Positions 1 through 64,000 of a stretch of DNA of 64,000 nucleotides are shown piece by piece (the stretch's first letter is position 1; every line of letters begins with the position of its first letter). Where the stretch lies: the NCBI RefSeq assembly GCF_902500225.1, contig NZ_LR722654.1:1-64000 (forward strand), read 5' to 3'. The notes under the pieces are model-generated. The model did no database searches and was not told the origin of the DNA. It saw only the letters and a program-made list of their open reading frames with translations. The translations under genes were made by a program, and so were the position numbers. The DNA comes from Buttiauxella massiliensis. Its GTDB lineage: Bacteria; Pseudomonadota; Gammaproteobacteria; Enterobacterales; Enterobacteriaceae.

Positions 1-234
1 GGATTGGACTATGAAGGGGGTGTTGACATGTGTGTTAGAGGGTGAGTCGGGAGGCGTTGCGAGTACTTGTTTTTTTTTTTTTTTTTTAAAAGAAAAAGAC
101 GGCATACGAGATCTGGTGCGGTCTCGGGGGCGGGGAGATGTGTAAAAGAGACAAAAAAAGGGGTGGGCGGGGGAAAAGGAAAGAAGTTAAAAAAAAAAAA
201 AATGGGGGGGGTAATGTAACTTCCCCGCCATACC
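1..234. other. Sequencing adapter and low-complexity assembly artefact
   Basis: Positions 89-112 match the Illumina P7 end at about 21 of 24 bases, 113-120 would be an 8-base index, and 121-154 match the Nextera read-2 transposon end at about 29 of 34 bases; the mismatches are mostly changes to G or A, as in low-quality read tails. The adapter is flanked by a T run (69-87), A runs (near 153-159 and 189-202) and G-rich noise. Genomic sequence appears to resume at about 205-235, just after the end of dadX. Nothing in this stretch should be annotated as a gene, and whatever followed dadX on the chromosome is missing. Confidence 0.93.
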
Positions 235-271
235 AATACCGATGTGCTAAAGAGCGTTAATGCAACAATAA

Positions 272-1345
272 TCAGGATGTTGTAACTACTGGTACGCGCG
301 GCGCTAGAGCACACATTAATTCGTATCCCACCGTTCCCGCGGCATGAGCCACATCATCAATTTTCACCATGTTGCCCCACAGTTCGACCGGACTACCAAT
401 CCCGGCATTCGGGCAAGGCGTGAGATCTACGGTCAACATATCCATGGAAATGGCACCAACAGTGTGAGTCAGCACGCCGTCAACGCGCACTGGCGTGCCC
501 GTCGGCGCGATACGCGGATAACCATCGGCATAACCACAGGCCACTACACCAATGCGCTGTTCACCGCTTGCCCGATAACGGCTGCCATAACCCACTGTAT
601 CGCCCGGTTTAAGATTCTGAACGCCAATAATTTCACTTTGTAGACTCATGACCGGTTGCAGGCCGCTGGTGGCAACATCACACCACTGCCCGCTCGGCGA
701 TGCGCCATACAAGATGATCCCTGGACGCACCCAGTCGAAATGCGCTTCCGGGTGCCACAGCGTTGCCGCCGAATTGGAGAGTGAACGCTGGCAATCTAAA
801 CCTTCAGCCGCCTGCTCTACCCGCTTCATTGGTTCAACAATGCCATCAGGTTGTTCTGCATCAGCAAAGTGCGCCATCAACGTAAGTTGACCGACGTTCG
901 GGATAACACGCAGTTGCTGCCAGATAGAATGCACGCGGTCAGGGCTGAACCCGAGGCGGTTCATTCCGCTATTCATCTTCAGGTAAACATCCAGCGGTGC
1001 ATTGAGTTTGGCATTAGCTAAAGCTTTTACCTGCCAGTTACTATGCAGGCTGGTGGTCAAACGATACTGGTCAAATAGCGGCAACTCGTCGGCATGGAAG
1101 AACCCTTCCAGCATCAAAATCGGTCCTTTCCAACCTAGCTCACGCAGCAGGATCGCCTCTTCAACATTAAGCATCGCGAAACCATCGGTTTCCCTTAACG
1201 ACGACCAGATACGCTCAATTCCATGACCGTACGCATTCGCTTTAACCACCGACCAGACACGCGAATGAGGAGCGGCCTGGCGAACAACATTTAAATTGTT
1301 ACGTAGCGCGCTAAGATTCAGCGTCGCAACAACAGGACGGGGCAT
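272..1345 (-). CDS. dadX: Catabolic alanine racemase DadX
   Basis: A PLP-dependent fold-type III racemase that interconverts L- and D-alanine so that DadA can oxidise the D-isomer; cytoplasmic. The 357-residue protein has the N-terminal PLP lysine K35 in SVVKANAYGHG and the second catalytic base Y253 in VGYGSRY, and matches enterobacterial DadX (356 aa in E. coli) end to end. It lies 20 bp downstream of dadA on the same strand with an AAGGAG ribosome binding site, the classic dadAX operon. The last two or three codons are close to the artefactual contig end (adapter noise lies within about 40-70 bp), so the exact C-terminus (VPVVTTS) should be treated with care. Confidence 0.95.
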   Translation of the reverse strand: MPRPVVATLNLSALRNNLNVVRQAAPHSRVWSVVKANAYGHGIERIWSSLRETDGFAMLNVEEAILLRELGWKGPILMLEGFFHADELPLFDQYRLTTSLHSNWQVKALANAKLNAPLDVYLKMNSGMNRLGFSPDRVHSIWQQLRVIPNVGQLTLMAHFADAEQPDGIVEPMKRVEQAAEGLDCQRSLSNSAATLWHPEAHFDWVRPGIILYGASPSGQWCDVATSGLQPVMSLQSEIIGVQNLKPGDTVGYGSRYRASGEQRIGVVACGYADGYPRIAPTGTPVRVDGVLTHTVGAISMDMLTVDLTPCPNAGIGSPVELWGNMVKIDDVAHAAGTVGYELMCALAPRVPVVTTS

Positions 1346-1365
1346 TGTCCTCTCCTTGTTTAAAT

Positions 1366-2664
1366 TTAATTATGAGCGTTATGCAAACGCTGCGAGCCCG
1401 TCGGGCTAAAACCTGGGGAGTAACGCGCAACCGCGAGATCGTCAAAGGGAATGGCGGGCGTTGTTCCTGAAATTAAGTCGCTGAGCATCTGGCCCGAGCC
1501 ACAGGCCATCGTCCAACCCAGCGTGCCATGGCCGGTGTTGAGCCACAGGTTTTTAAACGGCGTGCGCCCGACTATCGGCGTGCCGTCTGGCGTCATCGGG
1601 CGCAGACCCGTCCAGAACGTAGCTTGCTCAACATGCCCTCCGCGCGGGTACAAATCACGAACCACCATTTCCAGGGTTTCGCGACGTGGTTGCAGCAACT
1701 CGGTGTTGAAACCGACAATTTCTGCCATCCCGCCAACGCGAATACGCTTGTCAAAACGCGTGATAGCAATTTTGTATGTCTCATCGAGAATAGTCGAAAC
1801 AGGTGCGCCTTGCTCATCAGCAATGGGGATAGTCAGCGAATAACCTTTGAGTGGATAGACAGGAATATCAACGATATTTTTCAATAGGCCGGTGGAGTAT
1901 GACCCGAAAGCAACGACGTAAGCATCGGCCTTTACGACTTCTTTGCCGCACTGCACGCCGTAAATGCTTTGGCCTTCGTACAACAGACGATCAACCGAAG
2001 TATTAAAGCGGAACTCAACGCCAGCCTCTGCTGCCATCTGAGCCAGGTTTTGTGTAAACAGCTGGCAGTCGCCAGTTTCATCATTCGGCAAGCGCAAGCC
2101 GCCCGTGAGCTTATGAGCTACATCAGCCAGGGCGGGTTCAACTTCGGCTAAACGGCTTGCCTCAAGCAATTGATATGGCACACCCGCATCTTCGAGTACT
2201 GCTATATCTTTGGCGGCATTTTCATACTGCTGGGCGGTACGGAACAGTTGTAGCGTGCCACCCTGACGGCCTTCGTACTGGATATTGGTGCTGTGGCGCA
2301 ATTCCTTCAGGCAATCACGGCTGTATTCCGCAAGGCGCACCATGCGACCTTTGTTTTCCATATAGTGGCGCATATCGCAATTGCGCAGCATTTGCAGCAT
2401 CCACTTAAGCTGAAATTGCGTGCCATCAAGGCTAATAGCGAGCGGTGCATGGCGCTGGAACATCCATTTAATCGCTTTAAGCGGCACACCGGGAGCCGCC
2501 CATGGGGCAGCGTAGCCCGGTGAAATTTGCCCGGCATTCGCCGCGCTGGTTTCCTGAGCAGGACCCGGCTCCCTGTCGATAACAGTGACATCATGCCCTG
2601 CCTGGCGTAAATACCAGGCGCTGCTGACACCCACTACACCACTACCCAGCACCACAACTCGCAT
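1366..2664 (-). CDS. dadA: D-amino acid dehydrogenase small subunit DadA
   Basis: A FAD-dependent, membrane-associated dehydrogenase that converts D-alanine to pyruvate and ammonia and feeds electrons to the respiratory chain. The N-terminus has the dinucleotide-binding motif GSGVVG (residues 7-12) followed by the IDRE acidic end of the second strand, typical of the DAO family; the C-terminal [11 protein letters not shown] and [16 protein letters not shown] segments are also conserved. I place the start at the second ATG (2664) because it gives 432 residues as in E. coli and sits about 6 nt after a GGTGG ribosome binding site; the ATG at 2670 would overlap that site. First gene of dadAX; the divergent neighbour is ycgB. 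Confidence 0.95.
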
Positions 2665-2754
2665 ATCCATTCCACCATTTAGCTAAAAGAATAATCTTCT
2701 GATTACAAATTGATAACTCAGATGAAAATGTTATTCAACATATGGCTTTGTTAT

Positions 2755-2770
2755 AGTGACTTTCCTCACA
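2755..2770. promoter_or_regulatory. Candidate CRP site between dadA and ycgB
   Basis: AGTGACTTTCCTCACA matches the CRP consensus TGTGA-N6-TCACA at 9 of 10 specified bases. It lies about 90 bp upstream of the dadA start in the 326-bp divergent region 2665-2990. CRP (with Lrp) control of the dad operon is established in E. coli; applying it here is inference from the motif and position. ycgB could also be affected. Confidence 0.55.
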
Positions 2771-2990
2771 TCCTGCCCCGTTATCGCCGCATATCGATAA
2801 TTAGAATCTCCTGCCTGGTAAAATATTTTCTACAAAATATTATGCTGCCTATTGAGTTAAACGCGGGGCATTGAAATACGTTAATCGCGTCGAAAAAATT
2901 TTGCTTGCCGCTGCTAAGTTTCAGGAGTTGTCTATTCTTGAAAGTGAGGCTTTCCATCCAGAGAGAGCCGCCAACAATGAGGGCGCGCTG

Positions 2991-4526
2991 ATGGCTATTG
3001 TTACTGATTCCGCCACAAAGGATTCTAAACGTCTAAGTGATGGACCTGACTGGACGTTCGAGCTGCTTGATGTCTACCTCGCAGAGATAGACCGTGTTGC
3101 CAAACTCTATCGGCTGGAGACTTATCCTCATCAAATTGAAGTGATTACCTCCGAACAAATGATGGATGCGTATTCGAGCGTCGGGATGCCGATTAACTAT
3201 CCGCACTGGTCGTTTGGTAAGAAATTCATTGAAACGGAGCGCTTGTATAAGCATGGTCAGCAGGGCCTGGCTTACGAGATTGTGATCAACTCCAATCCGT
3301 GTATCGCTTATTTGATGGAAGAAAACACCATCACTATGCAGGCGCTGGTGATTGCGCATGCTTGTTATGGGCATAACTCCTTCTTCAAAAACAACTATTT
3401 GTTCCGTAGCTGGACTGACGCCAGCTCGATTATCGATTACCTGATTTTCGCGCGTAAATACATTACTGAGTGCGAAGAACGTTATGGCGTGGACGAAGTG
3501 GAGCGCCTGCTCGACTCCTGCCATGCGCTGATGAATTACGGTGTTGATCGCTATAAACGCCCGCAAAAAATTTCGCTGCAAGAAGAGACTGCCCGGCAGA
3601 AAAGCCGCGAGGAGTATCTGCAAAGCCAGGTGAACACGCTGTGGCGCACGTTGCCACGTCGTGAAGAAGAAAAAACGGTCGCTGAAGCGCGTCGTTATCC
3701 TTCTGAGCCGCAAGAAAACCTGCTCTATTTTATGGAGAAGAATGCGCCGTTGTTGGAATCCTGGCAGCGTGAGATTTTGCGCATTGTGCGTAAGGTCAGC
3801 CAGTACTTCTATCCACAAAAACAGACACAGGTGATGAACGAAGGCTGGGCAACGTTCTGGCACTACACCATCCTTAACCATCTGTACGATGAAGGAAAAG
3901 TGACTGACCGCTTTATGCTTGAGTTCCTGCATAGCCATACCAATGTGGTATTCCAGCCACCGTACAATAGCCCTTGGTACAGCGGCATCAACCCGTATGC
4001 ACTCGGTTTTGCCATGTTCCAGGACATCAAGCGAATTTGCCAGTCGCCAACGGAAGAAGACCGCTATTGGTTCCCGGATATTGCGGGTAAAGATTGGTTA
4101 GAGACACTGCATTTTGCGATGCGTGATTTCAAAGACGAGAGCTTTATTAGCCAGTTCCTATCACCAAAACTGATGCGTGATTTCCGCCTGTTTACCGTGC
4201 TGGATGACGACCGCAATAACTATCTGGAAATAGCGGCGATTCACAATGAGGAGGGTTATCGCAAGATTCGTGCTGAGCTTTCTGCACAGTACAATCTCAG
4301 TAACCTTGAACCTAATATTCAGGTCTGGAACGTTGATTTACGCGGCGACCGTTCGCTGACGTTGCGCTATATCCCGCATAACCGTGCTCCGCTAGATAAA
4401 GGGCGTCGCGAAGTTCTCAAGCATGTACATCGTTTGTGGGGCTTTGACGTAACGCTTGAACAGCAAAACGAAGATGGCAGCGTCGAGTTACTGGAACGTT
4501 GCCCACCGCGACTCAATAGCTTGTAA
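2991..4526 (+). CDS. ycgB: SpoVR family protein YcgB
   Basis: A conserved protein of the SpoVR family. In E. coli ycgB belongs to the RpoS stationary-phase regulon; the biochemical role is not established, although the family is linked to cell envelope/peptidoglycan traits in spore formers. The 511-residue product matches E. coli YcgB (510 aa) throughout, for example DGPDWTFELLDVYLAEIDR near the start and NEGWATFWHYT in the middle. The reading frame stays open 120 nt further upstream (to an ATG at 2871), but family alignment and a GAGGG site 7 nt before the ATG at 2991 favour this start. Transcribed divergently from dadA and convergently with fadR. Confidence 0.93.
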   Translation: MAIVTDSATKDSKRLSDGPDWTFELLDVYLAEIDRVAKLYRLETYPHQIEVITSEQMMDAYSSVGMPINYPHWSFGKKFIETERLYKHGQQGLAYEIVINSNPCIAYLMEENTITMQALVIAHACYGHNSFFKNNYLFRSWTDASSIIDYLIFARKYITECEERYGVDEVERLLDSCHALMNYGVDRYKRPQKISLQEETARQKSREEYLQSQVNTLWRTLPRREEEKTVAEARRYPSEPQENLLYFMEKNAPLLESWQREILRIVRKVSQYFYPQKQTQVMNEGWATFWHYTILNHLYDEGKVTDRFMLEFLHSHTNVVFQPPYNSPWYSGINPYALGFAMFQDIKRICQSPTEEDRYWFPDIAGKDWLETLHFAMRDFKDESFISQFLSPKLMRDFRLFTVLDDDRNNYLEIAAIHNEEGYRKIRAELSAQYNLSNLEPNIQVWNVDLRGDRSLTLRYIPHNRAPLDKGRREVLKHVHRLWGFDVTLEQQNEDGSVELLERCPPRLNSL

Positions 4527-4532
4527 GCATAA

Positions 4533-4560
4533 AAAAACGCTTCCCAAAGGAAGCGTTTTT
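4533..4560. terminator. Bidirectional terminator between ycgB and fadR
   Basis: Perfect 12-bp inverted repeat AAAAACGCTTCC / GGAAGCGTTTTT with a 4-nt loop; T runs on both strands allow termination of the convergent ycgB and fadR transcripts. Confidence 0.9.
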
Positions 4561-4590
4561 CATTTTACAGATGGTGATGACATGGCCAGA

Positions 4591-5310
4591 TTAACGGGTG
4601 TGCATTGCCAAATCACCCGGTAGGTTTTTCTGCATCCGATGCCAGATTTCACCACTTTCACGCCCGTAGGTACGAACAGTATCAAATACCTGATCGTGCA
4701 AACCTTGTTGGCAAATTTCCGCCAGACGATGGTAGAAACCTAACGCCAGACTGCGCGCTTCCGGACTTGAGAAGTAGTGACGCCCGATGCGGGTATACAA
4801 CCCTTTCATTCCATTGAGGATCAGCCCGTAAATCGGGTTCCCGGAAGCAAAAGCCAGACCACGGAAAATGTTGTAATCAAGCTTAGCGAACGCATCAGCG
4901 TGATCTTCAACGCTGTTTGCGGTAGCCAACACTTCTTGCGCTTTATCCGGATGCTGGCGAACAGCAGTACGAATAAAGATAGTGGAAATGTTAGTTCGCA
5001 CTGACAGCAGGTTATCAATCAACTGCGGCACGCTGTCATGATCGAGACGCGCCAAAGTTTCCAGAATGTTTAAACCGGAGGTTTCCCAGAAGTTATTCAC
5101 TTTGGTCGGCTTGCCATGCTGAATCGTTAACCAGCCATCACGCGCCAGGCGCTGAAGCACCTCGCGCAATGTGGTACGGGTCACACCGATTAGCTCAGAT
5201 AACTCACGCTCAGCAGGAAGAATTGTTCCCGGAGCAAAGCGGTTATTCCAGATACTTTCGATGATGTATTCTTCCGCGAAACCCGCCGGGCTCTGCGCCT
5301 TAATGACCAT
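4591..5310 (-). CDS. fadR: Fatty acid metabolism regulator FadR
   Basis: GntR-family dimeric regulator that represses beta-oxidation genes (fad) and activates fabA/fabB; long-chain acyl-CoA releases it from DNA. The 239-residue length is identical to E. coli FadR. The N-terminal winged helix (about residues 10-75) contains the [22 protein letters not shown] recognition region, and the C-terminal all-helical acyl-CoA-binding domain follows. A FadR-type operator lies 35 bp upstream of its own start (5345-5361), and another precedes the target gene fadD in this same window. Confidence 0.97.
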
Positions 5311-5344
5311 AGTATGCTTTCCATTACACAGGTTTTGCTAAAGA

Positions 5345-5361
5345 GACTCATCATACCAGAT
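5345..5361 (-). promoter_or_regulatory. FadR operator upstream of fadR
   Basis: On the minus strand the 17 bases ATCTGGTATGATGAGTC match the FadR consensus AGCTGGTATGATGAGTT at 15 positions. It lies in the fadR-nhaB divergent region, 35-51 nt upstream of the fadR start codon, so autoregulation is the simplest reading; an effect on nhaB is possible. Confidence 0.75.
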
Positions 5362-5608
5362 GCCATGCGGCGCAGGTAGCAGCGAGGGCCGCCAAATTTG
5401 GAATCATGGTTTAATTTTGCAGAGCATCGCACAACCAAAGAATATTCCTATACCTTGATTGATATCTTATGCGCAGGTAACCTGAAACAACTCAATTGAC
5501 GCAACTTTATCTTTATCCGAAATATTTCTGTTTTAAGTTTTGGGGAGAAAGCATCACCTCGCCAGCACTGTGAGATATTACGGATAACTGGAGCATGAAA
5601 ATTCTACG

Positions 5609-7174
5609 ATGGAAATGTCTACGGGGCGTGCGCTTTTTCGCAACTTTTTAGGTCAGTCACCTAATTGGTATAAGCTGACTTTACTGACTTTCTTAGTCAT
5701 AAATCCTTTAATATTCTGGTTCGTTAGTCCATTCGTTGCAGGCTGGATGTTGGTTGCCGAGTTTATATTCACTCTGGCAATGGCTCTGAAATGTTATCCG
5801 CTACTACCTGGCGGGTTGCTGGCTATTGAAGCCGTGTTCATTGGAATGACAACGCCAGACCATGTACGCACAGAAATTGCATCAAATCTTGAAGTGTTGC
5901 TGCTACTGATATTTATGGTTGCGGGCATCTATTTCATGAAACAGCTCCTGCTGTTGGTGTTTACCAAACTCCTGCTCGGCATTCGCTCAAAGATTCTGCT
6001 CTCCCTCGCATTTTGTATCGCAGCCGCATTTTTATCGGCCTTCCTCGATGCTCTTACCGTTGTCGCTGTTATCATCAGCGTGGCGGTTGGCTTCTATGAC
6101 ATCTACCACCGCGTCGCGTCGGCTGGTGATCTTGAAGATGGTATTCAGGATGACACCCAACTTGATTCCGACACTCGCAGCACACTCGAGCAATTCCGCG
6201 CTTTTCTACGTAGCCTGATGATGCATGCCGGTGTGGGCACCGCGCTGGGTGGTGTGATGACGATGGTCGGCGAGCCGCAAAACCTGATTATTGCGAAAAA
6301 TGCTGGCTGGCACTTTGGCGATTTCTTCCTGCGTATGGCTCCGGTGACCATTCCGGTTCTTATCTGCGGCTTACTCACCTGTGTATTGCTGGAGTCCACT
6401 AAAATACTCGGTTACGGTGAGAAACTGCCAGAAAAGGTACGTGGGATTTTGCAAGACTACGACACTAAAAGTGCGCAAAAACGCACCCGTCAGGATCGTG
6501 TAAAACTGATCGTTCAGGCACTGATTGGTTTCTGGCTGGTGATTGCTCTGGCACTCCATTTAGCCGAAGTAGGGTTAATTGGCCTATCAGTGATTATTTT
6601 TGCCACCTCATTATGTGGTGTGACTGATGAGCACCAGATAGGCAAAGCCTTTACCGAAGCGCTGCCGTTTACCGCCCTGCTTACCGTGTTCTTTGCCGTA
6701 GTCGCCGTGATAATTGACCAGCATCTGTTTACACCTGTTATTCAGTTTGTATTGCAGGCCGAACCACATTCGCAACTGGCGCTGTTCTATTTATTTAACG
6801 GCATCCTTTCATCGATTTCCGATAACGTGTTTGTCGGCACCGTCTATATCAACGAAGCGAAAACTGCACTAACCAGCGGCATTATTGACCTCAAGCAGTT
6901 TGAGTTACTGGCAGTGGCGATTAACACCGGCACTAACTTGCCGTCAGTTGCTACACCAAATGGCCAGGCAGCCTTCTTATTCCTTCTCACATCCGCGCTG
7001 GCACCGCTGATTCGGCTTTCTTATGGCCGTATGGTGCTGATGGCTCTACCGTATACGCTGGTATTGACCATCGTTGGATTGTTAGGTGTTGAATTTAGCC
7101 TGGTACCCGCAACCGAATGGATGCTGCATGCCGGCTGGATTTCATCACCGTTGATGAACGCCATACCGCATTAA
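5609..7174 (+). CDS. nhaB: Na+/H+ antiporter NhaB
   Basis: Inner-membrane electrogenic sodium/proton antiporter of the NhaB (ion transporter superfamily) type, used for Na+ extrusion and pH homeostasis. The 521-residue product has about a dozen hydrophobic segments and matches E. coli NhaB (513 aa) throughout; the signature stretches [30 protein letters not shown] and [19 protein letters not shown] are intact. The ATG at 5609 aligns with the E. coli start; the only purine-rich motif upstream is a GGAG about 16 nt away, so initiation signals are weak. Divergent from fadR, followed by dsbB. Confidence 0.95.
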
Positions 7175-7318
7175 GTTATTCTAACGGGCGGTATAGCGCC
7201 CGTTTACCTTATTTGTCTGAATAACATTCAATTAGCGTGTTATTTTGATGTGCGTACTGGCGCAGAAATCGAATTCGTTTACACTGCCGACTCAACGCAT
7301 GCTGCAGGGATACTGATT

Positions 7319-7849
7319 ATGTTGCGATATTTAAACCAATGCTCCCGTGGGCGCGGTGCCTGGCTTCTACTGGCATTAACAGCCTTTGCCCTGGAAATAG
7401 TGGCATTGTGGTTCCAGCACGTAATGATGCTGAAACCTTGTGTTATGTGTATTTACGAGCGTTGCGCACTGTTTGGCATTATGGGTGCAGGGATAGTCGG
7501 TGCCATTGCGCCTAAAACACCGCTGCGTTATGCCGGAATTGCGCTTTGGATCTACAGTGCAGGGAAAGGTCTGCAATTAGCGTGGGAACACACCATGCTT
7601 CAGCTTCACCCTTCCCCGTTTGTGACTTGTGACTTTGCAGCACGTTTCCCTAGCTGGTTGCCGCTTGATAAGTGGATGCCGTCAGTGTTTGTGGCAACAG
7701 GTGACTGTTCTGTACGTCAGTGGGCATTTCTGTCGCTGGATATGGTGCAGTGGTTAGTGGGGATTTTTGCTGTCTTCCTGCTGATTGCCGTTCTGGTGTT
7801 AGTTGCTCAACCTTTCAAGCCAAAACGTCGCGATCTGTTCGGCCGCTAA
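7319..7849 (+). CDS. dsbB: Disulfide bond oxidoreductase DsbB
   Basis: Inner-membrane quinone reductase that re-oxidises the periplasmic thiol oxidase DsbA. Four transmembrane helices; the redox pairs C41/C44 (KPCVMC) and C104/C130 are all in place. The 176-residue length equals that of E. coli DsbB when the start is set at ATG 7319, which follows an AGGGA site; the frame is open further upstream but that part is not conserved. Located 144 bp after nhaB, as in E. coli. In E. coli umuDC and hlyE follow; here a small lipoprotein gene takes their place. Confidence 0.96.
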
Positions 7850-7866
7850 TCTCATCTTGCAGAAAT

Positions 7867-7893
7867 AAAAAAACCGCCTCGGCGGTTTTTTTT
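7867..7893. terminator. Terminator between dsbB and the lipoprotein gene
   Basis: Inverted repeat AAACCGC-CTCG-GCGGTTT with an A run before and a T run after, suitable for terminating the two convergent genes. Confidence 0.88.
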
Positions 7894-7897
7894 ATTA

Positions 7898-8134
7898 TTA
7901 GTGGTCGCGACGATAAAGCGTCCACTGATCTATTCGCTCGCCACTTGGCAATATGCAATCGCCACGCTCACCCAGATCGGTTTTCACCGTTCTCAATTCA
8001 CCGCCTTTGTCTTTGCAGTAAACTGACGCAGGGTTCGGCATGCCGATAACCTGCGGCGGTTTAGGTGCCACGGGCTCAGGCGATGAACAGCCGCTGAGGA
8101 TGATTGCCCCAATTAGTAATGTTATTTTTTTCAT
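7898..8134 (-). CDS. Small DUF333-type lipoprotein (YoaF-like)
   Basis: A 78-residue protein with a lipoprotein signal peptide ending in the lipobox LSGC (C16), a short Pro-rich linker and a DUF333-like domain (NPASVYCKDKGGEL ... CILPSGERIDQW). It resembles E. coli YoaF and related DUF333 proteins of unknown function; expected to be anchored in the envelope. It occupies the place that umuDC-hlyE have in E. coli K-12. The GGAGG ribosome binding site is part of a small hairpin (8139-8153), so translation may be regulated by folding. Confidence 0.85.
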   Translation of the reverse strand: MKKITLLIGAIILSGCSSPEPVAPKPPQVIGMPNPASVYCKDKGGELRTVKTDLGERGDCILPSGERIDQWTLYRRDH

Positions 8135-8138
8135 TATT

Positions 8139-8153
8139 CCTCCGTTATGGAGG
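8139..8153 (-). promoter_or_regulatory. Hairpin sequestering the Shine-Dalgarno of the lipoprotein gene
   Basis: Reading the minus strand, CCTCC-ATAAC-GGAGG forms a perfect 5-bp stem with a 5-nt loop; the 3' arm is the ribosome binding site, 4 nt before the ATG at 8134. Confidence 0.5.
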
Positions 8154-8477
8154 CTGAATGTTAACAGTGCAGAAGTGGGGAAAGCAAAACCAGCGCAATT
8201 CGCTCTTAGCGAGCAGCTACACTATATTGATGAATCGCACTCATCGGACGATGAAGAAGGTGCATCCCTGATTTACAGAAGATACAAACAGCGCCATGGG
8301 GATTTGTTTCTCGGACATCGTAAGGGGAGGTGCGATACTGTGAACCGCCACATGACGGACACTTAAATGTTAAATACTGGATAAAAACCTACTTTTATTT
8401 GTTATTGAAAGAACACCGTATCATAAAGATTTCGTTTTGTACGATTTATTTTTGTGATCTTTCTCGAAGCTGGTGGT
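8154..8477. other. Intergenic stretch without a supported gene
   Basis: Between the lipoprotein start and the ycgN stop, 324 bases. The plus strand has a frame ending at 8366 that encodes a charged peptide, but it has no start codon of its own outside the lipoprotein gene and no ribosome binding site. The stretch must contain the lipoprotein promoter. AT content rises after 8365. This is the position of umuDC-hlyE in E. coli K-12. Confidence 0.5.
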
Positions 8478-8924
8478 TTAGTCTGCCCACTCAGGTTTGT
8501 TTAATATATGATCTTGCCAGTCAGTCACTTCTGACTCTTTCACTGCAATATGGCGCACAGAAATGCGTTCACCATGCATTGCGGCTTTTGAACCTGTCAA
8601 CAAGGGATGCCATACCGGTAAGTCCTTGCCTTCAGCCAATAGGCGGTACGCGCATGAGTGCGGTAACCACTCAAAGGTTGGCAAGTTATCACGAGTCAAC
8701 TTGATGCAGTCTGGCTCATACTCAAAGCGGCGTTCGTAGTTTTTACACTGACAAGTTTTGATGTTTAATTGCTTACAGGCGACGTTGGTGAAGTAAATTT
8801 CATCCGAGTCTTCATCCATCAATTTATGCAGACAGCACTGGCCGCAGCCATCACAAAGTGATTCCCACTCTGTGTCACTCATTTCGTCAAGAGTTTTGCG
8901 CTGCCAGAACGGTGCTGTAGTCAT
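8478..8924 (-). CDS. ycgN: YkgJ-type cysteine cluster protein YcgN
   Basis: UPF0260 protein of unknown function with the cysteine-rich CDGCGQCC motif of the YkgJ family (predicted metal or Fe-S cluster binding) and a second C-x-C-x-C group ([11 protein letters not shown]). Aligns with E. coli YcgN over its whole length. Start placed at ATG 8924 (148 aa), which follows a GGA-containing site; the frame continues 33 nt upstream without conservation. 90 bp downstream of ycgM. Confidence 0.88.
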
Positions 8925-8988
8925 GATGTTTGTCCGGTAATAAAAAAACAAGCGCACCTTATAAACAGTCTGAGCCGCAGATGCAAGT

Positions 8989-9010
8989 TTTGCCGCCCTC
9001 AGGCGGCAAA
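8989..9010. terminator. GC-rich hairpin between ycgM and ycgN
   Basis: Inverted repeat TTTGCCGCC-CTCA-GGCGGCAAA just after the ycgM stop; no long T run on either side, so only a weak or partial terminator. Confidence 0.5.
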
Positions 9011-9014
9011 TTGA

Positions 9015-9674
9015 TTATAGAACGCGGGTGGTCAAGTTGCGGTCTGCGAAGCTGACTTCGAGTTCGTCGCCACTCACAAGCGGCCCCACACCTTCCGGTG
9101 TTCCGGTCAGGATCACATCACCGGCTCGCAAGGTGAAAAAGCGGCTCATATAAGCAATCAAAGGCACGATTTTATGGATCATGTCTGAAGTACTGCCCTG
9201 CTGGCGAACTTCGCCATTGATCTTTAATGCAATAGGCGTATTTTGCGCATCGCAGTTAAACTCGCTGGCTGGAATAAACCCAGAAATCGGGCAGGAATTG
9301 TCAAACCCCTTCGCTTTTTCCCAGGGTTGGCCCGCTTTTTTTAATTTCCCCTGCAAGTCACGAAGCGTGAGATCAAGCGCTATACCATATCCTGCAATGG
9401 CCTTAGTAACATGCTCATCTGTAGCCTGTCTAAGCGTAGATCCAATCAGAATCGCAAGCTCAACTTCATGATGCACCGACCCCAGACCTTGGGGTAGAAC
9501 CAGCGGCTGGCGAATATCACACAACGCGCTTTCGGGTTTAATAAACAACACCGGCTCTTCCGGCGTTGCACTGCCCATCTCTTTGATATGTTTTGCGTAG
9601 TTACTGCCTACACACACTACTTTGCTGACCGGAAAATCCAGCAGCGCACCCTGCCAGTTATGATGCTGATACAT
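9015..9674 (-). CDS. ycgM: Fumarylacetoacetate hydrolase family protein YcgM
   Basis: A 219-residue metal-dependent FAH-fold enzyme, exactly the length of E. coli YcgM. The metal-binding HHEVELA segment and the downstream DLTLRDLQ and TGTPEGVGP motifs of the family are present. Family members cleave C-C bonds of acylpyruvates or decarboxylate oxaloacetate; the physiological substrate here is inferred only from homology. Next to ycgN and ycgL as in E. coli. Confidence 0.92.
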   Translation of the reverse strand: MYQHHNWQGALLDFPVSKVVCVGSNYAKHIKEMGSATPEEPVLFIKPESALCDIRQPLVLPQGLGSVHHEVELAILIGSTLRQATDEHVTKAIAGYGIALDLTLRDLQGKLKKAGQPWEKAKGFDNSCPISGFIPASEFNCDAQNTPIALKINGEVRQQGSTSDMIHKIVPLIAYMSRFFTLRAGDVILTGTPEGVGPLVSGDELEVSFADRNLTTRVL

Positions 9675-9752
9675 GCCTTTCCTCTGCGTCGTTGTGTTAA
9701 TTACCTTTGATACTAGAGAAAAAAATCGCGGCTGAATACCGACGTGTAAGAG

Positions 9753-10820
9753 TTATTGTGCAATCGCATCTGCCATAGTACCGATGCTTATCGCAAAGTA
9801 GTAAGAGCGGTTCCAGTGCATGATGGTACGAAAGTTATTGTAGACAAGGAACGAGCGCCCCAAATTGTCATCAGGCGTGATAATCCAGGCTTTTTGCGTA
9901 GGTGGAGGTGGTTTGGTTGCGTCTTTTAACGTGATTCCTAATTTTTGCCATTGGCTGACTGTTTTACCCTGATCTGTTTTGGTTCCGGCAAGCGTGCTAT
10001 CGAAACCTTCGGGAAGCGTGACTTCTCTGCCCCATTCTCCGCCCGCCTTCCAGCCTTCAGTCTCCAGATAATTAGCGGTTGAAGCAAAAACGTCACTGGT
10101 GTTAGTCCAGATATCAACTTTCCCATCACCATCGCCATCCGCGCCATAGCGCAAATAGGAACTTGGCATAAACTGGCTTTGCCCCATTGCCCCCGCCCAT
10201 GAACCTTTCAGCTCTTGCACGGTAATATGGCCCTGGTCGAGAATTTTTAATGCAGCCATCAGCTCTTTGGTAAAGAACGCTTCACGCCGCCCTTCAAATG
10301 CCAGCGTTGCCAGCGCAGAAATAATGTCCTCTTTACCCTGAATTTCACCAAAATGGCTTTCCATCGCCCACAAAGCAACGATGTACTGACTTTGTACGCC
10401 AGTACGATTGCTGATGGCTTCTAATTCATTTCGGTGCTGCTGATACTGCGCGCGTGCTTGTTCAATCTTTTGTGGCGTAATGACCCGAGACAAATACTCA
10501 TCCAGCATGATTTTCTTTTCGAGCTGGCTCTGGTCGGATTTGATGACCCGATCAACAAAATGAATGCTAGCGAATGCGTTGCTGATGGTGCTATCGCTAA
10601 TTCCCTGGAGGCGGGCTTGTTCTTTTAGTGTCTCAACAAAGGCTGGGAATTCGGCGGGGTTTCGCCCTTGCTGCGCAAGCGTTGTAGGCGCAGGTGTAGT
10701 CTCTGGCTGCGTCGCAACTGAGGGATTAACAATGGATTGCGCCTGCTCGTCAGAACATAGCGCGCTAAAACTAGTCAACATAAAGGTGATGACGGTTAAA
10801 CAAATTGCTGGAGTGTTCAT
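9753..10820 (-). CDS. Lytic murein transglycosylase, MltB/SLT_2 type
   Basis: A 355-residue periplasmic peptidoglycan lytic transglycosylase. The N-terminal ~22 residues are a Sec signal peptide (the cysteine near the cleavage site lacks a proper lipobox, so it is probably soluble rather than lipid-anchored), then a low-complexity Pro/Thr linker and an SLT_2 domain. The catalytic glutamate is E154 in ALWAMESHFGEIQG, and the WAGAMGQSQFMPSSYLRY and DGDGDGKVDIW segments are diagnostic for the MltB family. E. coli K-12 has no gene here; other Enterobacteriaceae do. Confidence 0.9.
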   Translation of the reverse strand: MNTPAICLTVITFMLTSFSALCSDEQAQSIVNPSVATQPETTPAPTTLAQQGRNPAEFPAFVETLKEQARLQGISDSTISNAFASIHFVDRVIKSDQSQLEKKIMLDEYLSRVITPQKIEQARAQYQQHRNELEAISNRTGVQSQYIVALWAMESHFGEIQGKEDIISALATLAFEGRREAFFTKELMAALKILDQGHITVQELKGSWAGAMGQSQFMPSSYLRYGADGDGDGKVDIWTNTSDVFASTANYLETEGWKAGGEWGREVTLPEGFDSTLAGTKTDQGKTVSQWQKLGITLKDATKPPPPTQKAWIITPDDNLGRSFLVYNNFRTIMHWNRSYYFAISIGTMADAIAQ

Positions 10821-10895
10821 CTTTTTCCCCGCGGTTATTTGTTCTAAATATCATCTACCTTTATGTTCAGGAAAGATTTGGCAGTAGTCTGAAAC

Positions 10896-11171
10896 TTATT
10901 TTTTCGGACTGTTTTCGAGATGCATTTTTAACAAACTTTCAGGCGGTGGTGGCAATTGTAAATAATAGCCAACATCTTTGAGAGCTTGTTTTACTTTATC
11001 AAAATCAGCATTAGCCAGTTTTTTACTCCCATCAAGCGGTAATACCATTGCCAATTGTGGGGTACCAAAACCTTTCATCAATTCTTCAGGTACGCGTGAG
11101 AAATCGTCTTTTTTTTCGACATAAAGATAAGTTTGGTCACGTTTACTACTTCTGTAGATCACACAAAACAT
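10896..11171 (-). CDS. ycgL: YcgL family protein
   Basis: A small cytoplasmic protein (91 aa) of the YcgL family, unknown function, with the conserved [20 protein letters not shown] start and [11 protein letters not shown] near the end. E. coli YcgL is annotated slightly longer at the N-terminus; no such extension with a start codon is evident here. Divergent from minC, with 126 bp between the two starts. Confidence 0.92.
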
Positions 11172-11297
11172 TTTTTTTACTCTATTTTCGCCAGATGGTG
11201 GCTTGCCTGAATATATCTGTGACTATAACATGCCAGATGTACTTCGGAATATCGTCCCACACAGGTGGGGATTAAAACTGAATTGAGTAAGGCCAGG

Positions 11298-12005
11298 ATG
11301 TCAAACACGCCAATCGAGTTAAAAGGCAGCAGTTTTACCTTATCAGTGCTTCATTTACATGATGCACAACCCGAAGTCATTCTCCAGGCCCTTCAGGACA
11401 AAGTATCCCAGGCTCCGGCCTTTCTGAAAAATGCACCAGTGGTGGTGAATGTTGCCAGCCTCGATGGTTCAGTTAACTGGAAGAAAGTCCAGCAAGCGGT
11501 AGTTTCTTCCGGTTTGCGAGTAGTCGGTATAAGTGGTTGTAAAGACGAAGCTTTGAAGAGGGAAATTGAACTCGCTGGCTTGCCACTTCTGACTGAAGGG
11601 AAAGAAAAGAATTCGCGTTCCAGGGCCACTCCCGCTGAGGTTGCGGCGCCAGTAGAACCAATTGTTAATCTGATCACAAAAACGCGTTTGATTGATGCCC
11701 CGGTTCGTTCCGGTCAGCGCATTTATGCGCCAAACTGTGATTTGATTATCACCAATCACGTCAGTGCCGGTGCAGAACTTATAGCAGATGGTAATATTCA
11801 TGTTTACGGCATGATGCGTGGCCGTGCTCTGGCGGGCGCCAATGGCGATCGTGATGCACAAATATTCTGTACTAATCTTGCTGCTGAGCTGGTCTCAATA
11901 GCGGGAGAATACTGGCTAAGTGAACAAATACCAGCCAATTATTATGGGAAAGCGGCGCGCCTGAGTTTGGCGAGCGGTGCTCTCTCCGTTCAATCTTTGA
12001 ATTAA
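11298..12005 (+). CDS. minC: Septum site-determining protein MinC
   Basis: Inhibitor of FtsZ ring formation; recruited to the membrane by MinD. The 235-residue protein has the N-terminal FtsZ-inhibitory domain (1-~100), a variable linker rich in Ala/Pro (~110-125) and the C-terminal beta-helix that binds MinD ([35 protein letters not shown] region). The start at 11298 ([12 protein letters not shown]) matches E. coli; the frame extends upstream to 11265 without conservation. First gene of minCDE. Confidence 0.96.
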
Positions 12006-12029
12006 GCCCTTTTAACAAGGAATTCCTTT

Positions 12030-12842
12030 ATGGCACGCATTATTGTTGTTACGTCGGGTAAAGGGGGCGTCGGTAAGACCACGTCCAGCGCGGCCATCGC
12101 TACGGGCTTGGCCCAAAAGGGAAGAAAAACCGTCGTTATCGATTTTGATATTGGCCTGCGTAACCTGGATTTAATCATGGGTTGCGAGCGCCGCGTGGTA
12201 TACGACTTCGTTAACGTTATTCAAGGCGATGCCACATTAAATCAGGCGTTGATCCGAGATAAGCGCACCGAGCAACTCTACATTCTTCCAGCATCGCAGA
12301 CCCGCGATAAAGATGCCCTTACCCGCGAAGGTGTGGCGAAGGTACTCGAAGATCTGAAAAATATGGACTTTGAGTTTATCGTTTGCGATTCACCTGCAGG
12401 TATCGAAACAGGCGCATTAATGGCGCTATATTTTGCTGATGAAGCAATTATCACGACTAACCCTGAAGTTTCATCAGTGCGCGATTCAGACCGCATCCTC
12501 GGCATTCTTTCTTCAAAATCTCGTCGTGCCGAAAACGGTGAATCGCCAATTAAAGAACACCTGCTGTTAACTCGCTACAACCCGGGCCGTGTAAACCGCG
12601 GCGACATGCTAAGCATGGAAGATGTGCTGGAAATACTGCGCATTCCATTGGTCGGAGTTATTCCTGAAGATCAATCTGTGCTGCGTGCTTCAAACCAGGG
12701 TGAGCCGGTCATTCTTGACCAGGAGGCTGACGCTGGTAAGGCTTATGCAGATACTGTTGAGCGTCTGCTTGGCGAAGATCGCCCTTTCCGCTTCATTGAA
12801 GAAGAGAAGAAAGGCTTCCTCAAACGCCTGTTCGGAGGATAA
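12030..12842 (+). CDS. minD: Septum site-determining protein MinD
   Basis: Membrane-associated ATPase of the ParA/MinD family that carries MinC and oscillates pole to pole under MinE. 270 residues, the same as E. coli. The deviant Walker A motif SGKGGVGKTT has signature lysine K11 and catalytic K16, and the C-terminal amphipathic membrane-targeting helix (KKGFLKRLFGG) is intact. AAGGAA ribosome binding site; 24 bp after minC and 3 bp before minE. Confidence 0.98.
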   Translation: MARIIVVTSGKGGVGKTTSSAAIATGLAQKGRKTVVIDFDIGLRNLDLIMGCERRVVYDFVNVIQGDATLNQALIRDKRTEQLYILPASQTRDKDALTREGVAKVLEDLKNMDFEFIVCDSPAGIETGALMALYFADEAIITTNPEVSSVRDSDRILGILSSKSRRAENGESPIKEHLLLTRYNPGRVNRGDMLSMEDVLEILRIPLVGVIPEDQSVLRASNQGEPVILDQEADAGKAYADTVERLLGEDRPFRFIEEEKKGFLKRLFGG

Positions 12843-12845
12843 GTT

Positions 12846-13124
12846 ATGGCATTACTAGACTTTTTTCTCTCACGGAAAAAGAACACAGCCAACATTGCAA
12901 AAGAACGTCTGCAAATTATCGTCGCAGAGCGTCGCCGTGGTGATAGTGAACCTCATTATTTGCCGCAGCTAAAACGCGATATTCTGGAAGTCATTTGCAA
13001 ATATGTAAAAATCGATCCTGAGATGTTAACAGTCGTTCTCGATCAAAAGGATGACGATATTTCTGTTCTGGAGCTTAACGTCACATTGCCAGAAACTCAG
13101 GAAGCAACAACCAAATCCGCGTAA
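12846..13124 (+). CDS. minE: Cell division topological specificity factor MinE
   Basis: Stimulates MinD ATPase and drives Min oscillation. The N-terminal membrane/MinD-binding helix ([30 protein letters not shown]) is nearly identical to E. coli. The 92-residue protein is four residues longer than E. coli MinE through a different C-terminal tail (QEATTKSA). GGAGG ribosome binding site overlapping the end of minD. Confidence 0.97.
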
Positions 13125-13136
13125 TACATTTTACGT

Positions 13137-13175
13137 AATAAGCCTCCTGGAATTATCCCGGAGGCTTATTTATTT
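13137..13175 (+). terminator. minCDE terminator
   Basis: Perfect 11-bp stem AATAAGCCTCC / GGAGGCTTATT (13137-13147 and 13160-13170) followed by TATTTTT. Confidence 0.85.
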
Positions 13176-13283
13176 TTACGCAATGACAATTTTTAATGCA
13201 GACTATTCTTAAAGGTTAGTGGGTATATTCAATTATCACCTGGTAAAAACCCTGTAATTATTCCCAGTAACCTTCAGCAAATA

Positions 13284-14405
13284 TTAAAAATCAGCTAGCA
13301 ACGTTTTTAAAGCTTCACCCATTACACGTCCACGCCAGCCACTGATTAATTCCGGCTGTGTAGTCTGGGTTTTTAATTGCCAATGCCAATTCAGCAACTG
13401 GTTAATTTGTCGGCGTGAAGCGAGTAACTCTACGCTTAAACCACAAGTTTCACTCACCTGCTGAACCAGCGCTTTGATAGCTTTAAATACGCGGCGATAA
13501 CCCGGCATATCAACCAGATTAGTCAGTGGTTCAGGTAGTTCATCATCAGATAACGCCTGGGCCTCAACAACCAACCCCAACAGCGTTTTACCATGAAAAC
13601 GAATTTCACTGCCGCTCAGGCCAAGATGTTCAAGTTCACCTAACGATCCCGGCATATAGCGTGCAACCTGCCAGAGGTGTTCTTCGCGTACGACGAAGTT
13701 AACCGCCATATCACGCTCACGCGCTTTACGCAGACGCCACGATGCCAGTTTTTTCAGGCAAGCTAACTGGCGCGTTCTTAACTGCCATGCGTTACCAATT
13801 TCACGCCAGGCTTCTTCAGGGTCGAGAACATCCTGACGACGTGAGGCCATCAGATTACATTCATCCAGGGCCGCTTCCATCCAGCCCGCGGCTTGTGTCT
13901 CTTCCATCAACTTGTGCGCAATAGGCAACAGATAGAGTACATCAGCGGCAGCATAATCACACTGACGTTCAGTCAGAGGACGTGCCAGCCAGTCGGTGCG
14001 GGATTCACTTTTATCCAGCGCAATCCCGGTAAACGACTCAACAATGGTGGCAAAACCACAAGAGAGTGGACGCCCGCTAAAGGCCGCCAGAATTTGTGTA
14101 TCAATAAACGGGTCAGGCAACATGCCGAACGCGTTGAGGAACACTTCAAGGTCTTCGCTGCCAGCGTGCAGGAATTTAATCACCGCAGTGTCTTGCAACA
14201 ACGTTTTGAATGGCGACCAATCAGAAATCGTCAGCGGGTCGATAAGTGAAGCGGTTTCCCCGTCGTACAGCTGGATCAAACCCAGTTGCGGGTAGTATGT
14301 CCGAGTACGAACAAATTCAGTATCCAGCGCAATAGCCGGAAATTGACGTGCAGCCTCACAAACGGTAGCCAGGCCTTCGTCGGTAGTAATCATTTGGTAA
14401 GTCAA
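13284..14405 (-). CDS. rnd: Ribonuclease D
   Basis: A 3'-5' exoribonuclease of the DEDD family that matures tRNA 3' ends. 373 residues with the exonuclease motifs DTEFVRT (Exo I), FLHAGSEDLEVF (Exo II) and YAAADVLYLLP (Exo III), then two HRDC-type domains. I place the start at a TTG (14405): E. coli rnd is known to use UUG, the next residues TYQMITT match its NYQMITT, and an AAGAGA site precedes it. The upstream ATG at 14432 lies inside the fadD terminator. The U run just upstream matters in E. coli rnd translation. Confidence 0.93.
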   Translation of the reverse strand: MTYQMITTDEGLATVCEAARQFPAIALDTEFVRTRTYYPQLGLIQLYDGETASLIDPLTISDWSPFKTLLQDTAVIKFLHAGSEDLEVFLNAFGMLPDPFIDTQILAAFSGRPLSCGFATIVESFTGIALDKSESRTDWLARPLTERQCDYAAADVLYLLPIAHKLMEETQAAGWMEAALDECNLMASRRQDVLDPEEAWREIGNAWQLRTRQLACLKKLASWRLRKARERDMAVNFVVREEHLWQVARYMPGSLGELEHLGLSGSEIRFHGKTLLGLVVEAQALSDDELPEPLTNLVDMPGYRRVFKAIKALVQQVSETCGLSVELLASRRQINQLLNWHWQLKTQTTQPELISGWRGRVMGEALKTLLADF

Positions 14406-14432
14406 ATTCAGTTCTCTTAGGTTTGCGCCCAT

Positions 14433-14457
14433 AAAAAACGCCGGCTGAACCGGCGTT
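14433..14457 (-). terminator. fadD terminator doubling as rnd leader U tract
   Basis: On the minus strand AACGCCGG-TTCAG-CCGGCGTT is followed by TTTTTT, a strong intrinsic terminator after fadD. The U run ends about 28 nt upstream of the rnd UUG start. In E. coli a U-rich sequence upstream of rnd is required for its translation, so the same bases may serve both roles here. Confidence 0.85.
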
Positions 14458-14476
14458 AGGGCGACTGACTCGGAGC

Positions 14477-16162
14477 TCAGGCGTTATTGTTGCCTTTACT
14501 GACCGATTCGTCACGTAGTTCTCGTCGTAATATTTTGCCAACGTTCGATTTTGGCAGCTCTTCGCGGAACTCCACCAGCTTAGGCACTTTGTAGCCAGTA
14601 AGATGGCGGCGGCAAAAAACAATCAGCGCTTCTTCGGTGAGCGATGCATCTTTTTTCACGACGAAGATTTTTACCGCCTCACCAGAAGCACCGCTCGGAA
14701 CACCAACAGCGGCAACTTCGAGCACACCACTATGTTGCATAACGACATCTTCAATTTCGTTCGGATAGACGTTAAAGCCTGAGACCAGAATCATATCTTT
14801 TTTGCGATCGACGATGCGCATAAAGCCCTCGTCATCCATCACCGCAATATCACCGGTACGCAACCAGCCGTCTTGCAGAATTTCATCCGTTGCATCCGGA
14901 CGTTGCCAGTAACCCAACATCACCTGTGGACCTTTGACGCACAGCTCCCCTGGTTCTCCTGCCGGGACTTCTTCACCTTCATCGTCGATGAGTTTTACTT
15001 CGGTGGAAGGTACTGGCAAACCGATACTGCCGCTGTGGTAATCCATATCGTGGGGATTGGCGCTCACTAATGGGGCACACTCGGTCAGACCGTACCCTTC
15101 AAGCAGGAAGCGCCCTGTTAGTTTTTCCCAACGTTCGGCTACCACTTGCTGCACAGGCATACCGCCACCCGCGGAAAGGTGCAGGCTTGAAAAATCGAGC
15201 TGCTGGAATTCTTTGTTGTTCAGCAGCGCATTAAACAGCGTGTTTACACCAGTCATTGCGGTAAATGGATATTTAGCCAACTCTTTAACCAGCCCCGGAA
15301 TGTCACGTGGGTTGGTAATTAGCAAATTCTGTCCGCCAAGTTCAATAAATAGCAGGCAGTTCATCGTCAGAGCGAAGATGTGGTAGAGCGGCAATGCGGT
15401 AACAACCAGCTCTTTGCGTTCAAATAGTAGCGGGCTGTAGGCCGCTCTAACTTGTTCAAGATTCGCTAACATATTGCGGTGTGTCAGCATCGCCCCTTTG
15501 GCAACCCCCGTCGTCCCGCCGGTATATTGCAGGAATGCGAGGTCATCGTTGATTATTTCAGGCTTGATGTACTGAAGACGGTAGCCATGTTGCAAAGCAC
15601 TACGGAATGAAATGGCATCAGGTAGATGGTATTTCGGTACCAGACGTTTGATGTACTTAACAACAAAGTTAACCAACGTACCTTTTGCCGCAGAGAGCTG
15701 ATCGCCCATACGCGTCAAAATAACGTGCTTAACCTGGGTCTTTTCGACTACTTTTTCGAGGGTGTGAGCGAAGTTCGAGACAATCACAATCGCACTGGCA
15801 CCGCTGTCATTAAGCTGATGCTCAAGCTCACGCGGTGTGTAAAGTGGGTTAACATTCACCACCACCATACCCGCGCGCAGAATACCAAACAGCGCGACCG
15901 GATACTGCAACAGGTTCGGCATCATTAACGCAACACGGTCGCCCTTTTGCAGGCCCAGACCCTGTTGTAAATACGCAGCAAACGCACGGCTCCGCTCTTC
16001 CAGTTTACGGAACGTCATCACTTCGCCCATGTTCATGAATGCAGGCTGATCGGCGTAACGTGCCGTTGCTTGCTCAAACATATCAACCAGGGACTGATAA
16101 CGGTCAGGATTTATCTCAGCCGCAACATCAGCTGGGTAGCGGTTAAGCCAAACCTTCTTCAA
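14477..16162 (-). CDS. fadD: Long-chain fatty acid-CoA ligase FadD
   Basis: Membrane-associated acyl-CoA synthetase that activates fatty acids on uptake through FadL, the first step of beta-oxidation. 561 residues, as in E. coli. ATP/AMP motif [16 protein letters not shown], the GYGLTECAP adenylate motif and the FACS signature [26 protein letters not shown]-type region are present. Start chosen at TTG 16162 ([12 protein letters not shown] follows), preceded by GAGGTGG at good spacing, as in E. coli; the frame extends upstream to 16228. A FadR operator lies 73 bp upstream. Confidence 0.97.
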
Positions 16163-16234
16163 GGATCCACCTCTGAATTTAATATTCGTCGTCATCACAA
16201 CCCCAATATATAAACACGCCGTTAACATAATATT

Positions 16235-16251
16235 AACTCAGCGTACCAGTT
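16235..16251 (-). promoter_or_regulatory. FadR operator upstream of fadD
   Basis: Minus-strand AACTGGTACGCTGAGTT matches the consensus AGCTGGTATGATGAGTT at 14 of 17 positions; located 73-89 nt upstream of the fadD TTG start. FadR repression of fadD is established in E. coli. Confidence 0.8.
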
Positions 16252-16311
16252 TATTAATTAGACTGATTTAAGGTTGCGAAGCGCATCACTAATTATTTTT
16301 ATTCCATGATA

Positions 16312-16350
16312 AAACGAAGAGACAGCGGACATGCCGCTGCCTCTTCGTTT
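16312..16350 (-). terminator. Terminator downstream of the slp-like gene
   Basis: Long inverted repeat (minus strand AAACGAAGAGGCAGCGG ... CCGCTGTCTCTTCGTTTT) just after the slp-like stop codon, ending in a T run. Confidence 0.85.
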
Positions 16351-16365
16351 CAGTAAAGCAATTTG

Positions 16366-16968
16366 TTACTCAGTTACGATTGTCTGCACCTGTGCAGGGC
16401 CTGGATTATACCATCCGCCGCCCCACATACCGCCATAGCCGTAACGACCACGATAAGGATACGGCCCGCCCCAGAACCACGGGTCTATCGGTTGTGGTGG
16501 CATTACCACTTGTTGAGTGACACGCCAGCGTTTATAGCCATTCACCTGCATCACCATAAACTTGTACGCACTCTCACCCACTTTACCTTCAACTACACCA
16601 GTAATTGGGCCAACCACGGTTATCAACTGACCGCGGAAGTCTACAGGGTCGAGGAAACCGTTTACATCCGCGTAGATACGCCCTTTGGAAGGCTCACCTA
16701 ACTCCGGACGCGCACCTTCATCGAGATTAACGGTGGCAATTTCCAGCCTTGTTCTGCCCTGCTTGTTATCAATATTCACCACTCGCCCACCGAAGCGTGC
16801 TTCTTGCCCGATATAGAGCTGTGGTGCATTCATCACCCGGACTAAATCTTGTTGAGGCATGGCGCTGGTGCCTTTTATGGCATCAGGTATGCTGACGCAA
16901 CCGCTAAGCACAATGACTGCCGCGATGGCTAAAACCCGGGTAACAATCCTGACATGTAAACCAGCCAT
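16366..16968 (-). CDS. yeaY: Slp family outer membrane lipoprotein (YeaY)
   Basis: A 200-residue lipoprotein of the Slp family (starvation/stationary-phase lipoprotein paralogue). Signal peptide with lipobox LSGC (C24), then the conserved IPDAIKG and [27 protein letters not shown] segments, and a Gly/Tyr/Trp-rich C-terminal tail. Envelope location expected; exact role unknown. Follows tsaB on the same strand with 45 bp between, so probably cotranscribed, as in E. coli (tsaB-yeaY). Confidence 0.92.
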
Positions 16969-17013
16969 ATCCTTTCTCCTTAACGCAATTTCGCTTCACG
17001 AAAACGTCGGGAA

Positions 17014-17709
17014 CTACTCTCTGCCAGGCAGTTTCTTCCAGGTCACTTCATTGCGCAGATAAACCGGTTCGGCATGTTCAACCGCAACTGTCTGTCCGGC
17101 ATTCAATGCCTGAATCGCCAAAGGCAACATATCTTCCGCCGCAGGCAAGGTGACTTCTCCATCATGGATGACCAGTTCACTGCCCTGAGCCATATCCGGC
17201 CAGGCCTGCCAACCCGTTCCAACAGTAGCCCACTCACCCTGTAGTTGTTTCAACCGCTCAGCAACCGCTTCAGGTTTTAATACCGCTTCAGTTTCTTCAC
17301 CGTGCCAGACACCATTTTCATCACGCTGATATTCAGCCCAATAAACCTCCCCCATACGTGCGTCAATTGCGGCCAGCACACGGGTAGCGCCCGTCACACG
17401 CCATGCACCTTGCGCCATGGTGGCAAGTGTTGATATGCCAATCATCGGCAATTCAGCACCCAAGGCCAGCCCTTGCGCAATACCAATACCTATGCGCACG
17501 CCGGTAAAACTACCAGGACCACGGCCATAAGCAAGGGCGTTCAATGCGGTCAGACCAACGCCCCCTTCATTGAGAATTTCGCGGACAAGCGGCAATATGC
17601 GTTGGGTATGTTCACGTGGGCAGAGTTCGAAACGGGCACAGGAAGTCCCCTCGTTATACAGGGCAACCGAACAAGCTTCTGTCGCGGTGTCGATGGCTAA
17701 AATTCGCAT
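17014..17709 (-). CDS. tsaB: tRNA threonylcarbamoyladenosine biosynthesis protein TsaB
   Basis: Partner of TsaD/TsaE in making t6A37 in ANN-decoding tRNAs; an ASKHA-fold protein without its own full active site. 231 residues as in E. coli, beginning [17 protein letters not shown]; the [15 protein letters not shown] loop is characteristic. The start at 17709 follows GAGG; an in-frame ATG 36 nt upstream is not conserved. 71 bp downstream of yoaA. Confidence 0.96.
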
Positions 17710-17780
17710 GATTTGCCAACCTCTGGCGGTAATAAGTAGGGTCAAAAATCGGCGCGCATCATACCATAGCCTGGCACAAA

Positions 17781-19691
17781 TTACTGCGCCGGACGGAAGT
17801 TAAGAAACTCAACTGCCCGATTTATATCCCGCGTGCGCGGCGTTGGTGGCAGGCTATTGAGGAATACTGCACCGTAGGGACGCATCACCAGACGGTTATC
17901 GCAAATCACTAACACACCGCGGTCATCGACATCACGAATTAAGCGGCCTACGCCCTGTTTTAAGGTGATAACAGCATCAGGAAGTTGCACATCCTCAAAG
18001 GGATCTCCACCACGCAGACGGCAATCCTCCATGCGCGCTTTCAGCAGCGGATCGTCAGGTGAGGTAAACGGCAGTTTGTCGATAATCACTAGGGAGAGCG
18101 CATCACCGCGCACATCAACGCCTTCCCAGAAGCTACTGGTTGCCACCAGCAAGGCATTACCGGCATCGACAAACTGCTGCAATAGCTGTCCTTTGCTGGT
18201 CTCACCTTGCAGTAAAACTGGCAGCGTCATGGTGGCGCGAAATTGTTCTGCTAAATCGCGCATCATCGAGTGAGATGTGCACAGCATGAAGCAACGACCA
18301 TTGTTGGCTTCAATTAGCGGCTTGAGCATTTTGGCAAGATGCCTGCCAGCTGCCGGTTGGTTGGGGGTCGGTAGCCCGCGTGGCACACACAATAATGCCT
18401 GGCTGGCGTAATCAAACGGACTGGCTAGTAACAGCGTATCTGCGTTAGCGATCCCCAGACGTTCAGTAAAGTGGCTAAGTTGATCATTTACTGAAAGCGT
18501 TGCCGAAGTGAAGATCCAGGTTCCTGCTTTCTGGCTGATCACTTCATGGAATTTATCGGCCACCGACAACGGTGTCAGAGCAAGTGTGAAGTTACGCGCA
18601 TTGCATTCATACCAGTAGCTATAGCCGGGTGTATCAACCTCTTTGAGTCGCTTGATACGCCCGCGTAAAATCACTGCCCGCTCAAATGCCGCATCCAATA
18701 ATGCGGAGCGGCCAAGTGAAAGTTTTGCGACGTCGTAGCAAAGTTCAAGCGCGTCATCAAGTAGCAGCAAGGCCCGTTGAATTGACGGTTCAGCCAGTAA
18801 TTCACGTAAGTTTCCGCGATAGCCGGGATCGCCCATTTGCAGACGAAAATCTTGTGTGCTCTGCGCCAGACGGTCAGCGCTTTTTTGCAATTGCTGCGCA
18901 TCACGCACTTCTGTGCGATAGGCAATTGAGATGTCTTTGGCTATATCGAGCAACTGGCGGCTTGAGACTGATTGGCCGAAATATTGGCTGGCGATATCGG
19001 GGATTTGGTGCGCTTCATCGAAAATCATCACTTCGGCCTCGGGAATAAGTTCACCGAAACCGCCCTCTTTCACCACCATATCGGCCAGAAAGAGATGGTG
19101 GTTCACTACCACCACATCCGAATCCATGGCTTTTTTACGCGCTTTAACTACGAAACAATCTTTGTAGAGCGGGCAATCTTGCCCAAGACAGTTATCGTTG
19201 GTACTTGTGACCATTGGCCAAACGGCTGAGTCTTCAGCAACACTTGCGCAAGTGCTGATATCTCCATCAACGGTTTCAATCGCCCAGCCACGCAGTTTAA
19301 CGATATCGCTCAGCGTCTGGACTTGAAGATCACCACCCGCCAACGCATTTTGCTCCAGGCGCTCAAGACACAAATAGTTAGATCGCCCTTTAAGTAGCGC
19401 CAGCCGCCCTTTGAAATCGAGTGCTTTTGCAACGGTGGGTAAATCACGGGAAAAAAGCTGATCTTGCAAAGCTTTTGATCCAGTCGAGATAATGACTTTT
19501 TTGCCTGAACGCAGAGCCGGGGCCAGGTAAGCGTAGGTTTTACCGGTGCCTGTACCTGCTTCCACCACCAGCTCTCGTCCGGAAGTAATAGCTTTAGTGA
19601 CGGCTTGTGCCATCTGGCGTTGCGGTTCACGCGGTTTAAAACCTTTTATCGCCGTGGCGAGTTGGCCATCTGCTGCAAAATCGTCTGTCAC
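17781..19691 (-). CDS. yoaA: XPD/DinG-type DNA helicase YoaA
   Basis: Iron-sulfur SF2 helicase that works with the HolC (chi) subunit of DNA polymerase III in replication repair. 636 residues, identical in length to E. coli. Walker [10 protein letters not shown] (44-52), the Fe-S cluster cysteines C108, C168, C173 and C179, the DEAH box (FDEAHQIPD) and the C-terminal QGVGRLIR motif VI are all present. Divergent from yoaB with a 130-bp gap. Confidence 0.96.
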
Positions 19692-19821
19692 AATACCCCC
19701 TGGGTTTATTGACAGTGATTATGTCAGTGTGAGCGGTGTTAATCCAGCAAGCCTGTGGAAGCCATCTGCAGATTGTGGCAGGCTGTAGCGCAAATATAAG
19801 TGAGCTGAAAAGGAAACAGTG

Positions 19822-20166
19822 ATGAGTATTGTGCGTATAAAACCGGAAGCACGTTGGTCAGATGCAGTGATTCATAACAACACCCTGTACTACACCGGTG
19901 TGCCGGAAAATCTGGATGCGGATGCTTACGAACAAACCGCAAACACCCTTGCGCAGATTGACGCAATGCTGCTCGAACAAGGCAGCGATAAGAGTAAAAT
20001 TCTTGATGCCACGATCTTCCTGCCAGAAAGTACTGACTTTGCAGCCATGAATAAAGCCTGGGACGAGTGGGTTGTTGCGGGTCATGCACCGGTACGTTGT
20101 ACCGTGCAGGCAAAATTGATGAACCCGCGTTACAAAGTAGAAATTAAGATTATCGCGGCAGTGTGA
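19822..20166 (+). CDS. yoaB: RidA/YjgF family protein YoaB
   Basis: A 114-residue RidA-like protein (enamine/imine deaminase superfamily), with the conserved TYTGVPEN-like and RCTVQAKLMNPRYKVEI segments; the RidA-type arginine is in PVRCTVQA. ATG at 19822 preferred over the adjacent GTG at 19819; AGGA at 19811 is the ribosome binding site. The substrate in vivo is not known. Divergent from yoaA and convergent with yoaH. Confidence 0.92.
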   Translation: MSIVRIKPEARWSDAVIHNNTLYYTGVPENLDADAYEQTANTLAQIDAMLLEQGSDKSKILDATIFLPESTDFAAMNKAWDEWVVAGHAPVRCTVQAKLMNPRYKVEIKIIAAV

Positions 20167-20189
20167 AGAAATGCGGGTTTCGGCCCGCG

Positions 20190-20456
20190 TTACTTATCGT
20201 CGTCATTTTCTTCGTAATGATCGACATAGTGTTCTTCTTCGTCGTCATTTTCGTTTTCTTCATCACTTTCTGCGTCGCCGACATCATCATCCTCAAAACG
20301 GACTGCGACCATTTCACCGGTATGATTGGCACGAATTTCTGCTGCGACCATAGTGATGGCTTCACCACTACTCATGCCGTTAGCCATCAGTTCCTGAATT
20401 CGCTCAACGGCTTTTTGCTGTTGCTCGTGGGATAATGAGGGTAATCCTGAAAACAT
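20190..20456 (-). CDS. yoaH: UPF0181 protein YoaH with an extended acidic tail
   Basis: Residues 1-54 match E. coli YoaH ([34 protein letters not shown]...), a small UPF0181 protein of unknown function that is 59 aa long in E. coli. Here the protein is 88 aa because of a C-terminal tail of about 30 residues made almost only of Asp, Glu, Asn, His and Tyr. Divergent from pabB, 108 bp between starts, as in E. coli. Confidence 0.9.
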
Positions 20457-20564
20457 TTTCGACTCCTGTTACATTGCCTGGGTTAATTATTTCACGCTGC
20501 TTTCATTGATTCCAGAGGGTTTCCAGGTAAGCAGGATGATCTGTCTCTTTTTTAGTTGTGGTTT

Positions 20565-21926
20565 ATGACGTTGCAAACTCTAACTTTTCGCACTTTGCCA
20601 TGGCATTCGAATGCCGTTCAACACACTTTCAAAGCTATTGCACAGCAACCATGGGCGATGCTGCTGCATTCCGGCTTTGCTGAACATCCCCATAATCGCT
20701 TTGATATTCTGGTGGCCGAGCCGCGTGCAACTTTAGTAACCCATGGTGCTCAAACGACAATCTGCGTGGGAGGAGTCAGCTCGACTCATCATAGCGACCC
20801 ACTACAACTGTTGCAGCAAACGCTGGACAATTTTGGCTACCAGCCAGCAACTCACCCGGAATTACCTTTCTTAGGCGGTGCGTTGGGATTATTTGGTTAT
20901 GATCTGGGTCGTCATTTCGAAAAAGTACCAGAAATTGCACAGGCCGATCTCAACACTCCGGACATGGCAATTGGCATTTATGACTGGGCTTTGATTGCCG
21001 ACCATAAACTAAAAAAACTCACACTTATTTGCTGGGGTGAATGTTCTGCACGACTTAACTGGCTGGAAGCGCAAATAGCTCCGGTTGTTGAGCCGTTTCG
21101 CCTGACGAGCGCGTGGCGCTCGAGTATGACCCGCGAGCAGTATGGACTTAAATTCCGGCAGGTACAGGAATATCTCAAAAGCGGCGATTGTTACCAGGTC
21201 AATCTCGCGCAACGCTTTAACGCCTGTTATCAAGGTGATGAATGGCAAGCATTCGAACAACTGAACACCGCTAATCGTGCGCCATTTAGTGCCTTTATTC
21301 GTCTGCCTGAAAGCGTAATTCTTAGCCTGTCTCCCGAGCGTTTTATTTTGCTCGAAGGCAAGAATATCCAAACACGCCCGATTAAGGGCACTTTGCCGCG
21401 CCTTGCCGATCCGATTGACGATGCGCAGCAAGCTGAAAAACTTGCCAACTCGCCAAAGGATCGGGCCGAAAACCTGATGATTGTCGATCTACTGCGGAAT
21501 GACATTGGCCGGGTTGCCGTGCCAGGCAGCGTAAAAGTACCAGAACTGTTTGTTGTCGAGCCCTTCCCGGCAGTTCATCACCTCGTTAGTACGATCACTG
21601 CAAAGTTGCCACAACATCTACAGGCAACAGATTTACTGCGTGCGTGCTTCCCGGGTGGTTCTATTACCGGGGCACCAAAAGTCCGCGCCATGGAAATCAT
21701 CGAAGAACTGGAGCCGCAACGGCGCAATGCCTGGTGTGGCAGCATTGGATATCTGAGCTTCTGCGGCAATATGGACACCAGTATTACCATCAGGACACTC
21801 ACTGCCGAAGGCGGCAAACTGTACTGCTCTGCAGGTGGTGGCATAGTTGCCGATAGTGTTGAATCTGCGGAATATCAGGAAACCTTTGATAAAGTTAATC
21901 GTATTCTGCCGCAATTAGAGAGTTGA
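20565..21926 (+). CDS. pabB: Aminodeoxychorismate synthase component I PabB
   Basis: Converts chorismate and ammonia (from PabA) to 4-amino-4-deoxychorismate for folate synthesis. 453 residues from ATG 20565, the same as E. coli. The active-site lysine motif RPIKGT, the KDRAENLMIVDLLRND segment and the GGSITGAPK motif of chorismate-utilising enzymes are intact. A frame upstream to a TTG at 20556 adds only three residues and is not needed. nudL follows after 3 bp. Confidence 0.96.
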   Translation: MTLQTLTFRTLPWHSNAVQHTFKAIAQQPWAMLLHSGFAEHPHNRFDILVAEPRATLVTHGAQTTICVGGVSSTHHSDPLQLLQQTLDNFGYQPATHPELPFLGGALGLFGYDLGRHFEKVPEIAQADLNTPDMAIGIYDWALIADHKLKKLTLICWGECSARLNWLEAQIAPVVEPFRLTSAWRSSMTREQYGLKFRQVQEYLKSGDCYQVNLAQRFNACYQGDEWQAFEQLNTANRAPFSAFIRLPESVILSLSPERFILLEGKNIQTRPIKGTLPRLADPIDDAQQAEKLANSPKDRAENLMIVDLLRNDIGRVAVPGSVKVPELFVVEPFPAVHHLVSTITAKLPQHLQATDLLRACFPGGSITGAPKVRAMEIIEELEPQRRNAWCGSIGYLSFCGNMDTSITIRTLTAEGGKLYCSAGGGIVADSVESAEYQETFDKVNRILPQLES

Positions 21927-21929
21927 TGA

Positions 21930-22508
21930 ATGTCTGGTTCCTCCTTGACCATGAACGATTTTTTATCGCGTTTTCAACTGCTACAACCGCCAGCAACGCG
22001 GATGAGCGGTAATAAACGCCAGGCCGCCGTATTGATCCCTATCGTCCGCCGCCCGCAACCCGGACTGCTGCTGACACAGCGTTCTGCCATGATGCGCAAA
22101 CATGCCGGACAAGTGGCCTTCCCCGGTGGGGCGGTTGATGACACGGACGAGTCGTTAATTGCGGCCGCGCTGCGCGAAGCCTGGGAAGAAGTCGCCATTT
22201 CTCCTGAAAGTGTCGAAGTGATTGGTACTTTGCCACCGGTTGATAGCGTTACGGGATTTCAGGTCACGCCGGTTGTAGGCATTATTCCGCCCAACTTGCC
22301 CTACCACGCCAGCGAGGATGAAGTCGCGGCAGTATTTGAAATGCCATTGATGGAGGCCCTTACACTTGGCCGTTACCATCCGCTGGATATTCACCGTCGT
22401 GGCAACGCCCACAGGGTTTGGCTTTCCTGGTATCAGCACTATTTTGTCTGGGGCATGACGGCCGGAATCATCCGTGAATTAGCCTTGCAGATAAGTGTGG
22501 AACCCTGA
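21930..22508 (+). CDS. nudL: CoA pyrophosphatase NudL
   Basis: Nudix hydrolase expected to cleave CoA and its derivatives to 4'-phosphopantetheine and 3',5'-ADP. 192 residues as in E. coli NudL. The Nudix box reads [25 protein letters not shown], with the REAWEEV core (E. coli REAEEEV); the upstream CoA-type motif [21 protein letters not shown] is present. Starts 3 bp after pabB, so translationally coupled. Confidence 0.94.
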
Positions 22509-22782
22509 TCACTCTTTAATCCTGTAAAAACAGCTATATTTAGCAGAGTGTCTTGCTGAGGTTTTATTCCCTTATTTGCATCATGGGTAAAAGAAATGGT
22601 GAATGACTCTGGACTTATCCCCCGACAACCGCATTTTCAGGCCGGATTAGTCAAGTTACAGTTAACCATTAGTTTAATTCATGTGAATAGTTTACTACAG
22701 TGAGCAATAAATTTTTAAACTAGCTGACTGCGATTTTGCAGCAGCAAATTTTATTTATCTGGTGCCTTGGAAGGAGTTTTGT

Positions 22783-24147
22783 GTGATTAGCATATTCGAC
22801 ATGTTCAAAGTCGGCATTGGGCCATCCAGTTCCCATACCGTCGGTCCGATGAAGGCCGGTAAGTTGTTTGTCGATGATCTGGTCGAAAAAGGATTACTGG
22901 AAAGCACGACGCGTATCGCTGTCGATGTTTACGGTTCCCTGTCGCTGACAGGTAAAGGGCACCATACCGACATCGCTATTATCATGGGTCTTGCAGGCAA
23001 CGAACCTGCTACCGTCGATATTGATTCAATCCCGGCGTTTATCCGTGATGTTGAAACCCGTGGTCGTTTGTGGCTGGCCCAGGGACGACATGAAGTCGAT
23101 TTCCCGAAAGATTCAGGTATGTGTTTCCGCAACGACAACCTGTCGCTGCATGAAAACGGCATGACTATTCACGCGTTCAGTGGCGATCAAGAGATCTACA
23201 CCAAAACGTACTATTCCATCGGCGGTGGTTTTATCGTTGATGAAGAACATTTCGGCAAAGAAGCGACCGACGAAATCGTCGTGCCTTACTCGTTCAATTC
23301 TGCCGAAGAGATGCTTAAGCACTGCAAAGAAACTGGCATGTCTCTGTCCGGCGTGATCATGCAGAACGAGCTGGCTTTGCATAGCCGTAAAGAAATTGAA
23401 GAGTATTTTGCCAACGTATGGCAGACCATGCGTGCCTGTATCGACCGTGGTGTGAACACCGAAGGCATTCTGCCTGGTCCATTGCGTGTGCCACGCCGTG
23501 CTTCTGCATTGCGCCGTATGCTGGTTTCTAGCGATAAACTGTCTAACGACCCAATGAATGTGGTCGATTGGGTGAACATGTTTGCGCTGGCCGTTAACGA
23601 AGAAAACGCTGCTGGTGGGCGTGTGGTAACTGCACCTACTAACGGTGCCTGCGGTATCGTTCCTGCTGTTCTTGCTTACTATGACCACTTTATCGAGTCA
23701 GTCAGCCCGGATACCTATATCCGCTACTTCCTCGCATCAGGTGCAATTGGCGCGCTCTACAAGATGAATGCGTCTATTTCTGGTGCAGAAGTCGGCTGTC
23801 AGGGTGAAGTAGGCGTGGCCTGCTCTATGGCTGCCGCAGGTCTTGCTGAAATTTTAGGCGCAAGCCCAGAGCAAGTTTGTGTTGCCGCGGAAATCGGTAT
23901 GGAACATAACCTGGGTTTAACCTGTGACCCGGTTGCAGGCCAGGTTCAGGTGCCTTGTATCGAACGTAACGCCATTGCCTCGGTAAAAGCGATTAATGCT
24001 ACTCGTATGGCGATGCGCCGTACCAGTGAACCGCGTGTCTCTCTCGATAAGGTTATCGAGACCATGTACGAGACAGGCAAAGACATGAACGCCAAATATC
24101 GTGAAACTTCACGTGGCGGCTTGGCAATCAAAGTACAGTGTGACTAA
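22783..24147 (+). CDS. sdaA: L-serine dehydratase 1 SdaA
   Basis: Iron-sulfur L-serine deaminase forming pyruvate and ammonia. 454 residues as in E. coli when starting at GTG 22783, which follows AAGGAG; the earlier ATG at 22762 is not conserved. The beta domain contains GPSSSHTVGPM (residues ~11-21), and the [4Fe-4S] cysteines lie in the alpha domain (TNGACGIVPA, EVGCQGEVGVACSMA, GLTCDPVAG), with the C-terminal cysteine in KVQCD that enters the active site. The 274-bp upstream region has no clear operator. Confidence 0.97.
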   Translation: MISIFDMFKVGIGPSSSHTVGPMKAGKLFVDDLVEKGLLESTTRIAVDVYGSLSLTGKGHHTDIAIIMGLAGNEPATVDIDSIPAFIRDVETRGRLWLAQGRHEVDFPKDSGMCFRNDNLSLHENGMTIHAFSGDQEIYTKTYYSIGGGFIVDEEHFGKEATDEIVVPYSFNSAEEMLKHCKETGMSLSGVIMQNELALHSRKEIEEYFANVWQTMRACIDRGVNTEGILPGPLRVPRRASALRRMLVSSDKLSNDPMNVVDWVNMFALAVNEENAAGGRVVTAPTNGACGIVPAVLAYYDHFIESVSPDTYIRYFLASGAIGALYKMNASISGAEVGCQGEVGVACSMAAAGLAEILGASPEQVCVAAEIGMEHNLGLTCDPVAGQVQVPCIERNAIASVKAINATRMAMRRTSEPRVSLDKVIETMYETGKDMNAKYRETSRGGLAIKVQCD

Positions 24148-24154
24148 TCCTTTC

Positions 24155-24176
24155 TGGCCCTCTGCAAAGAGGGCCA
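24155..24176. terminator. Hairpin between sdaA and the LysR gene
   Basis: Perfect 9-bp stem TGGCCCTCT-GCAA-AGAGGGCCA between two convergent genes; lacks a T run, so efficiency is uncertain. Confidence 0.6.
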
Positions 24177-24192
24177 ACCTACTCTGCCAAAT

Positions 24193-25101
24193 CTACCACG
24201 GGTAATTTTGACACTGCTGACGCAGCGCTAATAAAAATTGCCGCGCAGTTGCTGTTAAGTCCGACTTCTGTGACCAGATAACGCAATACTGTGCCGACGG
24301 CAGCGTCGTTATTGGTAATACGGTCAGCCGGTCTTGTAAGAATAATGGTGTGCTCATCGCTCGGGCGACTATCGTCAAATAATCCGAATGCAGGACCATA
24401 TTGAGCCCACAAATCACTGAATCTGTTCGAATCGGTGCTTCATGCATCTGGCCATAAAACTCATTGAGTTCATCTTGCAACTGTTGGTAATAACCGATAT
24501 TTGCTTCCGGCAGCAACCACTTTGCCCTGCGCAATTCAGCCAACGATGTGGCCCCTTCCAGTGGATGCCCACCCCGGGCAATCACACAAAAAGGCGCACT
24601 AAACAGCGGCTCAACAATGACATCTTCAGGCACTTTGGCAGGATTGATTGTCCCAATAGCCAGATCGAGCTCTCCTTGTTGTAACAGCGGCAGCAATGTT
24701 GTCAGTTGCCCTTCTTTGATATGCAAACTTGCTTGCGGCAAGCGTGATTTAAAGCTGTCGGCTACGGCCGGAAAAACACTTAATGCAATCAATGATGAAA
24801 AACCAATGGTCAGTTTGCCTTGTGAAAAGTGGTTAATTTGTTCCACTTCCTCGGCCGCACGCTGTAGTTCCTCCAGAATCCACTCAGCCCGACGGGAAAA
24901 TGCCTCTCCTGCCTCGGTTAAGGTGATGCCTTCGTTTCCGCGCAGAAATAGTTGCGCTGATAAAGTTTGCTCCAGCTCTCGTAATGTCCTGCTCACCGCT
25001 GGCTGAGATTGCCCCATTACTCGCGCAGCTCCACGGATGCTGCGGCTGCGCACCACTTGTCTGAAGACATGTAACTGCTGCATTTTCGGCAAATACTTCA
25101 T
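24193..25101 (-). CDS. LysR family transcriptional regulator
   Basis: A 302-residue LysR-type regulator with an N-terminal winged HTH (about 1-65: QVVRSRSIRGAARVMGQSQPAVSRTLRELE) and a C-terminal effector-binding domain. It resembles the AbgR/TdcA subgroup more than the others I know. Start set at ATG 25101 after AGGGG; 15 nt upstream is another in-frame ATG. It is divergent from an MFS transporter and an M20 amidohydrolase, the same neighbour pattern as AbgR with abgABT, so it most likely controls them. Absent between sdaA and pdeD in E. coli. Confidence 0.88.
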   Translation of the reverse strand: MKYLPKMQQLHVFRQVVRSRSIRGAARVMGQSQPAVSRTLRELEQTLSAQLFLRGNEGITLTEAGEAFSRRAEWILEELQRAAEEVEQINHFSQGKLTIGFSSLIALSVFPAVADSFKSRLPQASLHIKEGQLTTLLPLLQQGELDLAIGTINPAKVPEDVIVEPLFSAPFCVIARGGHPLEGATSLAELRRAKWLLPEANIGYYQQLQDELNEFYGQMHEAPIRTDSVICGLNMVLHSDYLTIVARAMSTPLFLQDRLTVLPITTLPSAQYCVIWSQKSDLTATARQFLLALRQQCQNYPW

Positions 25102-25259
25102 GCACACCCCTATCAATAAAAAGCATCACCCCAAACAAAATTGCATCTTTTGCGAGAATACCCGCACTGCTTATATAGCTATCAGAGTTATCCATATGAA
25201 CGCTGCAACCAACGGGGCGATTCGCTCCTGGAACGGAATTCCGCATAAGGGTCCGCACG

Positions 25260-26450
25260 ATGAAAAAAAGTCACTCCTTGATGATTTTCCTGTTATTTCT
25301 GGGCTATGTCATTGTCTATATAGATAAAACGGTGATGGGCTTCGCATTATTGCCTATCGAAAAAGAGTTTGGCGTCTCCACACAGCAACTAGGGTACATC
25401 ACCGGCATTTTCTTCCTCTCTTACTCACTGTTTCAGATACCGGCAGGCTGGCTAAATGACCGCATTGGTTTTCGTAGCATGCTGGTTGCTTCACTCTGCC
25501 TGCTCGGTGGATTTGCGCTTTGTTTCGGTGTTCTGGGGTTAAGCTTTGGTATGTTGATAGTCTTCCGCTTCCTGGCGGGAATCGGTCATTCTGGATACCC
25601 ATGTTCCTGCGCCAAAGCGGTGGTCAGTAACTTTAGCGTTGAAAAACGAACATTCGCCCAATCAATCCTGCTCTCATCCGCCGGGCTTGCAATGACCATT
25701 GGCCCGATGGTGGCAGTCAGCGCATTAACGCATATTGGCTGGCGCGGCTCGTTTGCCGGGCTCGGTTTGATGGCATGCGCAGTTGCCATAGTTATCTTTA
25801 TGCTGGTGAGTAAACCACCCGTCACGACGAAAGCCACCTCTACCACCAGTTATCGCACGCTGTTGAAAAATCCAACCGTGATACTGCTATTCGTTTCTAT
25901 CTTCTGCATCAATATTCCAAGTTATGGTTTGATGGCCTGGCTACCAAAGTTTTTGGTACAACAGCGCCATATGCCGCTTGAAACCTCAGGGCTTGTGATT
26001 GCTGCCGGAGGCGTAGGTATCTGGATTTCATCGCTTGGCACCGGTTGGTTGGTCGGTAAATATTTTCAGGGACGCGAGCCACTGGTGATTGTTGCCTGCT
26101 CTATAGCCAGTGCTCTGTGCATCTTCACCATTTACCACATGCCTTCGCCCGTCACCGCCAGTGTGTTCTTGTTTCTTGGACAAGTCTTTTTGATGGGCAG
26201 TTTTGTCACGGCTTTCACCTTGCCGATGAAACGCCTGCCGGTAGAAACCATGGGGGCCGCGATTGGCCTGATTAATACCGGTGGCACCCTGGGCGGTTTT
26301 GTTTCTCCTATCGTGATGGGCTACCTCATTGGCACAAGCCAGGACTACTACACCACGTTTATCTTCCTTTCCTTGTCGATGATCTGCGCAGCGCTAGCCG
26401 TCTTACCATTGATGGCAAAAAGAACCGCGCTGAACACTGTGACCGAATAA
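25260..26450 (+). CDS. MFS transporter of the anion:cation symporter type
   Basis: A 396-residue major facilitator with 12 predicted transmembrane segments. Features: [23 protein letters not shown] at TM1, [10 protein letters not shown] in loop 2-3 (the MFS A-motif region) and [23 protein letters not shown] in TM4. The pattern is closest to the ACS family (organic anions). Gene order with an amidohydrolase 10 bp downstream suggests uptake of an N-acyl or amide-conjugated amino acid; the substrate itself cannot be told from sequence. Confidence 0.85.
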
Positions 26451-26460
26451 CGGAGCTATT

Positions 26461-27636
26461 ATGACTTTCAATATCGATATTCTGACTGACGAAGTGGCCC
26501 ATGACGTTTCTCGCTGGCGCCAGCATATTCATGCCAACCCGGATCTCTCTTTTCAGGAGCAAGCCACCGCTGATTATATCGCCTCAGAGTTAGCAAGCTT
26601 TGGGCCGCTTGAGTTGCGTCGTCTGACACCAAACAGCGTTGTGGCTGAATTGAAGGGAAAACTCCCTGGCCCAGTATGGGCGCTACGTGCGGATATTGAT
26701 GCCCTGCCGATTCAGGAAGAGAGCGGCGAAGCTTTCTCCTCATGTAAACCAGGTGTGATGCATGCCTGCGGGCATGATGCCCATGCGGCGATGTTAATGG
26801 GTGCGGCAAAAGTGCTGTGTCATTTCCAGGACAGGCTCAAAGGCTCGGTACGTTTTATTTTCCAGCATGCAGAAGAAGTGCCGCCGGGAGGTGCTCAAGA
26901 GCTGGTAAATTTGGGCGTGCTGCAAGATGTCGAATACATCTTTGGCCTGCATGTGATGCCAGATAAGCCCACGCAAACCTTGTCACTGAAAGAAGGCGTG
27001 TTCAGCGCATCAAGCGATAATTTCGATATTGTGATAACCGGGAAAGGCGGTCATGGCTCAATGCCGCACCAGTGTATTGACCCAATTGTTATCGGTGCAG
27101 AAATTGTCAGCGCATTGCAGCAAATTGTTGCCCGCAAGCTCGACCCTCTGCACGCACCAGTATTAACCATCGCCACTTTCCAGTCGGGTGAAAGCTACAA
27201 TGTCATCCCGAATAGTGCCCATCTTGCCGGTACACTGCGTACACACAACCAAAAAGTGCGTGAACAGGTTCCGCAACTCATGCAGCAAGTGATTGCAGGG
27301 GTTGTTGCCGCTCACGGAGCAAGTTTTGATATTCAGTGGCAAGCGGGTTATGCCGTCGGGAATAATCATGCTTCTGCCTGCGAGATTGCGCGCAAAGTTA
27401 TCGAAGAAAATTTCCCGCCTCAAACGCTGCACACGGTAACAACACCGTTATTTGGGAGTGAAGATTTCTCTTCGTATCAGCAACATGTTCCGGGATGCTT
27501 TATTTTCGTCGGTTGTAGAAATCCCGACAAAGGCGCTGTTTGGAATGTCCACAATCCACACTTCCTTTTGGATGAAGATGCTATGAAAGTGGGGGTTAAA
27601 ACTCATCTGAGTCTGATAAGCCAAATGTTTGTTTAA
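26461..27636 (+). CDS. M20D family metal-dependent amidohydrolase
   Basis: A 391-residue hydrolase of the M20D peptidase family (hippurate/IAA-amino acid/N-acyl amino acid hydrolases). Metal ligands are visible in [12 protein letters not shown] and [13 protein letters not shown]; the dimerisation-domain GGHGSMPH motif and a C-terminal FGSEDFSSY segment are conserved. It follows the MFS gene by 10 bp and should be in the same transcript. Likely removes an acyl or aryl group from an imported amide; substrate unknown. Confidence 0.88.
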
Positions 27637-27651
27637 ATATTCACTAAAATA

Positions 27652-27677
27652 GCAAGCGTCGTGTCTGCGGCGCTTGC
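27652..27677. terminator. Hairpin after the amidohydrolase gene
   Basis: 10-bp stem GCAAGCGTCG / CGGCGCTTGC with one G-U pair and a 6-nt loop, 16 bp after the stop codon; no T run follows. Confidence 0.55.
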
Positions 27678-27800
27678 ACGAAAGACTCCATTAGCGCTCA
27701 TCTAAAAGTATGATTTTCCCTTCGGATGTCCGATCCCCCACTACACTTGGAATGTTCTGTGTGCCGATTTCGGTCGCGGTTCAAAACAAGGTGGTCGCGG

Positions 27801-29396
27801 ATGCAGACGGCACAACACATATTAAGAGATTATCGCCGCAGACGATTGATTGTCTGCGTTGCGTTAGCCGTATTAGTGCTGCTGCTGACACTCAGTGCGC
27901 GCTACATTGCCGATCGTGATTCGAATGAACAACGTATGCACGCATTTAACCAACGAGCTGTCAGTTCACTTGAAAACGTTCTGATACCGCTTGATTTAGC
28001 AAGCAAAGATGCGATGCAGCTAATAGGGTTATCATGTGAAGCCGCGCAACTGAGGATGCGGGAATTAGTGGCGCGTATGCAAACAGTACGCGATATTGGC
28101 CTAATTAAGGATGATATCTTTTATTGCTCAAGTATTTTTGGCCCACGCTCAATACCCATTGATCTGGTGCAACCCCGCTTGCCATCATCATTACCACTCT
28201 TATTCCTCTCGATAGACCATACGTTACTTAAAGGCACGCCGATTCTTCTATCCTGGCATCCTCTGCGCAATAGTCAGCATGAAGGTGTTATGCAAATTAT
28301 TAATATTGAGTTGCTATCGGGATTTATGCTTGAACCCAGACGCCCCTGGGTCTCCCGTGCGATGTTAAATGTCGCCGGTTCGCATTATGAATATGGGAAA
28401 GGGTTACTGCCCCGAATTACCGTTGACGACGGGCAAGTCAGCCATGAACTGGAATCCGATATATTTCCTTTTTCCGTCACTATTATTGGCCCATCCTCCA
28501 GTCAGTTGGCATTACAAAATATGCCAACGCAACTGCCGCTGGCACTGATCTTAAGCATGTTGATTGGCTATATAACGTGGCTTGCCACCGCGAACCGAAT
28601 GAGCTTTTCCTGGGAGATTAATCTTGGGCTTGCCTTACATGAGTTCGAAGTTTTTTGCCAGCCGCTAGTCAGCTCACGTAATCTTCAATGTGTTGGCGTG
28701 GAGTTACTTTTGCGGTGGAATAATCCCCGCCAGGGCTGGATTTCACCTGATGTATTTATCCCACTTGCTGAACAGCAAAATTTGATAGCACCACTAACAC
28801 GATTTGTACTTTCAGAAACAGTACGTAATCTTGATATCTTTCCGAAAGCCCCTGATTTCAATATCGGGATCAACATCGCGGCAAGTCATTTCCATAATGG
28901 CGAGATTATCGAAGATTTGCGCCACTACTGGTTCCCAGTCCACCCTATACAGAAACTGACCCTTGAGCTTACGGAGCGTGATGCCTTACCAGATGTCGAT
29001 CTTCGGGTGATACGCGATTTACATCGCATGGGAGTCGATTTGGCTATAGATGATTTCGGTACAGGTCAAAGTTCACTGGCTTATCTCGAAACATTAAATC
29101 CAGACGTGCTGAAAATCGATAAGTCGTTTACTGCAGCGATTGGGACCGACGCGGTCAATTCGACAGTAACTGACATTATTATTGCGCTGGCGCAGCGGTT
29201 AGAAATTGGTTTAGTTGCGGAAGGTGTTGAAACGCCGCAGCAAGCAGAGTATCTGCGTAACCACGGCGTAAATGTACTACAAGGATTTTTGTATGCGCGG
29301 CCAATGCCTTTGAAAGAGTTTCCGCGCTGGCTGGGGAGCAGCACGCCGCCCCCACGCAGGAATGGTCACGTTATTCCCATTATCCCGCTACGCTAA
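27801..29396 (+). CDS. pdeD: Cyclic-di-GMP phosphodiesterase PdeD (YoaD)
   Basis: Inner-membrane CSS-motif EAL phosphodiesterase. 531 residues: TM1 about 18-38, a periplasmic CSS domain with the conserved cysteines in LIGLSCEA and FYCSSIFG, TM2 near residue 255, and a cytoplasmic EAL domain. Catalytic markers include ELLLRW (in place of EAL), ELTERD, DDFGTG, LKIDK and EGVET, so it is predicted active. In E. coli the periplasmic cysteines are redox-sensed through DsbA/DsbB. Start at ATG 27801 after AAGGTGG; 1 bp separates it from the convergent yoaE stop. Confidence 0.94.
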   Translation: MQTAQHILRDYRRRRLIVCVALAVLVLLLTLSARYIADRDSNEQRMHAFNQRAVSSLENVLIPLDLASKDAMQLIGLSCEAAQLRMRELVARMQTVRDIGLIKDDIFYCSSIFGPRSIPIDLVQPRLPSSLPLLFLSIDHTLLKGTPILLSWHPLRNSQHEGVMQIINIELLSGFMLEPRRPWVSRAMLNVAGSHYEYGKGLLPRITVDDGQVSHELESDIFPFSVTIIGPSSSQLALQNMPTQLPLALILSMLIGYITWLATANRMSFSWEINLGLALHEFEVFCQPLVSSRNLQCVGVELLLRWNNPRQGWISPDVFIPLAEQQNLIAPLTRFVLSETVRNLDIFPKAPDFNIGINIAASHFHNGEIIEDLRHYWFPVHPIQKLTLELTERDALPDVDLRVIRDLHRMGVDLAIDDFGTGQSSLAYLETLNPDVLKIDKSFTAAIGTDAVNSTVTDIIIALAQRLEIGLVAEGVETPQQAEYLRNHGVNVLQGFLYARPMPLKEFPRWLGSSTPPPRRNGHVIPIIPLR

Positions 29397-29397
29397 T

Positions 29398-30957
29398 TTA
29401 CTCTTCTTCGTCTTCATGTTCAGAGCGTTCTTTTACCACACGAACCAAGTCCACACGGTAATCGTTGGCCTTCACAATCTGGATGCGTAGCGGAGCCAGT
29501 TCAATAACATCGCCCACTTTAGGGATTTGGCCATTCACCGCGATAACCAAACCGGCGATAGAGGCAATGTCTTCCTCATCATTCACCAGATTGTTGATAT
29601 CAAGATGCTGCTGAATCGCATGCAGGTCGGTTGAACCTTTAACTAACCAACCATCGCCATCACGCACGATTTCGGGTGTTTCGTCGGCATCAGGGAATTC
29701 ACCGGCGATAGCTTCCAGAACATCCAGCGGTGTTACCAGGCCTTGAACCACACCAAACTCGTTATTAACGATAACGAAACTACCGCGAGCACGACGAAGC
29801 ACACCCAGCAAGTTAATCGGGTCCAGCGTTTCCGGAACCACAATTGCAGGTGAACGTGCAGCAATAGAAACCACATCACCACCGTTTTCCAGCGCTACCA
29901 GCAACTCTTTGGCACGCACGATGCCGATGATTTCATCAAGTTCCCCATGACAAACCGGGAACAAGCTGTGCGGTGACTCCAGTAACTGCTCACGAATTTC
30001 AGCGGTGGTTTTATCGGCATCAACCCATGATATTTCACCACGCGGCGTCATAATGCTGCGTAGCGAACGAGATGCCAAAGTCAGCACACCGTTAATCATG
30101 TAACGCTCTTCTTCAGCAAAAGATTCTGCTTCAATTGGCGTGATGGTTTTGTTGTCTTCATTTGACGAACGCTGTTGGCGTTTGCCATTCATCAAACGCA
30201 AAATCGCATCAGCCGTACGGGCACGTAACGGCACATTTGACTGATGGCGAATAAAGTTACGGCGCGCAATCTGGTTGAAAAACTCGATGATTATCGAGAA
30301 ACCAATTGCCGCATACAGGTAACCTTTCGGAATATGGAAACCGAAACCTTCTGCTACCAGGCTCAGACCAATCATTAACAAGAAGCTCAGGCACAGCACG
30401 ACGACCGTAGGGTGTTGGTTAACAAAATTCGTTAACGGTTTGGACGCCAACAACATCACACCCATCGCGATAACTACTGCCGCCATCATCACTGGCAGGT
30501 GATTTACCATGCCCACCGCGGTAATAACCGCATCCAGTGAAAACACCGCATCCAGTATAACAATCTGTAAAACCACAACCCAGAAACTGGCGTAACCTTT
30601 GCCATGCCCATCATCATGCTGGCGGTTTTCCAGCCGCTCATGTAGCTCCGTCGTTGCCTTAAACAACAAGAACAGGCCACCAAATAGCATAATGAGATCG
30701 CGCCCGGAGAACGTCATTTCGCCAACACTGAACAGCGGTTGCGTTAGCGTCACCATCCATGAAATTAACGACAATAAGCCCAGTCGCATCACCAAAGCCA
30801 AGGATAAACCGATAAGTCTGGCTTTATCTCGTTGTTTTGGTGGAAGTTTGTCCGCAAGGATGGCAATAAAGACCAGGTTATCAATACCCAGCACTATTTC
30901 CAGCACAATCAGCGTCAGTAAACCCACCCATATTTGGGGATCCATTAAGAGTTCCAT
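29398..30957 (-). CDS. yoaE: TerC-CBS-CorC domain membrane protein YoaE
   Basis: A 519-residue inner-membrane protein: an N-terminal TerC domain with about seven transmembrane helices (residues ~1-240), two CBS domains (~300-420) and a C-terminal CorC_HlyC/transporter-associated domain. Family members are linked to metal ion handling or export of metals during metallation of secreted proteins; no specific function is proven for YoaE. Start at ATG 30957 after AGGAG, giving the E. coli length plus one. Divergent from manX. Confidence 0.92.
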
Positions 30958-31270
30958 GACAAGCTCCTGCTTTGGGAATAACTCATCGGCATCGCGCGCA
31001 AGGCGGACGCAAAGAGGCAAATTGAGGTATTAACGGGGCGTGAAACGCCAATGTGAAGGACTGAGTTTTCAGACCTGAAATTGAAAAGACGTCGATGACG
31101 GTCCATACGGTGGGCTACTGCCCTTTACTCCTAAGCAATTAAACGAGATGCAAACAATATCAGAGCAAAATACCCTTTTGCAAAGATTTACCTGATTTTG
31201 CAATTTTACTGTCATTGACCTCGTTCATTATTTGCCCGGCGAATCATTAAGTTGTTAGCAAACCTAAATT

Positions 31271-31317
31271 ACGGATCTTCATCACATAAAATATTTTTTT
31301 CACTGACTAAAATAAAT
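31271..31317 (+). promoter_or_regulatory. manXYZ control region: CRP and Mlc sites
   Basis: ACGGATCTTCATCACA (31271-31286) has a perfect right CRP half-site and is nearly identical to the CRP region I recall from E. coli manX; the following A/T-rich inverted stretch (31291-31317, ATATTTTTTTCACTGACTAA and on) corresponds to the Mlc operator. Regulation by CRP and Mlc is established for E. coli man. The remainder of the 476-bp yoaE-manX gap contains no gene I can support. Confidence 0.65.
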
Positions 31318-31433
31318 CGGTCTTAAGTTACACATCTTTACTCATACCGTTATCTGAATCGATTCGCTTGAGAAACGGATAATCTACAAAACACCTTTTA
31401 AGGGTGTGGCTATACCAACACAGGAGGTAGCAA

Positions 31434-32402
31434 GTGACTATTGCTATTGTCATAGGCACGCATGGCTGGGCAGCAGAACAATTGCTGAAAACCGCAGAAA
31501 TGCTATTGGGCGAACAAGAAAACGTTGGCTGGATAGATTTCGTTCCCGGTGAAAACGCCGAAACTCTTATTGAAAAATATAACGCTCAACTGGCAAACCT
31601 GAACACCGACAAAGGTGTGCTGTTTCTTGTCGATACTTGGGGTGGTAGCCCGTTTAATGCAGCCAGCCGTATTGTCGTCGATAAAGAGCATTACGAGGTC
31701 GTCGCCGGGGTCAATATTCCGATGCTGGTTGAAACCCTGATGGCTCGTGATGATAACCCTTCCTTTGATGAGTTAGTGGCAATCGCTGTTGAAACAGGTC
31801 GTGAAGGGGTTAAAGCCCTGAAAGCTAAACCTGTTGAAAAGGCTGTACCTGTTGCGCCTGTTGCTGCACCTAAAGCCGCAGCACCGCTCAAGCCAATGGG
31901 TCCGAAGGACTACATGAATATCGGTCTGGCACGTATAGATGACCGTTTAATTCATGGCCAGGTTGCAACCCGCTGGACCAAAGAAACTAACGTCACACGC
32001 ATTATTGTTGTCAGCGATGAAGTAGCAGCCGATACCGTGCGTAAAACACTGTTGACGCAAGTTGCTCCTCCGGGTGTGACAGCTCACGTCGTTGACGTCG
32101 CTAAAATGATTCGCGTGTGGAATAACCCGAAATATGCAGGCGACCGTGTGATGCTGCTGTTCACCAACCCAACCGATGTTGAACGCGTCGTGGAAGGTGG
32201 AGTAGACATTAAGTCAGTCAATATCGGTGGTATGGCGTTCCGCCAGGGTAAAACCCAGGTTAACAACGCGATCTCTGTCGATGAAAAAGATATTGAAGCC
32301 TTCAAGAAACTTAACGAGCGCGGCATTGAGCTCGAAGCCCGTAAAGTTTCAACCGATCAAAAATTGAAAATGATGGATCTGATCGCGAAGGTGAAAAGCT
32401 AA
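31434..32402 (+). CDS. manX: PTS mannose transporter subunit IIAB
   Basis: Cytoplasmic EIIAB of the mannose/glucose/glucosamine phosphotransferase system. 322 residues: IIA domain (1-~130) with phosphoacceptor H10 in GTHGWAAEQ, an Ala/Pro linker, and a IIB domain with the phospho-His in IDDRLIHGQVATRW. GTG start after a strong AGGAGG. First gene of manXYZ. Confidence 0.97.
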   Translation: MTIAIVIGTHGWAAEQLLKTAEMLLGEQENVGWIDFVPGENAETLIEKYNAQLANLNTDKGVLFLVDTWGGSPFNAASRIVVDKEHYEVVAGVNIPMLVETLMARDDNPSFDELVAIAVETGREGVKALKAKPVEKAVPVAPVAAPKAAAPLKPMGPKDYMNIGLARIDDRLIHGQVATRWTKETNVTRIIVVSDEVAADTVRKTLLTQVAPPGVTAHVVDVAKMIRVWNNPKYAGDRVMLLFTNPTDVERVVEGGVDIKSVNIGGMAFRQGKTQVNNAISVDEKDIEAFKKLNERGIELEARKVSTDQKLKMMDLIAKVKS

Positions 32403-32477
32403 TTACTGATGTGATTTGCTTAATTCTACGTTTTGCTCAGTTTTCACACATAAGTCATACGTTTAAGGAGAAGTACA

Positions 32478-33278
32478 ATGGAGATTACCACTCTTCAGAT
32501 TGTGCTGGTGTTTGTCGTAGCCTGTATTGCCGGTATGGAGTCGGTGCTCGATGAATTTCAGTTCCACCGTCCGCTGGTCGCCTGTACCTTAATCGGTCTG
32601 GTACTCGGTGATATGAAAACCGGTATTATTATCGGTGGTACGCTTGAAATGATCGCGCTGGGTTGGATGAACATTGGTGCGGCAGTTGCTCCCGATGCAG
32701 CACTTGCGTCAATTATTTCAACCATACTGGTTATAGCCGGGCATCAGGGCATCGGTTCTGGTATCGCTCTGGCCATTCCACTGGCAGCAGCAGGCCAGGT
32801 ACTGACCATTATCGTTCGTACTATTACAGTGGGCTTCCAGCACGCAGCAGATAAGGCCGCCGAAAGTGGCAACCTATCGGCGCTCTCCTGGATTCACGTT
32901 TCTTCCCTGTTCTTGCAAGCAATGCGTATCGCAATCCCTGCCGTTATCGTCGCAGTTTCCGTCGGCACTAGTGAAGTACAGAACCTGCTGAATGCCATTC
33001 CTGAAGTGGTAACCAGCGGTCTGAACATCGCCGGTGGCATGATTGTTGTTGTGGGTTATGCGATGGTCATCAACATGATGCGCGCAGGCTACCTGATGCC
33101 ATTCTTCTATCTGGGCTTCGTTACCGCGGCTTTCACCAACTTCAACCTGGTAGCACTGGGTGTGATTGGTGCTGTGATGGCAATTTTGTACATCCAGTTG
33201 AGCCCGAAATACAACCGTTCTGCCGGTGCTCCAGCACCTGCTGCCGGTGCTAACGATCTCGATAACGAATTAGATTAA
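32478..33278 (+). CDS. manY: PTS mannose transporter subunit IIC
   Basis: Membrane channel component of the mannose PTS, 266 residues as in E. coli ManY, with multiple hydrophobic segments and an Ala/Pro-rich C-terminus. AAGGAG ribosome binding site; 75 bp after manX and directly followed by manZ. Confidence 0.97.
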   Translation: MEITTLQIVLVFVVACIAGMESVLDEFQFHRPLVACTLIGLVLGDMKTGIIIGGTLEMIALGWMNIGAAVAPDAALASIISTILVIAGHQGIGSGIALAIPLAAAGQVLTIIVRTITVGFQHAADKAAESGNLSALSWIHVSSLFLQAMRIAIPAVIVAVSVGTSEVQNLLNAIPEVVTSGLNIAGGMIVVVGYAMVINMMRAGYLMPFFYLGFVTAAFTNFNLVALGVIGAVMAILYIQLSPKYNRSAGAPAPAAGANDLDNELD

Positions 33279-33290
33279 TAGGTGAGCGAA

Positions 33291-34145
33291 ATGGTTGATA
33301 CCACCAAAACAACGACTACCGAGAAGAAACTCACCCCAGGTGATATTCGTGGCGTGTTCCTGCGTTCAAACCTCTTCCAGGGTTCCTGGAACTTCGAACG
33401 TATGCAAGCGTTGGGCTTCTGCTTCTCAATGATTCCGGCAATTAAACGCCTGTATCCTGAAAATAACGATGCTCGTAAACAAGCAATTAAGCGTCACCTG
33501 GAATTCTTTAACACCCATCCATACGTTGCGGCTCCTGTATTGGGCGTTACGCTGGCGATGGAAGAACAGCGTGCAAACGGTGCAGAGATTGACGATGGTG
33601 CCATTAACGGTATCAAAGTTGGTTTGATGGGGCCGCTGGCTGGTGTAGGCGACCCTATCTTCTGGGGTACCGTACGTCCAGTATTTGCAGCACTTGGTGC
33701 TGGTATCGCAATGAGCGGTAGCCTGCTTGGCCCACTGTTGTTCTTCATCTTGTTTAACGCTGTGCGTTTGCTGACTCGTTATTACGGTGTCGCTTACGGT
33801 TACCGTAAAGGGATCGATATCGTTAAGGATATGGGCGGCGGCTTCCTGCAAAAACTGACTGAGGGGGCGTCAATTCTCGGCCTGTTTGTCATGGGGGCGC
33901 TGGTTAACAAGTGGACACACGTTAATATACCGCTAGTCGTGTCGAAGATTACCGACCAGACTGGCGCTGTGAAAGTGACCACTGTTCAAACTATTCTTGA
34001 TCAGTTGATGCCGGGTCTTGTGCCACTGCTGTTAACGTTTGCTTGTATGTGGCTGCTGCGTAAGAAAGTCAACGCGCTGTGGATCATCATGGGCTTCTTC
34101 GTTATTGGTATTGTCGGTTATGCTATCGGCCTGCTAGGTCTGTAA
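33291..34145 (+). CDS. manZ: PTS mannose transporter subunit IID
   Basis: Membrane component that forms the permease with ManY; 284 residues, beginning MVDTTKTTTTEKKLTPGDIRGVFLRSN. I chose ATG 33291 (AGGTGA 8 nt upstream) over GTG 33282; both have been annotated in relatives. The conserved GPLAGVGDPIFWGTVRP motif is present. Followed by a terminator. Confidence 0.96.
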   Translation: MVDTTKTTTTEKKLTPGDIRGVFLRSNLFQGSWNFERMQALGFCFSMIPAIKRLYPENNDARKQAIKRHLEFFNTHPYVAAPVLGVTLAMEEQRANGAEIDDGAINGIKVGLMGPLAGVGDPIFWGTVRPVFAALGAGIAMSGSLLGPLLFFILFNAVRLLTRYYGVAYGYRKGIDIVKDMGGGFLQKLTEGASILGLFVMGALVNKWTHVNIPLVVSKITDQTGAVKVTTVQTILDQLMPGLVPLLLTFACMWLLRKKVNALWIIMGFFVIGIVGYAIGLLGL

Positions 34146-34160
34146 TTAGTTTGGGATACG

Positions 34161-34188
34161 AACCGGGGCCCTTGCCCCGGTTTTTTAT
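34161..34188 (+). terminator. manXYZ terminator
   Basis: 9-bp stem AACCGGGGC-CCTT-GCCCCGGTT followed by TTTT. Confidence 0.92.
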
Positions 34189-34210
34189 TGTTTAGAGTGA
34201 AGGTAGTGTT

Positions 34211-34669
34211 ATGACTTTGACGGATGTAGTTCTGCTGGTATTTATTGTGCTGTTGCTTGCCTGGGCGGTTTACGATGAGTTCATCATGGATAAGCTCAAA
34301 GGCAAAACCCTGCTAAAAGTTCCCCTTCTGCGGCGCAACCGTATCGACGCAACCATTTTCTTCGGGTTGGTTGCTATCCTCATCTACAACAACGTCACCT
34401 CTGGCGGCGCTCCGGTCACCACCTGGTTATTATCTGCGCTGGCACTCATTGCTATTTATATTTCGTGGATTAGACAACCTAAATTACTGTTTAAAACAGA
34501 AGGTTTCTTCTTCGCAAATGTATGGGTTTTATATTCCCGAATTAAAGAAATGAATTTATCTGAGGATGGTGTTCTGGTGTTGCAATTAGAACAACGCCGC
34601 TTGCTCATCCGGGTGAAAAACATTGATGACCTTGAGAAGATTTATAAGTTAATGGTTGTGACTCAATAG
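34211..34669 (+). CDS. yobD: DUF986 membrane protein YobD
   Basis: A 152-residue inner-membrane protein with three predicted transmembrane segments, same length and position as E. coli YobD (UPF0266). Function unknown. Located between manZ and mntP. Confidence 0.92.
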
Positions 34670-34675
34670 GTTAAC

Positions 34676-34695
34676 AACATAGCAAAGTCTATATT
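34676..34695 (+). promoter_or_regulatory. MntR box upstream of mntP
   Basis: AACATAGCAAAGTCTATATT closely matches the MntR palindrome AACATAGC-N4-GCTATGTT known from mntH and mntP of E. coli. It lies about 370 bp upstream of the mntP start, at the beginning of the long leader/promoter region. MntR-Mn2+ activates mntP in E. coli. Confidence 0.8.
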
Positions 34696-34786
34696 CCTAT
34701 ATTTTTTGTACGATCTCTAAAATATAGCCGCTGCTATTTCGCACAATTAGTGTGCTCTTATTTTAACGATTTTATTATCAATTAAA

Positions 34787-34805
34787 GATAATGAAAATCG
34801 TTATC
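34787..34805. promoter_or_regulatory. Fur box upstream of mntP
   Basis: GATAATGAAAATCGTTATC agrees with the 19-bp Fur consensus GATAATGATAATCATTATC at 17 positions. Located between the MntR box and the riboswitch leader; suggests that iron status also influences manganese export. Confidence 0.75.
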
Positions 34806-34861
34806 ATTTAAGCGTTGAGAATAATAGCTTCAATTATTGTTTTATCTTTAAAGAATATGTT

Positions 34862-35064
34862 AAGGTTGCGCCCGTCGTTGGGGAGTAGCCGATTTTCGCG
34901 ATTGCGAAAATGTACATGTCAACATACTCGTTACTTGTTTAAGCAAGATTTATAACGTGGCATGTACGACTCAAATACTGAGTAGGCGAGACCATAGGCA
35001 CGTAACCATCATTTAAGTTGGGGATGGTTGACGTGTATATGGATATTCCCAACTGAGGCATTTG
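34862..35064 (+). ncRNA. yybP-ykoY manganese riboswitch in the mntP leader
   Basis: The 200-nt untranslated leader of mntP contains the hallmark GGGGAGTAGCC (near 34880-34890), further structured segments including AGTAGGCGAGACCATAGGCA around 34981-35000, and a final hairpin (TTAAGTTGGGG ... CCCAACTGA, about 35014-35056) adjacent to the start codon. In E. coli this RNA class senses Mn2+ and turns on mntP translation. Exact ends are estimates. Confidence 0.88.
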
Positions 35065-35065
35065 C

Positions 35066-35638
35066 ATGAATCTCTCCGCTACTATTATTCTCGCTTTTGG
35101 CATGTCGATGGATGCTTTTGCTGCATCAATCGGGAAAGGTGCCTCTCTCCATAAACCTAAGTTTTCCGAAGCGTTACGTACCGGACTTATCTTTGGCGTC
35201 ATCGAAACCATCACCCCGTTGATCGGCTGGTGCCTTGGGCTTTTGGCAAGTCAGGTCGTTCTCGACTGGAACCATTGGGTGGCATTTGTTCTGTTGGTGT
35301 TCCTTGGTATCCGCATGGTTTATGAGGGAATTCGTGGCGACGATGGTGAAGAAGCACCAAAATTACAGCGCCATGGTTTCTGGTTATTAGTGACCACCGC
35401 GATCGCCACAAGCCTTGATGCTATGGCAGTGGGTGTTGGTCTTGCCTTCCTGCAAGTTAATATTATCGAAACCGCACTGGCTATTGGTTGCGCGACCATG
35501 ATTATGTCCACGCTGGGTATGATGCTGGGCCGCTTTATCGGCCCGCTGCTCGGTAAGCGCGCCGAGATCCTCGGCGGTGTGGTGCTAATTGGGATTGGTT
35601 GTCAGATTCTTTACAGCCACTTTAGCGCATTAAACTGA
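35066..35638 (+). CDS. mntP: Manganese efflux pump MntP
   Basis: Inner-membrane Mn2+ exporter with six transmembrane segments; 190 residues against 188 in E. coli. The two pseudo-repeats carry the conserved acidic motifs [15 protein letters not shown] and [12 protein letters not shown]. Controlled by an upstream MntR box, a Fur box and a riboswitch. Its stop overlaps the end of the convergent rlmA gene by 9 bp. Confidence 0.96.
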
Positions 35639-36442
35639 TGATTCGCGTCGCCAGACGCGAATGACAAAATCTGTCTCACAAGCGAATGCCGTTTCAGCCG
35701 TCAAAGCCTGCCACACTTCCGGGCGGGCACGCCAGGCGAACGGCGTCATTTGTAATAGCGCAACCGCTTCATTTCCCTGTAACGTCATCGGCCAGCCAAT
35801 GCGCTGCGTCTGTTCTGCTATAAAACCAGGTAAAGACTCGGACTCGGTGCTGTGCAGCACCACATTGTCATAAATTAAACCTTTCAGCTGCATTAAATGA
35901 CGTGGGCCCGGCGTGGCGGTGATGACGATGCCGCCGGGTTTCACCACCCGCGCTAGCTCTTCAGCTTTGCACGGGGCAAAAATACGCACCACGGCATCCA
36001 GACTATTATCATCAAACGGCAAACGGTGGCTTGATGCCACACAGAACTGCACCTGCGGATAGCGCTTTGCCCCGTAGCGAATCGCTACTTTTGCAACATC
36101 TAATCCCCAGGTCATTCCTCCATGTTTTGCGACAATCTGTGCAAAACCAGCAGTGTAATACCCTTCCCCGCAGCCAATATCCAACAAAGTAGCCGGGGCA
36201 GCCTGTTCTAAAATAAGGCAGATAGCATCGCGCAGCGGCTGATAATGCCCGGCATCAAGGAATGTTCTGCGGGCCTGCATCATTTCGCTGCTATCGCCCG
36301 GGTCTTTTGAACGCTTATGCTGAACCGGCAGCAAATTCACATATCCCTCTTTTGCCTTATCGAATTGGTGGCCTTGCGGGCAAACAAAGCTCTTCCCCTC
36401 GGGATCAAGCGGTGCATGACAAAGCGGGCAAAGATAAGACAT
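35630..36442 (-). CDS. rlmA: 23S rRNA (guanine-N1-745) methyltransferase RlmA
   Basis: SAM-dependent methyltransferase for G745 of 23S rRNA. 270 residues: an N-terminal zinc knuckle (CPLCHAPL ... CPQGHQFD), then a Rossmann fold with motif [13 protein letters not shown] and the [15 protein letters not shown] segment. Start at ATG 36442, which aligns with E. coli; an in-frame ATG 30 nt upstream is not conserved. Ends overlapping mntP by 9 bp. Confidence 0.94.
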
Positions 36443-36504
36443 AAGAACTCCAGGCAATCGTAAAGGGCGCAAGTGTACCGCTTACGCCCCGCTTCGAAAA
36501 GCCA

Positions 36505-38250
36505 CTAACCTGCCGGACCCTCGACAACAGCCTTATTTAACACCGTTAAATTGGTATCCCCTTGTGGCAAACCATCAGGTTCAATATTCTCCAGACGCAA
36601 TACATCGCTCATTATCTGGCTGAAGACCGGTGCCGAAACTGCACCGCCGTAGTAAGCGCCATTTTCCGGATCGTTAATTACCACCACCAGCGCAAAGCGC
36701 GGATTACTCGCAGGAGCGACACCTGCGGTATAGGCAATGTATTTGTCGATGTATTTGCCATCATCGCCAATTTTCTTGGCCGTTCCGGTTTTAATGGCAA
36801 CTCGATAGCCACGTACTGCGGCTTTAATCCCGCCTCCGCCAGGCAGTGCCACACTTTCCATCATATGTTCAACCTGATGGGCAATGGTTTCAGACATCAC
36901 CCTTTGCCCAACTACAGGCGGATCAACACGGGTAATAGAAAGTGGGCGGGTAATGCCATAGCTGCCGATAGTGGCGTAAACATGCGCTAGTTGCAGAGGT
37001 GTGACCATCAAACCATAACCAAAGGAAAATGTGGCGCGATCCAACTCTCCCCAGAACTTACGGTGCGGTAACAGGCCACTGCTCTCCCCTGTCAGCCCCA
37101 ATCCTGTTGGCATTCCAAAACCGAAGTTCTTATAGGTATCCAACAACTTTTGGATTGGCATCGCCAGAGAAAGGCGTGAAACCCCTGTGTCGCTCGATTT
37201 TTGCAGGATTCCTGTCAGCGTAAGTTGCGGGTAGTAACCCACGTCGCGTATACGGTGACCATCAATGGTATAAGGATGGGTGTCCACCACGCTATCAGGT
37301 TGAACAATCCCCTGCTGCAGCGCGGTCATGACTACCATCGGTTTAACGGTTGAACCTGGCTCGAAAGTGTCGCTAATTGCCCGATTACGGAAATCGTTCA
37401 GCGTGGCACCATCACGATTATTTGGGTTAAACGTCGGACAACTCGCCATCGCTAATACTTCGCCAGTATTAACATCCAGGATAACTGCTGCGGCTGACTC
37501 AGCTTTATTCCAGGAGACAGCGTTACTCAGTGCGTCTTCCGTGACCGTTTGCAGTCGTTCATCAATGCTTAGCATGAGGTTGTGAGCAGGGTTTGCTGCA
37601 GTTTCCGTGATATTTTCTATGACGTGCCCATGCCTGTCTTTACGAACCAGTCTCTCACCCGCTTTGCCCGTCAACTGGCGATTAAAACTCTTCTCAATGC
37701 CTTCAATACCTTGATCATCAATGTTGGTAAAACCGAGCAAGTTTGCTGCAACATGGCCTGCGGGATAAAACCGACGTGATTCATCCCGTAATGAAATTCC
37801 TGGCAGTTTCAGGCTCTCGATGTATTGCGCTTGCTGTGGATCAAGTTGGCGGGCGAGGTAAATGAAGCGATCGGCTGGATTACGGCGAATGCGTGCAGCA
37901 ATTTCATTAAGTGGCATGTGTAAGGTTGTTGCCAGGGCCTGCCAGCGGCTACTGATTTGCACGCCACCTTTTTCCATTACTGTTTTCGGGTCAGCCCAGA
38001 TTGCTTTTACCGGCACGCTCACCGCCAACGGTCTGCCATTGCGGTCTTCTATCATTCCACGAGGTACGACAATGGGTTCTTCACGTAAAGAACGCATGTC
38101 TTCCTGCTTAACCAGATTTTCGGGTGAGATGATTTGCAACCAGGCAACACGTCCCAGCAAGAACACCAGACACATAAAGATAGCGATGCAAAGAAGAGCA
38201 AAACGCCACTGAATAAAGTTACCCACGATTCCAGGGGCGGTTTTTCTCAC
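36505..38250 (-). CDS. FtsI-like class B penicillin-binding protein (PBP3SAL type)
   Basis: A second division-type transpeptidase besides FtsI, anchored by one N-terminal transmembrane helix (about residues 17-37), with a pedestal domain and a C-terminal transpeptidase domain. Active-site motifs: S-x-x-K in EPGSTVKPM, an SSD variant of the SxN motif (KSSDTGVSRLS) and KTGTAKK. Between rlmA and cspC, the same place as the PBP3SAL gene of Salmonella (STM1836), which runs division at acidic pH. Start GTG 38250 (581 aa, AAGGA 6 nt upstream) preferred over TTG 38256; 581 is also the length I recall for PBP3SAL. Confidence 0.88.
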   Translation of the reverse strand: MRKTAPGIVGNFIQWRFALLCIAIFMCLVFLLGRVAWLQIISPENLVKQEDMRSLREEPIVVPRGMIEDRNGRPLAVSVPVKAIWADPKTVMEKGGVQISSRWQALATTLHMPLNEIAARIRRNPADRFIYLARQLDPQQAQYIESLKLPGISLRDESRRFYPAGHVAANLLGFTNIDDQGIEGIEKSFNRQLTGKAGERLVRKDRHGHVIENITETAANPAHNLMLSIDERLQTVTEDALSNAVSWNKAESAAAVILDVNTGEVLAMASCPTFNPNNRDGATLNDFRNRAISDTFEPGSTVKPMVVMTALQQGIVQPDSVVDTHPYTIDGHRIRDVGYYPQLTLTGILQKSSDTGVSRLSLAMPIQKLLDTYKNFGFGMPTGLGLTGESSGLLPHRKFWGELDRATFSFGYGLMVTPLQLAHVYATIGSYGITRPLSITRVDPPVVGQRVMSETIAHQVEHMMESVALPGGGGIKAAVRGYRVAIKTGTAKKIGDDGKYIDKYIAYTAGVAPASNPRFALVVVINDPENGAYYGGAVSAPVFSQIMSDVLRLENIEPDGLPQGDTNLTVLNKAVVEGPAG

Positions 38251-38410
38251 ATTCAATCCTTAACGACAACTAAGCGATTGAAAATTTAAACATAATGGGG
38301 AAACTAACCAGACAGGAACAGTGCTACAAGATGCGCTGCTTTGCTACAAGACATAACTGGGAGAGCTTTCCAGAAACACATAGAAAAATAATGGTCAACA
38401 TTCAGACATG

Positions 38411-38439
38411 AAAAAGCCCCGCTACAAGAGCGAGGCTTT
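38411..38439 (-). terminator. cspC terminator
   Basis: Minus-strand stem AAAGCCTCGCT-CTTGT-AGCGGGGCTTT with one G-U pair, followed by TT. Confidence 0.85.
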
Positions 38440-38483
38440 CATCAAAATTTGGCGTTATTCGCGCCAGGTCTAATTCAGACGAA

Positions 38484-38693
38484 TTAGATAGCAGTTACGT
38501 TAACCGCTGCAGGGCCTTTCTGGCCGTCCTGGATTTCGAACTCAACGTTCTGGCCTTCAGCCAGAGTTTTGAAGCCGTTACCCTGGATTGCAGAGAAGTG
38601 TACGAACACATCTTTGCTGCCGTCAGCAGGAGTAATGAAGCCAAAACCTTTAGACTCGTTGAACCACTTAACTTGACCTTTAATCTTTGCCAT
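38484..38693 (-). CDS. cspC: Cold shock-like protein CspC
   Basis: A 69-residue single cold-shock domain RNA chaperone, constitutive at 37 C in E. coli and affecting rpoS mRNA. RNP1 (KGFGFI) and RNP2 (VFVHFS) are intact and the protein is nearly identical to E. coli CspC. Cotranscribed with yobF, 13 bp upstream of it. Confidence 0.97.
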
Positions 38694-38706
38694 TTTGCAA
38701 AATTCC

Positions 38707-38850
38707 TTAGATTGTTTTCTTTGCCCGGAGGCATAACTTAGCTAAAACAGAGACATTACTGCATGAGGCACTAATATAAGGCTCGGCAGAGAAGCGGTAT
38801 TCAACGACAACGTGTTTACTCAGAACTTCTTTACTGAAAATGCCACACAT
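38707..38850 (-). CDS. yobF: Small protein YobF
   Basis: A 47-residue protein beginning [26 protein letters not shown], matching E. coli YobF (47 aa; stress-induced small protein of unknown function) nearly residue for residue. The reading frame stays open further upstream, but only this ATG (38850) gives the conserved length; a GAGG lies 12 nt upstream. Sits directly before cspC. Confidence 0.92.
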
Positions 38851-39380
38851 AAACAGAACTGTACCTCGTTTAACCCAACGTGTTATCACATACAACGCAA
38901 TCAATGGCAAGCCATTTTTCGGTGTGTATCGATCTGTCGCACAAATTCCGAAACTCATATTGTAATGAAAATGAAATGCACAATTTGTGCATAGATTAAC
39001 AGTAAACAAAGATGATTCCGTGCATTTATATGACGACCGCAGACAACGTTTTTACCATAGCCCAAAGATATCTTTTCGTCCAGGTGAAGTGCGAAAAAGT
39101 CGAGATCATCGGCATTATGCTTATGATTTTTTTAGCATAGCTATGCAAAAAATGAACAACCTCACATTGCTACGAAAACAATAGAATTGGTATCAGAAAT
39201 AGCGAGAATGGAAAAATGAATAAACCTTGAGCGGTTGTCTGATTATATTGCACCAAAAGAATGAAAGTTTAATCAACCCTTGCTTCATGATGAGGCAATA
39301 AAACGTTTCGCTATATTTTCGATGTAATAAAGTAACCAAAAGATAGCTCGTAATAGCGTCTTAAAATTTTTTAATAATGT
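38851..39380. other. Long leader/promoter region of yobF-cspC
   Basis: 530 bases with no supported gene. They must hold the yobF-cspC promoter and a leader. A 15-nt palindrome TGCACAATTTGTGCA lies at 38977-38991, about 130 bp upstream of yobF. The part from 39180 to 39380 is AT-rich and contains the 3' flank of the MBL-fold gene. Confidence 0.55.
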
Positions 39381-40382
39381 TTAAATCTTAATTTTAAATA
39401 AGTGTGAACTTTGACCAATACACAACGGCGAAAAGAGTCGGCTTTCCTCGCCTTCATCATCAAGTGCGGTTAGTAGCTCTTGCGGTGGCATGTCCAGTGA
39501 TTCATCAGCCAGTTCAAATACCCCCCAATGGATAGGAACCGTAAAAGGCCTGCCCAACTGCTGCCAAAGCGTAACCGCCTGCTGCGGATCCATATGATGG
39601 CTACTCATGAACCAGCGCGGAGAATAAGCACCTATTGGTATCAATGCCGCATCCAGGGGGCCTCTGAACAAAGCAATATCAGCAATTCCTGCTGTATAGC
39701 CCGTATCGCCGCTAAACCATATCCTTAAGTGGCTGCTTTCTATAATCCACCCGCACCACAAACTCCGGTTACGATCCCAGAATGAACGCATGCTCCAGTG
39801 CTGTGCCGGCACCGCTGTAAAAGTCATTCCTTGCAGGGTAATGCTCTGCCACCAGTCAAGCTCAGTCACATGGCGTATACCTCGACGGGTAAACCAATGT
39901 TTTAAGCCCAACGGGACAAAGAAATGAGTATCGGGGAAACAACGGACAATCTGTAGAATGGTGGAACGGTCCAGGTGATCGTAATGATTATGCGAAATCA
40001 AAACGGCATCAAGTTGATGCAATTCATTGATATGAATTGGGGATGGAGTCCTACGCTCAGGACCTGCAAACGATAATGGGGAAGCTCGCTGGGACAACAC
40101 GGGGTCGGTCAATAAATATAGACCATTGATACGCAGCAATACCGTTGCATGCCCTAACCACCATAGCCGATCATCCTTACCCTGGAGTTCAGCCTTTTGC
40201 CACCAACGTTCAGTGAAAGCGGCATAACCATTACTCGGAGGATGGGGCAATCCCTGCGCTTTTCGCTCTTTTCGCCAACGTTCAACATCACCCGGTTTTC
40301 GTAAGCTTGACTCCAGATTACGAAAACCGTCGATTAGGTGATGAGATTTTAGGGGATCAAACCAAGGATTTTTCCACCGCAT
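39381..40382 (-). CDS. MBL-fold metallohydrolase (UlaG/NAPE-PLD/RomA-like)
   Basis: A 333-residue zinc hydrolase of the metallo-beta-lactamase superfamily. Zinc motif HNHYDHLD (H-x-H-x-D-H), a later WFSGDTGY motif and the histidine in PIHWG are the expected ligands; WWLGHATVLLRI precedes them. It resembles the family that includes RomA of Enterobacter and N-acyl-phosphatidylethanolamine phospholipase D-like enzymes. Start ATG 40382 with GGAG 8 nt upstream. It separates yobF from yebO; these are adjacent in E. coli. Substrate unknown. Confidence 0.85.
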   Translation of the reverse strand: MRWKNPWFDPLKSHHLIDGFRNLESSLRKPGDVERWRKERKAQGLPHPPSNGYAAFTERWWQKAELQGKDDRLWWLGHATVLLRINGLYLLTDPVLSQRASPLSFAGPERRTPSPIHINELHQLDAVLISHNHYDHLDRSTILQIVRCFPDTHFFVPLGLKHWFTRRGIRHVTELDWWQSITLQGMTFTAVPAQHWSMRSFWDRNRSLWCGWIIESSHLRIWFSGDTGYTAGIADIALFRGPLDAALIPIGAYSPRWFMSSHHMDPQQAVTLWQQLGRPFTVPIHWGVFELADESLDMPPQELLTALDDEGEESRLFSPLCIGQSSHLFKIKI

Positions 40383-40418
40383 GGTCACTCCACAGCAACA
40401 CAAACAGGTTTATCCGGA

Positions 40419-40706
40419 TTAACGCTCAGCGACCAGACGAATAAAATCGTCTTCCACTTCGTCATCTTCCTTTGTTACTTCTGGTTCTTCCTTAGCTACT
40501 TCAGGCTCGTTCGCTTCACACAAACGTCGTAACAGAGCAGTCTGCCGCTTTTGCTGATCCAGCAACTCTTCAAGAAGCTCAATCTGTTCATTGGTGCGGC
40601 TACTCGCACGGTTAACAAAGAACCACATTACGAGGCCGATAACCAGTACCACCAGGGAAACTGTCAGGGACACGATATTCAACGCGCCAACACTTAATTC
40701 GTTCAT
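40419..40706 (-). CDS. yebO: Membrane protein YebO
   Basis: A 95-residue protein, same length as E. coli YebO, with one N-terminal transmembrane helix, a coiled-coil-like stretch (SSRTNEQIELLEELLDQQKRQ) and an acidic C-terminus ending IRLVAER. Function unknown. Downstream of mgrB. Confidence 0.93.
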   Translation of the reverse strand: MNELSVGALNIVSLTVSLVVLVIGLVMWFFVNRASSRTNEQIELLEELLDQQKRQTALLRRLCEANEPEVAKEEPEVTKEDDEVEDDFIRLVAER

Positions 40707-40780
40707 ATTACCACCTCAGCAAAACGCGCTATTCTACACCTGCCGGGTCTTAAGGTAAGCACTATGTGGATAAAAACACA

Positions 40781-40924
40781 CTACCAGGGAATAAATTTAT
40801 TAATTGTACAAATGCCGCTGAAAAATTGTACATCCTGATCGCACATTACGTTGACCATTTGGGTCCATAGCAGCAGGCAGACGAAAAAAACCGCAATCAG
40901 AATAAGCCATCTGTACTTTCTCAC
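40781..40924 (-). CDS. mgrB: PhoQ kinase feedback inhibitor MgrB
   Basis: A 47-residue bitopic inner-membrane protein that inhibits PhoQ; loss-of-function mutations give colistin resistance in Klebsiella. The single transmembrane segment is followed by a periplasmic part with conserved [12 protein letters not shown] and the FIPW end. GTG start at 40924 with a GAGGTGGAG site gives exactly the E. coli length; the frame extends further upstream but is not conserved. The gene is intact here. I saw no well-spaced PhoP box. Confidence 0.94.
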
Positions 40925-41081
40925 TACTCTCTCCACCTCTTTCCTATTTATTGTAAAGTCTGGCATAGACAGCCTAAACGACACATAACTCTCACGTATA
41001 TTATTTAAGAATCATCACATTGCTACTACAGTGCAATCCGCTACGCTTAGAAGTCTAATTACTTAATAATAAGAGGTACCT

Positions 41082-41324
41082 ATGCGTATTGTGATCCGCA
41101 CTATTATTGTAATAGCGCTTTTGTGGATCGGTTTACTCCTCTCTGGATATGGAGTTTTGATTGGAAGTCATGAAAATGCTGCAGGTATGGGGCTTCAATG
41201 CAAATACCTAACTGCTCGAAATGTCACCACAGCACAATTTGTTCATACCAGTAGTGGAATTATCGGACTTAGCGATTGCCCAGTATTGCGTAAAAGTGAT
41301 GAAGTTATCGATACAGGAAACTAG
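41082..41324 (+). CDS. yobH: Small protein YobH
   Basis: An 80-residue protein with an N-terminal hydrophobic segment (signal or anchor, residues ~5-25), matching E. coli YobH (79 aa); two conserved cysteines (LQCKYLTARN and LSDCPVLRKS). Function unknown. Between mgrB and kdgR, as in E. coli; preceded by AGAGG. Confidence 0.92.
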   Translation: MRIVIRTIIVIALLWIGLLLSGYGVLIGSHENAAGMGLQCKYLTARNVTTAQFVHTSSGIIGLSDCPVLRKSDEVIDTGN

Positions 41325-41335
41325 GAACATATAAA

Positions 41336-41363
41336 GAAAACGCCGCTAAATAGCGGCGTTTTC
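41336..41363. terminator. Bidirectional terminator between yobH and kdgR
   Basis: Perfect stem GAAAACGCCGCTA-AA-TAGCGGCGTTTTC with T-rich flanks on both strands. Confidence 0.9.
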
Positions 41364-41370
41364 TATTTCA

Positions 41371-42162
41371 TCAGAATGGATATTCGTGATAACCCATTTG
41401 TTCAGAAATAGTTCGCGCTGCGTCATGAAGCATCGCTACATATTCATGAAGTCTGTCTTCAGAAAAACGAAGTATTGGGAATGAAATACTCAAACCAGCA
41501 ATAACGACACCAAATCGGTCAAAAACAGGTACGCCGATGCAGCGTAAACCTTCTTCCTGTTCTTGGTTATCTTCACCGTAACCCTGCTCACGCACGGTAT
41601 CCAGAACGTCTAACAATTCGTCAGTACTCATGATAGTGCGCTCAGTGCTGCGGTTATATTCCACATCAGCAAGGATTTCACGCACTTCATTGCGATCGCG
41701 CCACGCCAGAAGCACTTTACCAATCGCGGTGCTGTACAATGGGTTACGACGACCTATGCGCGAGTACATGCGCAGGTTGTACATAGAGTCAATTTTATGG
41801 ATATAGACAATACTGTCTTCATCCAACGCACCCAAGTGGATGGTTTCTTTCGTCAGACGCGATAGTTCTCGCATTTGAATGTCTGCGCTACGAATCAAAT
41901 CAACGTTCTGCAATGCACGCGCACCCAGCTCAAACAGCTTTAGGGTAAGCGAGTATTTTTCAGATTCGCCTTCCTGAGCAACATAACCCAGGGATTTCAT
42001 AGTCTGCAAAAAGCGATAGACGGTACTTTTTGACATCATTACACGTTGCGATAATTCAGTAATACCAATTTCGCGTTCTTCGCCAAGCGCCTGTAAAATG
42101 CCAAAAACTTTCAGGACAGAAGAGACAGAATCAGGTTGTTTATCCAGATCTGCGATAGCCAT
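41371..42162 (-). CDS. kdgR: IclR family regulator KdgR
   Basis: Repressor of pectin/hexuronate degradation genes (kdgK, kdgT, eda), released by 2-keto-3-deoxygluconate. 263 residues as in E. coli: an N-terminal winged HTH (~17-80) and a C-terminal effector domain. Nearly identical to E. coli over most of its length. Divergent from yebQ. Confidence 0.96.
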   Translation of the reverse strand: MAIADLDKQPDSVSSVLKVFGILQALGEEREIGITELSQRVMMSKSTVYRFLQTMKSLGYVAQEGESEKYSLTLKLFELGARALQNVDLIRSADIQMRELSRLTKETIHLGALDEDSIVYIHKIDSMYNLRMYSRIGRRNPLYSTAIGKVLLAWRDRNEVREILADVEYNRSTERTIMSTDELLDVLDTVREQGYGEDNQEQEEGLRCIGVPVFDRFGVVIAGLSISFPILRFSEDRLHEYVAMLHDAARTISEQMGYHEYPF

Positions 42163-42341
42163 TAAATCACCTCGATCGCATTTGTTTTATAAAAATCAGA
42201 ACTGGTTTTTAGTATAAGTTGACTACCATGTCATCGCAATAAATCTATTCTATTTCGTTACAAATCTGCGATATATCCCTTAAATTTAGTGCTATTATTA
42301 TTGCTCTTCGAATAAATCACCCTTGAAGTTAAATTTCCCTT

Positions 42342-43718
42342 ATGGATAAAACCCTTGCTGATGGGCTGCCAATACCGCAGCGCTATGGTGCTATTTTGGC
42401 CATTGCGTTGGGTATCACAATGGCAGTTCTGGATGGCGTGATCGCAAACGTAGCACTTCCAACTATTGCCCGAGAACTAAATGCCAGTCCGGCAGAATCC
42501 ATCTGGATAGTGAACAGCTATCAAATCGCGATAATTATTTCGTTACTGTCGATGTCATTCTTAGGCGATATTTTCGGCTATCGCCGGGTATATCAGTGCG
42601 GGCTAATTCTGTTCTGCATGACATCACTATTCTGTGCGCTGTCGAATTCATTGCCCATGTTGACGTTTGCTCGTGTGCTTCAGGGCTTTGGCGGTGCCGC
42701 CTTAATGAGCGTCAATACTGCTCTTATCAGGCTTATCTACCCGCAAAAATATCTCGGCCGTGGGATGGGGATTAACTCATTTATTGTCGCCGTATCCTCA
42801 GCTGCCGGGCCAACTATTGCCGCCGCTATTCTTTCTGTCGCGTCGTGGAAATGGCTGTTTTTGATTAATGTGCCAATTGGTATTCTCGCGCTATTACTAG
42901 CAATTCGTTTTCTGCCTCCCAATCAACAAAAATCGCAGGGACAACGCTTCGATATCCCTAGTGCGATTATGAATGCCTTGACGTTCGGCCTGTTGATCTC
43001 GGCAATTAGTGGTTTTGCCCAAGGGCAGTCAGGGTGGCTGATCATTTCCGAGCTCGTTGCATTAGCTGTGATTGGCTTCTTTTTTATTCGTCGCCAATTG
43101 AAACTCCCCTTCCCTCTGTTACCCGTGGATTTATTACGTATTCCTGTATTTTCATTATCTATGGGAACGTCTGTTTGTTCCTTCGCTGCTCAAATGCTAG
43201 CGATGGTTTCACTTCCCTTCTTTCTGCAATCAACACTAGGACGCAGCGAAGTCGAAACGGGTCTGCTTCTCACACCGTGGCCAATTGCAACAATGATAAT
43301 GGCACCGGTTGCTGGTCATTTGATTGGGCGAGTGCATGCAGGGCTGCTGGGTGGGCTCGGGCTTGTTGTTATGGCATTCGGTTTATTTGCTTTAGCCTTG
43401 TTACCTCACAACCCTACCGATATCGATATCATCTGGCGCATGCTTTTATGCGGCGCTGGTTTCGGTTTGTTCCAGTCACCTAATAACCACACCATCATTT
43501 CTTCAGCACCGCGTAACCGCAGCGGCGGTGCCAGTGGCATGTTAGGCACGGCTAGATTGTTAGGACAGAGTTGCGGTGCAGCTCTGGTGGCTTTGATGTT
43601 CAACCTTTTCGCGATTCACGGAACGCATGCATCGCTTTTACTGGCAGGGAGTTTTGCGACCATCGCCGCCATTGTAAGCAGTTTACGCATGTCCCAACCT
43701 ACGACTTCGCAGGCATAA
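42342..43718 (+). CDS. yebQ: MFS transporter YebQ (DHA2-type)
   Basis: A 458-residue transporter with about 14 transmembrane helices, DHA2 drug:H+ antiporter type, matching E. coli YebQ (457 aa). Motif A region GDIFGYRRVY and motif C-like GGAALMSVNTALIRLIYP are present. Natural substrate unknown. Divergent from kdgR. Confidence 0.93.
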   Translation: MDKTLADGLPIPQRYGAILAIALGITMAVLDGVIANVALPTIARELNASPAESIWIVNSYQIAIIISLLSMSFLGDIFGYRRVYQCGLILFCMTSLFCALSNSLPMLTFARVLQGFGGAALMSVNTALIRLIYPQKYLGRGMGINSFIVAVSSAAGPTIAAAILSVASWKWLFLINVPIGILALLLAIRFLPPNQQKSQGQRFDIPSAIMNALTFGLLISAISGFAQGQSGWLIISELVALAVIGFFFIRRQLKLPFPLLPVDLLRIPVFSLSMGTSVCSFAAQMLAMVSLPFFLQSTLGRSEVETGLLLTPWPIATMIMAPVAGHLIGRVHAGLLGGLGLVVMAFGLFALALLPHNPTDIDIIWRMLLCGAGFGLFQSPNNHTIISSAPRNRSGGASGMLGTARLLGQSCGAALVALMFNLFAIHGTHASLLLAGSFATIAAIVSSLRMSQPTTSQA

Positions 43719-43749
43719 AAAAAGCGTGCCAGCGATGGCACGCTTTTTT
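43717..43749. terminator. Bidirectional terminator between yebQ and htpX
   Basis: Inverted repeat AAAAAAGCGTGCC-AGCGAT-GGCACGCTTTTTT between convergent genes; it begins within the yebQ stop codon. Confidence 0.92.
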
Positions 43750-43763
43750 ACTACGTTTTACGA

Positions 43764-44645
43764 CTACTTCAGGTATTCGCCGTTACGCAGTGCTTCAATA
43801 CGTTTGTCCAAAGGTGGGTGAGTCATGAACAGTTCGCTCATAGACTTCGCCTTACCATTGATACAAAACGCCATCATGCTGCTGGCTTCTTGCGGTTCAT
43901 AGCTGGTTTTCAGGCGCTGCAGTGCGGCAATCATTTTTTCACGACCGACCAATTTTGCAGACCCGGCATCAGCATGGAATTCACGGTGACGTGAGAACCA
44001 CATTGTGATAATGCTCGCCAGAATACCAAATACCAGTTCCAGCACAGTCGCAATGGCAAAATAGACAAACGGGTTGCCGTTGTTGCTCTCACCTTCATCC
44101 CGATTACCAGACAAGAAGCCAGAAGCGACTTGCGCGATGATACGAGAAATAAAGATTACGAAGGTGTTCACCACGCCCTGAATCAGCGTCATGGTTACCA
44201 TGTCGCCATTCGCGATATGGCTGATTTCGTGTGCGATAACCGCTTCTGCTTCATCACGGCTCATGTTCTGCAGAAGACCGGTGCTAACAGCAACAAGCGA
44301 TGCATTACGACGTGCACCAGTGGCAAATGCATTAATATCTGGCGCATGGTAAATAGCCACCTGCGGCATGGCGATACCCGCTTGCTGAGACTGTTGGCGC
44401 ACTGTTTCCATCAGCCAGCGCTCTGTTTCATTGCGCGGTTGCTCAATCACTTCCCCGCCCACTGAACGCAATGCCATCCATTTGGACATCAGTAATGAGA
44501 TGATTGAACCACCAAAGCCAAACAACACCGCCATGATCATCAGACCCTGTACGCTGCTCGACTGGATCCCCGTCAGGCTTAGCACTAGCCCGAAAACGAC
44601 CATGACTGCAAGGTTGGTCAACAGGAAAAGCCCGATACGCATCAT
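43764..44645 (-). CDS. htpX: Membrane zinc protease HtpX
   Basis: M48-family inner-membrane metalloprotease in quality control of membrane proteins, with FtsH. 293 residues as in E. coli; two N-terminal and two internal hydrophobic segments and the HEISH zinc motif (H-E-x-x-H), third ligand in REFHADAG. Start at ATG 44645 ([11 protein letters not shown]); 33 nt of open frame upstream are not conserved. Confidence 0.96.
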
Positions 44646-44806
44646 AATTTTCTTTTTACCTCGGTTAAAAATACGCATTCTGCGTTACCCCACATCGTAG
44701 GGGCAAGCTTGCTATTTTCAAGCATTCATCGTTGCCAAGTAGTTAATAATACATAACTTTACATTTAAGAGGAGGTTGATTTACGCGGCTTGATAGAGGT
44801 AAAAAA

Positions 44807-44832
44807 AACGGGCACAAAATTTTGTGCCCGTT
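44807..44832 (-). terminator. prc terminator
   Basis: Perfect 13-bp palindromic stem AACGGGCACAAAA / TTTTGTGCCCGTT; on the minus strand it is followed by eight T residues. Confidence 0.93.
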
Positions 44833-44839
44833 GGAGGAG

Positions 44840-46888
44840 TTACTTAGCAGGAGCGGGTTGCTCAGCTGGTTTATCTTGCTGCATTTTTGCAAAATCCAGC
44901 GCGATATGAACCGTTTCATCGAGATAAGGATCAGGTTCCTGATAATCCTTCGGCAGGTCGTCGAGTTTCTTCAACGGTGCTTTTCCTTCTCGTTTATAGC
45001 GGTCATTAATCCGCTCCAGACGCGTAGCATCATCTTCCTGATTCTCTTTCTCACGCTGAGCAAGATTCAGGGAAACAATATTACGTTTATCTTTCAGGGC
45101 ATTGAAGCGAGCAATATCCTTCATGATGTACTGGAACTCAGGATCGGCTGCTATTCTATCCTGGTGCAGTTTAAGCAATTGCGGCTCAAACTGAGTCAGA
45201 TCGCCTGACTTGACGTAAGTAGCGGCGTTAATGCTATCCCAAGGGAGGGCATTATCTTCAAACTTCTCGCCAGTCTCAGTCTCTTCAGTACCGGTAGGCA
45301 TCATGATGTCAGGCGTTACACCTTTACGCTGAGTACTTCCGCCATTAATACGGTAGAACTTCTGGATGGTGTATTGCACTGAACCAAGCGCAGGCCACTC
45401 CGGACGCAGCATCTGATCATAGATACGATTCAAAGAACGGTACTGTTGAACAGTGCCTTTACCGAAGGTAGGCTCACCCACAATCAGCGCACGACCATAG
45501 TCCTGCATTGCTGCTGCAAAGATTTCAGAAGCCGAAGCACTGAAACGGTCAACCATCACCACCAGTGGACCTTTGTAGTAGACAACGCCGTCAGTATCGC
45601 TATCTTCACGCACTTTACCGTTGTTATCACGTACCTGAACAACTGGGCCACTTGGGATAAACAGGCCAGAAAGTGAGACAGCCTCGGTCAATGCACCGCC
45701 ACCGTTAGAGCGTAAATCAATGATCACGCCCTTCACGTTCTGTTTTTCCATCTTCTGAAGCTGGACTTTGACATCATCTGTCAGACCAACGTAGAAGCCT
45801 GGGATATCCAGGACACCCACTTTGTCTTTACCGACCGTTTTAATCGTCAATTTGACGGCGCGATCTTCAAGACGAATGCGTTCACGGGTTAACGTAACCA
45901 CTCGTGTTTTAGTACCCTTACCTGCCGGTAAGATTTCCAGGCGAACCTTGCTACCTTTTGGCCCTTTGATCAGCGCAACGACATCGTCAAGACGCCAGCC
46001 AATCACATCAACCATAGATTTCCCTGTTTGGCCAACACCAACAATACGGTCACCAACGGTAATCGTTTTGCTTTTCGCAGCAGGACCACCCGCTACCATC
46101 GAGTTGATAACCGTGTAGTCATCGTCCATTTGCAGCACAGCACCAATACCTTCCAGAGATAAACTCATTTCGGTATTGAATTGTTCTGTGTTGCGTGGCG
46201 ATAAGTAATTGGTATGCGGGTCGATTTCGTGGGCAAAGGCGGTCATCGCAAGCGAGAAAACATCTTCGCTATTGGATTGAGCCAGACGGCGAATGGCGAA
46301 CTGATAACGCTTGGTCAGCGTTTCACGAATTTCCTGATCGGTTTTACCGGTCAGTTTCAGGCTCAGTTCGTCAAACTTAACTTTGCTATCCCACAGGGAA
46401 TTCAACTCTGTAACGTTTGCAGGCCACGGCGATTTGCTGCGGTCAACGTTAAAGGTATCGTTACCCATGAAATTCATTGGTTTTTCCAGCACCTTCAACG
46501 CGTATTGATAACGTTCAAAACGACGTTGTTGGGACAGATTGTAGAGATCGTAAAATACGTCCAGTTTACCGGTGCGCAATTCATCGCCAATCTGCTTTTT
46601 CCGCGACACAAACTGCTCAACGTCACTGGCTAGCAGCACGTTGTGGCTATAGTCGAGAAGGTTTAGATAGCGATCGAAAATTTTTGCGGAAAAATTTTCA
46701 TCCAGGTCAAACTGACGATAATGCGAGCGAGTGAAGCGTGAAGTTACACGCTCACTCACCGTTGCATGCTGTGTCTCTTCCTTTAATTGCGGGATTTGAG
46801 AAGCTTGCGTGATATTTTCGACGGCCAGTGCGCTACCTGCAAGAAACAACAGACTAGCGACAGCCGTACGCTTAAAGAATTTGTTCAT
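44840..46888 (-). CDS. prc: Tail-specific periplasmic protease Prc (Tsp)
   Basis: Periplasmic serine protease acting with NlpI on MepS and processing the C-terminus of FtsI. 682 residues: signal peptide (~22 aa), helical N-domain, PDZ (~240-330), and a Ser/Lys dyad protease domain with RFSASASEIFAAAM (catalytic Ser) and FGKGTVQQ (catalytic Lys). Matches E. coli (682 aa). 20 bp downstream of proQ in the same operon. Confidence 0.97.
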   Translation of the reverse strand: MNKFFKRTAVASLLFLAGSALAVENITQASQIPQLKEETQHATVSERVTSRFTRSHYRQFDLDENFSAKIFDRYLNLLDYSHNVLLASDVEQFVSRKKQIGDELRTGKLDVFYDLYNLSQQRRFERYQYALKVLEKPMNFMGNDTFNVDRSKSPWPANVTELNSLWDSKVKFDELSLKLTGKTDQEIRETLTKRYQFAIRRLAQSNSEDVFSLAMTAFAHEIDPHTNYLSPRNTEQFNTEMSLSLEGIGAVLQMDDDYTVINSMVAGGPAAKSKTITVGDRIVGVGQTGKSMVDVIGWRLDDVVALIKGPKGSKVRLEILPAGKGTKTRVVTLTRERIRLEDRAVKLTIKTVGKDKVGVLDIPGFYVGLTDDVKVQLQKMEKQNVKGVIIDLRSNGGGALTEAVSLSGLFIPSGPVVQVRDNNGKVREDSDTDGVVYYKGPLVVMVDRFSASASEIFAAAMQDYGRALIVGEPTFGKGTVQQYRSLNRIYDQMLRPEWPALGSVQYTIQKFYRINGGSTQRKGVTPDIMMPTGTEETETGEKFEDNALPWDSINAATYVKSGDLTQFEPQLLKLHQDRIAADPEFQYIMKDIARFNALKDKRNIVSLNLAQREKENQEDDATRLERINDRYKREGKAPLKKLDDLPKDYQEPDPYLDETVHIALDFAKMQQDKPAEQPAPAK

Positions 46889-46908
46889 GCCCGGGTCTGG
46901 CCTCCGTT

Positions 46909-47589
46909 TCAGAACTGCAAGTGTTCTGCGCGTACGATCATTGCCATACCAGAAGTCAGCTGTACACGGACGCCATCTTTGGTAATTTCCAGTACTGTGG
47001 CATCCATCGCGTTATTACCCGCTTTGACTTTGATTGCCTGACCCACCTGCAAAGCAGAAATGTCTGTAACCGGAGTGCGTTTTTCTTCACGCGGAGCTTG
47101 CGGCGCCGGTTTTTCTACACGAGGTTTACGTTCTGTAGCTTCTGGACGACGCGGAGCAGGACGAGGCTTGCGTTCGCGACGAGGTTTATCGGTAACGGTT
47201 TCGCCGTTAGCAATAGCCGCTTCACGCTTTTTCGCTGCCTGTTCTGCACGCTGTGCCTGAACACGAGCTTTTGCTTCTTCAAGCTGCTTGCGAGCATGCT
47301 CTACGTGCTGCTCATCGAGTTCACCACAAGGGTTACCGTCGAGATCAACACGGGTTGCGCCGACTTTAATACCGTATAGGTAACGCCAGCTTGAAGTGTA
47401 AAGACGTAACGCGGAACGAAGTTGAGTTTTACTGAGACTCATCTCCCCTTCAACGCGCGCGACCAAATCCTGGAAGATACCAATCTTCAGGGGGCGGGCT
47501 TCACCTTCAGCGCTAAAGCACTGTGGGAAACGCTCTGCCAAAAAGGCGATGACTTCTTTGCTACTATTCAACTTAGGTTGATTTTCCAT
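46909..47589 (-). CDS. proQ: RNA chaperone ProQ
   Basis: FinO-domain RNA-binding protein that matches sRNAs and mRNA 3' ends. 226 residues (E. coli 232): FinO/ProQ domain (1-~120), a basic Lys/Arg/Pro linker (~125-175) and a C-terminal Tudor-like domain ([28 protein letters not shown]). Cotranscribed with prc. Confidence 0.97.
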
Positions 47590-47693
47590 GAAATTTCCTG
47601 ATTACAACGGAGTTGCCAACAATCCGCAGGCATGAACAGGCGACATTATAATGACGCTATCAGCAAATGCCACGTTATCCGTTGTTTATCATG

Positions 47694-48182
47694 CTAACGA
47701 GTGAAGAATTTTTTAAAATCCGTGTCGGCAAGCATCAGCGAAAGCTGCGTCACCAGTTGAGATAAGCCGAGTTGGTCTTCAGGTGTGAAGCGCCCAAACT
47801 CCGTGCTATCAATGTCCAGAACACCTATTAGCTCGCCATTTACCGTAAGCGGCAGGACAATTTCGGAGTTGCTGGCAGCGTCACAAGCGATATGACCATC
47901 AAAAGCATGCACATCTTCGACGCGCTGGATGCTTTTAGTGGAAGCCGCTGTACCGCAAACACCTTTTCCTACCGGGATACGAACGCAAGCAATCTTGCCC
48001 TGGAAAGGTCCCAGAACCAGAGTCTCGCCTTCTAATAGGTAAAAGCCTGCCCAGTTAACGCCTTCGAGACGTTCGAACAACAACGCGCTGGTATTTGCCA
48101 ACGTCGCCAAAAAGCTTGTTTCACCTGCCATTAACGCACTGAAATCGCGGTTCAAGTCCGCGTAAAATTGTTCTTTGTTCAT
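47694..48182 (-). CDS. msrC: Free methionine-(R)-sulfoxide reductase MsrC
   Basis: GAF-domain enzyme that reduces free L-methionine-(R)-sulfoxide. 162 residues; the three redox cysteines C66, C76 and C100 (GKIACVRIPVGKGVCGTAA and HIACDAASNSEI) are present. Divergent from yebS. Confidence 0.95.
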   Translation of the reverse strand: MNKEQFYADLNRDFSALMAGETSFLATLANTSALLFERLEGVNWAGFYLLEGETLVLGPFQGKIACVRIPVGKGVCGTAASTKSIQRVEDVHAFDGHIACDAASNSEIVLPLTVNGELIGVLDIDSTEFGRFTPEDQLGLSQLVTQLSLMLADTDFKKFFTR

Positions 48183-48353
48183 TGATTAACCATAGTATGT
48201 TGTCTTACTCAACTGCATAGCATAGTAAAATAAGCATTAAATGCCTTATGCCACAAGGTGTATCATTCAATGAATTACTATACGCTTAACGAATATTTCA
48301 TAACCCATTGAGATACCCCATGCGCCAGCGGTTTTCCCTGTTTACGATAACAC

Positions 48354-49598
48354 ATGAAAATACACGCCATTAGCCATGCTGTACCGCAGGCACGTTATCA
48401 GCGTTGCCCCCAATGCGATACACTTTTCTCGTTACCGTCGGTTAAATCCTCGCAGAGCGCGTATTGCCCACGCTGCGATGCCAAAGTTTACCATGGACGC
48501 GACTGGTCACTTACTCGTCTGGCGGCGATGGCAATTGCCATGCTACTGCTTATGCCTGTCGCTTTTTCCGAGCCTCTGGTGCGCATCTATTTATTGGGTA
48601 CGCGAATAGATGCCAACTTGTTCCAGGGCATATGGCAGATGACTAGCCAGGGTGATCCCCTGACAGCCGCAATGGTGTTGTTCTGTGCTGTGGGCGCGCC
48701 AGCAACATTAGTTGCCTCAATTGCTTACCTCTACTTTGGTAATATTCTTGGGATGAATTTACGCCCGGTCTTACTCATGCTTGATAAGCTCAAAGAGTGG
48801 GTAATGTTAGATATTTACCTGGTCGCTATCGGTGTGGCCTGTATCAAAGTCAGAGAGTTTGCATTTATCCAACCGGGCGTAGGTCTCGTGGCGTTTATTG
48901 CATTAGTGGTGCTGAGCTTGTTGACGCTAATTCACCTTAATGTAGAACAGCTATGGGCTCGTTTTTATCCCCAGCGACCTCCTCGAGCGTGGGGTCCCCA
49001 GTTACGCGTTTGCCTGGGCTGCCACTTCACTGGGGTGCCTGACAACCGTGGGCGTTGTCCTCGTTGCCATGTGCCATTAAGAGCTCGTCGTCGCCACAGC
49101 TTACAAAAATCCTGGGCAGCATTAATCGGTTCGTTAATATTCCTCCTGCCGGCCAACCTGTTGCCAATTTCGATTCTTTACGTCAATGGTTCCCGCCAGG
49201 AAGATACGATTCTTTCCGGTATTCTTTCCCTCGCCAGCAGTAATGTTGCCGTCGCCGCTGTGGTTTTCATTGCCAGTATCCTGGTGCCTTTTATCAAAGT
49301 TATCGTTTTGATTTCATTGCTGGTCAGCATTCATTTTAAATGTGAGAAAGGGCTTAAGACGCGGATAACACTGCTACGCTTTATTACTTGGATTGGGCGC
49401 TGGTCCATTCTCGATCTCTTCGTAATCTCGCTTACGATGTCGCTGGTTAATCGTGACCAGCTATTGGCATTTACTATGGGACCGGCTGCGTTTTATTTTG
49501 GCGCGGCGGTTATTTTAACTATTCTTGCAGTCGAATGGCTTGATAGCCGACTACTTTGGGACGCACATGAGTCAGGAAATGCCCGCTTCACCGACTGA
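48354..49598 (+). CDS. yebS: LetA/PqiA-type inner membrane protein YebS
   Basis: Inner-membrane partner of the MCE protein LetB (YebT) in lipid transport between inner and outer membrane. 414 residues (E. coli 427, slightly longer N-terminus), two PqiA modules each preceded by zinc-ribbon cysteines ([15 protein letters not shown] and [15 protein letters not shown]) and about eight transmembrane helices. Overlaps the start of yebT by 32 bp, so translation is coupled. Confidence 0.94.
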
Positions 49599-52200
49599 AG
49601 CGCGAATTAAAACTAAACGCCGTATTTCGCCCTTCTGGTTACTGCCAATTATCGCACTGATGATTGCCGGCTGGCTGATGTGGACGACCTGGGAAGAACG
49701 CGGCACGACTGCGACCATTGATTTTATTTCGGCTGACGGCATCGTTGCCGGGCGCACGCCTGTACGTTACCAGGGTGTTGAAGTCGGCACGGTACAAAGC
49801 GTCAGCCTCAGTAAAAACCTGAGCAAAATCGAAGTAAAAATCAGCGTGAAAAGCGATATGAAAGACGCGCTGCGTGAAGATACCCAGTTTTGGCTGGTCA
49901 CACCCAAGGCGTCTCTTGCGGGTGTTTCCGGCCTGGATGCGCTGGTTGGCGGCAACTATATCGGCATGATGCCGGGCAAAGGCGAGCCGAAAGATCACTT
50001 CTCCGCGCTCGATACCCAGCCGAAATATCGCCTTAACAATGGCGAGCTGATGATTCACTTGCACGCACCGGATTTAGGTTCGCTCAACAGTGGGTCGCTA
50101 GTTTATTACCGCAAAATTCCGGTAGGCCGAGTGTATGACTACACCATCAACAAGAACCAGCAGGGCGTGACGATTGACGTGCTGGTTGACCGCCGCTTTA
50201 CCAAACTGGTGAAAAAAGGCAGCCGCTTCTGGAACGTATCCGGCGTTAAAGCCAACGTCAGTCTTTCCGGTGCGCAAGTTCAGCTAGAAAGCCTGGCGGC
50301 ATTGGTCAACGGCGCTATCGCCTTTGACTCGCCGGAAAACTCAGCCGAAGCCAAAGCTGATGATGAGTTTGGCCTGTATGAAGATCTGGCGCATAGCCAG
50401 CGTGGCGTAATCATCGATCTTGATTTGCCGAGCGGACAAGGTTTAAACGCCGGTTCAACTGCGCTGATGTATCAAGGGCTTGAAGTCGGAACACTGACCA
50501 AACTAAACCTCAATCCGGGCAGCACGGTAACCGGCCAAATGACGGTGGACCCAAGCGTGGTCAATCTGATGCGGAGCGGGACGCGCATTGAGTTGCGCAG
50601 CCCTAAGATTTCCCTCAGCAACCCGAATATCAGCAGCCTGTTAACGGGAAGTACGTTTGAATTGGTACCCGGTGAAGGTGAACCGCAAAACCATTTTGTG
50701 GTTTTCCCGAGCGATAAAACTCTCTTGCAGCAGCCTGATGTTCTGACCCTGAACCTGACGGCACCGGAAAGTTATGGCATTGATGCAGGCCAGCCGATTA
50801 TTTTGCATGGTGTGCAGGTGGGGCAGATTCTTGAGCGCAAATTGTCGGCCAAAGGCGTCACCTTCTCCGCAGCCATTGATCCTGAATATCGGCATTTGAT
50901 TCAGGGCGACAGCAAATTCGTCGTCAACAGCCGTATTGATGTAAAGCTGGGTATTGATGGCGTTGAATTCCTGGGTGCCAGCGCCAGCGAATGGGTCAAC
51001 GGCGGTGTCAGAGTCATTCCAGGTAACAAAGGTGCTATGAAAGATAGCTATCCACTCTATGCCAACCTTGAAAAGGCGGTGGAAAACAGCCTGAGCGACC
51101 TACCAACAACCACGTTGACGTTAACCGCGGCCAGCCTGCCAGATATTCAGACCGGCTCCGTGGTGCTTTATCGTAAATTCCAGGTCGGGGAAATCATCAG
51201 CGTACGTCCTCGTGCTAACAGTTTTGACATTGATGTAAATATCAAACCGGAATACCGTAACCTGCTGACCTCCAATAGCGTGTTCTGGGCCGAGGGTGGC
51301 GCTCGTGTGCAACTCAATGGCAGTGGCCTTACCGTTCAGGCTTCCCCTCTTTCGCGTGCCTTAAAAGGTGCTATCAGTTTCGACAACTTAAGCGGCGCCA
51401 GCGTCGGCCTGAAAAAAGGCGACAAGCGAATGCTGTACGCCTCTGAAACTGCCGCTCGTGCGGTAGGCAGTCAGATAACGCTGCACACTTTCGATGCTGG
51501 TAAACTTTCTGCCGGTATGCCAATCCGTTATCTGGGCATAAATATAGGGCAACTTGAGTCACTGAATCTGACAGCTTCACGCAGTGAAGTAGAAGCCAAA
51601 GCAGTACTCTACCCTGAGTTTGTTGAGACATTTGCCCGCAGCGGCACGCGCTTCTCTGTCGTCACCCCGAAAATTTCGGCCTCCGGCGTGGATAATCTCG
51701 ATACTATTCTCCAGCCTTATATCAACGTTGAACCAGGCCGCGGCGCAGCACGTCGTGACTTCGAATTGCAGGAAGCCTCTATTACTGACTCCCGCTACTC
51801 AGACGGCCTGAACATCGTAGTAGAAGTGACTGAAGCGGGCGCATTAAACATCGGTACGCCAGTGCTATTCCGCGGTATCGAAGTGGGTACGGTGACCGGA
51901 TTAACCCTCGGCAACCTCTCTGACCGCGTGATGGTTGGCCTGCGTATCAGCAAGCGCTTCCAGCATCTGGTGCGTGATAGCTCAGTATTCTGGCTGGCCT
52001 CTGGTTATAGTCTCGATTTCGGTCTGACGGGTGGTGTAGTGAAAACCGGCACCTTCAACCAGTTCATCCGCGGTGGTATCGCCTTCGCCACGCCGCCTGG
52101 TACACCACTGGCACCGAAAGCAGAAACGGGTAAACATTTCCTGTTAGAGCAAAGTGAGCCTAAAGAGTGGCGTCAATGGGGCACCGCACTGCCTCGCTAA
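49567..52200 (+). CDS. yebT: MCE-domain lipid-transport tunnel protein LetB (YebT)
   Basis: Periplasm-spanning hexameric tunnel formed by stacked MCE domains, anchored in the inner membrane by one N-terminal helix (~20-38). 877 residues, the same as E. coli, with seven consecutive MCE repeats recognisable by recurring G-x-P-V-R-Y-x-G-V-x-V-G-type strands (for example [52 protein letters not shown]). Start ATG 49567 lies within yebS. Works with YebS. Confidence 0.96.
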
Positions 52201-52207
52201 TACCTTC

Positions 52208-52230
52208 GCCCCGGTGCCTCACCGGGGCGT
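52208..52230 (+). terminator. Hairpin after yebT
   Basis: Stem CGCCCCGGT-GCCTC-ACCGGGGCG followed by TTTGTGTT; a probable terminator or attenuator before rsmF. Confidence 0.8.
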
Positions 52231-52272
52231 TTGTGTTACCATCCCTCCTTCATTTTTTTCTGGACTTCCTTA

Positions 52273-53715
52273 GTGGCTCATTCTCACACCGCCTTTCTCC
52301 CGCAAGCTTTTCTTGATGTTATTCGCGATGCACTCCCGGCAGATCAATCTATCGAGAGCTTTATCGAGTATTGCCAGCGGCCACTGCGTCGCAGCTTGCG
52401 TGTTAATACCCTCAAGATTTCGGTCAATGATTTTCTTGCGCTTGTCGCCTCTTATGACTGGCATCTGACACCGATTCCGTGGTGCGCAGAAGGGTTCTGG
52501 ATTGAACGTGATGATGAAGAAAGCCTGCCGCTGGGTAGTAGTGCCGAACATTTGAGTGGCCTGTTCTACATTCAGGAAGCCAGTTCAATGCTGCCCGTTG
52601 CGGCGTTGTTTGCTGACGGCAATCAACCGGACCGAATTATGGATGTCGCAGCGGCTCCAGGCTCCAAAACCACGCAAATTGCAGCGCGTATGGGCAATCA
52701 TGGTGCAATCCTCGCCAATGAATATTCCGCCAGTCGCGTTAAAGTGCTACACGCTAACATCAGCCGCTGCGGTATCAGCAACGTCGCGTTGACGCATTTC
52801 GACGGCCGAGTATTTGGTGCTGCACTACCGGAGTGTTTCGATGCAATTTTGCTGGATGCCCCATGCTCAGGTGAAGGTGTGGTGCGTAAAGACCCTGACG
52901 CCCTGCGCAACTGGACGCCAGAAAGCACCGCCAGCATCGCCGATACGCAGCGTGAGCTGATTGCCAGCGCTTTTCATGCGTTGCGTCCAGGCGGTACGTT
53001 GATCTATTCCACCTGCACTTTAAATCGTGAAGAGAATCAGCAGATTTGCCAGTGGTTACTGGATGAGTGGCCTGATGCTGTGGAAATCGCCCCGCTTAAC
53101 GATTTATTCCCGGAGGCGGATAAAGCTATTACTGCCGAAGGCTACTTGCATGTTTTCCCGCAAATTTACGATTGTGAAGGATTCTTCGTTGCGCGCCTGC
53201 GCAAAACTGCATCCGTAGAAGCGCTCCCGGCCCCAGGCTACAAAGTGGGGAAATTCCCGTTTGTACCAATGCATGGAAAACAAGCTGCGGAAGTGACCGC
53301 AGCTGCAAAACAGTCTGGGATCGCCTGGCAAGATGACCAACAACTTTGGTTGAGAGATAAAGAAATCTGGCTATTCCCCAAAGAGATTATTCCGCTATTT
53401 GGCCAGGTTCGATTTTCACGTATTGGTTTACGCCTTGCTGAGCAATACAACAAAGGCTATCGCTGGCAGCATGAAGCCGTCATAGCCCTGGTGCCTGGCG
53501 ATTCACCGCTAGGATTTGCGCTTACTGAATTTGAAGCGGACGAGTGGTATCACGGTCGCGATATTTACCCAGATGTATCCCCCGAGCTAAATGAGGTTGT
53601 CGTGACATACCAGGGACAACCTCTTGGTCTGGCAAGAAAAGTTGGATCTCGCCTGAAAAATAGCTATCCACGTGAATTGGTTCGCGACGGAAAACTGTTT
53701 GCCGCCAGGGGCTGA
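52273..53715 (+). CDS. rsmF: 16S rRNA m5C1407 methyltransferase RsmF
   Basis: SAM-dependent RNA m5C methyltransferase of the Nol1/Nop2/Sun family. 480 residues (E. coli 479). Motif [14 protein letters not shown], the DAPCSGEG catalytic-loop cysteine and the [12 protein letters not shown] cysteine nucleophile are intact. I set the start at GTG 52273 ([13 protein letters not shown] follows), matching the E. coli N-terminus; the ribosome binding site is poor, and the frame stays open upstream to 52231 inside the yebT terminator region. Confidence 0.92.
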
Positions 53716-53827
53716 TGCGTAAAAAAATAGTCGCCATGTAGTTTGCAGTTTTTGTACGTTTGTCTACGCTCTACTGTGGGAGACCTTACTGGTCATACCA
53801 CATGTACCCAGACCCAAGGAGAGCGTG

Positions 53828-54067
53828 ATGACGAAAACTAGCGTACGAATAGGCATCTTCGAAATTGATGATGCTGAATTACATGGCGAGCAGCAAGGGG
53901 ACCGCACGTTGAGCATCCCTTGTAAATCCGACCCGGACCTGTGCATGCAACTTGATGCCTGGGATGATGAAACAAGTATTCCCGCCGTCCTCGATGGCGA
54001 ACATTCAGTCCTCTACCGTCAACATTACGACCAAAAATCTGATGCCTGGGTCATGCGTCTTGCATAA
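53828..54067 (+). CDS. yebV: Small protein YebV
   Basis: A 79-residue cytoplasmic protein matching E. coli YebV (78 aa): KTSVRIG-F-EIDDAELHGE and SIPCKSDPDLCMQLDAWD are conserved. Function unknown; osmotic/stress-induced in E. coli by report. ATG 53828 with GGAGA upstream, rather than GTG 53825. Confidence 0.92.
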   Translation: MTKTSVRIGIFEIDDAELHGEQQGDRTLSIPCKSDPDLCMQLDAWDDETSIPAVLDGEHSVLYRQHYDQKSDAWVMRLA

Positions 54068-54076
54068 CTCAAAGTG

Positions 54077-54095
54077 ACCCGTCGCCCAGACGGGT
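54077..54095 (+). terminator. Hairpin after yebV
   Basis: 7-bp stem ACCCGTC-GCCCA-GACGGGT followed by TAATTAATT; moderate terminator. Confidence 0.65.
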
Positions 54096-54172
54096 TAATT
54101 AATTGGCACTGATTACCCTCTTCTCGTGACTTCCCCTACAATTAAGCCAAACGGTGCAACTCAAAGGCAATC

Positions 54173-54364
54173 ATGTTTGCGTTGGTTTTATTTGTTTGCT
54201 ACCTGGACGGCGGCTGCGAAGATATTGTGGTAGATGTCTTTAATACTGAACAGCAGTGCCTGTTCGCTATGGATGAGCAGCGGATACGCTACGGTGGCTG
54301 TTTCCCGGTGGAAGATTTTATTGATAGTTTCTGGCGTCCGGCGCAAGAATACAGCTCGTTGTAG
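54173..54364 (+). CDS. yebW: DUF1482 family protein YebW
   Basis: A 63-residue protein with the same length as E. coli YebW and near-identical sequence (MFALVLFVCYLDGGCEDIVVDV). Three cysteines at conserved places. Function unknown. Convergent with pphA, 2 bp apart. Confidence 0.92.
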   Translation: MFALVLFVCYLDGGCEDIVVDVFNTEQQCLFAMDEQRIRYGGCFPVEDFIDSFWRPAQEYSSL

Positions 54365-54366
54365 TG

Positions 54367-55011
54367 TTACTGAACCTGCACCATAGTCAGCTTATTACCA
54401 AACACTGCGCCGGTATCAATATAATATTGATTATGAAAATGACTCACTTCTTTGAGCGGCGTATGGCCGAAGTAGAACTCATCAGCACCGTCGATATCCT
54501 CGCCTCGCCCCTGTAAATTCTTATTAAGCCTATCCCGGCTCCAGACCAGTAAATGTTCATCGACGGGCTGATTCCAACTGTAATGCCCTGAAGGGTAGTC
54601 TGCATGAGCAATAACCAGCGTCTTGTCATGCGTATGAAGTTCAATTACCAACGGTAAATCGCGGCACTTCAGTAAGGCTAGCTGCACATTATTTTGACGC
54701 TGTTCTGGCAATTCCCGATACCACTCACCACCGTTCATCTGCCAGAGCATTCCCTCACCTTCGTCGAGCGCCTCTAAAGCCATCGCTTCATGGTTGCCCT
54801 TCACTGCTTTAAACCACTTACTACCGAGCAGTGCCAGGCATCCAGGGCTGTTTGCACCGCGATCAATAAGATCACCCACCGAGATAAGTAAATCCTGATG
54901 ATAATCAAAATGATGAAGTTTAAGCTGGCTAATCAATTCAGAGAGGCAGCCGTGTAAATCACCAACAATAAACACATGCCGCCACTCTTCGCCGTCTATT
55001 CGCTGATACAT
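54367..55011 (-). CDS. pphA: Serine/threonine protein phosphatase PphA
   Basis: PPP-family metallophosphatase of 214 residues (E. coli PphA 218). Metal and catalytic motifs GDLHGC, GDLIDRG and GNHE are intact, followed by a histidine ligand in VIAHADYP and YFGHTP. Assigned as pphA rather than pphB from its place after yebW. In Salmonella and E. coli the DNA beyond this gene (toward SdsR) is an integration hot spot. Confidence 0.92.
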   Translation of the reverse strand: MYQRIDGEEWRHVFIVGDLHGCLSELISQLKLHHFDYHQDLLISVGDLIDRGANSPGCLALLGSKWFKAVKGNHEAMALEALDEGEGMLWQMNGGEWYRELPEQRQNNVQLALLKCRDLPLVIELHTHDKTLVIAHADYPSGHYSWNQPVDEHLLVWSRDRLNKNLQGRGEDIDGADEFYFGHTPLKEVSHFHNQYYIDTGAVFGNKLTMVQVQ

Positions 55012-55065
55012 ACCGCCCCCACTTTGTTTATTTATTGCTTAATTATAAACCAGTGGGGGCAATGA

Positions 55066-55593
55066 TTAGCGGGCAGGACGAATGAACATTTTGATTTGCT
55101 TACCGTGGTATTCAACAAAATGCTGGAACTGGAAACCAAATCGCTCAGCCAGATAGATAGAACGCAGGTTGTCATCATCAATAATGCAACAAACTGGTGT
55201 CGCTAACTCACGGTCCGCCCATTGCAGAACCGCGTTGAGCGCTTCGCTGGCATAGCCTTTACCGTGCACAGCGGGAATCAGTGACCATCCCGCTTCCGGA
55301 AGTTCAAGCGCCGGAGTTAACTCACGTTGTGCGTCCTGAAAACCAAACGAACCAATATAACGCTCAGTCTCTTTTTCAAAGACAGCCCAATAGCCGTAAC
55401 CAATCGCCTGCCAATGACCGATGTAACGCAGCAATCTTCCCCAGGTCATTTCTGGGCCTTGCGGTTGTCCACCACCAATAAACCTCACCATTTCTGGGTC
55501 CGCCCAACAGGCAGCTAATGCCGGAAAATCATCCAGCGTAAAATGGCGGAGAATTAGACGTTCAGTTTCCAGACGAGGTGCTGCATTAACCAT
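55066..55593 (-). CDS. GNAT family acetyltransferase (RimJ/RimL-like)
   Basis: A 175-residue N-acetyltransferase with the TERLILRHFTLDDF start, the acetyl-CoA loop PAVHGKGYASEA and the C-terminal NLRSIYLAERFGFQ helix. Start ATG 55593 lies 7 nt after GAAGGA; upstream in-frame starts are too close to that site. Substrate unknown. Not part of the E. coli pphA neighbourhood, so probably the first accessory gene. Confidence 0.88.
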   Translation of the reverse strand: MVNAAPRLETERLILRHFTLDDFPALAACWADPEMVRFIGGGQPQGPEMTWGRLLRYIGHWQAIGYGYWAVFEKETERYIGSFGFQDAQRELTPALELPEAGWSLIPAVHGKGYASEALNAVLQWADRELATPVCCIIDDDNLRSIYLAERFGFQFQHFVEYHGKQIKMFIRPAR

Positions 55594-55728
55594 GCTCATA
55601 TCCTTCAAACGTATTATTGGCGTACGATTTTTTACTTATTTTGCCGCCATACGGTTTGAGACACAATCAGCACACTGCATTCGAAAGTATGGAAATTGAA
55701 GGAAAAGCGAGTCAGAGCCACAAATAGA

Positions 55729-55752
55729 AAAGGCTGCATAAATGCAGCCTTT
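55729..55752. terminator. Bidirectional hairpin terminator after the GNAT region
   Basis: Perfect 11-bp stem AAAGGCTGCAT-AA-ATGCAGCCTTT; on the minus strand followed by TCTATTT. Could end a short transcript starting around 55850-56010 or the SulP gene. Confidence 0.75.
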
Positions 55753-56015
55753 AGAGAGGTGATACGAGTTATCTGGTAAATACTACGCTTCTTAAAGCGA
55801 TGAAATATGGCTTGCGCCCCAAGGGAATGTGGTCATTAAACCTACCACGAACCCACCAGTTTACTTTTGAGGATCAGTTTCAAAACTATCTGGCACCTCC
55901 GTTTCACTCTGGAACTAAGGCTAATCTAGCAGCCTTAACATTGTAAAAGTAACGGCAGATTCACAGTTTTGCCATTTTCTCATCAAATAAATCTGGATTA
56001 ACGCGTGAGTGGTAT
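55753..56015. other. Intergenic stretch with a possible mini-ORF or sRNA
   Basis: Between the hairpin and the SulP stop. On the minus strand a 14-codon frame (55792-55836, MTTFPWGASHISSL) follows a GTAGG motif and is about 40 nt before the hairpin. I could not find SdsR/RyeA here, although the location is near pphA. No other gene supported. Confidence 0.4.
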
Positions 56016-57506
56016 TCAAATTTTGCCGCTCAGCCGCTCGTGGAAGTCGCTGCTGCGTAAATCGAGACCGACAATTTGTACCTTGCTTTCATAGCGTTGA
56101 TAGCGGGTTTCGATCGCATCAAGCACGGCAACTGTCGATACATCCCAAATTTGAGCCTGAGACAAATCAATAATCACGTTTTGCGGATCGTCGGCATACT
56201 GGAAATGTTCAACCAAATCGTTGCTACTGGCAAAAAACAACGGCCCGGTTACCGTATATCTTACAGATTGCCCGTCTTCAGATAATGTTCTTTCCGCGCG
56301 TACTACGTGGGCAATACGGCGAGCAAACAAGATCATCGCAAAAACCACGCCACCGACGACACCCAACGCCAGGTTCCCGGTCGCAACGGTCACTGCGACA
56401 GTGCTTACCATCACTAAAGTTTCTGGAAATGGAATTCTTTTCAAGGTAGCAGGTTTAACACTGTGCCAGTTGAGCGTTTTCACCGCCACAATCACCATAA
56501 TTCCGGCTAAAACCACCATCGGGATTTTTGCCATCAATTCGCTTAAACCGGTGACTAACAGCAACAGCACCAGGCCGGCAGCAATTGTCGAGATGCGCGT
56601 CCGCCCCTTGCCAAGTTCCACATTGACCATGGTCTGGCCAATCATGGCGCAACCGGCAATACCACCGTAAAAACCGGCGAATATGTTAGATACTCCCAAC
56701 CCCCAACATTCACGACGTTTACTCGAAGGTGTGTCAGTCAGTTCATCAACAAGTTTGGCGGTTAACAACGATTCCATTAAGCCAACGAAGGCGATGCTCA
56801 AAGCGCAAGGCCAGATAATTCGTAAAGTATCCAGATTCAAGGGCACCAACAACTCTGTCAGTCCGGGTAATCCAGTAGCCATTGGTCCCGCCTCACCCAC
56901 TGTTGGTACAGATAACCCCATCCCAATGAATGCCGCTGTAATGACAATAATCGCCACCAACGGCGACGGAACCATTTTAAATACCCGAGGGAGAAACAGC
57001 ACTATTGCCAGGGTGAGCGCTAACAGCCCCCAGACCAGCGGGTTATCCCCCCAAATATGTGGTACCTGGGCAAAGAAAATGAGAATGCCCAACGCGTTTA
57101 CAAACCCGGTCATCACTGACAGTGGTATATAGCGCATCATACGAGCAAGCCCTGTGACACCGAACAAAATCTGGATTAACCCTGCCAGCAACACCGCCGG
57201 GAAAATATATTCAACGCCGTGCAGATGCACCATTGGACCGATAACTAATGCTACTGAGCCAGCAGCAGCTGTCACCATTGCGGGGCGCCCACCAAGCAGT
57301 GACATGGATAAACAAAGCACAACAGAGGCGACGAGGCTGACTTTCGGGTCAACCCCCGCGATGACTGAGAATGAAATGATTTCAGGTACAAGTGCCAATG
57401 CCGTTACCACTCCAGCAAGGGATTCACGAGCGAGCAAACGCGGGCTACGTAAAACCGAGGCGAGAGAGTTTTCCCGACGATGTGTTTCAGTTTGATTTGT
57501 GGTCAT
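56016..57506 (-). CDS. SulP family inorganic anion transporter with STAS domain
   Basis: A 496-residue SLC26/SulP-type transporter: about 12-14 transmembrane helices (residues ~25-395) followed by a cytoplasmic STAS domain (~415-496, VIIDLSQAQIWDVSTVAVLDAI). Likely carries sulfate, bicarbonate or another small anion; the sequence does not tell which. Shorter than typical 550-aa SulP proteins because of a compact STAS domain. Not in the E. coli pphA region, but base composition is like the backbone. Confidence 0.9.
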   Translation of the reverse strand: MTTNQTETHRRENSLASVLRSPRLLARESLAGVVTALALVPEIISFSVIAGVDPKVSLVASVVLCLSMSLLGGRPAMVTAAAGSVALVIGPMVHLHGVEYIFPAVLLAGLIQILFGVTGLARMMRYIPLSVMTGFVNALGILIFFAQVPHIWGDNPLVWGLLALTLAIVLFLPRVFKMVPSPLVAIIVITAAFIGMGLSVPTVGEAGPMATGLPGLTELLVPLNLDTLRIIWPCALSIAFVGLMESLLTAKLVDELTDTPSSKRRECWGLGVSNIFAGFYGGIAGCAMIGQTMVNVELGKGRTRISTIAAGLVLLLLVTGLSELMAKIPMVVLAGIMVIVAVKTLNWHSVKPATLKRIPFPETLVMVSTVAVTVATGNLALGVVGGVVFAMILFARRIAHVVRAERTLSEDGQSVRYTVTGPLFFASSNDLVEHFQYADDPQNVIIDLSQAQIWDVSTVAVLDAIETRYQRYESKVQIVGLDLRSSDFHERLSGKI

Positions 57507-57815
57507 AGTTTGTCTTTGCAGGTTTGTCGTTATTAGTTGGAGCGAACTTCAGGTCGGAAGTGATTGTACAGAGAGGATAGTAAGGATGCTAATTAATATA
57601 CCCCCTATCTCGGTCCTATCCTCTGGACTTGTATGGGTATTCATGTAGATGATTTCAGGATGATGAATATTGAGGCATGCCACAAATATAGATATTAATG
57701 GCTATTATTAGAAAGACAATTATTAGTAAACCAACATAAAAGCAATTACAATACTGCCGATATTTTCGAAAAATATAATTTTACTTTAGCCATTTTAATT
57801 AATGGAGGCTTACTT
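57507..57815. other. Divergent promoter region between the SulP and solute-binding genes
   Basis: 309 bases, increasingly AT-rich to the right. Contains a 9-bp inverted repeat AGAGGATAG (57572-57580) / CTATCCTCT (57616-57624) flanking TATACCCCC, an operator-like pattern toward the SulP gene, and the near-palindrome ATATTTTCGAAAAATAT (57760-57776) about 40 bp before the solute-binding gene. Confidence 0.5.
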
Positions 57816-58730
57816 TTGTTTAGTCATTTGACTTATTGTAAAATGATTGGTTCTTTTATGTTGGCTGCTATGATATTTTTTTGCAGCAGTGCTGTAGCCG
57901 ATCCTGTGCTTAATAAAATACTTAGCACGCATAGTATTACCTTGGCATGGGTGGGTAGTTCCAAGCCTTTTTCCTGGGAGGTAAATGGAAAACCGACTGG
58001 TATGGCGGTGGATATCTGCCAGGGAGTTGTCGACAGTATAAAAAAACGCTACAACACAAATCTAAATATACAATGGATAGAAGTTGCCTCAGCCGCGCGC
58101 TTTGAATATATATCTCATCATAAAGCAGATATTCTCTGCGCCATTGCCGGAAATACAGCGCAACGTAATAAATTCGTTACTTTTTCAAAGCCATGGTTTT
58201 TTACACGGACAAATTTTCTGGCTAAAAAATCTCAGCATATAAATAGCCTCGAAATGCTCTCTGGGCGAACCGTAGGGGCTATTAGTGGCGGAACATCTGC
58301 ATTATTACTCTCTGCAATGAACCAAAATATTAACTATTCGATCTCTGTTAAGCTGATGAGAAGTTTCGATGAAGGATTTAATTTACTAGAACAAGGGCAC
58401 ATCTCAGCATTTGTCACTGATGACATTATCATACATAGCAAGTTAGCTGAAATGGCGAACAGAGATGACTATCAAATGAGTGCTGAAGGATTTGGTGACG
58501 TAATACCCTATGGAATGGTGATAGCTAAAGATGCAGATGAAATAGAGCCCATCATCAATGATGAGTTAAAAAACCTGTTTATCTCAAAACGATTTGATGA
58601 GTTATATAATAAATGGTTCATGTCCCCTATTTCTCCTACTGGTGAAAACATGCGGCAACCCATGTCAAATGATCTCATCAAAGAAAAAAATAACTATCTA
58701 CTTGCACCAGAAACTCCAACTACAGACTAA
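57816..58730 (+). CDS. Orphan solute-binding protein, amino acid (SBP_bac_3) type
   Basis: A 304-residue protein with a signal peptide (cleavage near AVA-DP, ~residue 29) and a family 3 periplasmic binding domain (ITLAWVGSSKPFSWEVNGKPTGMAVDICQGVVDSI, RTVGAISGGTSA, DELYNKWF). These proteins normally hand amino acids to an ABC permease, but no permease or ATPase gene is nearby. TTG start at 57816 with GGAGG 8 nt upstream. Clearly lower GC than the backbone. The next gene starts 2 nt after its stop. A degraded second copy seems to lie at 59397-59690. Confidence 0.85.
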   Translation: MFSHLTYCKMIGSFMLAAMIFFCSSAVADPVLNKILSTHSITLAWVGSSKPFSWEVNGKPTGMAVDICQGVVDSIKKRYNTNLNIQWIEVASAARFEYISHHKADILCAIAGNTAQRNKFVTFSKPWFFTRTNFLAKKSQHINSLEMLSGRTVGAISGGTSALLLSAMNQNINYSISVKLMRSFDEGFNLLEQGHISAFVTDDIIIHSKLAEMANRDDYQMSAEGFGDVIPYGMVIAKDADEIEPIINDELKNLFISKRFDELYNKWFMSPISPTGENMRQPMSNDLIKEKNNYLLAPETPTTD

Positions 58731-58732
58731 AA

Positions 58733-59293
58733 ATGAACAGCAAAATATTAAAAGAACACCTACAAGAGTGTTTGCGCAAAGAAGTTATGATGAATGATAA
58801 ACCATTTACATGGTCAAGGGCTGTCCATAAAGCGTTTAAATGCCCTGAGAGGAGATTTAATTTTTGGTGGCGAATAGCATCGTATCTTTATAAAACCGAA
58901 AAAAACCTTAATAAAACCATTGCCAGGAAAATTAATAGAAACCTAATAAAAAAATACAATACTGAAATTCAATTACCAGCAACAATCGGACCGGGTTTGA
59001 ACGTTACGCATTTTTTATCTGTTGTGATTAATGGTTGCTCAACAATTGGTTATAATTTCAAAATCCGACAAAATACCACAATTGGCCTTGGTGGCAGCGT
59101 GGGTGAAAAGTTCAACTCGCCAACAATATCCATCGGCAACAACGTTGAAATTGGTGCTTGCTGCTGTATTCTTGGGCACAATCTACTAATCGGAAACAAT
59201 GTTACAATTGGTGCTATGTCATTTATTAATAGAGATATACCTGATAATACAGTCGTCTATACTGAAAAAAATCAAGTAATGAGATTAAAATGA
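58733..59293 (+). CDS. Serine acetyltransferase-like hexapeptide-repeat protein
   Basis: A 186-residue protein with a helical N-terminal half and a left-handed beta-helix (residues ~80-175: ATIGPGLNV, NGCSTIGYN, NTTIGLGGSVG, ISIGNNVEIGACC, LLIGNNVTIGA). The first catalytic His of CysE-type enzymes is kept (VTHFLSVVING), but where CysE has D-R-H-P this protein has FNSP, so the second His is missing. It may acetylate another substrate than serine, e.g. a sugar. Translationally coupled to the solute-binding gene and equally AT-rich: one transferred unit. Confidence 0.82.
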   Translation: MNSKILKEHLQECLRKEVMMNDKPFTWSRAVHKAFKCPERRFNFWWRIASYLYKTEKNLNKTIARKINRNLIKKYNTEIQLPATIGPGLNVTHFLSVVINGCSTIGYNFKIRQNTTIGLGGSVGEKFNSPTISIGNNVEIGACCCILGHNLLIGNNVTIGAMSFINRDIPDNTVVYTEKNQVMRLK

Positions 59294-59396
59294 ACGCCCC
59301 CACTTAATTTACTCGCCGACTTCACTTTAGAGCCATATATAAATACTCAAAAATTAAAAGGCATTCAGAAAACATAGCAAATACATAAATATTGAT

Positions 59397-59690
59397 AGGA
59401 CAGTCTATCGGTGTAATAAGTGGTAGGACAGCTGCATCAATGATGTAAAAATGAATCATGACAATAATTATTCGCGGGAAATAAACAAACCTGGAAAATT
59501 GAGAGCAATATCAGGTAAACAGGAGCTTTTGAAGAGTGTTTTGGTTTTTTTTAGTTTAAACCATCTCACTTTCACCTACAAAAATGCTCGAAAAGTATTT
59601 GGATTCATACAAAAAGAAGTTTATGTTGTTATGAGTCTGTTACGGAATTTACGTCAGTTCCAATAGGGAAAGTTACGATTTTTTCATGAA
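59397..59690 (+). pseudogene. Decayed second copy of the solute-binding gene
   Basis: Translations in two or three frames give pieces that line up in order with the intact SBP at 57816: QSIGVISGRTAASMM (59401-59445) against RTVGAISGGTSALLL; then after a frameshift MNHDNNYS ... LRAISGKQELLKS (from 59451) against AMNQNINYS ... MRSFDEGFNLLEQ; then EFTSVPIGKVTIFS (about 59646-59687) against GFGDVIPYGMVIAK. Stop codons and shifts interrupt it. The 71-codon frame at 59451-59666 is part of this remnant. Upstream, 59294-59396 may hold more of it, but not convincingly. Confidence 0.6.
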
Positions 59691-59736
59691 CTCCCAGACA
59701 GGATACAGCTAAGTATTTGTATAGAAAGACAGATAA

Positions 59737-59766
59737 AAAAAGACCGAATATTAATTTCGGCCTTTA
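59737..59766 (-). terminator. Terminator at the prophage edge, SdsR-3'-end-like
   Basis: On the minus strand AAAGGCCGAA-ATTAATA-TTCGGTCTTT is followed by TTTT: a strong terminator for the cI/DUF262/HEPN transcript. Its TATTCGGTCTTTTTTT end resembles the 3' end of the sRNA SdsR (RyeB) as I remember it, which is a phage attachment site next to pphA in Salmonella; this may therefore be a prophage att site. Confidence 0.7.
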
Positions 59767-59822
59767 AAATCAATGAATTACTACATATAGCGTCGATAAA
59801 TTGACTACCAACACTTTAGAAA

Positions 59823-60494
59823 TTATTCCGCCTCGTTAGGAAGGAAATTAGCACTATAGTGGCTATTGATTGTGCTAATTATATAGTGACATAACAGCTC
59901 AACATCTGTATGTTTTTTCTTCAGCTGCTCAAGGGTAAATCTGGCCCCGATTTCGTGTGCGCATTCCCTCCCATGAGCAATTGCATTTCGATGCTCTTTA
60001 ATTTCCGCCAATAATTGAGGGAAAACACCTTCAGGCAAAGGATCACAGTCTAATCCCAAGAAAAACCACATATCTTTAATTTCCGCGATTGAAATATTCA
60101 TACCTGCGCCTGGAAAAATATTAGTATCAACTTCACAAACATTCTCACCAAATGCGTGATTTAATAAATCATACTTCTTTCGCCATATATGTTTTTTAGA
60201 GCTAGCAAGAAGTGCCTTAAATTTCGAATCTAATAATACGCTTAGCAATGCAGGTTCGTAGTGCTTTGGAGCTAAGGGTTGGGCTGCAATCAACTCAAGA
60301 AAGGTTGAAAAAGAATTAGTTACGGTAAATTCGATTGCAGCATATAACTGCACGAAAAACACACCTTTCTGCATCCTAGCTAGATCATCAGTAAATGCCC
60401 CTTGCGATTCTTCTACTGATGAAATATGGCTTAGAAGTAAAGAACATAATCTAAGCCTATCTGTAGTCCCTGACGACACTGAAGTAAAAGGCAT
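59823..60494 (-). CDS. HEPN-domain putative ribonuclease (MAE_28990/MAE_18760-like)
   Basis: A 223-residue alpha-helical protein. Residues 169-174 read RNAIAH within KEHRNAIAHGR, the R-x4-6-H motif that marks catalytically competent HEPN ribonucleases; an earlier helix (YAAIEFTVTNSF) is typical of MAE_28990/MAE_18760 HEPN proteins. Its start lies 2 nt after the DUF262 stop, and a terminator follows at 59737-59766. Such HEPN proteins are effectors of toxin-antitoxin and abortive-infection systems; here it is presumably the effector paired with DUF262. Family naming is from memory. Confidence 0.78.
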   Translation of the reverse strand: MPFTSVSSGTTDRLRLCSLLLSHISSVEESQGAFTDDLARMQKGVFFVQLYAAIEFTVTNSFSTFLELIAAQPLAPKHYEPALLSVLLDSKFKALLASSKKHIWRKKYDLLNHAFGENVCEVDTNIFPGAGMNISIAEIKDMWFFLGLDCDPLPEGVFPQLLAEIKEHRNAIAHGRECAHEIGARFTLEQLKKKHTDVELLCHYIISTINSHYSANFLPNEAE

Positions 60495-60496
60495 AG

Positions 60497-61525
60497 TTAG
60501 AACCTGTCAAAGCAATATTTAATTCTCTCAACTAATCTTTTTCTCGAGTTTGTCGCACCTGATGTTAACTGCGTTAACTCTTTATCATTAATCCACGTTG
60601 GAACAGAAGAGTTAGATACATTTTTTTTGGCAGCTATTGCATCTGCTGCACCAACGCTAACTGCTTCATATAAGTTAATTGGTGTAATTCTTCTATTACC
60701 TCTTTTAATTCCATCAGGTAATACTATGCTTAGTTGTTTGAATGTTTCTTCAAATACCGCCCTATTATTTTTGTAATCGAAACTTGCAGTAGATTTTTCC
60801 ATATAATCATTTAAAAAATCCACAACACTATGATCAAATGAATTACGATTATTCAGATATGCAAAAAATTTAAGCACCAATTCTTGCTTAGTACCATCCG
60901 TCATATTTGTATCAGTCAAATTAACGCATTTTTCAAAGTCTTTATTTGTACTAAGGTCAGATAGAAAATCGTTAAACTCGCCTCTAAATACACACCCTCT
61001 TATTTCTTGTTTAGTTAAAACCACACCACCAGTATTCAGACGTTCAAATAAGTCAAACCTAACTTTTAGGTCACTTTTATCACTTAAAGTTGTAACTTTA
61101 AGCGGTCTCAATGCAAATTTGAGCTGAATCGTACTTGGGATTTGTCCGTGAGTGCACCCATTAAAATCAGTTAATGACTCTAGACCAGTCAATACCAACG
61201 GCGACTCAAACTTGAATTTAGCAAGTTGATCATCATTACCAATAAAATGTATTAAGGTACTAAGTCTCTGCACACCATCGATCAACTCCCATGTGCCATC
61301 TTTGTTAGCTGCCATAAATAATGATGGAACAGGAATCCCAAGGAATACAGACTCAACAAATCTAGATTGATTTTCAGCAGGCCATCTAAATTGCCGCTGA
61401 TACTCAGGTGCTACATTAATAGTGCCATCACTAGCCATAGCAACCAATTCTTTTACGGAGAAATCAAAGGTATCAAAATCTACTTTTCTTCTTTCTTTGT
61501 CTAACTGCTCTGCATAATTTTTCAT
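60497..61525 (-). CDS. DUF262 (ParB/GmrS N-terminal-like) protein
   Basis: A 342-residue protein with the DUF262 signatures: YQRQFRWP (42-49), IDGVQRLSTL (82-91, the DGQQR-type motif that serves NTP hydrolysis in GmrSD and SspE proteins) and LFERLNTGGVVLTKQEIR (159-176). The DUF1524 HNH nuclease half of GmrSD enzymes is absent, so the nuclease role probably falls to the HEPN partner. GGAGG ribosome binding site; 38 bp after cI on the same strand, so likely expressed from the lysogenic promoter. Prophage defence gene by inference. Confidence 0.85.
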   Translation of the reverse strand: MKNYAEQLDKERRKVDFDTFDFSVKELVAMASDGTINVAPEYQRQFRWPAENQSRFVESVFLGIPVPSLFMAANKDGTWELIDGVQRLSTLIHFIGNDDQLAKFKFESPLVLTGLESLTDFNGCTHGQIPSTIQLKFALRPLKVTTLSDKSDLKVRFDLFERLNTGGVVLTKQEIRGCVFRGEFNDFLSDLSTNKDFEKCVNLTDTNMTDGTKQELVLKFFAYLNNRNSFDHSVVDFLNDYMEKSTASFDYKNNRAVFEETFKQLSIVLPDGIKRGNRRITPINLYEAVSVGAADAIAAKKNVSNSSVPTWINDKELTQLTSGATNSRKRLVERIKYCFDRF

Positions 61526-61563
61526 AAAACCTCCATTTTTTAAAGACTGTTTTAATTTTAATA

Positions 61564-62409
61564 TTAATTACTAACTATTGATTTTTTTACCTGGCCGACA
61601 CAGATAACCTCAGTTGTACGACATTCAAAATCGTTTCCTTTACTACTTAATTTAATCTTGTTCCCTGGAATTTTAAGCACGTCATAAACATCGTAACTAC
61701 CATCAATATTTATCAACCAGCGACCATTAGAAATAATTTTAATGTCAAAATCTACTACCCAAGCTTCGCCGCCTTTCTCAACCAGACCACATTTTTCAGA
61801 AAGGGACTCAAGTAAACTTGGATCAGCAATCCATTTGCCACATTCAATAAGCTGACCTGAATTGATACTGAAATGTTGCAGGGATAAAATATTATCAGAT
61901 ACAACTCCTATACGTTGAGTTGATACAATGCTCTTACCAATTGATAACCACTCTAATGAAGCACCAGTTTCTAAAGCACAAGTTATAACAACATCGCCAG
62001 GAAAATAATCACGGCGAATCCAAGTACTAATTGTTCCTGACGAAATTGATAAATGATCACCAAGTTCTTTCTGTGTTTTAAAACCATAGGCATCCAGTAT
62101 GCGCCGCAATACTGCCCTTCCTCCAGATGCTAGGATTTTGTCGTGAAGTTTTTTTCCACTTTCCCTTCCGCTAACAACCTCACATCTTGCATTTGCAAGT
62201 TTTCCGCTCGTCAGCCATTGTAAATCACATCCTGTATCCAAAGCACATCGAACAAAAGCACTTCCCGGCACACTGTTTCTTTGAACCCAATTGCTTACAT
62301 TAGCTGCAGGAACCCCTAAAGATTCAGCAAGTGACTTTTGTGTTGTTACGCCGTATGCAGAGGATAATCGCTCAAGTATTTCCAGAGCTGTACCTTCACT
62401 AAATTCCAT
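61564..62409 (-). CDS. cI: 186-type CI repressor with a duplicated HTH domain
   Basis: A 281-residue repressor. Residues 10-70 and 99-159 are two copies of the CI N-terminal helix-turn-helix domain (25 of 61 identical between them, both with AYG-x-x-TQK-x-L and CAL-TG---L-WL--GK). Residues ~170-281 match the C-terminal oligomerisation domain of 186 CI (W-LINIDG---VYDVLKIPGNKI, FECRTTEV). 186 CI is 192 aa with one HTH. It should maintain lysogeny by blocking the plus-strand early promoter. Confidence 0.88.
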   Translation of the reverse strand: MEFSEGTALEILERLSSAYGVTTQKSLAESLGVPAANVSNWVQRNSVPGSAFVRCALDTGCDLQWLTSGKLANARCEVVSGRESGKKLHDKILASGGRAVLRRILDAYGFKTQKELGDHLSISSGTISTWIRRDYFPGDVVITCALETGASLEWLSIGKSIVSTQRIGVVSDNILSLQHFSINSGQLIECGKWIADPSLLESLSEKCGLVEKGGEAWVVDFDIKIISNGRWLINIDGSYDVYDVLKIPGNKIKLSSKGNDFECRTTEVICVGQVKKSIVSN

Positions 62410-62426
62410 AGCCCACCAAATAAATA

Positions 62427-62461
62427 AACAATTGTTGTTTACTGGAGGCCATTTGTTGTTT
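62427..62461. promoter_or_regulatory. Candidate CI/Apl operators in the prophage switch region
   Basis: Direct repeat TTGTTGTTT at 62432-62440 and 62453-62461, starts 21 bp (two helical turns) apart, the first joined to the palindrome AACAATTGTT (62427-62436). Located in the 115-bp cI-cox divergent region, where 186 has its pR/pL switch. Confidence 0.5.
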
Positions 62462-62524
62462 TAGGATGTATCACACCACATGAAACACCATAGAACAAAA
62501 CAACCCCAACGGAGATACTGCGTG

Positions 62525-62926
62525 ATGCATACTGAAAATGCAAACTCTCAGCTCACATCTCAGATGCTGACCTCCCCTGACTTCATTGCAAGCATTGCAG
62601 CTCAGTTAGTTCCTGCGATCAATACTGCTCTTGATCAGGCTCTGGAAAAAGCTGCTGCGCTGGCAAACTCCCCTACCATGTCGAAAGAAAACTTCTGCGC
62701 TGCCAATGGCATCAGTAGTTCTGTACTCGAAAAGTGGATTGCAAATGGCGTAGTGCTACTTGCCCCGACCCCGACCTCTACAGTCACACGAACGATTACC
62801 TGCAAAGAGACCGGAAAATCACGTAAGGACGTGATGGAAAAACATGGTAACGCATTGATTAACGTTGCTGCATGGCGTGAAAAGAATCGCCAGCACGCCG
62901 TCAATTGTCGCTACATCAAACGATAA
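62525..62926 (+). CDS. Phage regulatory protein, Cox/Apl-like
   Basis: A 133-residue small regulator, first gene of the rightward early transcript and divergent from cI, the position of apl (186) or cox (P2). The C-terminal half looks like a helix-turn-helix/wing (MSKENFCAANGISSSVLEKWIANG) followed by KHGNALINVAAWREKN, similar to Phage_Cox proteins. Expected to repress the lysogenic promoter and aid excision. Start ATG 62525 or GTG 62522 (GGAG 7 nt upstream of the latter); the first half of the protein is not recognised. Confidence 0.72.
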   Translation: MHTENANSQLTSQMLTSPDFIASIAAQLVPAINTALDQALEKAAALANSPTMSKENFCAANGISSSVLEKWIANGVVLLAPTPTSTVTRTITCKETGKSRKDVMEKHGNALINVAAWREKNRQHAVNCRYIKR

Positions 62927-62957
62927 CTTGATTATGCAAGTTTAAGGATGAGCAACC

Positions 62958-63467
62958 ATGTTTGATTATCAAGTTTCTAAACAGCCCCACTATGAAGATG
63001 CCTGTCGCAATTTCGCTACAAAACACAACCTGGCTGAACTGGCGGAAAAACTCGGTATACGCCCTCAAGTACTGCGCAACAAACTCAATCCAGAGCAGCC
63101 GCATCAGTTGAATATTCCTGAGCTGATGGCTCTCACTGACGTAACTGAAGATCCATCGTTAGTTGATGGGTTTCTGGCGCAATTGCATTGCCTGCCATGC
63201 GTTCCGGTTAACGAATTAGCCGATGACAAACTCCAGTTATACGCACTTAAAGCAACTGCCGAAGTAGGCCTGATTGCAGCGGGTGCAGTATCTGATGAAA
63301 AGCTTACAGCGTGCCGCAAGCATTCGATGGTTGAGAGTGTCAATTCGGGTATTCGCTATTTGTCTCTTGCTGCAATGACGATGCACGCACGCTTACAGAC
63401 CAACCCTGCCATGAATAGCGTGGTTGATACGGTTAGTGGTTTAAGCGCTTCATTCGGTCTGATTTGA
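62958..63467 (+). CDS. cII: Phage regulatory protein CII (186 type)
   Basis: A 169-residue protein, exactly the length of 186 CII and similar from end to end: MFDYQVSKQPHYEDACRNFA, LRNKLNPEQPHQL, VDGFLAQLHCLPCVPVNE and VDTVSGLSASFGL. CII activates establishment of lysogeny. RBS AAGGA upstream. Confidence 0.93.
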   Translation: MFDYQVSKQPHYEDACRNFATKHNLAELAEKLGIRPQVLRNKLNPEQPHQLNIPELMALTDVTEDPSLVDGFLAQLHCLPCVPVNELADDKLQLYALKATAEVGLIAAGAVSDEKLTACRKHSMVESVNSGIRYLSLAAMTMHARLQTNPAMNSVVDTVSGLSASFGLI

Positions 63468-63477
63468 GGTGATGTAT

Positions 63478-63666
63478 ATGGAACCGTCATTCGCTTCATT
63501 ACTGAAACGCCAAAGCCCGTCCATGAGTTATGGACACGGCTGGATCATGGGTGATAACAACCATCGCAGGCACCCGAGCCGCGACCAGTCTGCATTGTTA
63601 AATGAGCTGCGTACTCGCAAGCCTTCACTCGTTACCAGGCTGATTAAGCGCTGGAGGACTAAATGA
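63478..63666 (+). CDS. Phage filamentation protein Fil-like
   Basis: A 62-residue protein with SFASLLKRQSP-x-M-x-YGHGWIMG, characteristic of the Fil/DUF2724 proteins that follow cII in 186-like phages and inhibit host division when expressed. ATG 63478 chosen for its GAGG at 8 nt; upstream GTG/ATG (63469, 63472) are in frame but too close. Its stop overlaps the next start (ATGA). Confidence 0.8.
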   Translation: MEPSFASLLKRQSPSMSYGHGWIMGDNNHRRHPSRDQSALLNELRTRKPSLVTRLIKRWRTK

Positions 63667-64000
63667 AAAGTGCTGCTCTGGTTGAATCCGTAAAGGCACC
63701 ACAAACGGCGTTTAACAATGTGTACCTGATACATGCGCGGATTGATACCCCGTCAAAAATGACCGGTGACGAATGTCTCGCGCGTTTCCGTCAGCAATTA
63801 AAAGCCACCAATAACACAGCGCTGCGTAATTTTAATAAGCTCGATAACAACTTTAAATTCGTTGTTCTGACACTGGCTAACCGCCAGGAGCCGTCATCAT
63901 TTAAACCCGATGAAATCGGCAAGCCGTTTGAATATTTCGAACAGGCGCGCCGTTTACTGATTATCCGTTCAATGAATGAAATTACCCGTTGGGGAAGTTT
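63663..64000 (+). CDS. Phage early gene, truncated by window end
   Basis: Open frame from ATG 63663 to the window edge, at least 112 codons, beginning MKSAALVESVKAPQTAFNNV and overlapping the fil stop by 4 nt. Not recognised with confidence; by position it belongs to the early region of a 186-like phage before the replication gene A (where 186 has dhr and small genes). Confidence 0.65.
   Translation, partial: MKSAALVESVKAPQTAFNNVYLIHARIDTPSKMTGDECLARFRQQLKATNNTALRNFNKLDNNFKFVVLTLANRQEPSSFKPDEIGKPFEYFEQARRLLIIRSMNEITRWGS

Follow-up and report, generated by a model that had tools for sequence, protein, structure and literature searches.

A DUF262–HEPN gene pair behind cI in a 186-like Buttiauxella prophage, a candidate anti-phage system related to PD-T4-2

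The window analyzed here, a stretch of 64,000 nucleotides from Buttiauxella massiliensis, contains one end of a 186-like prophage. An earlier note on this DNA had described two minus-strand genes 2 nt apart, lying directly downstream of cI in the integrase slot of a 186-type phage and closed by a terminator. The coordinates in Table 1 confirm this arrangement. The first gene of the pair encodes a DUF262 protein and the second a HEPN protein. The gene for a cI-type repressor lies upstream, at a distance of 38 nt from the DUF262 gene. The ATG of the DUF262 gene is preceded by GGAGG, and a scan of the 38-nt gap gave no promoter-like match. The DUF262 and HEPN genes are therefore probably transcribed together with cI, which is presumed to be the first gene of a lysogenic operon that includes the pair. 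The GC content of the pair is low, at 0.35 and 0.39 where most of the prophage has 0.53; this is not a clear sign of acquisition because cI also stands at 0.39.

Table 1. Features of the gene pair and of the prophage that carries it. Coordinates without a prefix are window positions.
Feature	Coordinates	Strand	Remarks
attL core, 18 bp	59733-59750		repeated as attR at C27:93063-93080
Terminator behind the HEPN gene	59765-59739	-	phage-side 5' arm, with the att core as 3' arm and T-run
HEPN protein gene, 223 aa	60494-59823	-	predicted RNase effector; E55, R169, H174
DUF262 (GmrSD_N, ParB/Srx-like fold) protein gene, 342 aa	61525-60497	-	predicted sensor/switch
cI-type phage repressor gene	62409-61564	-	Phage_CI_repr 9.6e-48, Phage_CI_C 4.9e-18 (Pfam)
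Septu pair, PtuA 431 aa (4.8e-155) and PtuB 220 aa (3.5e-74)	C27:67470-69420 = L014:3470-5420		Septu-type pair, outside the window
Integrase of the 186-like prophage	C27:91935-92972	+	beside attR, at the far end from cI

The prophage extends from C27:59733 to 93080 and is bounded by the two copies of the 18-bp core. In the SdsR/RyeB terminator this core forms the 3' arm with the T-run, at the 3' end of SdsR/RyeB, and the attR side keeps full copies of SdsR and RyeA (Rfam, 109 and 150 bits). Downstream of the pair we found one terminator-like site. The scan alone is no evidence for a terminator because shuffles of the 3.5-kb region gave 2.1 such sites on average. A 103-nt stretch around the site folded better than all 200 of its shuffles (z -4.2), in agreement with the closing terminator that had been claimed.

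Phage 186 has its int gene just downstream of cI on the same strand, with attP beyond; in SI22 it is also on the strand of cI, one small gene away. The integrase of the present prophage, which is 58.5% identical to that of SI22 and up to 59.0% identical to that of a 186-like phage, is found at the opposite end of the element. On the circular phage it would thus lie across attP and be reversed relative to 186 and SI22. Such a position could result if the att-int segment had been inverted. The usual place of int behind cI is occupied by the DUF262–HEPN pair, so the description of an integrase slot was accurate.

The DUF262 protein matched GmrSD_N (PF03235) over residues 26-176 (1e-27), and no other Pfam family exceeded its cut-off. 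Three further Pfam matches, with E values of 0.09-0.17, were far under their own cut-offs; DUF1524 and HNH were absent even among these, and the neighboring gene encodes the HEPN protein. The view that the protein has DUF262 motifs and lacks a DUF1524/HNH nuclease domain was thus borne out. The motifs are DGVQR (residues 83-87) and FERLNTGG (residues 160-167). In an alignment of the window protein with 77 of 105 non-redundant relatives, residues D83, G84, Q86, R87, F160, R162, L163, N164, E174, and R176 were invariant in all 78 rows. Among PADLOC models, NsnA scored better (1.2e-62) than PD-T4-2_A (PDLC04027, residues 23-313, 5.6e-49). The AF2 model (pLDDT 91, pTM 0.77) has a helical C-terminal half. 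A Foldseek search of the PDB with this model returned nothing at E 0.001 or better; the best match was BrxU (7p9k, E 1.6e-3, probability 0.98, with a low TM-score of 0.26), followed by ParB domains and SspE, also at low TM-scores. The profile of the family matched solved DUF262 proteins, the best at 1e-6, with SspE at 0.005 and BrxU at 0.034.

The HEPN protein exceeded the Pfam cut-offs of both HEPN_RiboL-PSP (PF18735, 4.2e-12, 46.8 bits against a cut-off of 28.4) and HEPN_MAE_28990 (PF18737, 2.7e-8, 34.7 bits against 26.8), while no PADLOC model matched it at E up to 1. The active-site motif R169-N-x3-H174 that had been read from the sequence is well conserved. A lone R-x4-H motif is frequent by chance, and the weight of the predicted HEPN motif comes from its conservation in 116 distinct homologues. 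In an alignment of these sequences, the window protein included, E55 was present in 116 of 116, R169 in 115, and H174 in 116. The sole sequence without R169 is the HEPN partner in a viral contig (L116:7031-7687), which has an apparent frame-shift before the active-site motif and whose aligned histidine is there by chance. This sequence, along with others, was left out of a second alignment of the window protein and 82 of 105 non-redundant partners; in these 83 rows E55, R169, H174, and G175 were invariant. A set of 18 highly divergent partners left M1, R169, and H174 as the only invariant positions, with E55 nearly so.

When the 83-row profile was compared with solved structures, only 8y7f fell below E 0.01 (E 1.1e-3), aligned at RN-x2-AHG; with the 18-row profile the E value for 8y7f was 1.1e-4. 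The entry is titled merely “CRISPR-associated protein”. CRISPR proteins of this sort generally bear HEPN RNase domains, as 8y7f may. The AF2 model of the HEPN protein is all-helical (pLDDT 95, pTM 0.90); E55 is located in the helix 33-70, and R169-H174 where the helix 159-173 ends. By Foldseek the model had no PDB match within E 0.001, and the HEPN protein 2hsb appeared at rank 7 (E 1.1).

To the extent that linkage can be judged from related loci, in which row counts include some duplicate records, the two genes behave as a unit. Here and in the tree described below, a partner was labeled HEPN if it matched an iterated profile built from the window protein at E up to 0.01, and L116 was counted as HEPN. 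Of 69 DUF262 rows scoring above 300 bits, 68 were directly followed by a HEPN gene, with gaps of -56 to +14 nt (median -1 nt); 67 of the 69 rows, with 66 distinct DUF262 sequences, were rechecked as pairs. At 100-300 bits (84 rows), the downstream gene was HEPN in 67, an R-x4-H partner in five, and another gene in two, and ten rows had no qualifying downstream ORF. At 50-100 bits (13 rows), ten had a partner of 348-379 aa, two an R-x4-H partner, and one a HEPN partner. Distances between the DUF262 proteins and between their HEPN partners correlated over 63 pairs (r = 0.87), a value reached in none of 2000 permutations. Among the 11 nearest relatives, the DUF262 protein was 64-68% identical and the HEPN protein 28-40%.

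Relatives of the pair are widely distributed. Among 394 genomes from the order, 37 carried a DUF262 protein similar to PD-T4-2_A at E 1e-20 or better, with 40 matches; loci were extracted for 30 of these, one of which is the window itself. With each species represented by one genome, a scan yielded 53 loci, 51 of them with relatives that were 46-68% identical over nearly the full length, and these came from Pseudomonadota, Bacillota, Bacteroidota, Actinomycetota, Chloroflexota, and other phyla. In viral contigs, one query found four loci and another gave 90, of which the best 80 were taken; the four were common to both. With the HEPN protein alone, the viral-contig scan found no relative and tblastn against a phage collection gave none at 1e-5. 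Megablast against E. coli genomes returned no match.

The earlier note had proposed a survey of the neighbors of homologues for defence islands and prophages. The window pair does sit in a prophage together with a Septu pair. There is, however, no strong defence-island signal beside the chromosomal relatives. This survey took up to three ORFs of 150-700 aa per locus and scanned 117 of the 136 proteins listed; it found AAA_21 five times, N6_Mtase three times, and integrase twice, and the remaining families among the 25 shown, out of 149, belonged largely to ordinary metabolism.

The closest characterized parallel is PD-T4-2, which a review table files under both DUF262 and the PF18735 HEPN family. 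According to Vassallo et al. (2022), PD-T4-2 was selected against T4 in E. coli, T4 formed plaques far more readily once it was deleted from its native strain ECOR65, and it also works in K-12. Like the window pair, it consists of two adjacent genes, DUF262 and then HEPN. The DUF262 proteins are homologous, as the PD-T4-2_A match indicates, and the window partner matches the same HEPN family. The statement in the earlier note that this pairing was not known as characterized is therefore incorrect, since PD-T4-2 has the same pairing and defends against T4; only the lineage found here is uncharacterized, and we found no functional study of its DUF262–HEPN group in the open-access literature searched.

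On the other hand, several observations set the window pair apart from PD-T4-2 proper. Its HEPN protein is 223 aa long, compared to 165-169 aa for the PD-T4-2 partner, and is missed by the PD-T4-2_B model, while its DUF262 protein is 23-28% identical to three PD-T4-2 DUF262 proteins. The PD-T4-2_B model matched in three of 398 genomes of the phylum and in none of 198 genomes of the family. In those three loci a DUF262 gene of 362-377 aa precedes a gene whose product has 165-169 aa and contains R-x4-H. The model was also compared with nine further HEPN partners, one of which gave a marginal match (L019, 0.019). The HEPN partners in phages P2_4B2 and Mcat24 did not match it, nor did those of L050 and L061 at 0.001. 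Profile comparison of the window-type HEPN proteins with the three true PD-T4-2_B proteins was not significant (hhalign probability 2.8% and 1.0%).

A quick tree of 67 chosen DUF262 rows, rooted at the midpoint and with SH-aLRT as its only support, gave the same separation. The window fell in a group of 39 rows, all paired with HEPN (support 96) and with members in five phyla. The other 28 rows included three PD-T4-2 rows (100), ten with long partners presumed to be AAA proteins (99), and nine further HEPN-paired rows. The AAA label reflects a partner length of 330-400 aa, and one of the ten (L042) was domain-scanned. With the PD-T4-2_B model failing and the tree separating the two, we rejected PD-T4-2 proper. 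On these sequence grounds the window pair is filed as a PD-T4-2-like variant, with the same architecture, a homologous first subunit, and a separate lineage, apparently a widespread, uncharacterized branch beside PD-T4-2.

Other known systems resemble the pair in one of its halves. NsnA and NsnB are presumably the components of Menshen, and the DUF262 subunit scored best with NsnA. In L042, the long partner that was scanned is an NsnB-type protein by PADLOC and an AAA_15 ATPase, and it adjoins the DUF262 gene; in the window this place is taken by HEPN, followed by attL. Menshen was rejected for the window pair because it has no NsnB-type neighbor. GmrSD, BrxU, and SspE share the DUF262 N-terminal domain and its ParB/Srx-like fold; the window protein, unlike them, has no fused DUF1524/HNH nuclease, and the effector is a separate HEPN protein. 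For the HEPN half, a computational survey by Anantharaman et al. (2013) places the RiboL-PSP and MAE_28990 families in operons with ParB-type genes. The Tha protein of S. aureus is also a prophage-encoded HEPN RNase defence (in the window such activity is predicted) and needs control at induction. In contrast to the window pair, Tha is one protein that is activated by a phage tail protein and held by an inhibitor from an overlapping antisense gene, and no DUF262 subunit is mentioned in the description of Tha used here.

These comparisons favor a role in defence, because the domain pairing is that of PD-T4-2, the two genes are linked, their key residues are conserved, and the prophage carries Septu and related loci carry other cargo. 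The Septu pair, which lies between a replication gene and a portal gene as read from translations, means that this prophage would carry two defence loci, and its position is the one that Vassallo et al. described as a P2 hotspot; 12 of the 21 systems in that study were in intact prophages. The earlier note had proposed a two-component defence module made in the lysogen, along with its claim of novelty. The claim of novelty failed, as described above; homology and context give good support to a module of a DUF262 sensor and a HEPN effector that a prophage carries and that is probably produced in the lysogen. We consider it likely that the two genes form an anti-phage system of the same kind as PD-T4-2, carried by the prophage and built of two components, in which sensing of infection by the DUF262 protein is relayed to a HEPN RNase, and that it probably protects the cell from other viruses.

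How such a system might operate can be outlined from its relatives; abortive infection, the trigger, NTP use, and RNase activity are all features that we infer. The DUF262 protein would sense some mark of infection with a second phage, with phage DNA or a DNA state altered by the phage as the likeliest cue, since the related GmrS, BrxU, and SspE respond to DNA modification (according to a review). An NTP-driven switch in this protein would then activate the HEPN RNase, and cleavage of RNA would halt either the infected cell or the phage. From its place behind cI, the pair would be expressed in the lysogen and less so after the lytic switch, and the prophage would thereby escape its own defence. 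In phage 186, the lysogenic promoter pL is annotated as repressed by Apl; if this also applies here, induction would shut the pair off.

One alternative, which we regard as unlikely, is that the HEPN protein is a toxin and the DUF262 protein its antitoxin, so that the pair would stabilize the prophage and phage defence would be absent or secondary. A two-gene unit with tight or overlapping junctions would suit such a module, a survey of the HEPN superfamily describes widespread toxin domains that are mostly RNases, and four of the systems of Vassallo et al. have a toxin-like component. However, the DUF262 pocket residues are kept in all 78 rows, which is more than a plain antitoxin needs, and DUF262 is the better conserved of the two subunits. 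The related DUF262 protein in L042 also adjoins an NsnB-type AAA ATPase instead of HEPN, and this exchange fits a sensor better.

Another possibility, to which we give slightly less credence, is direct immunity akin to type IV restriction, where the DUF262 protein would recognize modified phage DNA and the HEPN protein would act on DNA or phage RNA with the host unharmed. The homology to GmrSD, BrxU, and SspE and the selection of PD-T4-2 against T4 are consistent with this, although the DUF1524/HNH domain is absent and HEPN proteins are mostly described as RNases; by sequence alone it looks the same as the reading preferred here. A function in lysogeny or phage development such as regulation of integration, suggested by the position of the pair between cI and attL at the place of int in phage 186, is very improbable given that close relatives also occur in genomes of Bacillota, Bacteroidota, Actinomycetota, and Chloroflexota and that a cI locus of the same genus with the same 18-bp core (L188) has cI and a 133-aa ORF without the pair.

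A wider picture may be drawn, which we put forward tentatively and with somewhat less than even confidence. The window pair may represent a second, much wider DUF262–HEPN family that is distinct from PD-T4-2 in its effector and probably in its trigger. One line of DUF262 sensors may have been combined with varied effectors, HEPN here and an AAA ATPase in Menshen-type loci. The slot between cI and attP, freed by the move of int across attP, may serve as a cargo site on the repressor transcript, with defence on in the lysogen and off at induction. As the PD-T4-2_B model misses the HEPN partner, a tool that needs both genes would miss a module present in at least five phyla. The DUF262 line shared with Menshen-type loci would allow a constant sensor and trigger to be tested with a changed effector, and a cI-linked slot would offer a simple explanation of how an induced prophage is spared by the defence it carries.

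The cI loci related to this one within the family illustrate the variety of what lies behind cI. We made 30 such loci, one being the window, each reaching 1.5 kb past cI. An int gene was behind cI in six of the other 29, and cargo was Pfam-scanned in eight. In these eight we observed an HNH nuclease twice, an OLD/GajA-like ATPase once (cut by the end of its locus), and a RES-domain protein once (L187:3-809, L207:3-845, L189:1-1404, and L201:910-1257). In a further locus, L203, most of the core is present and the cargo is different. Beyond the core, L188 has an ORF that is 68% identical over 175 residues to the window ORF at 57816-58730. Gene names in the prophage loci L014 and L015 (replication gene, portal, late control D, tail fibre) and those of host genes beside the prophage were read from translations, PtuA, PtuB, and the integrase excepted. 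Just outside attL, the product of 58733-59293, which we take to be a hexapeptide-repeat transferase from its appearance, is 56% identical over 179 columns to that of L015:4336-4896 in the late-gene region of the prophage.
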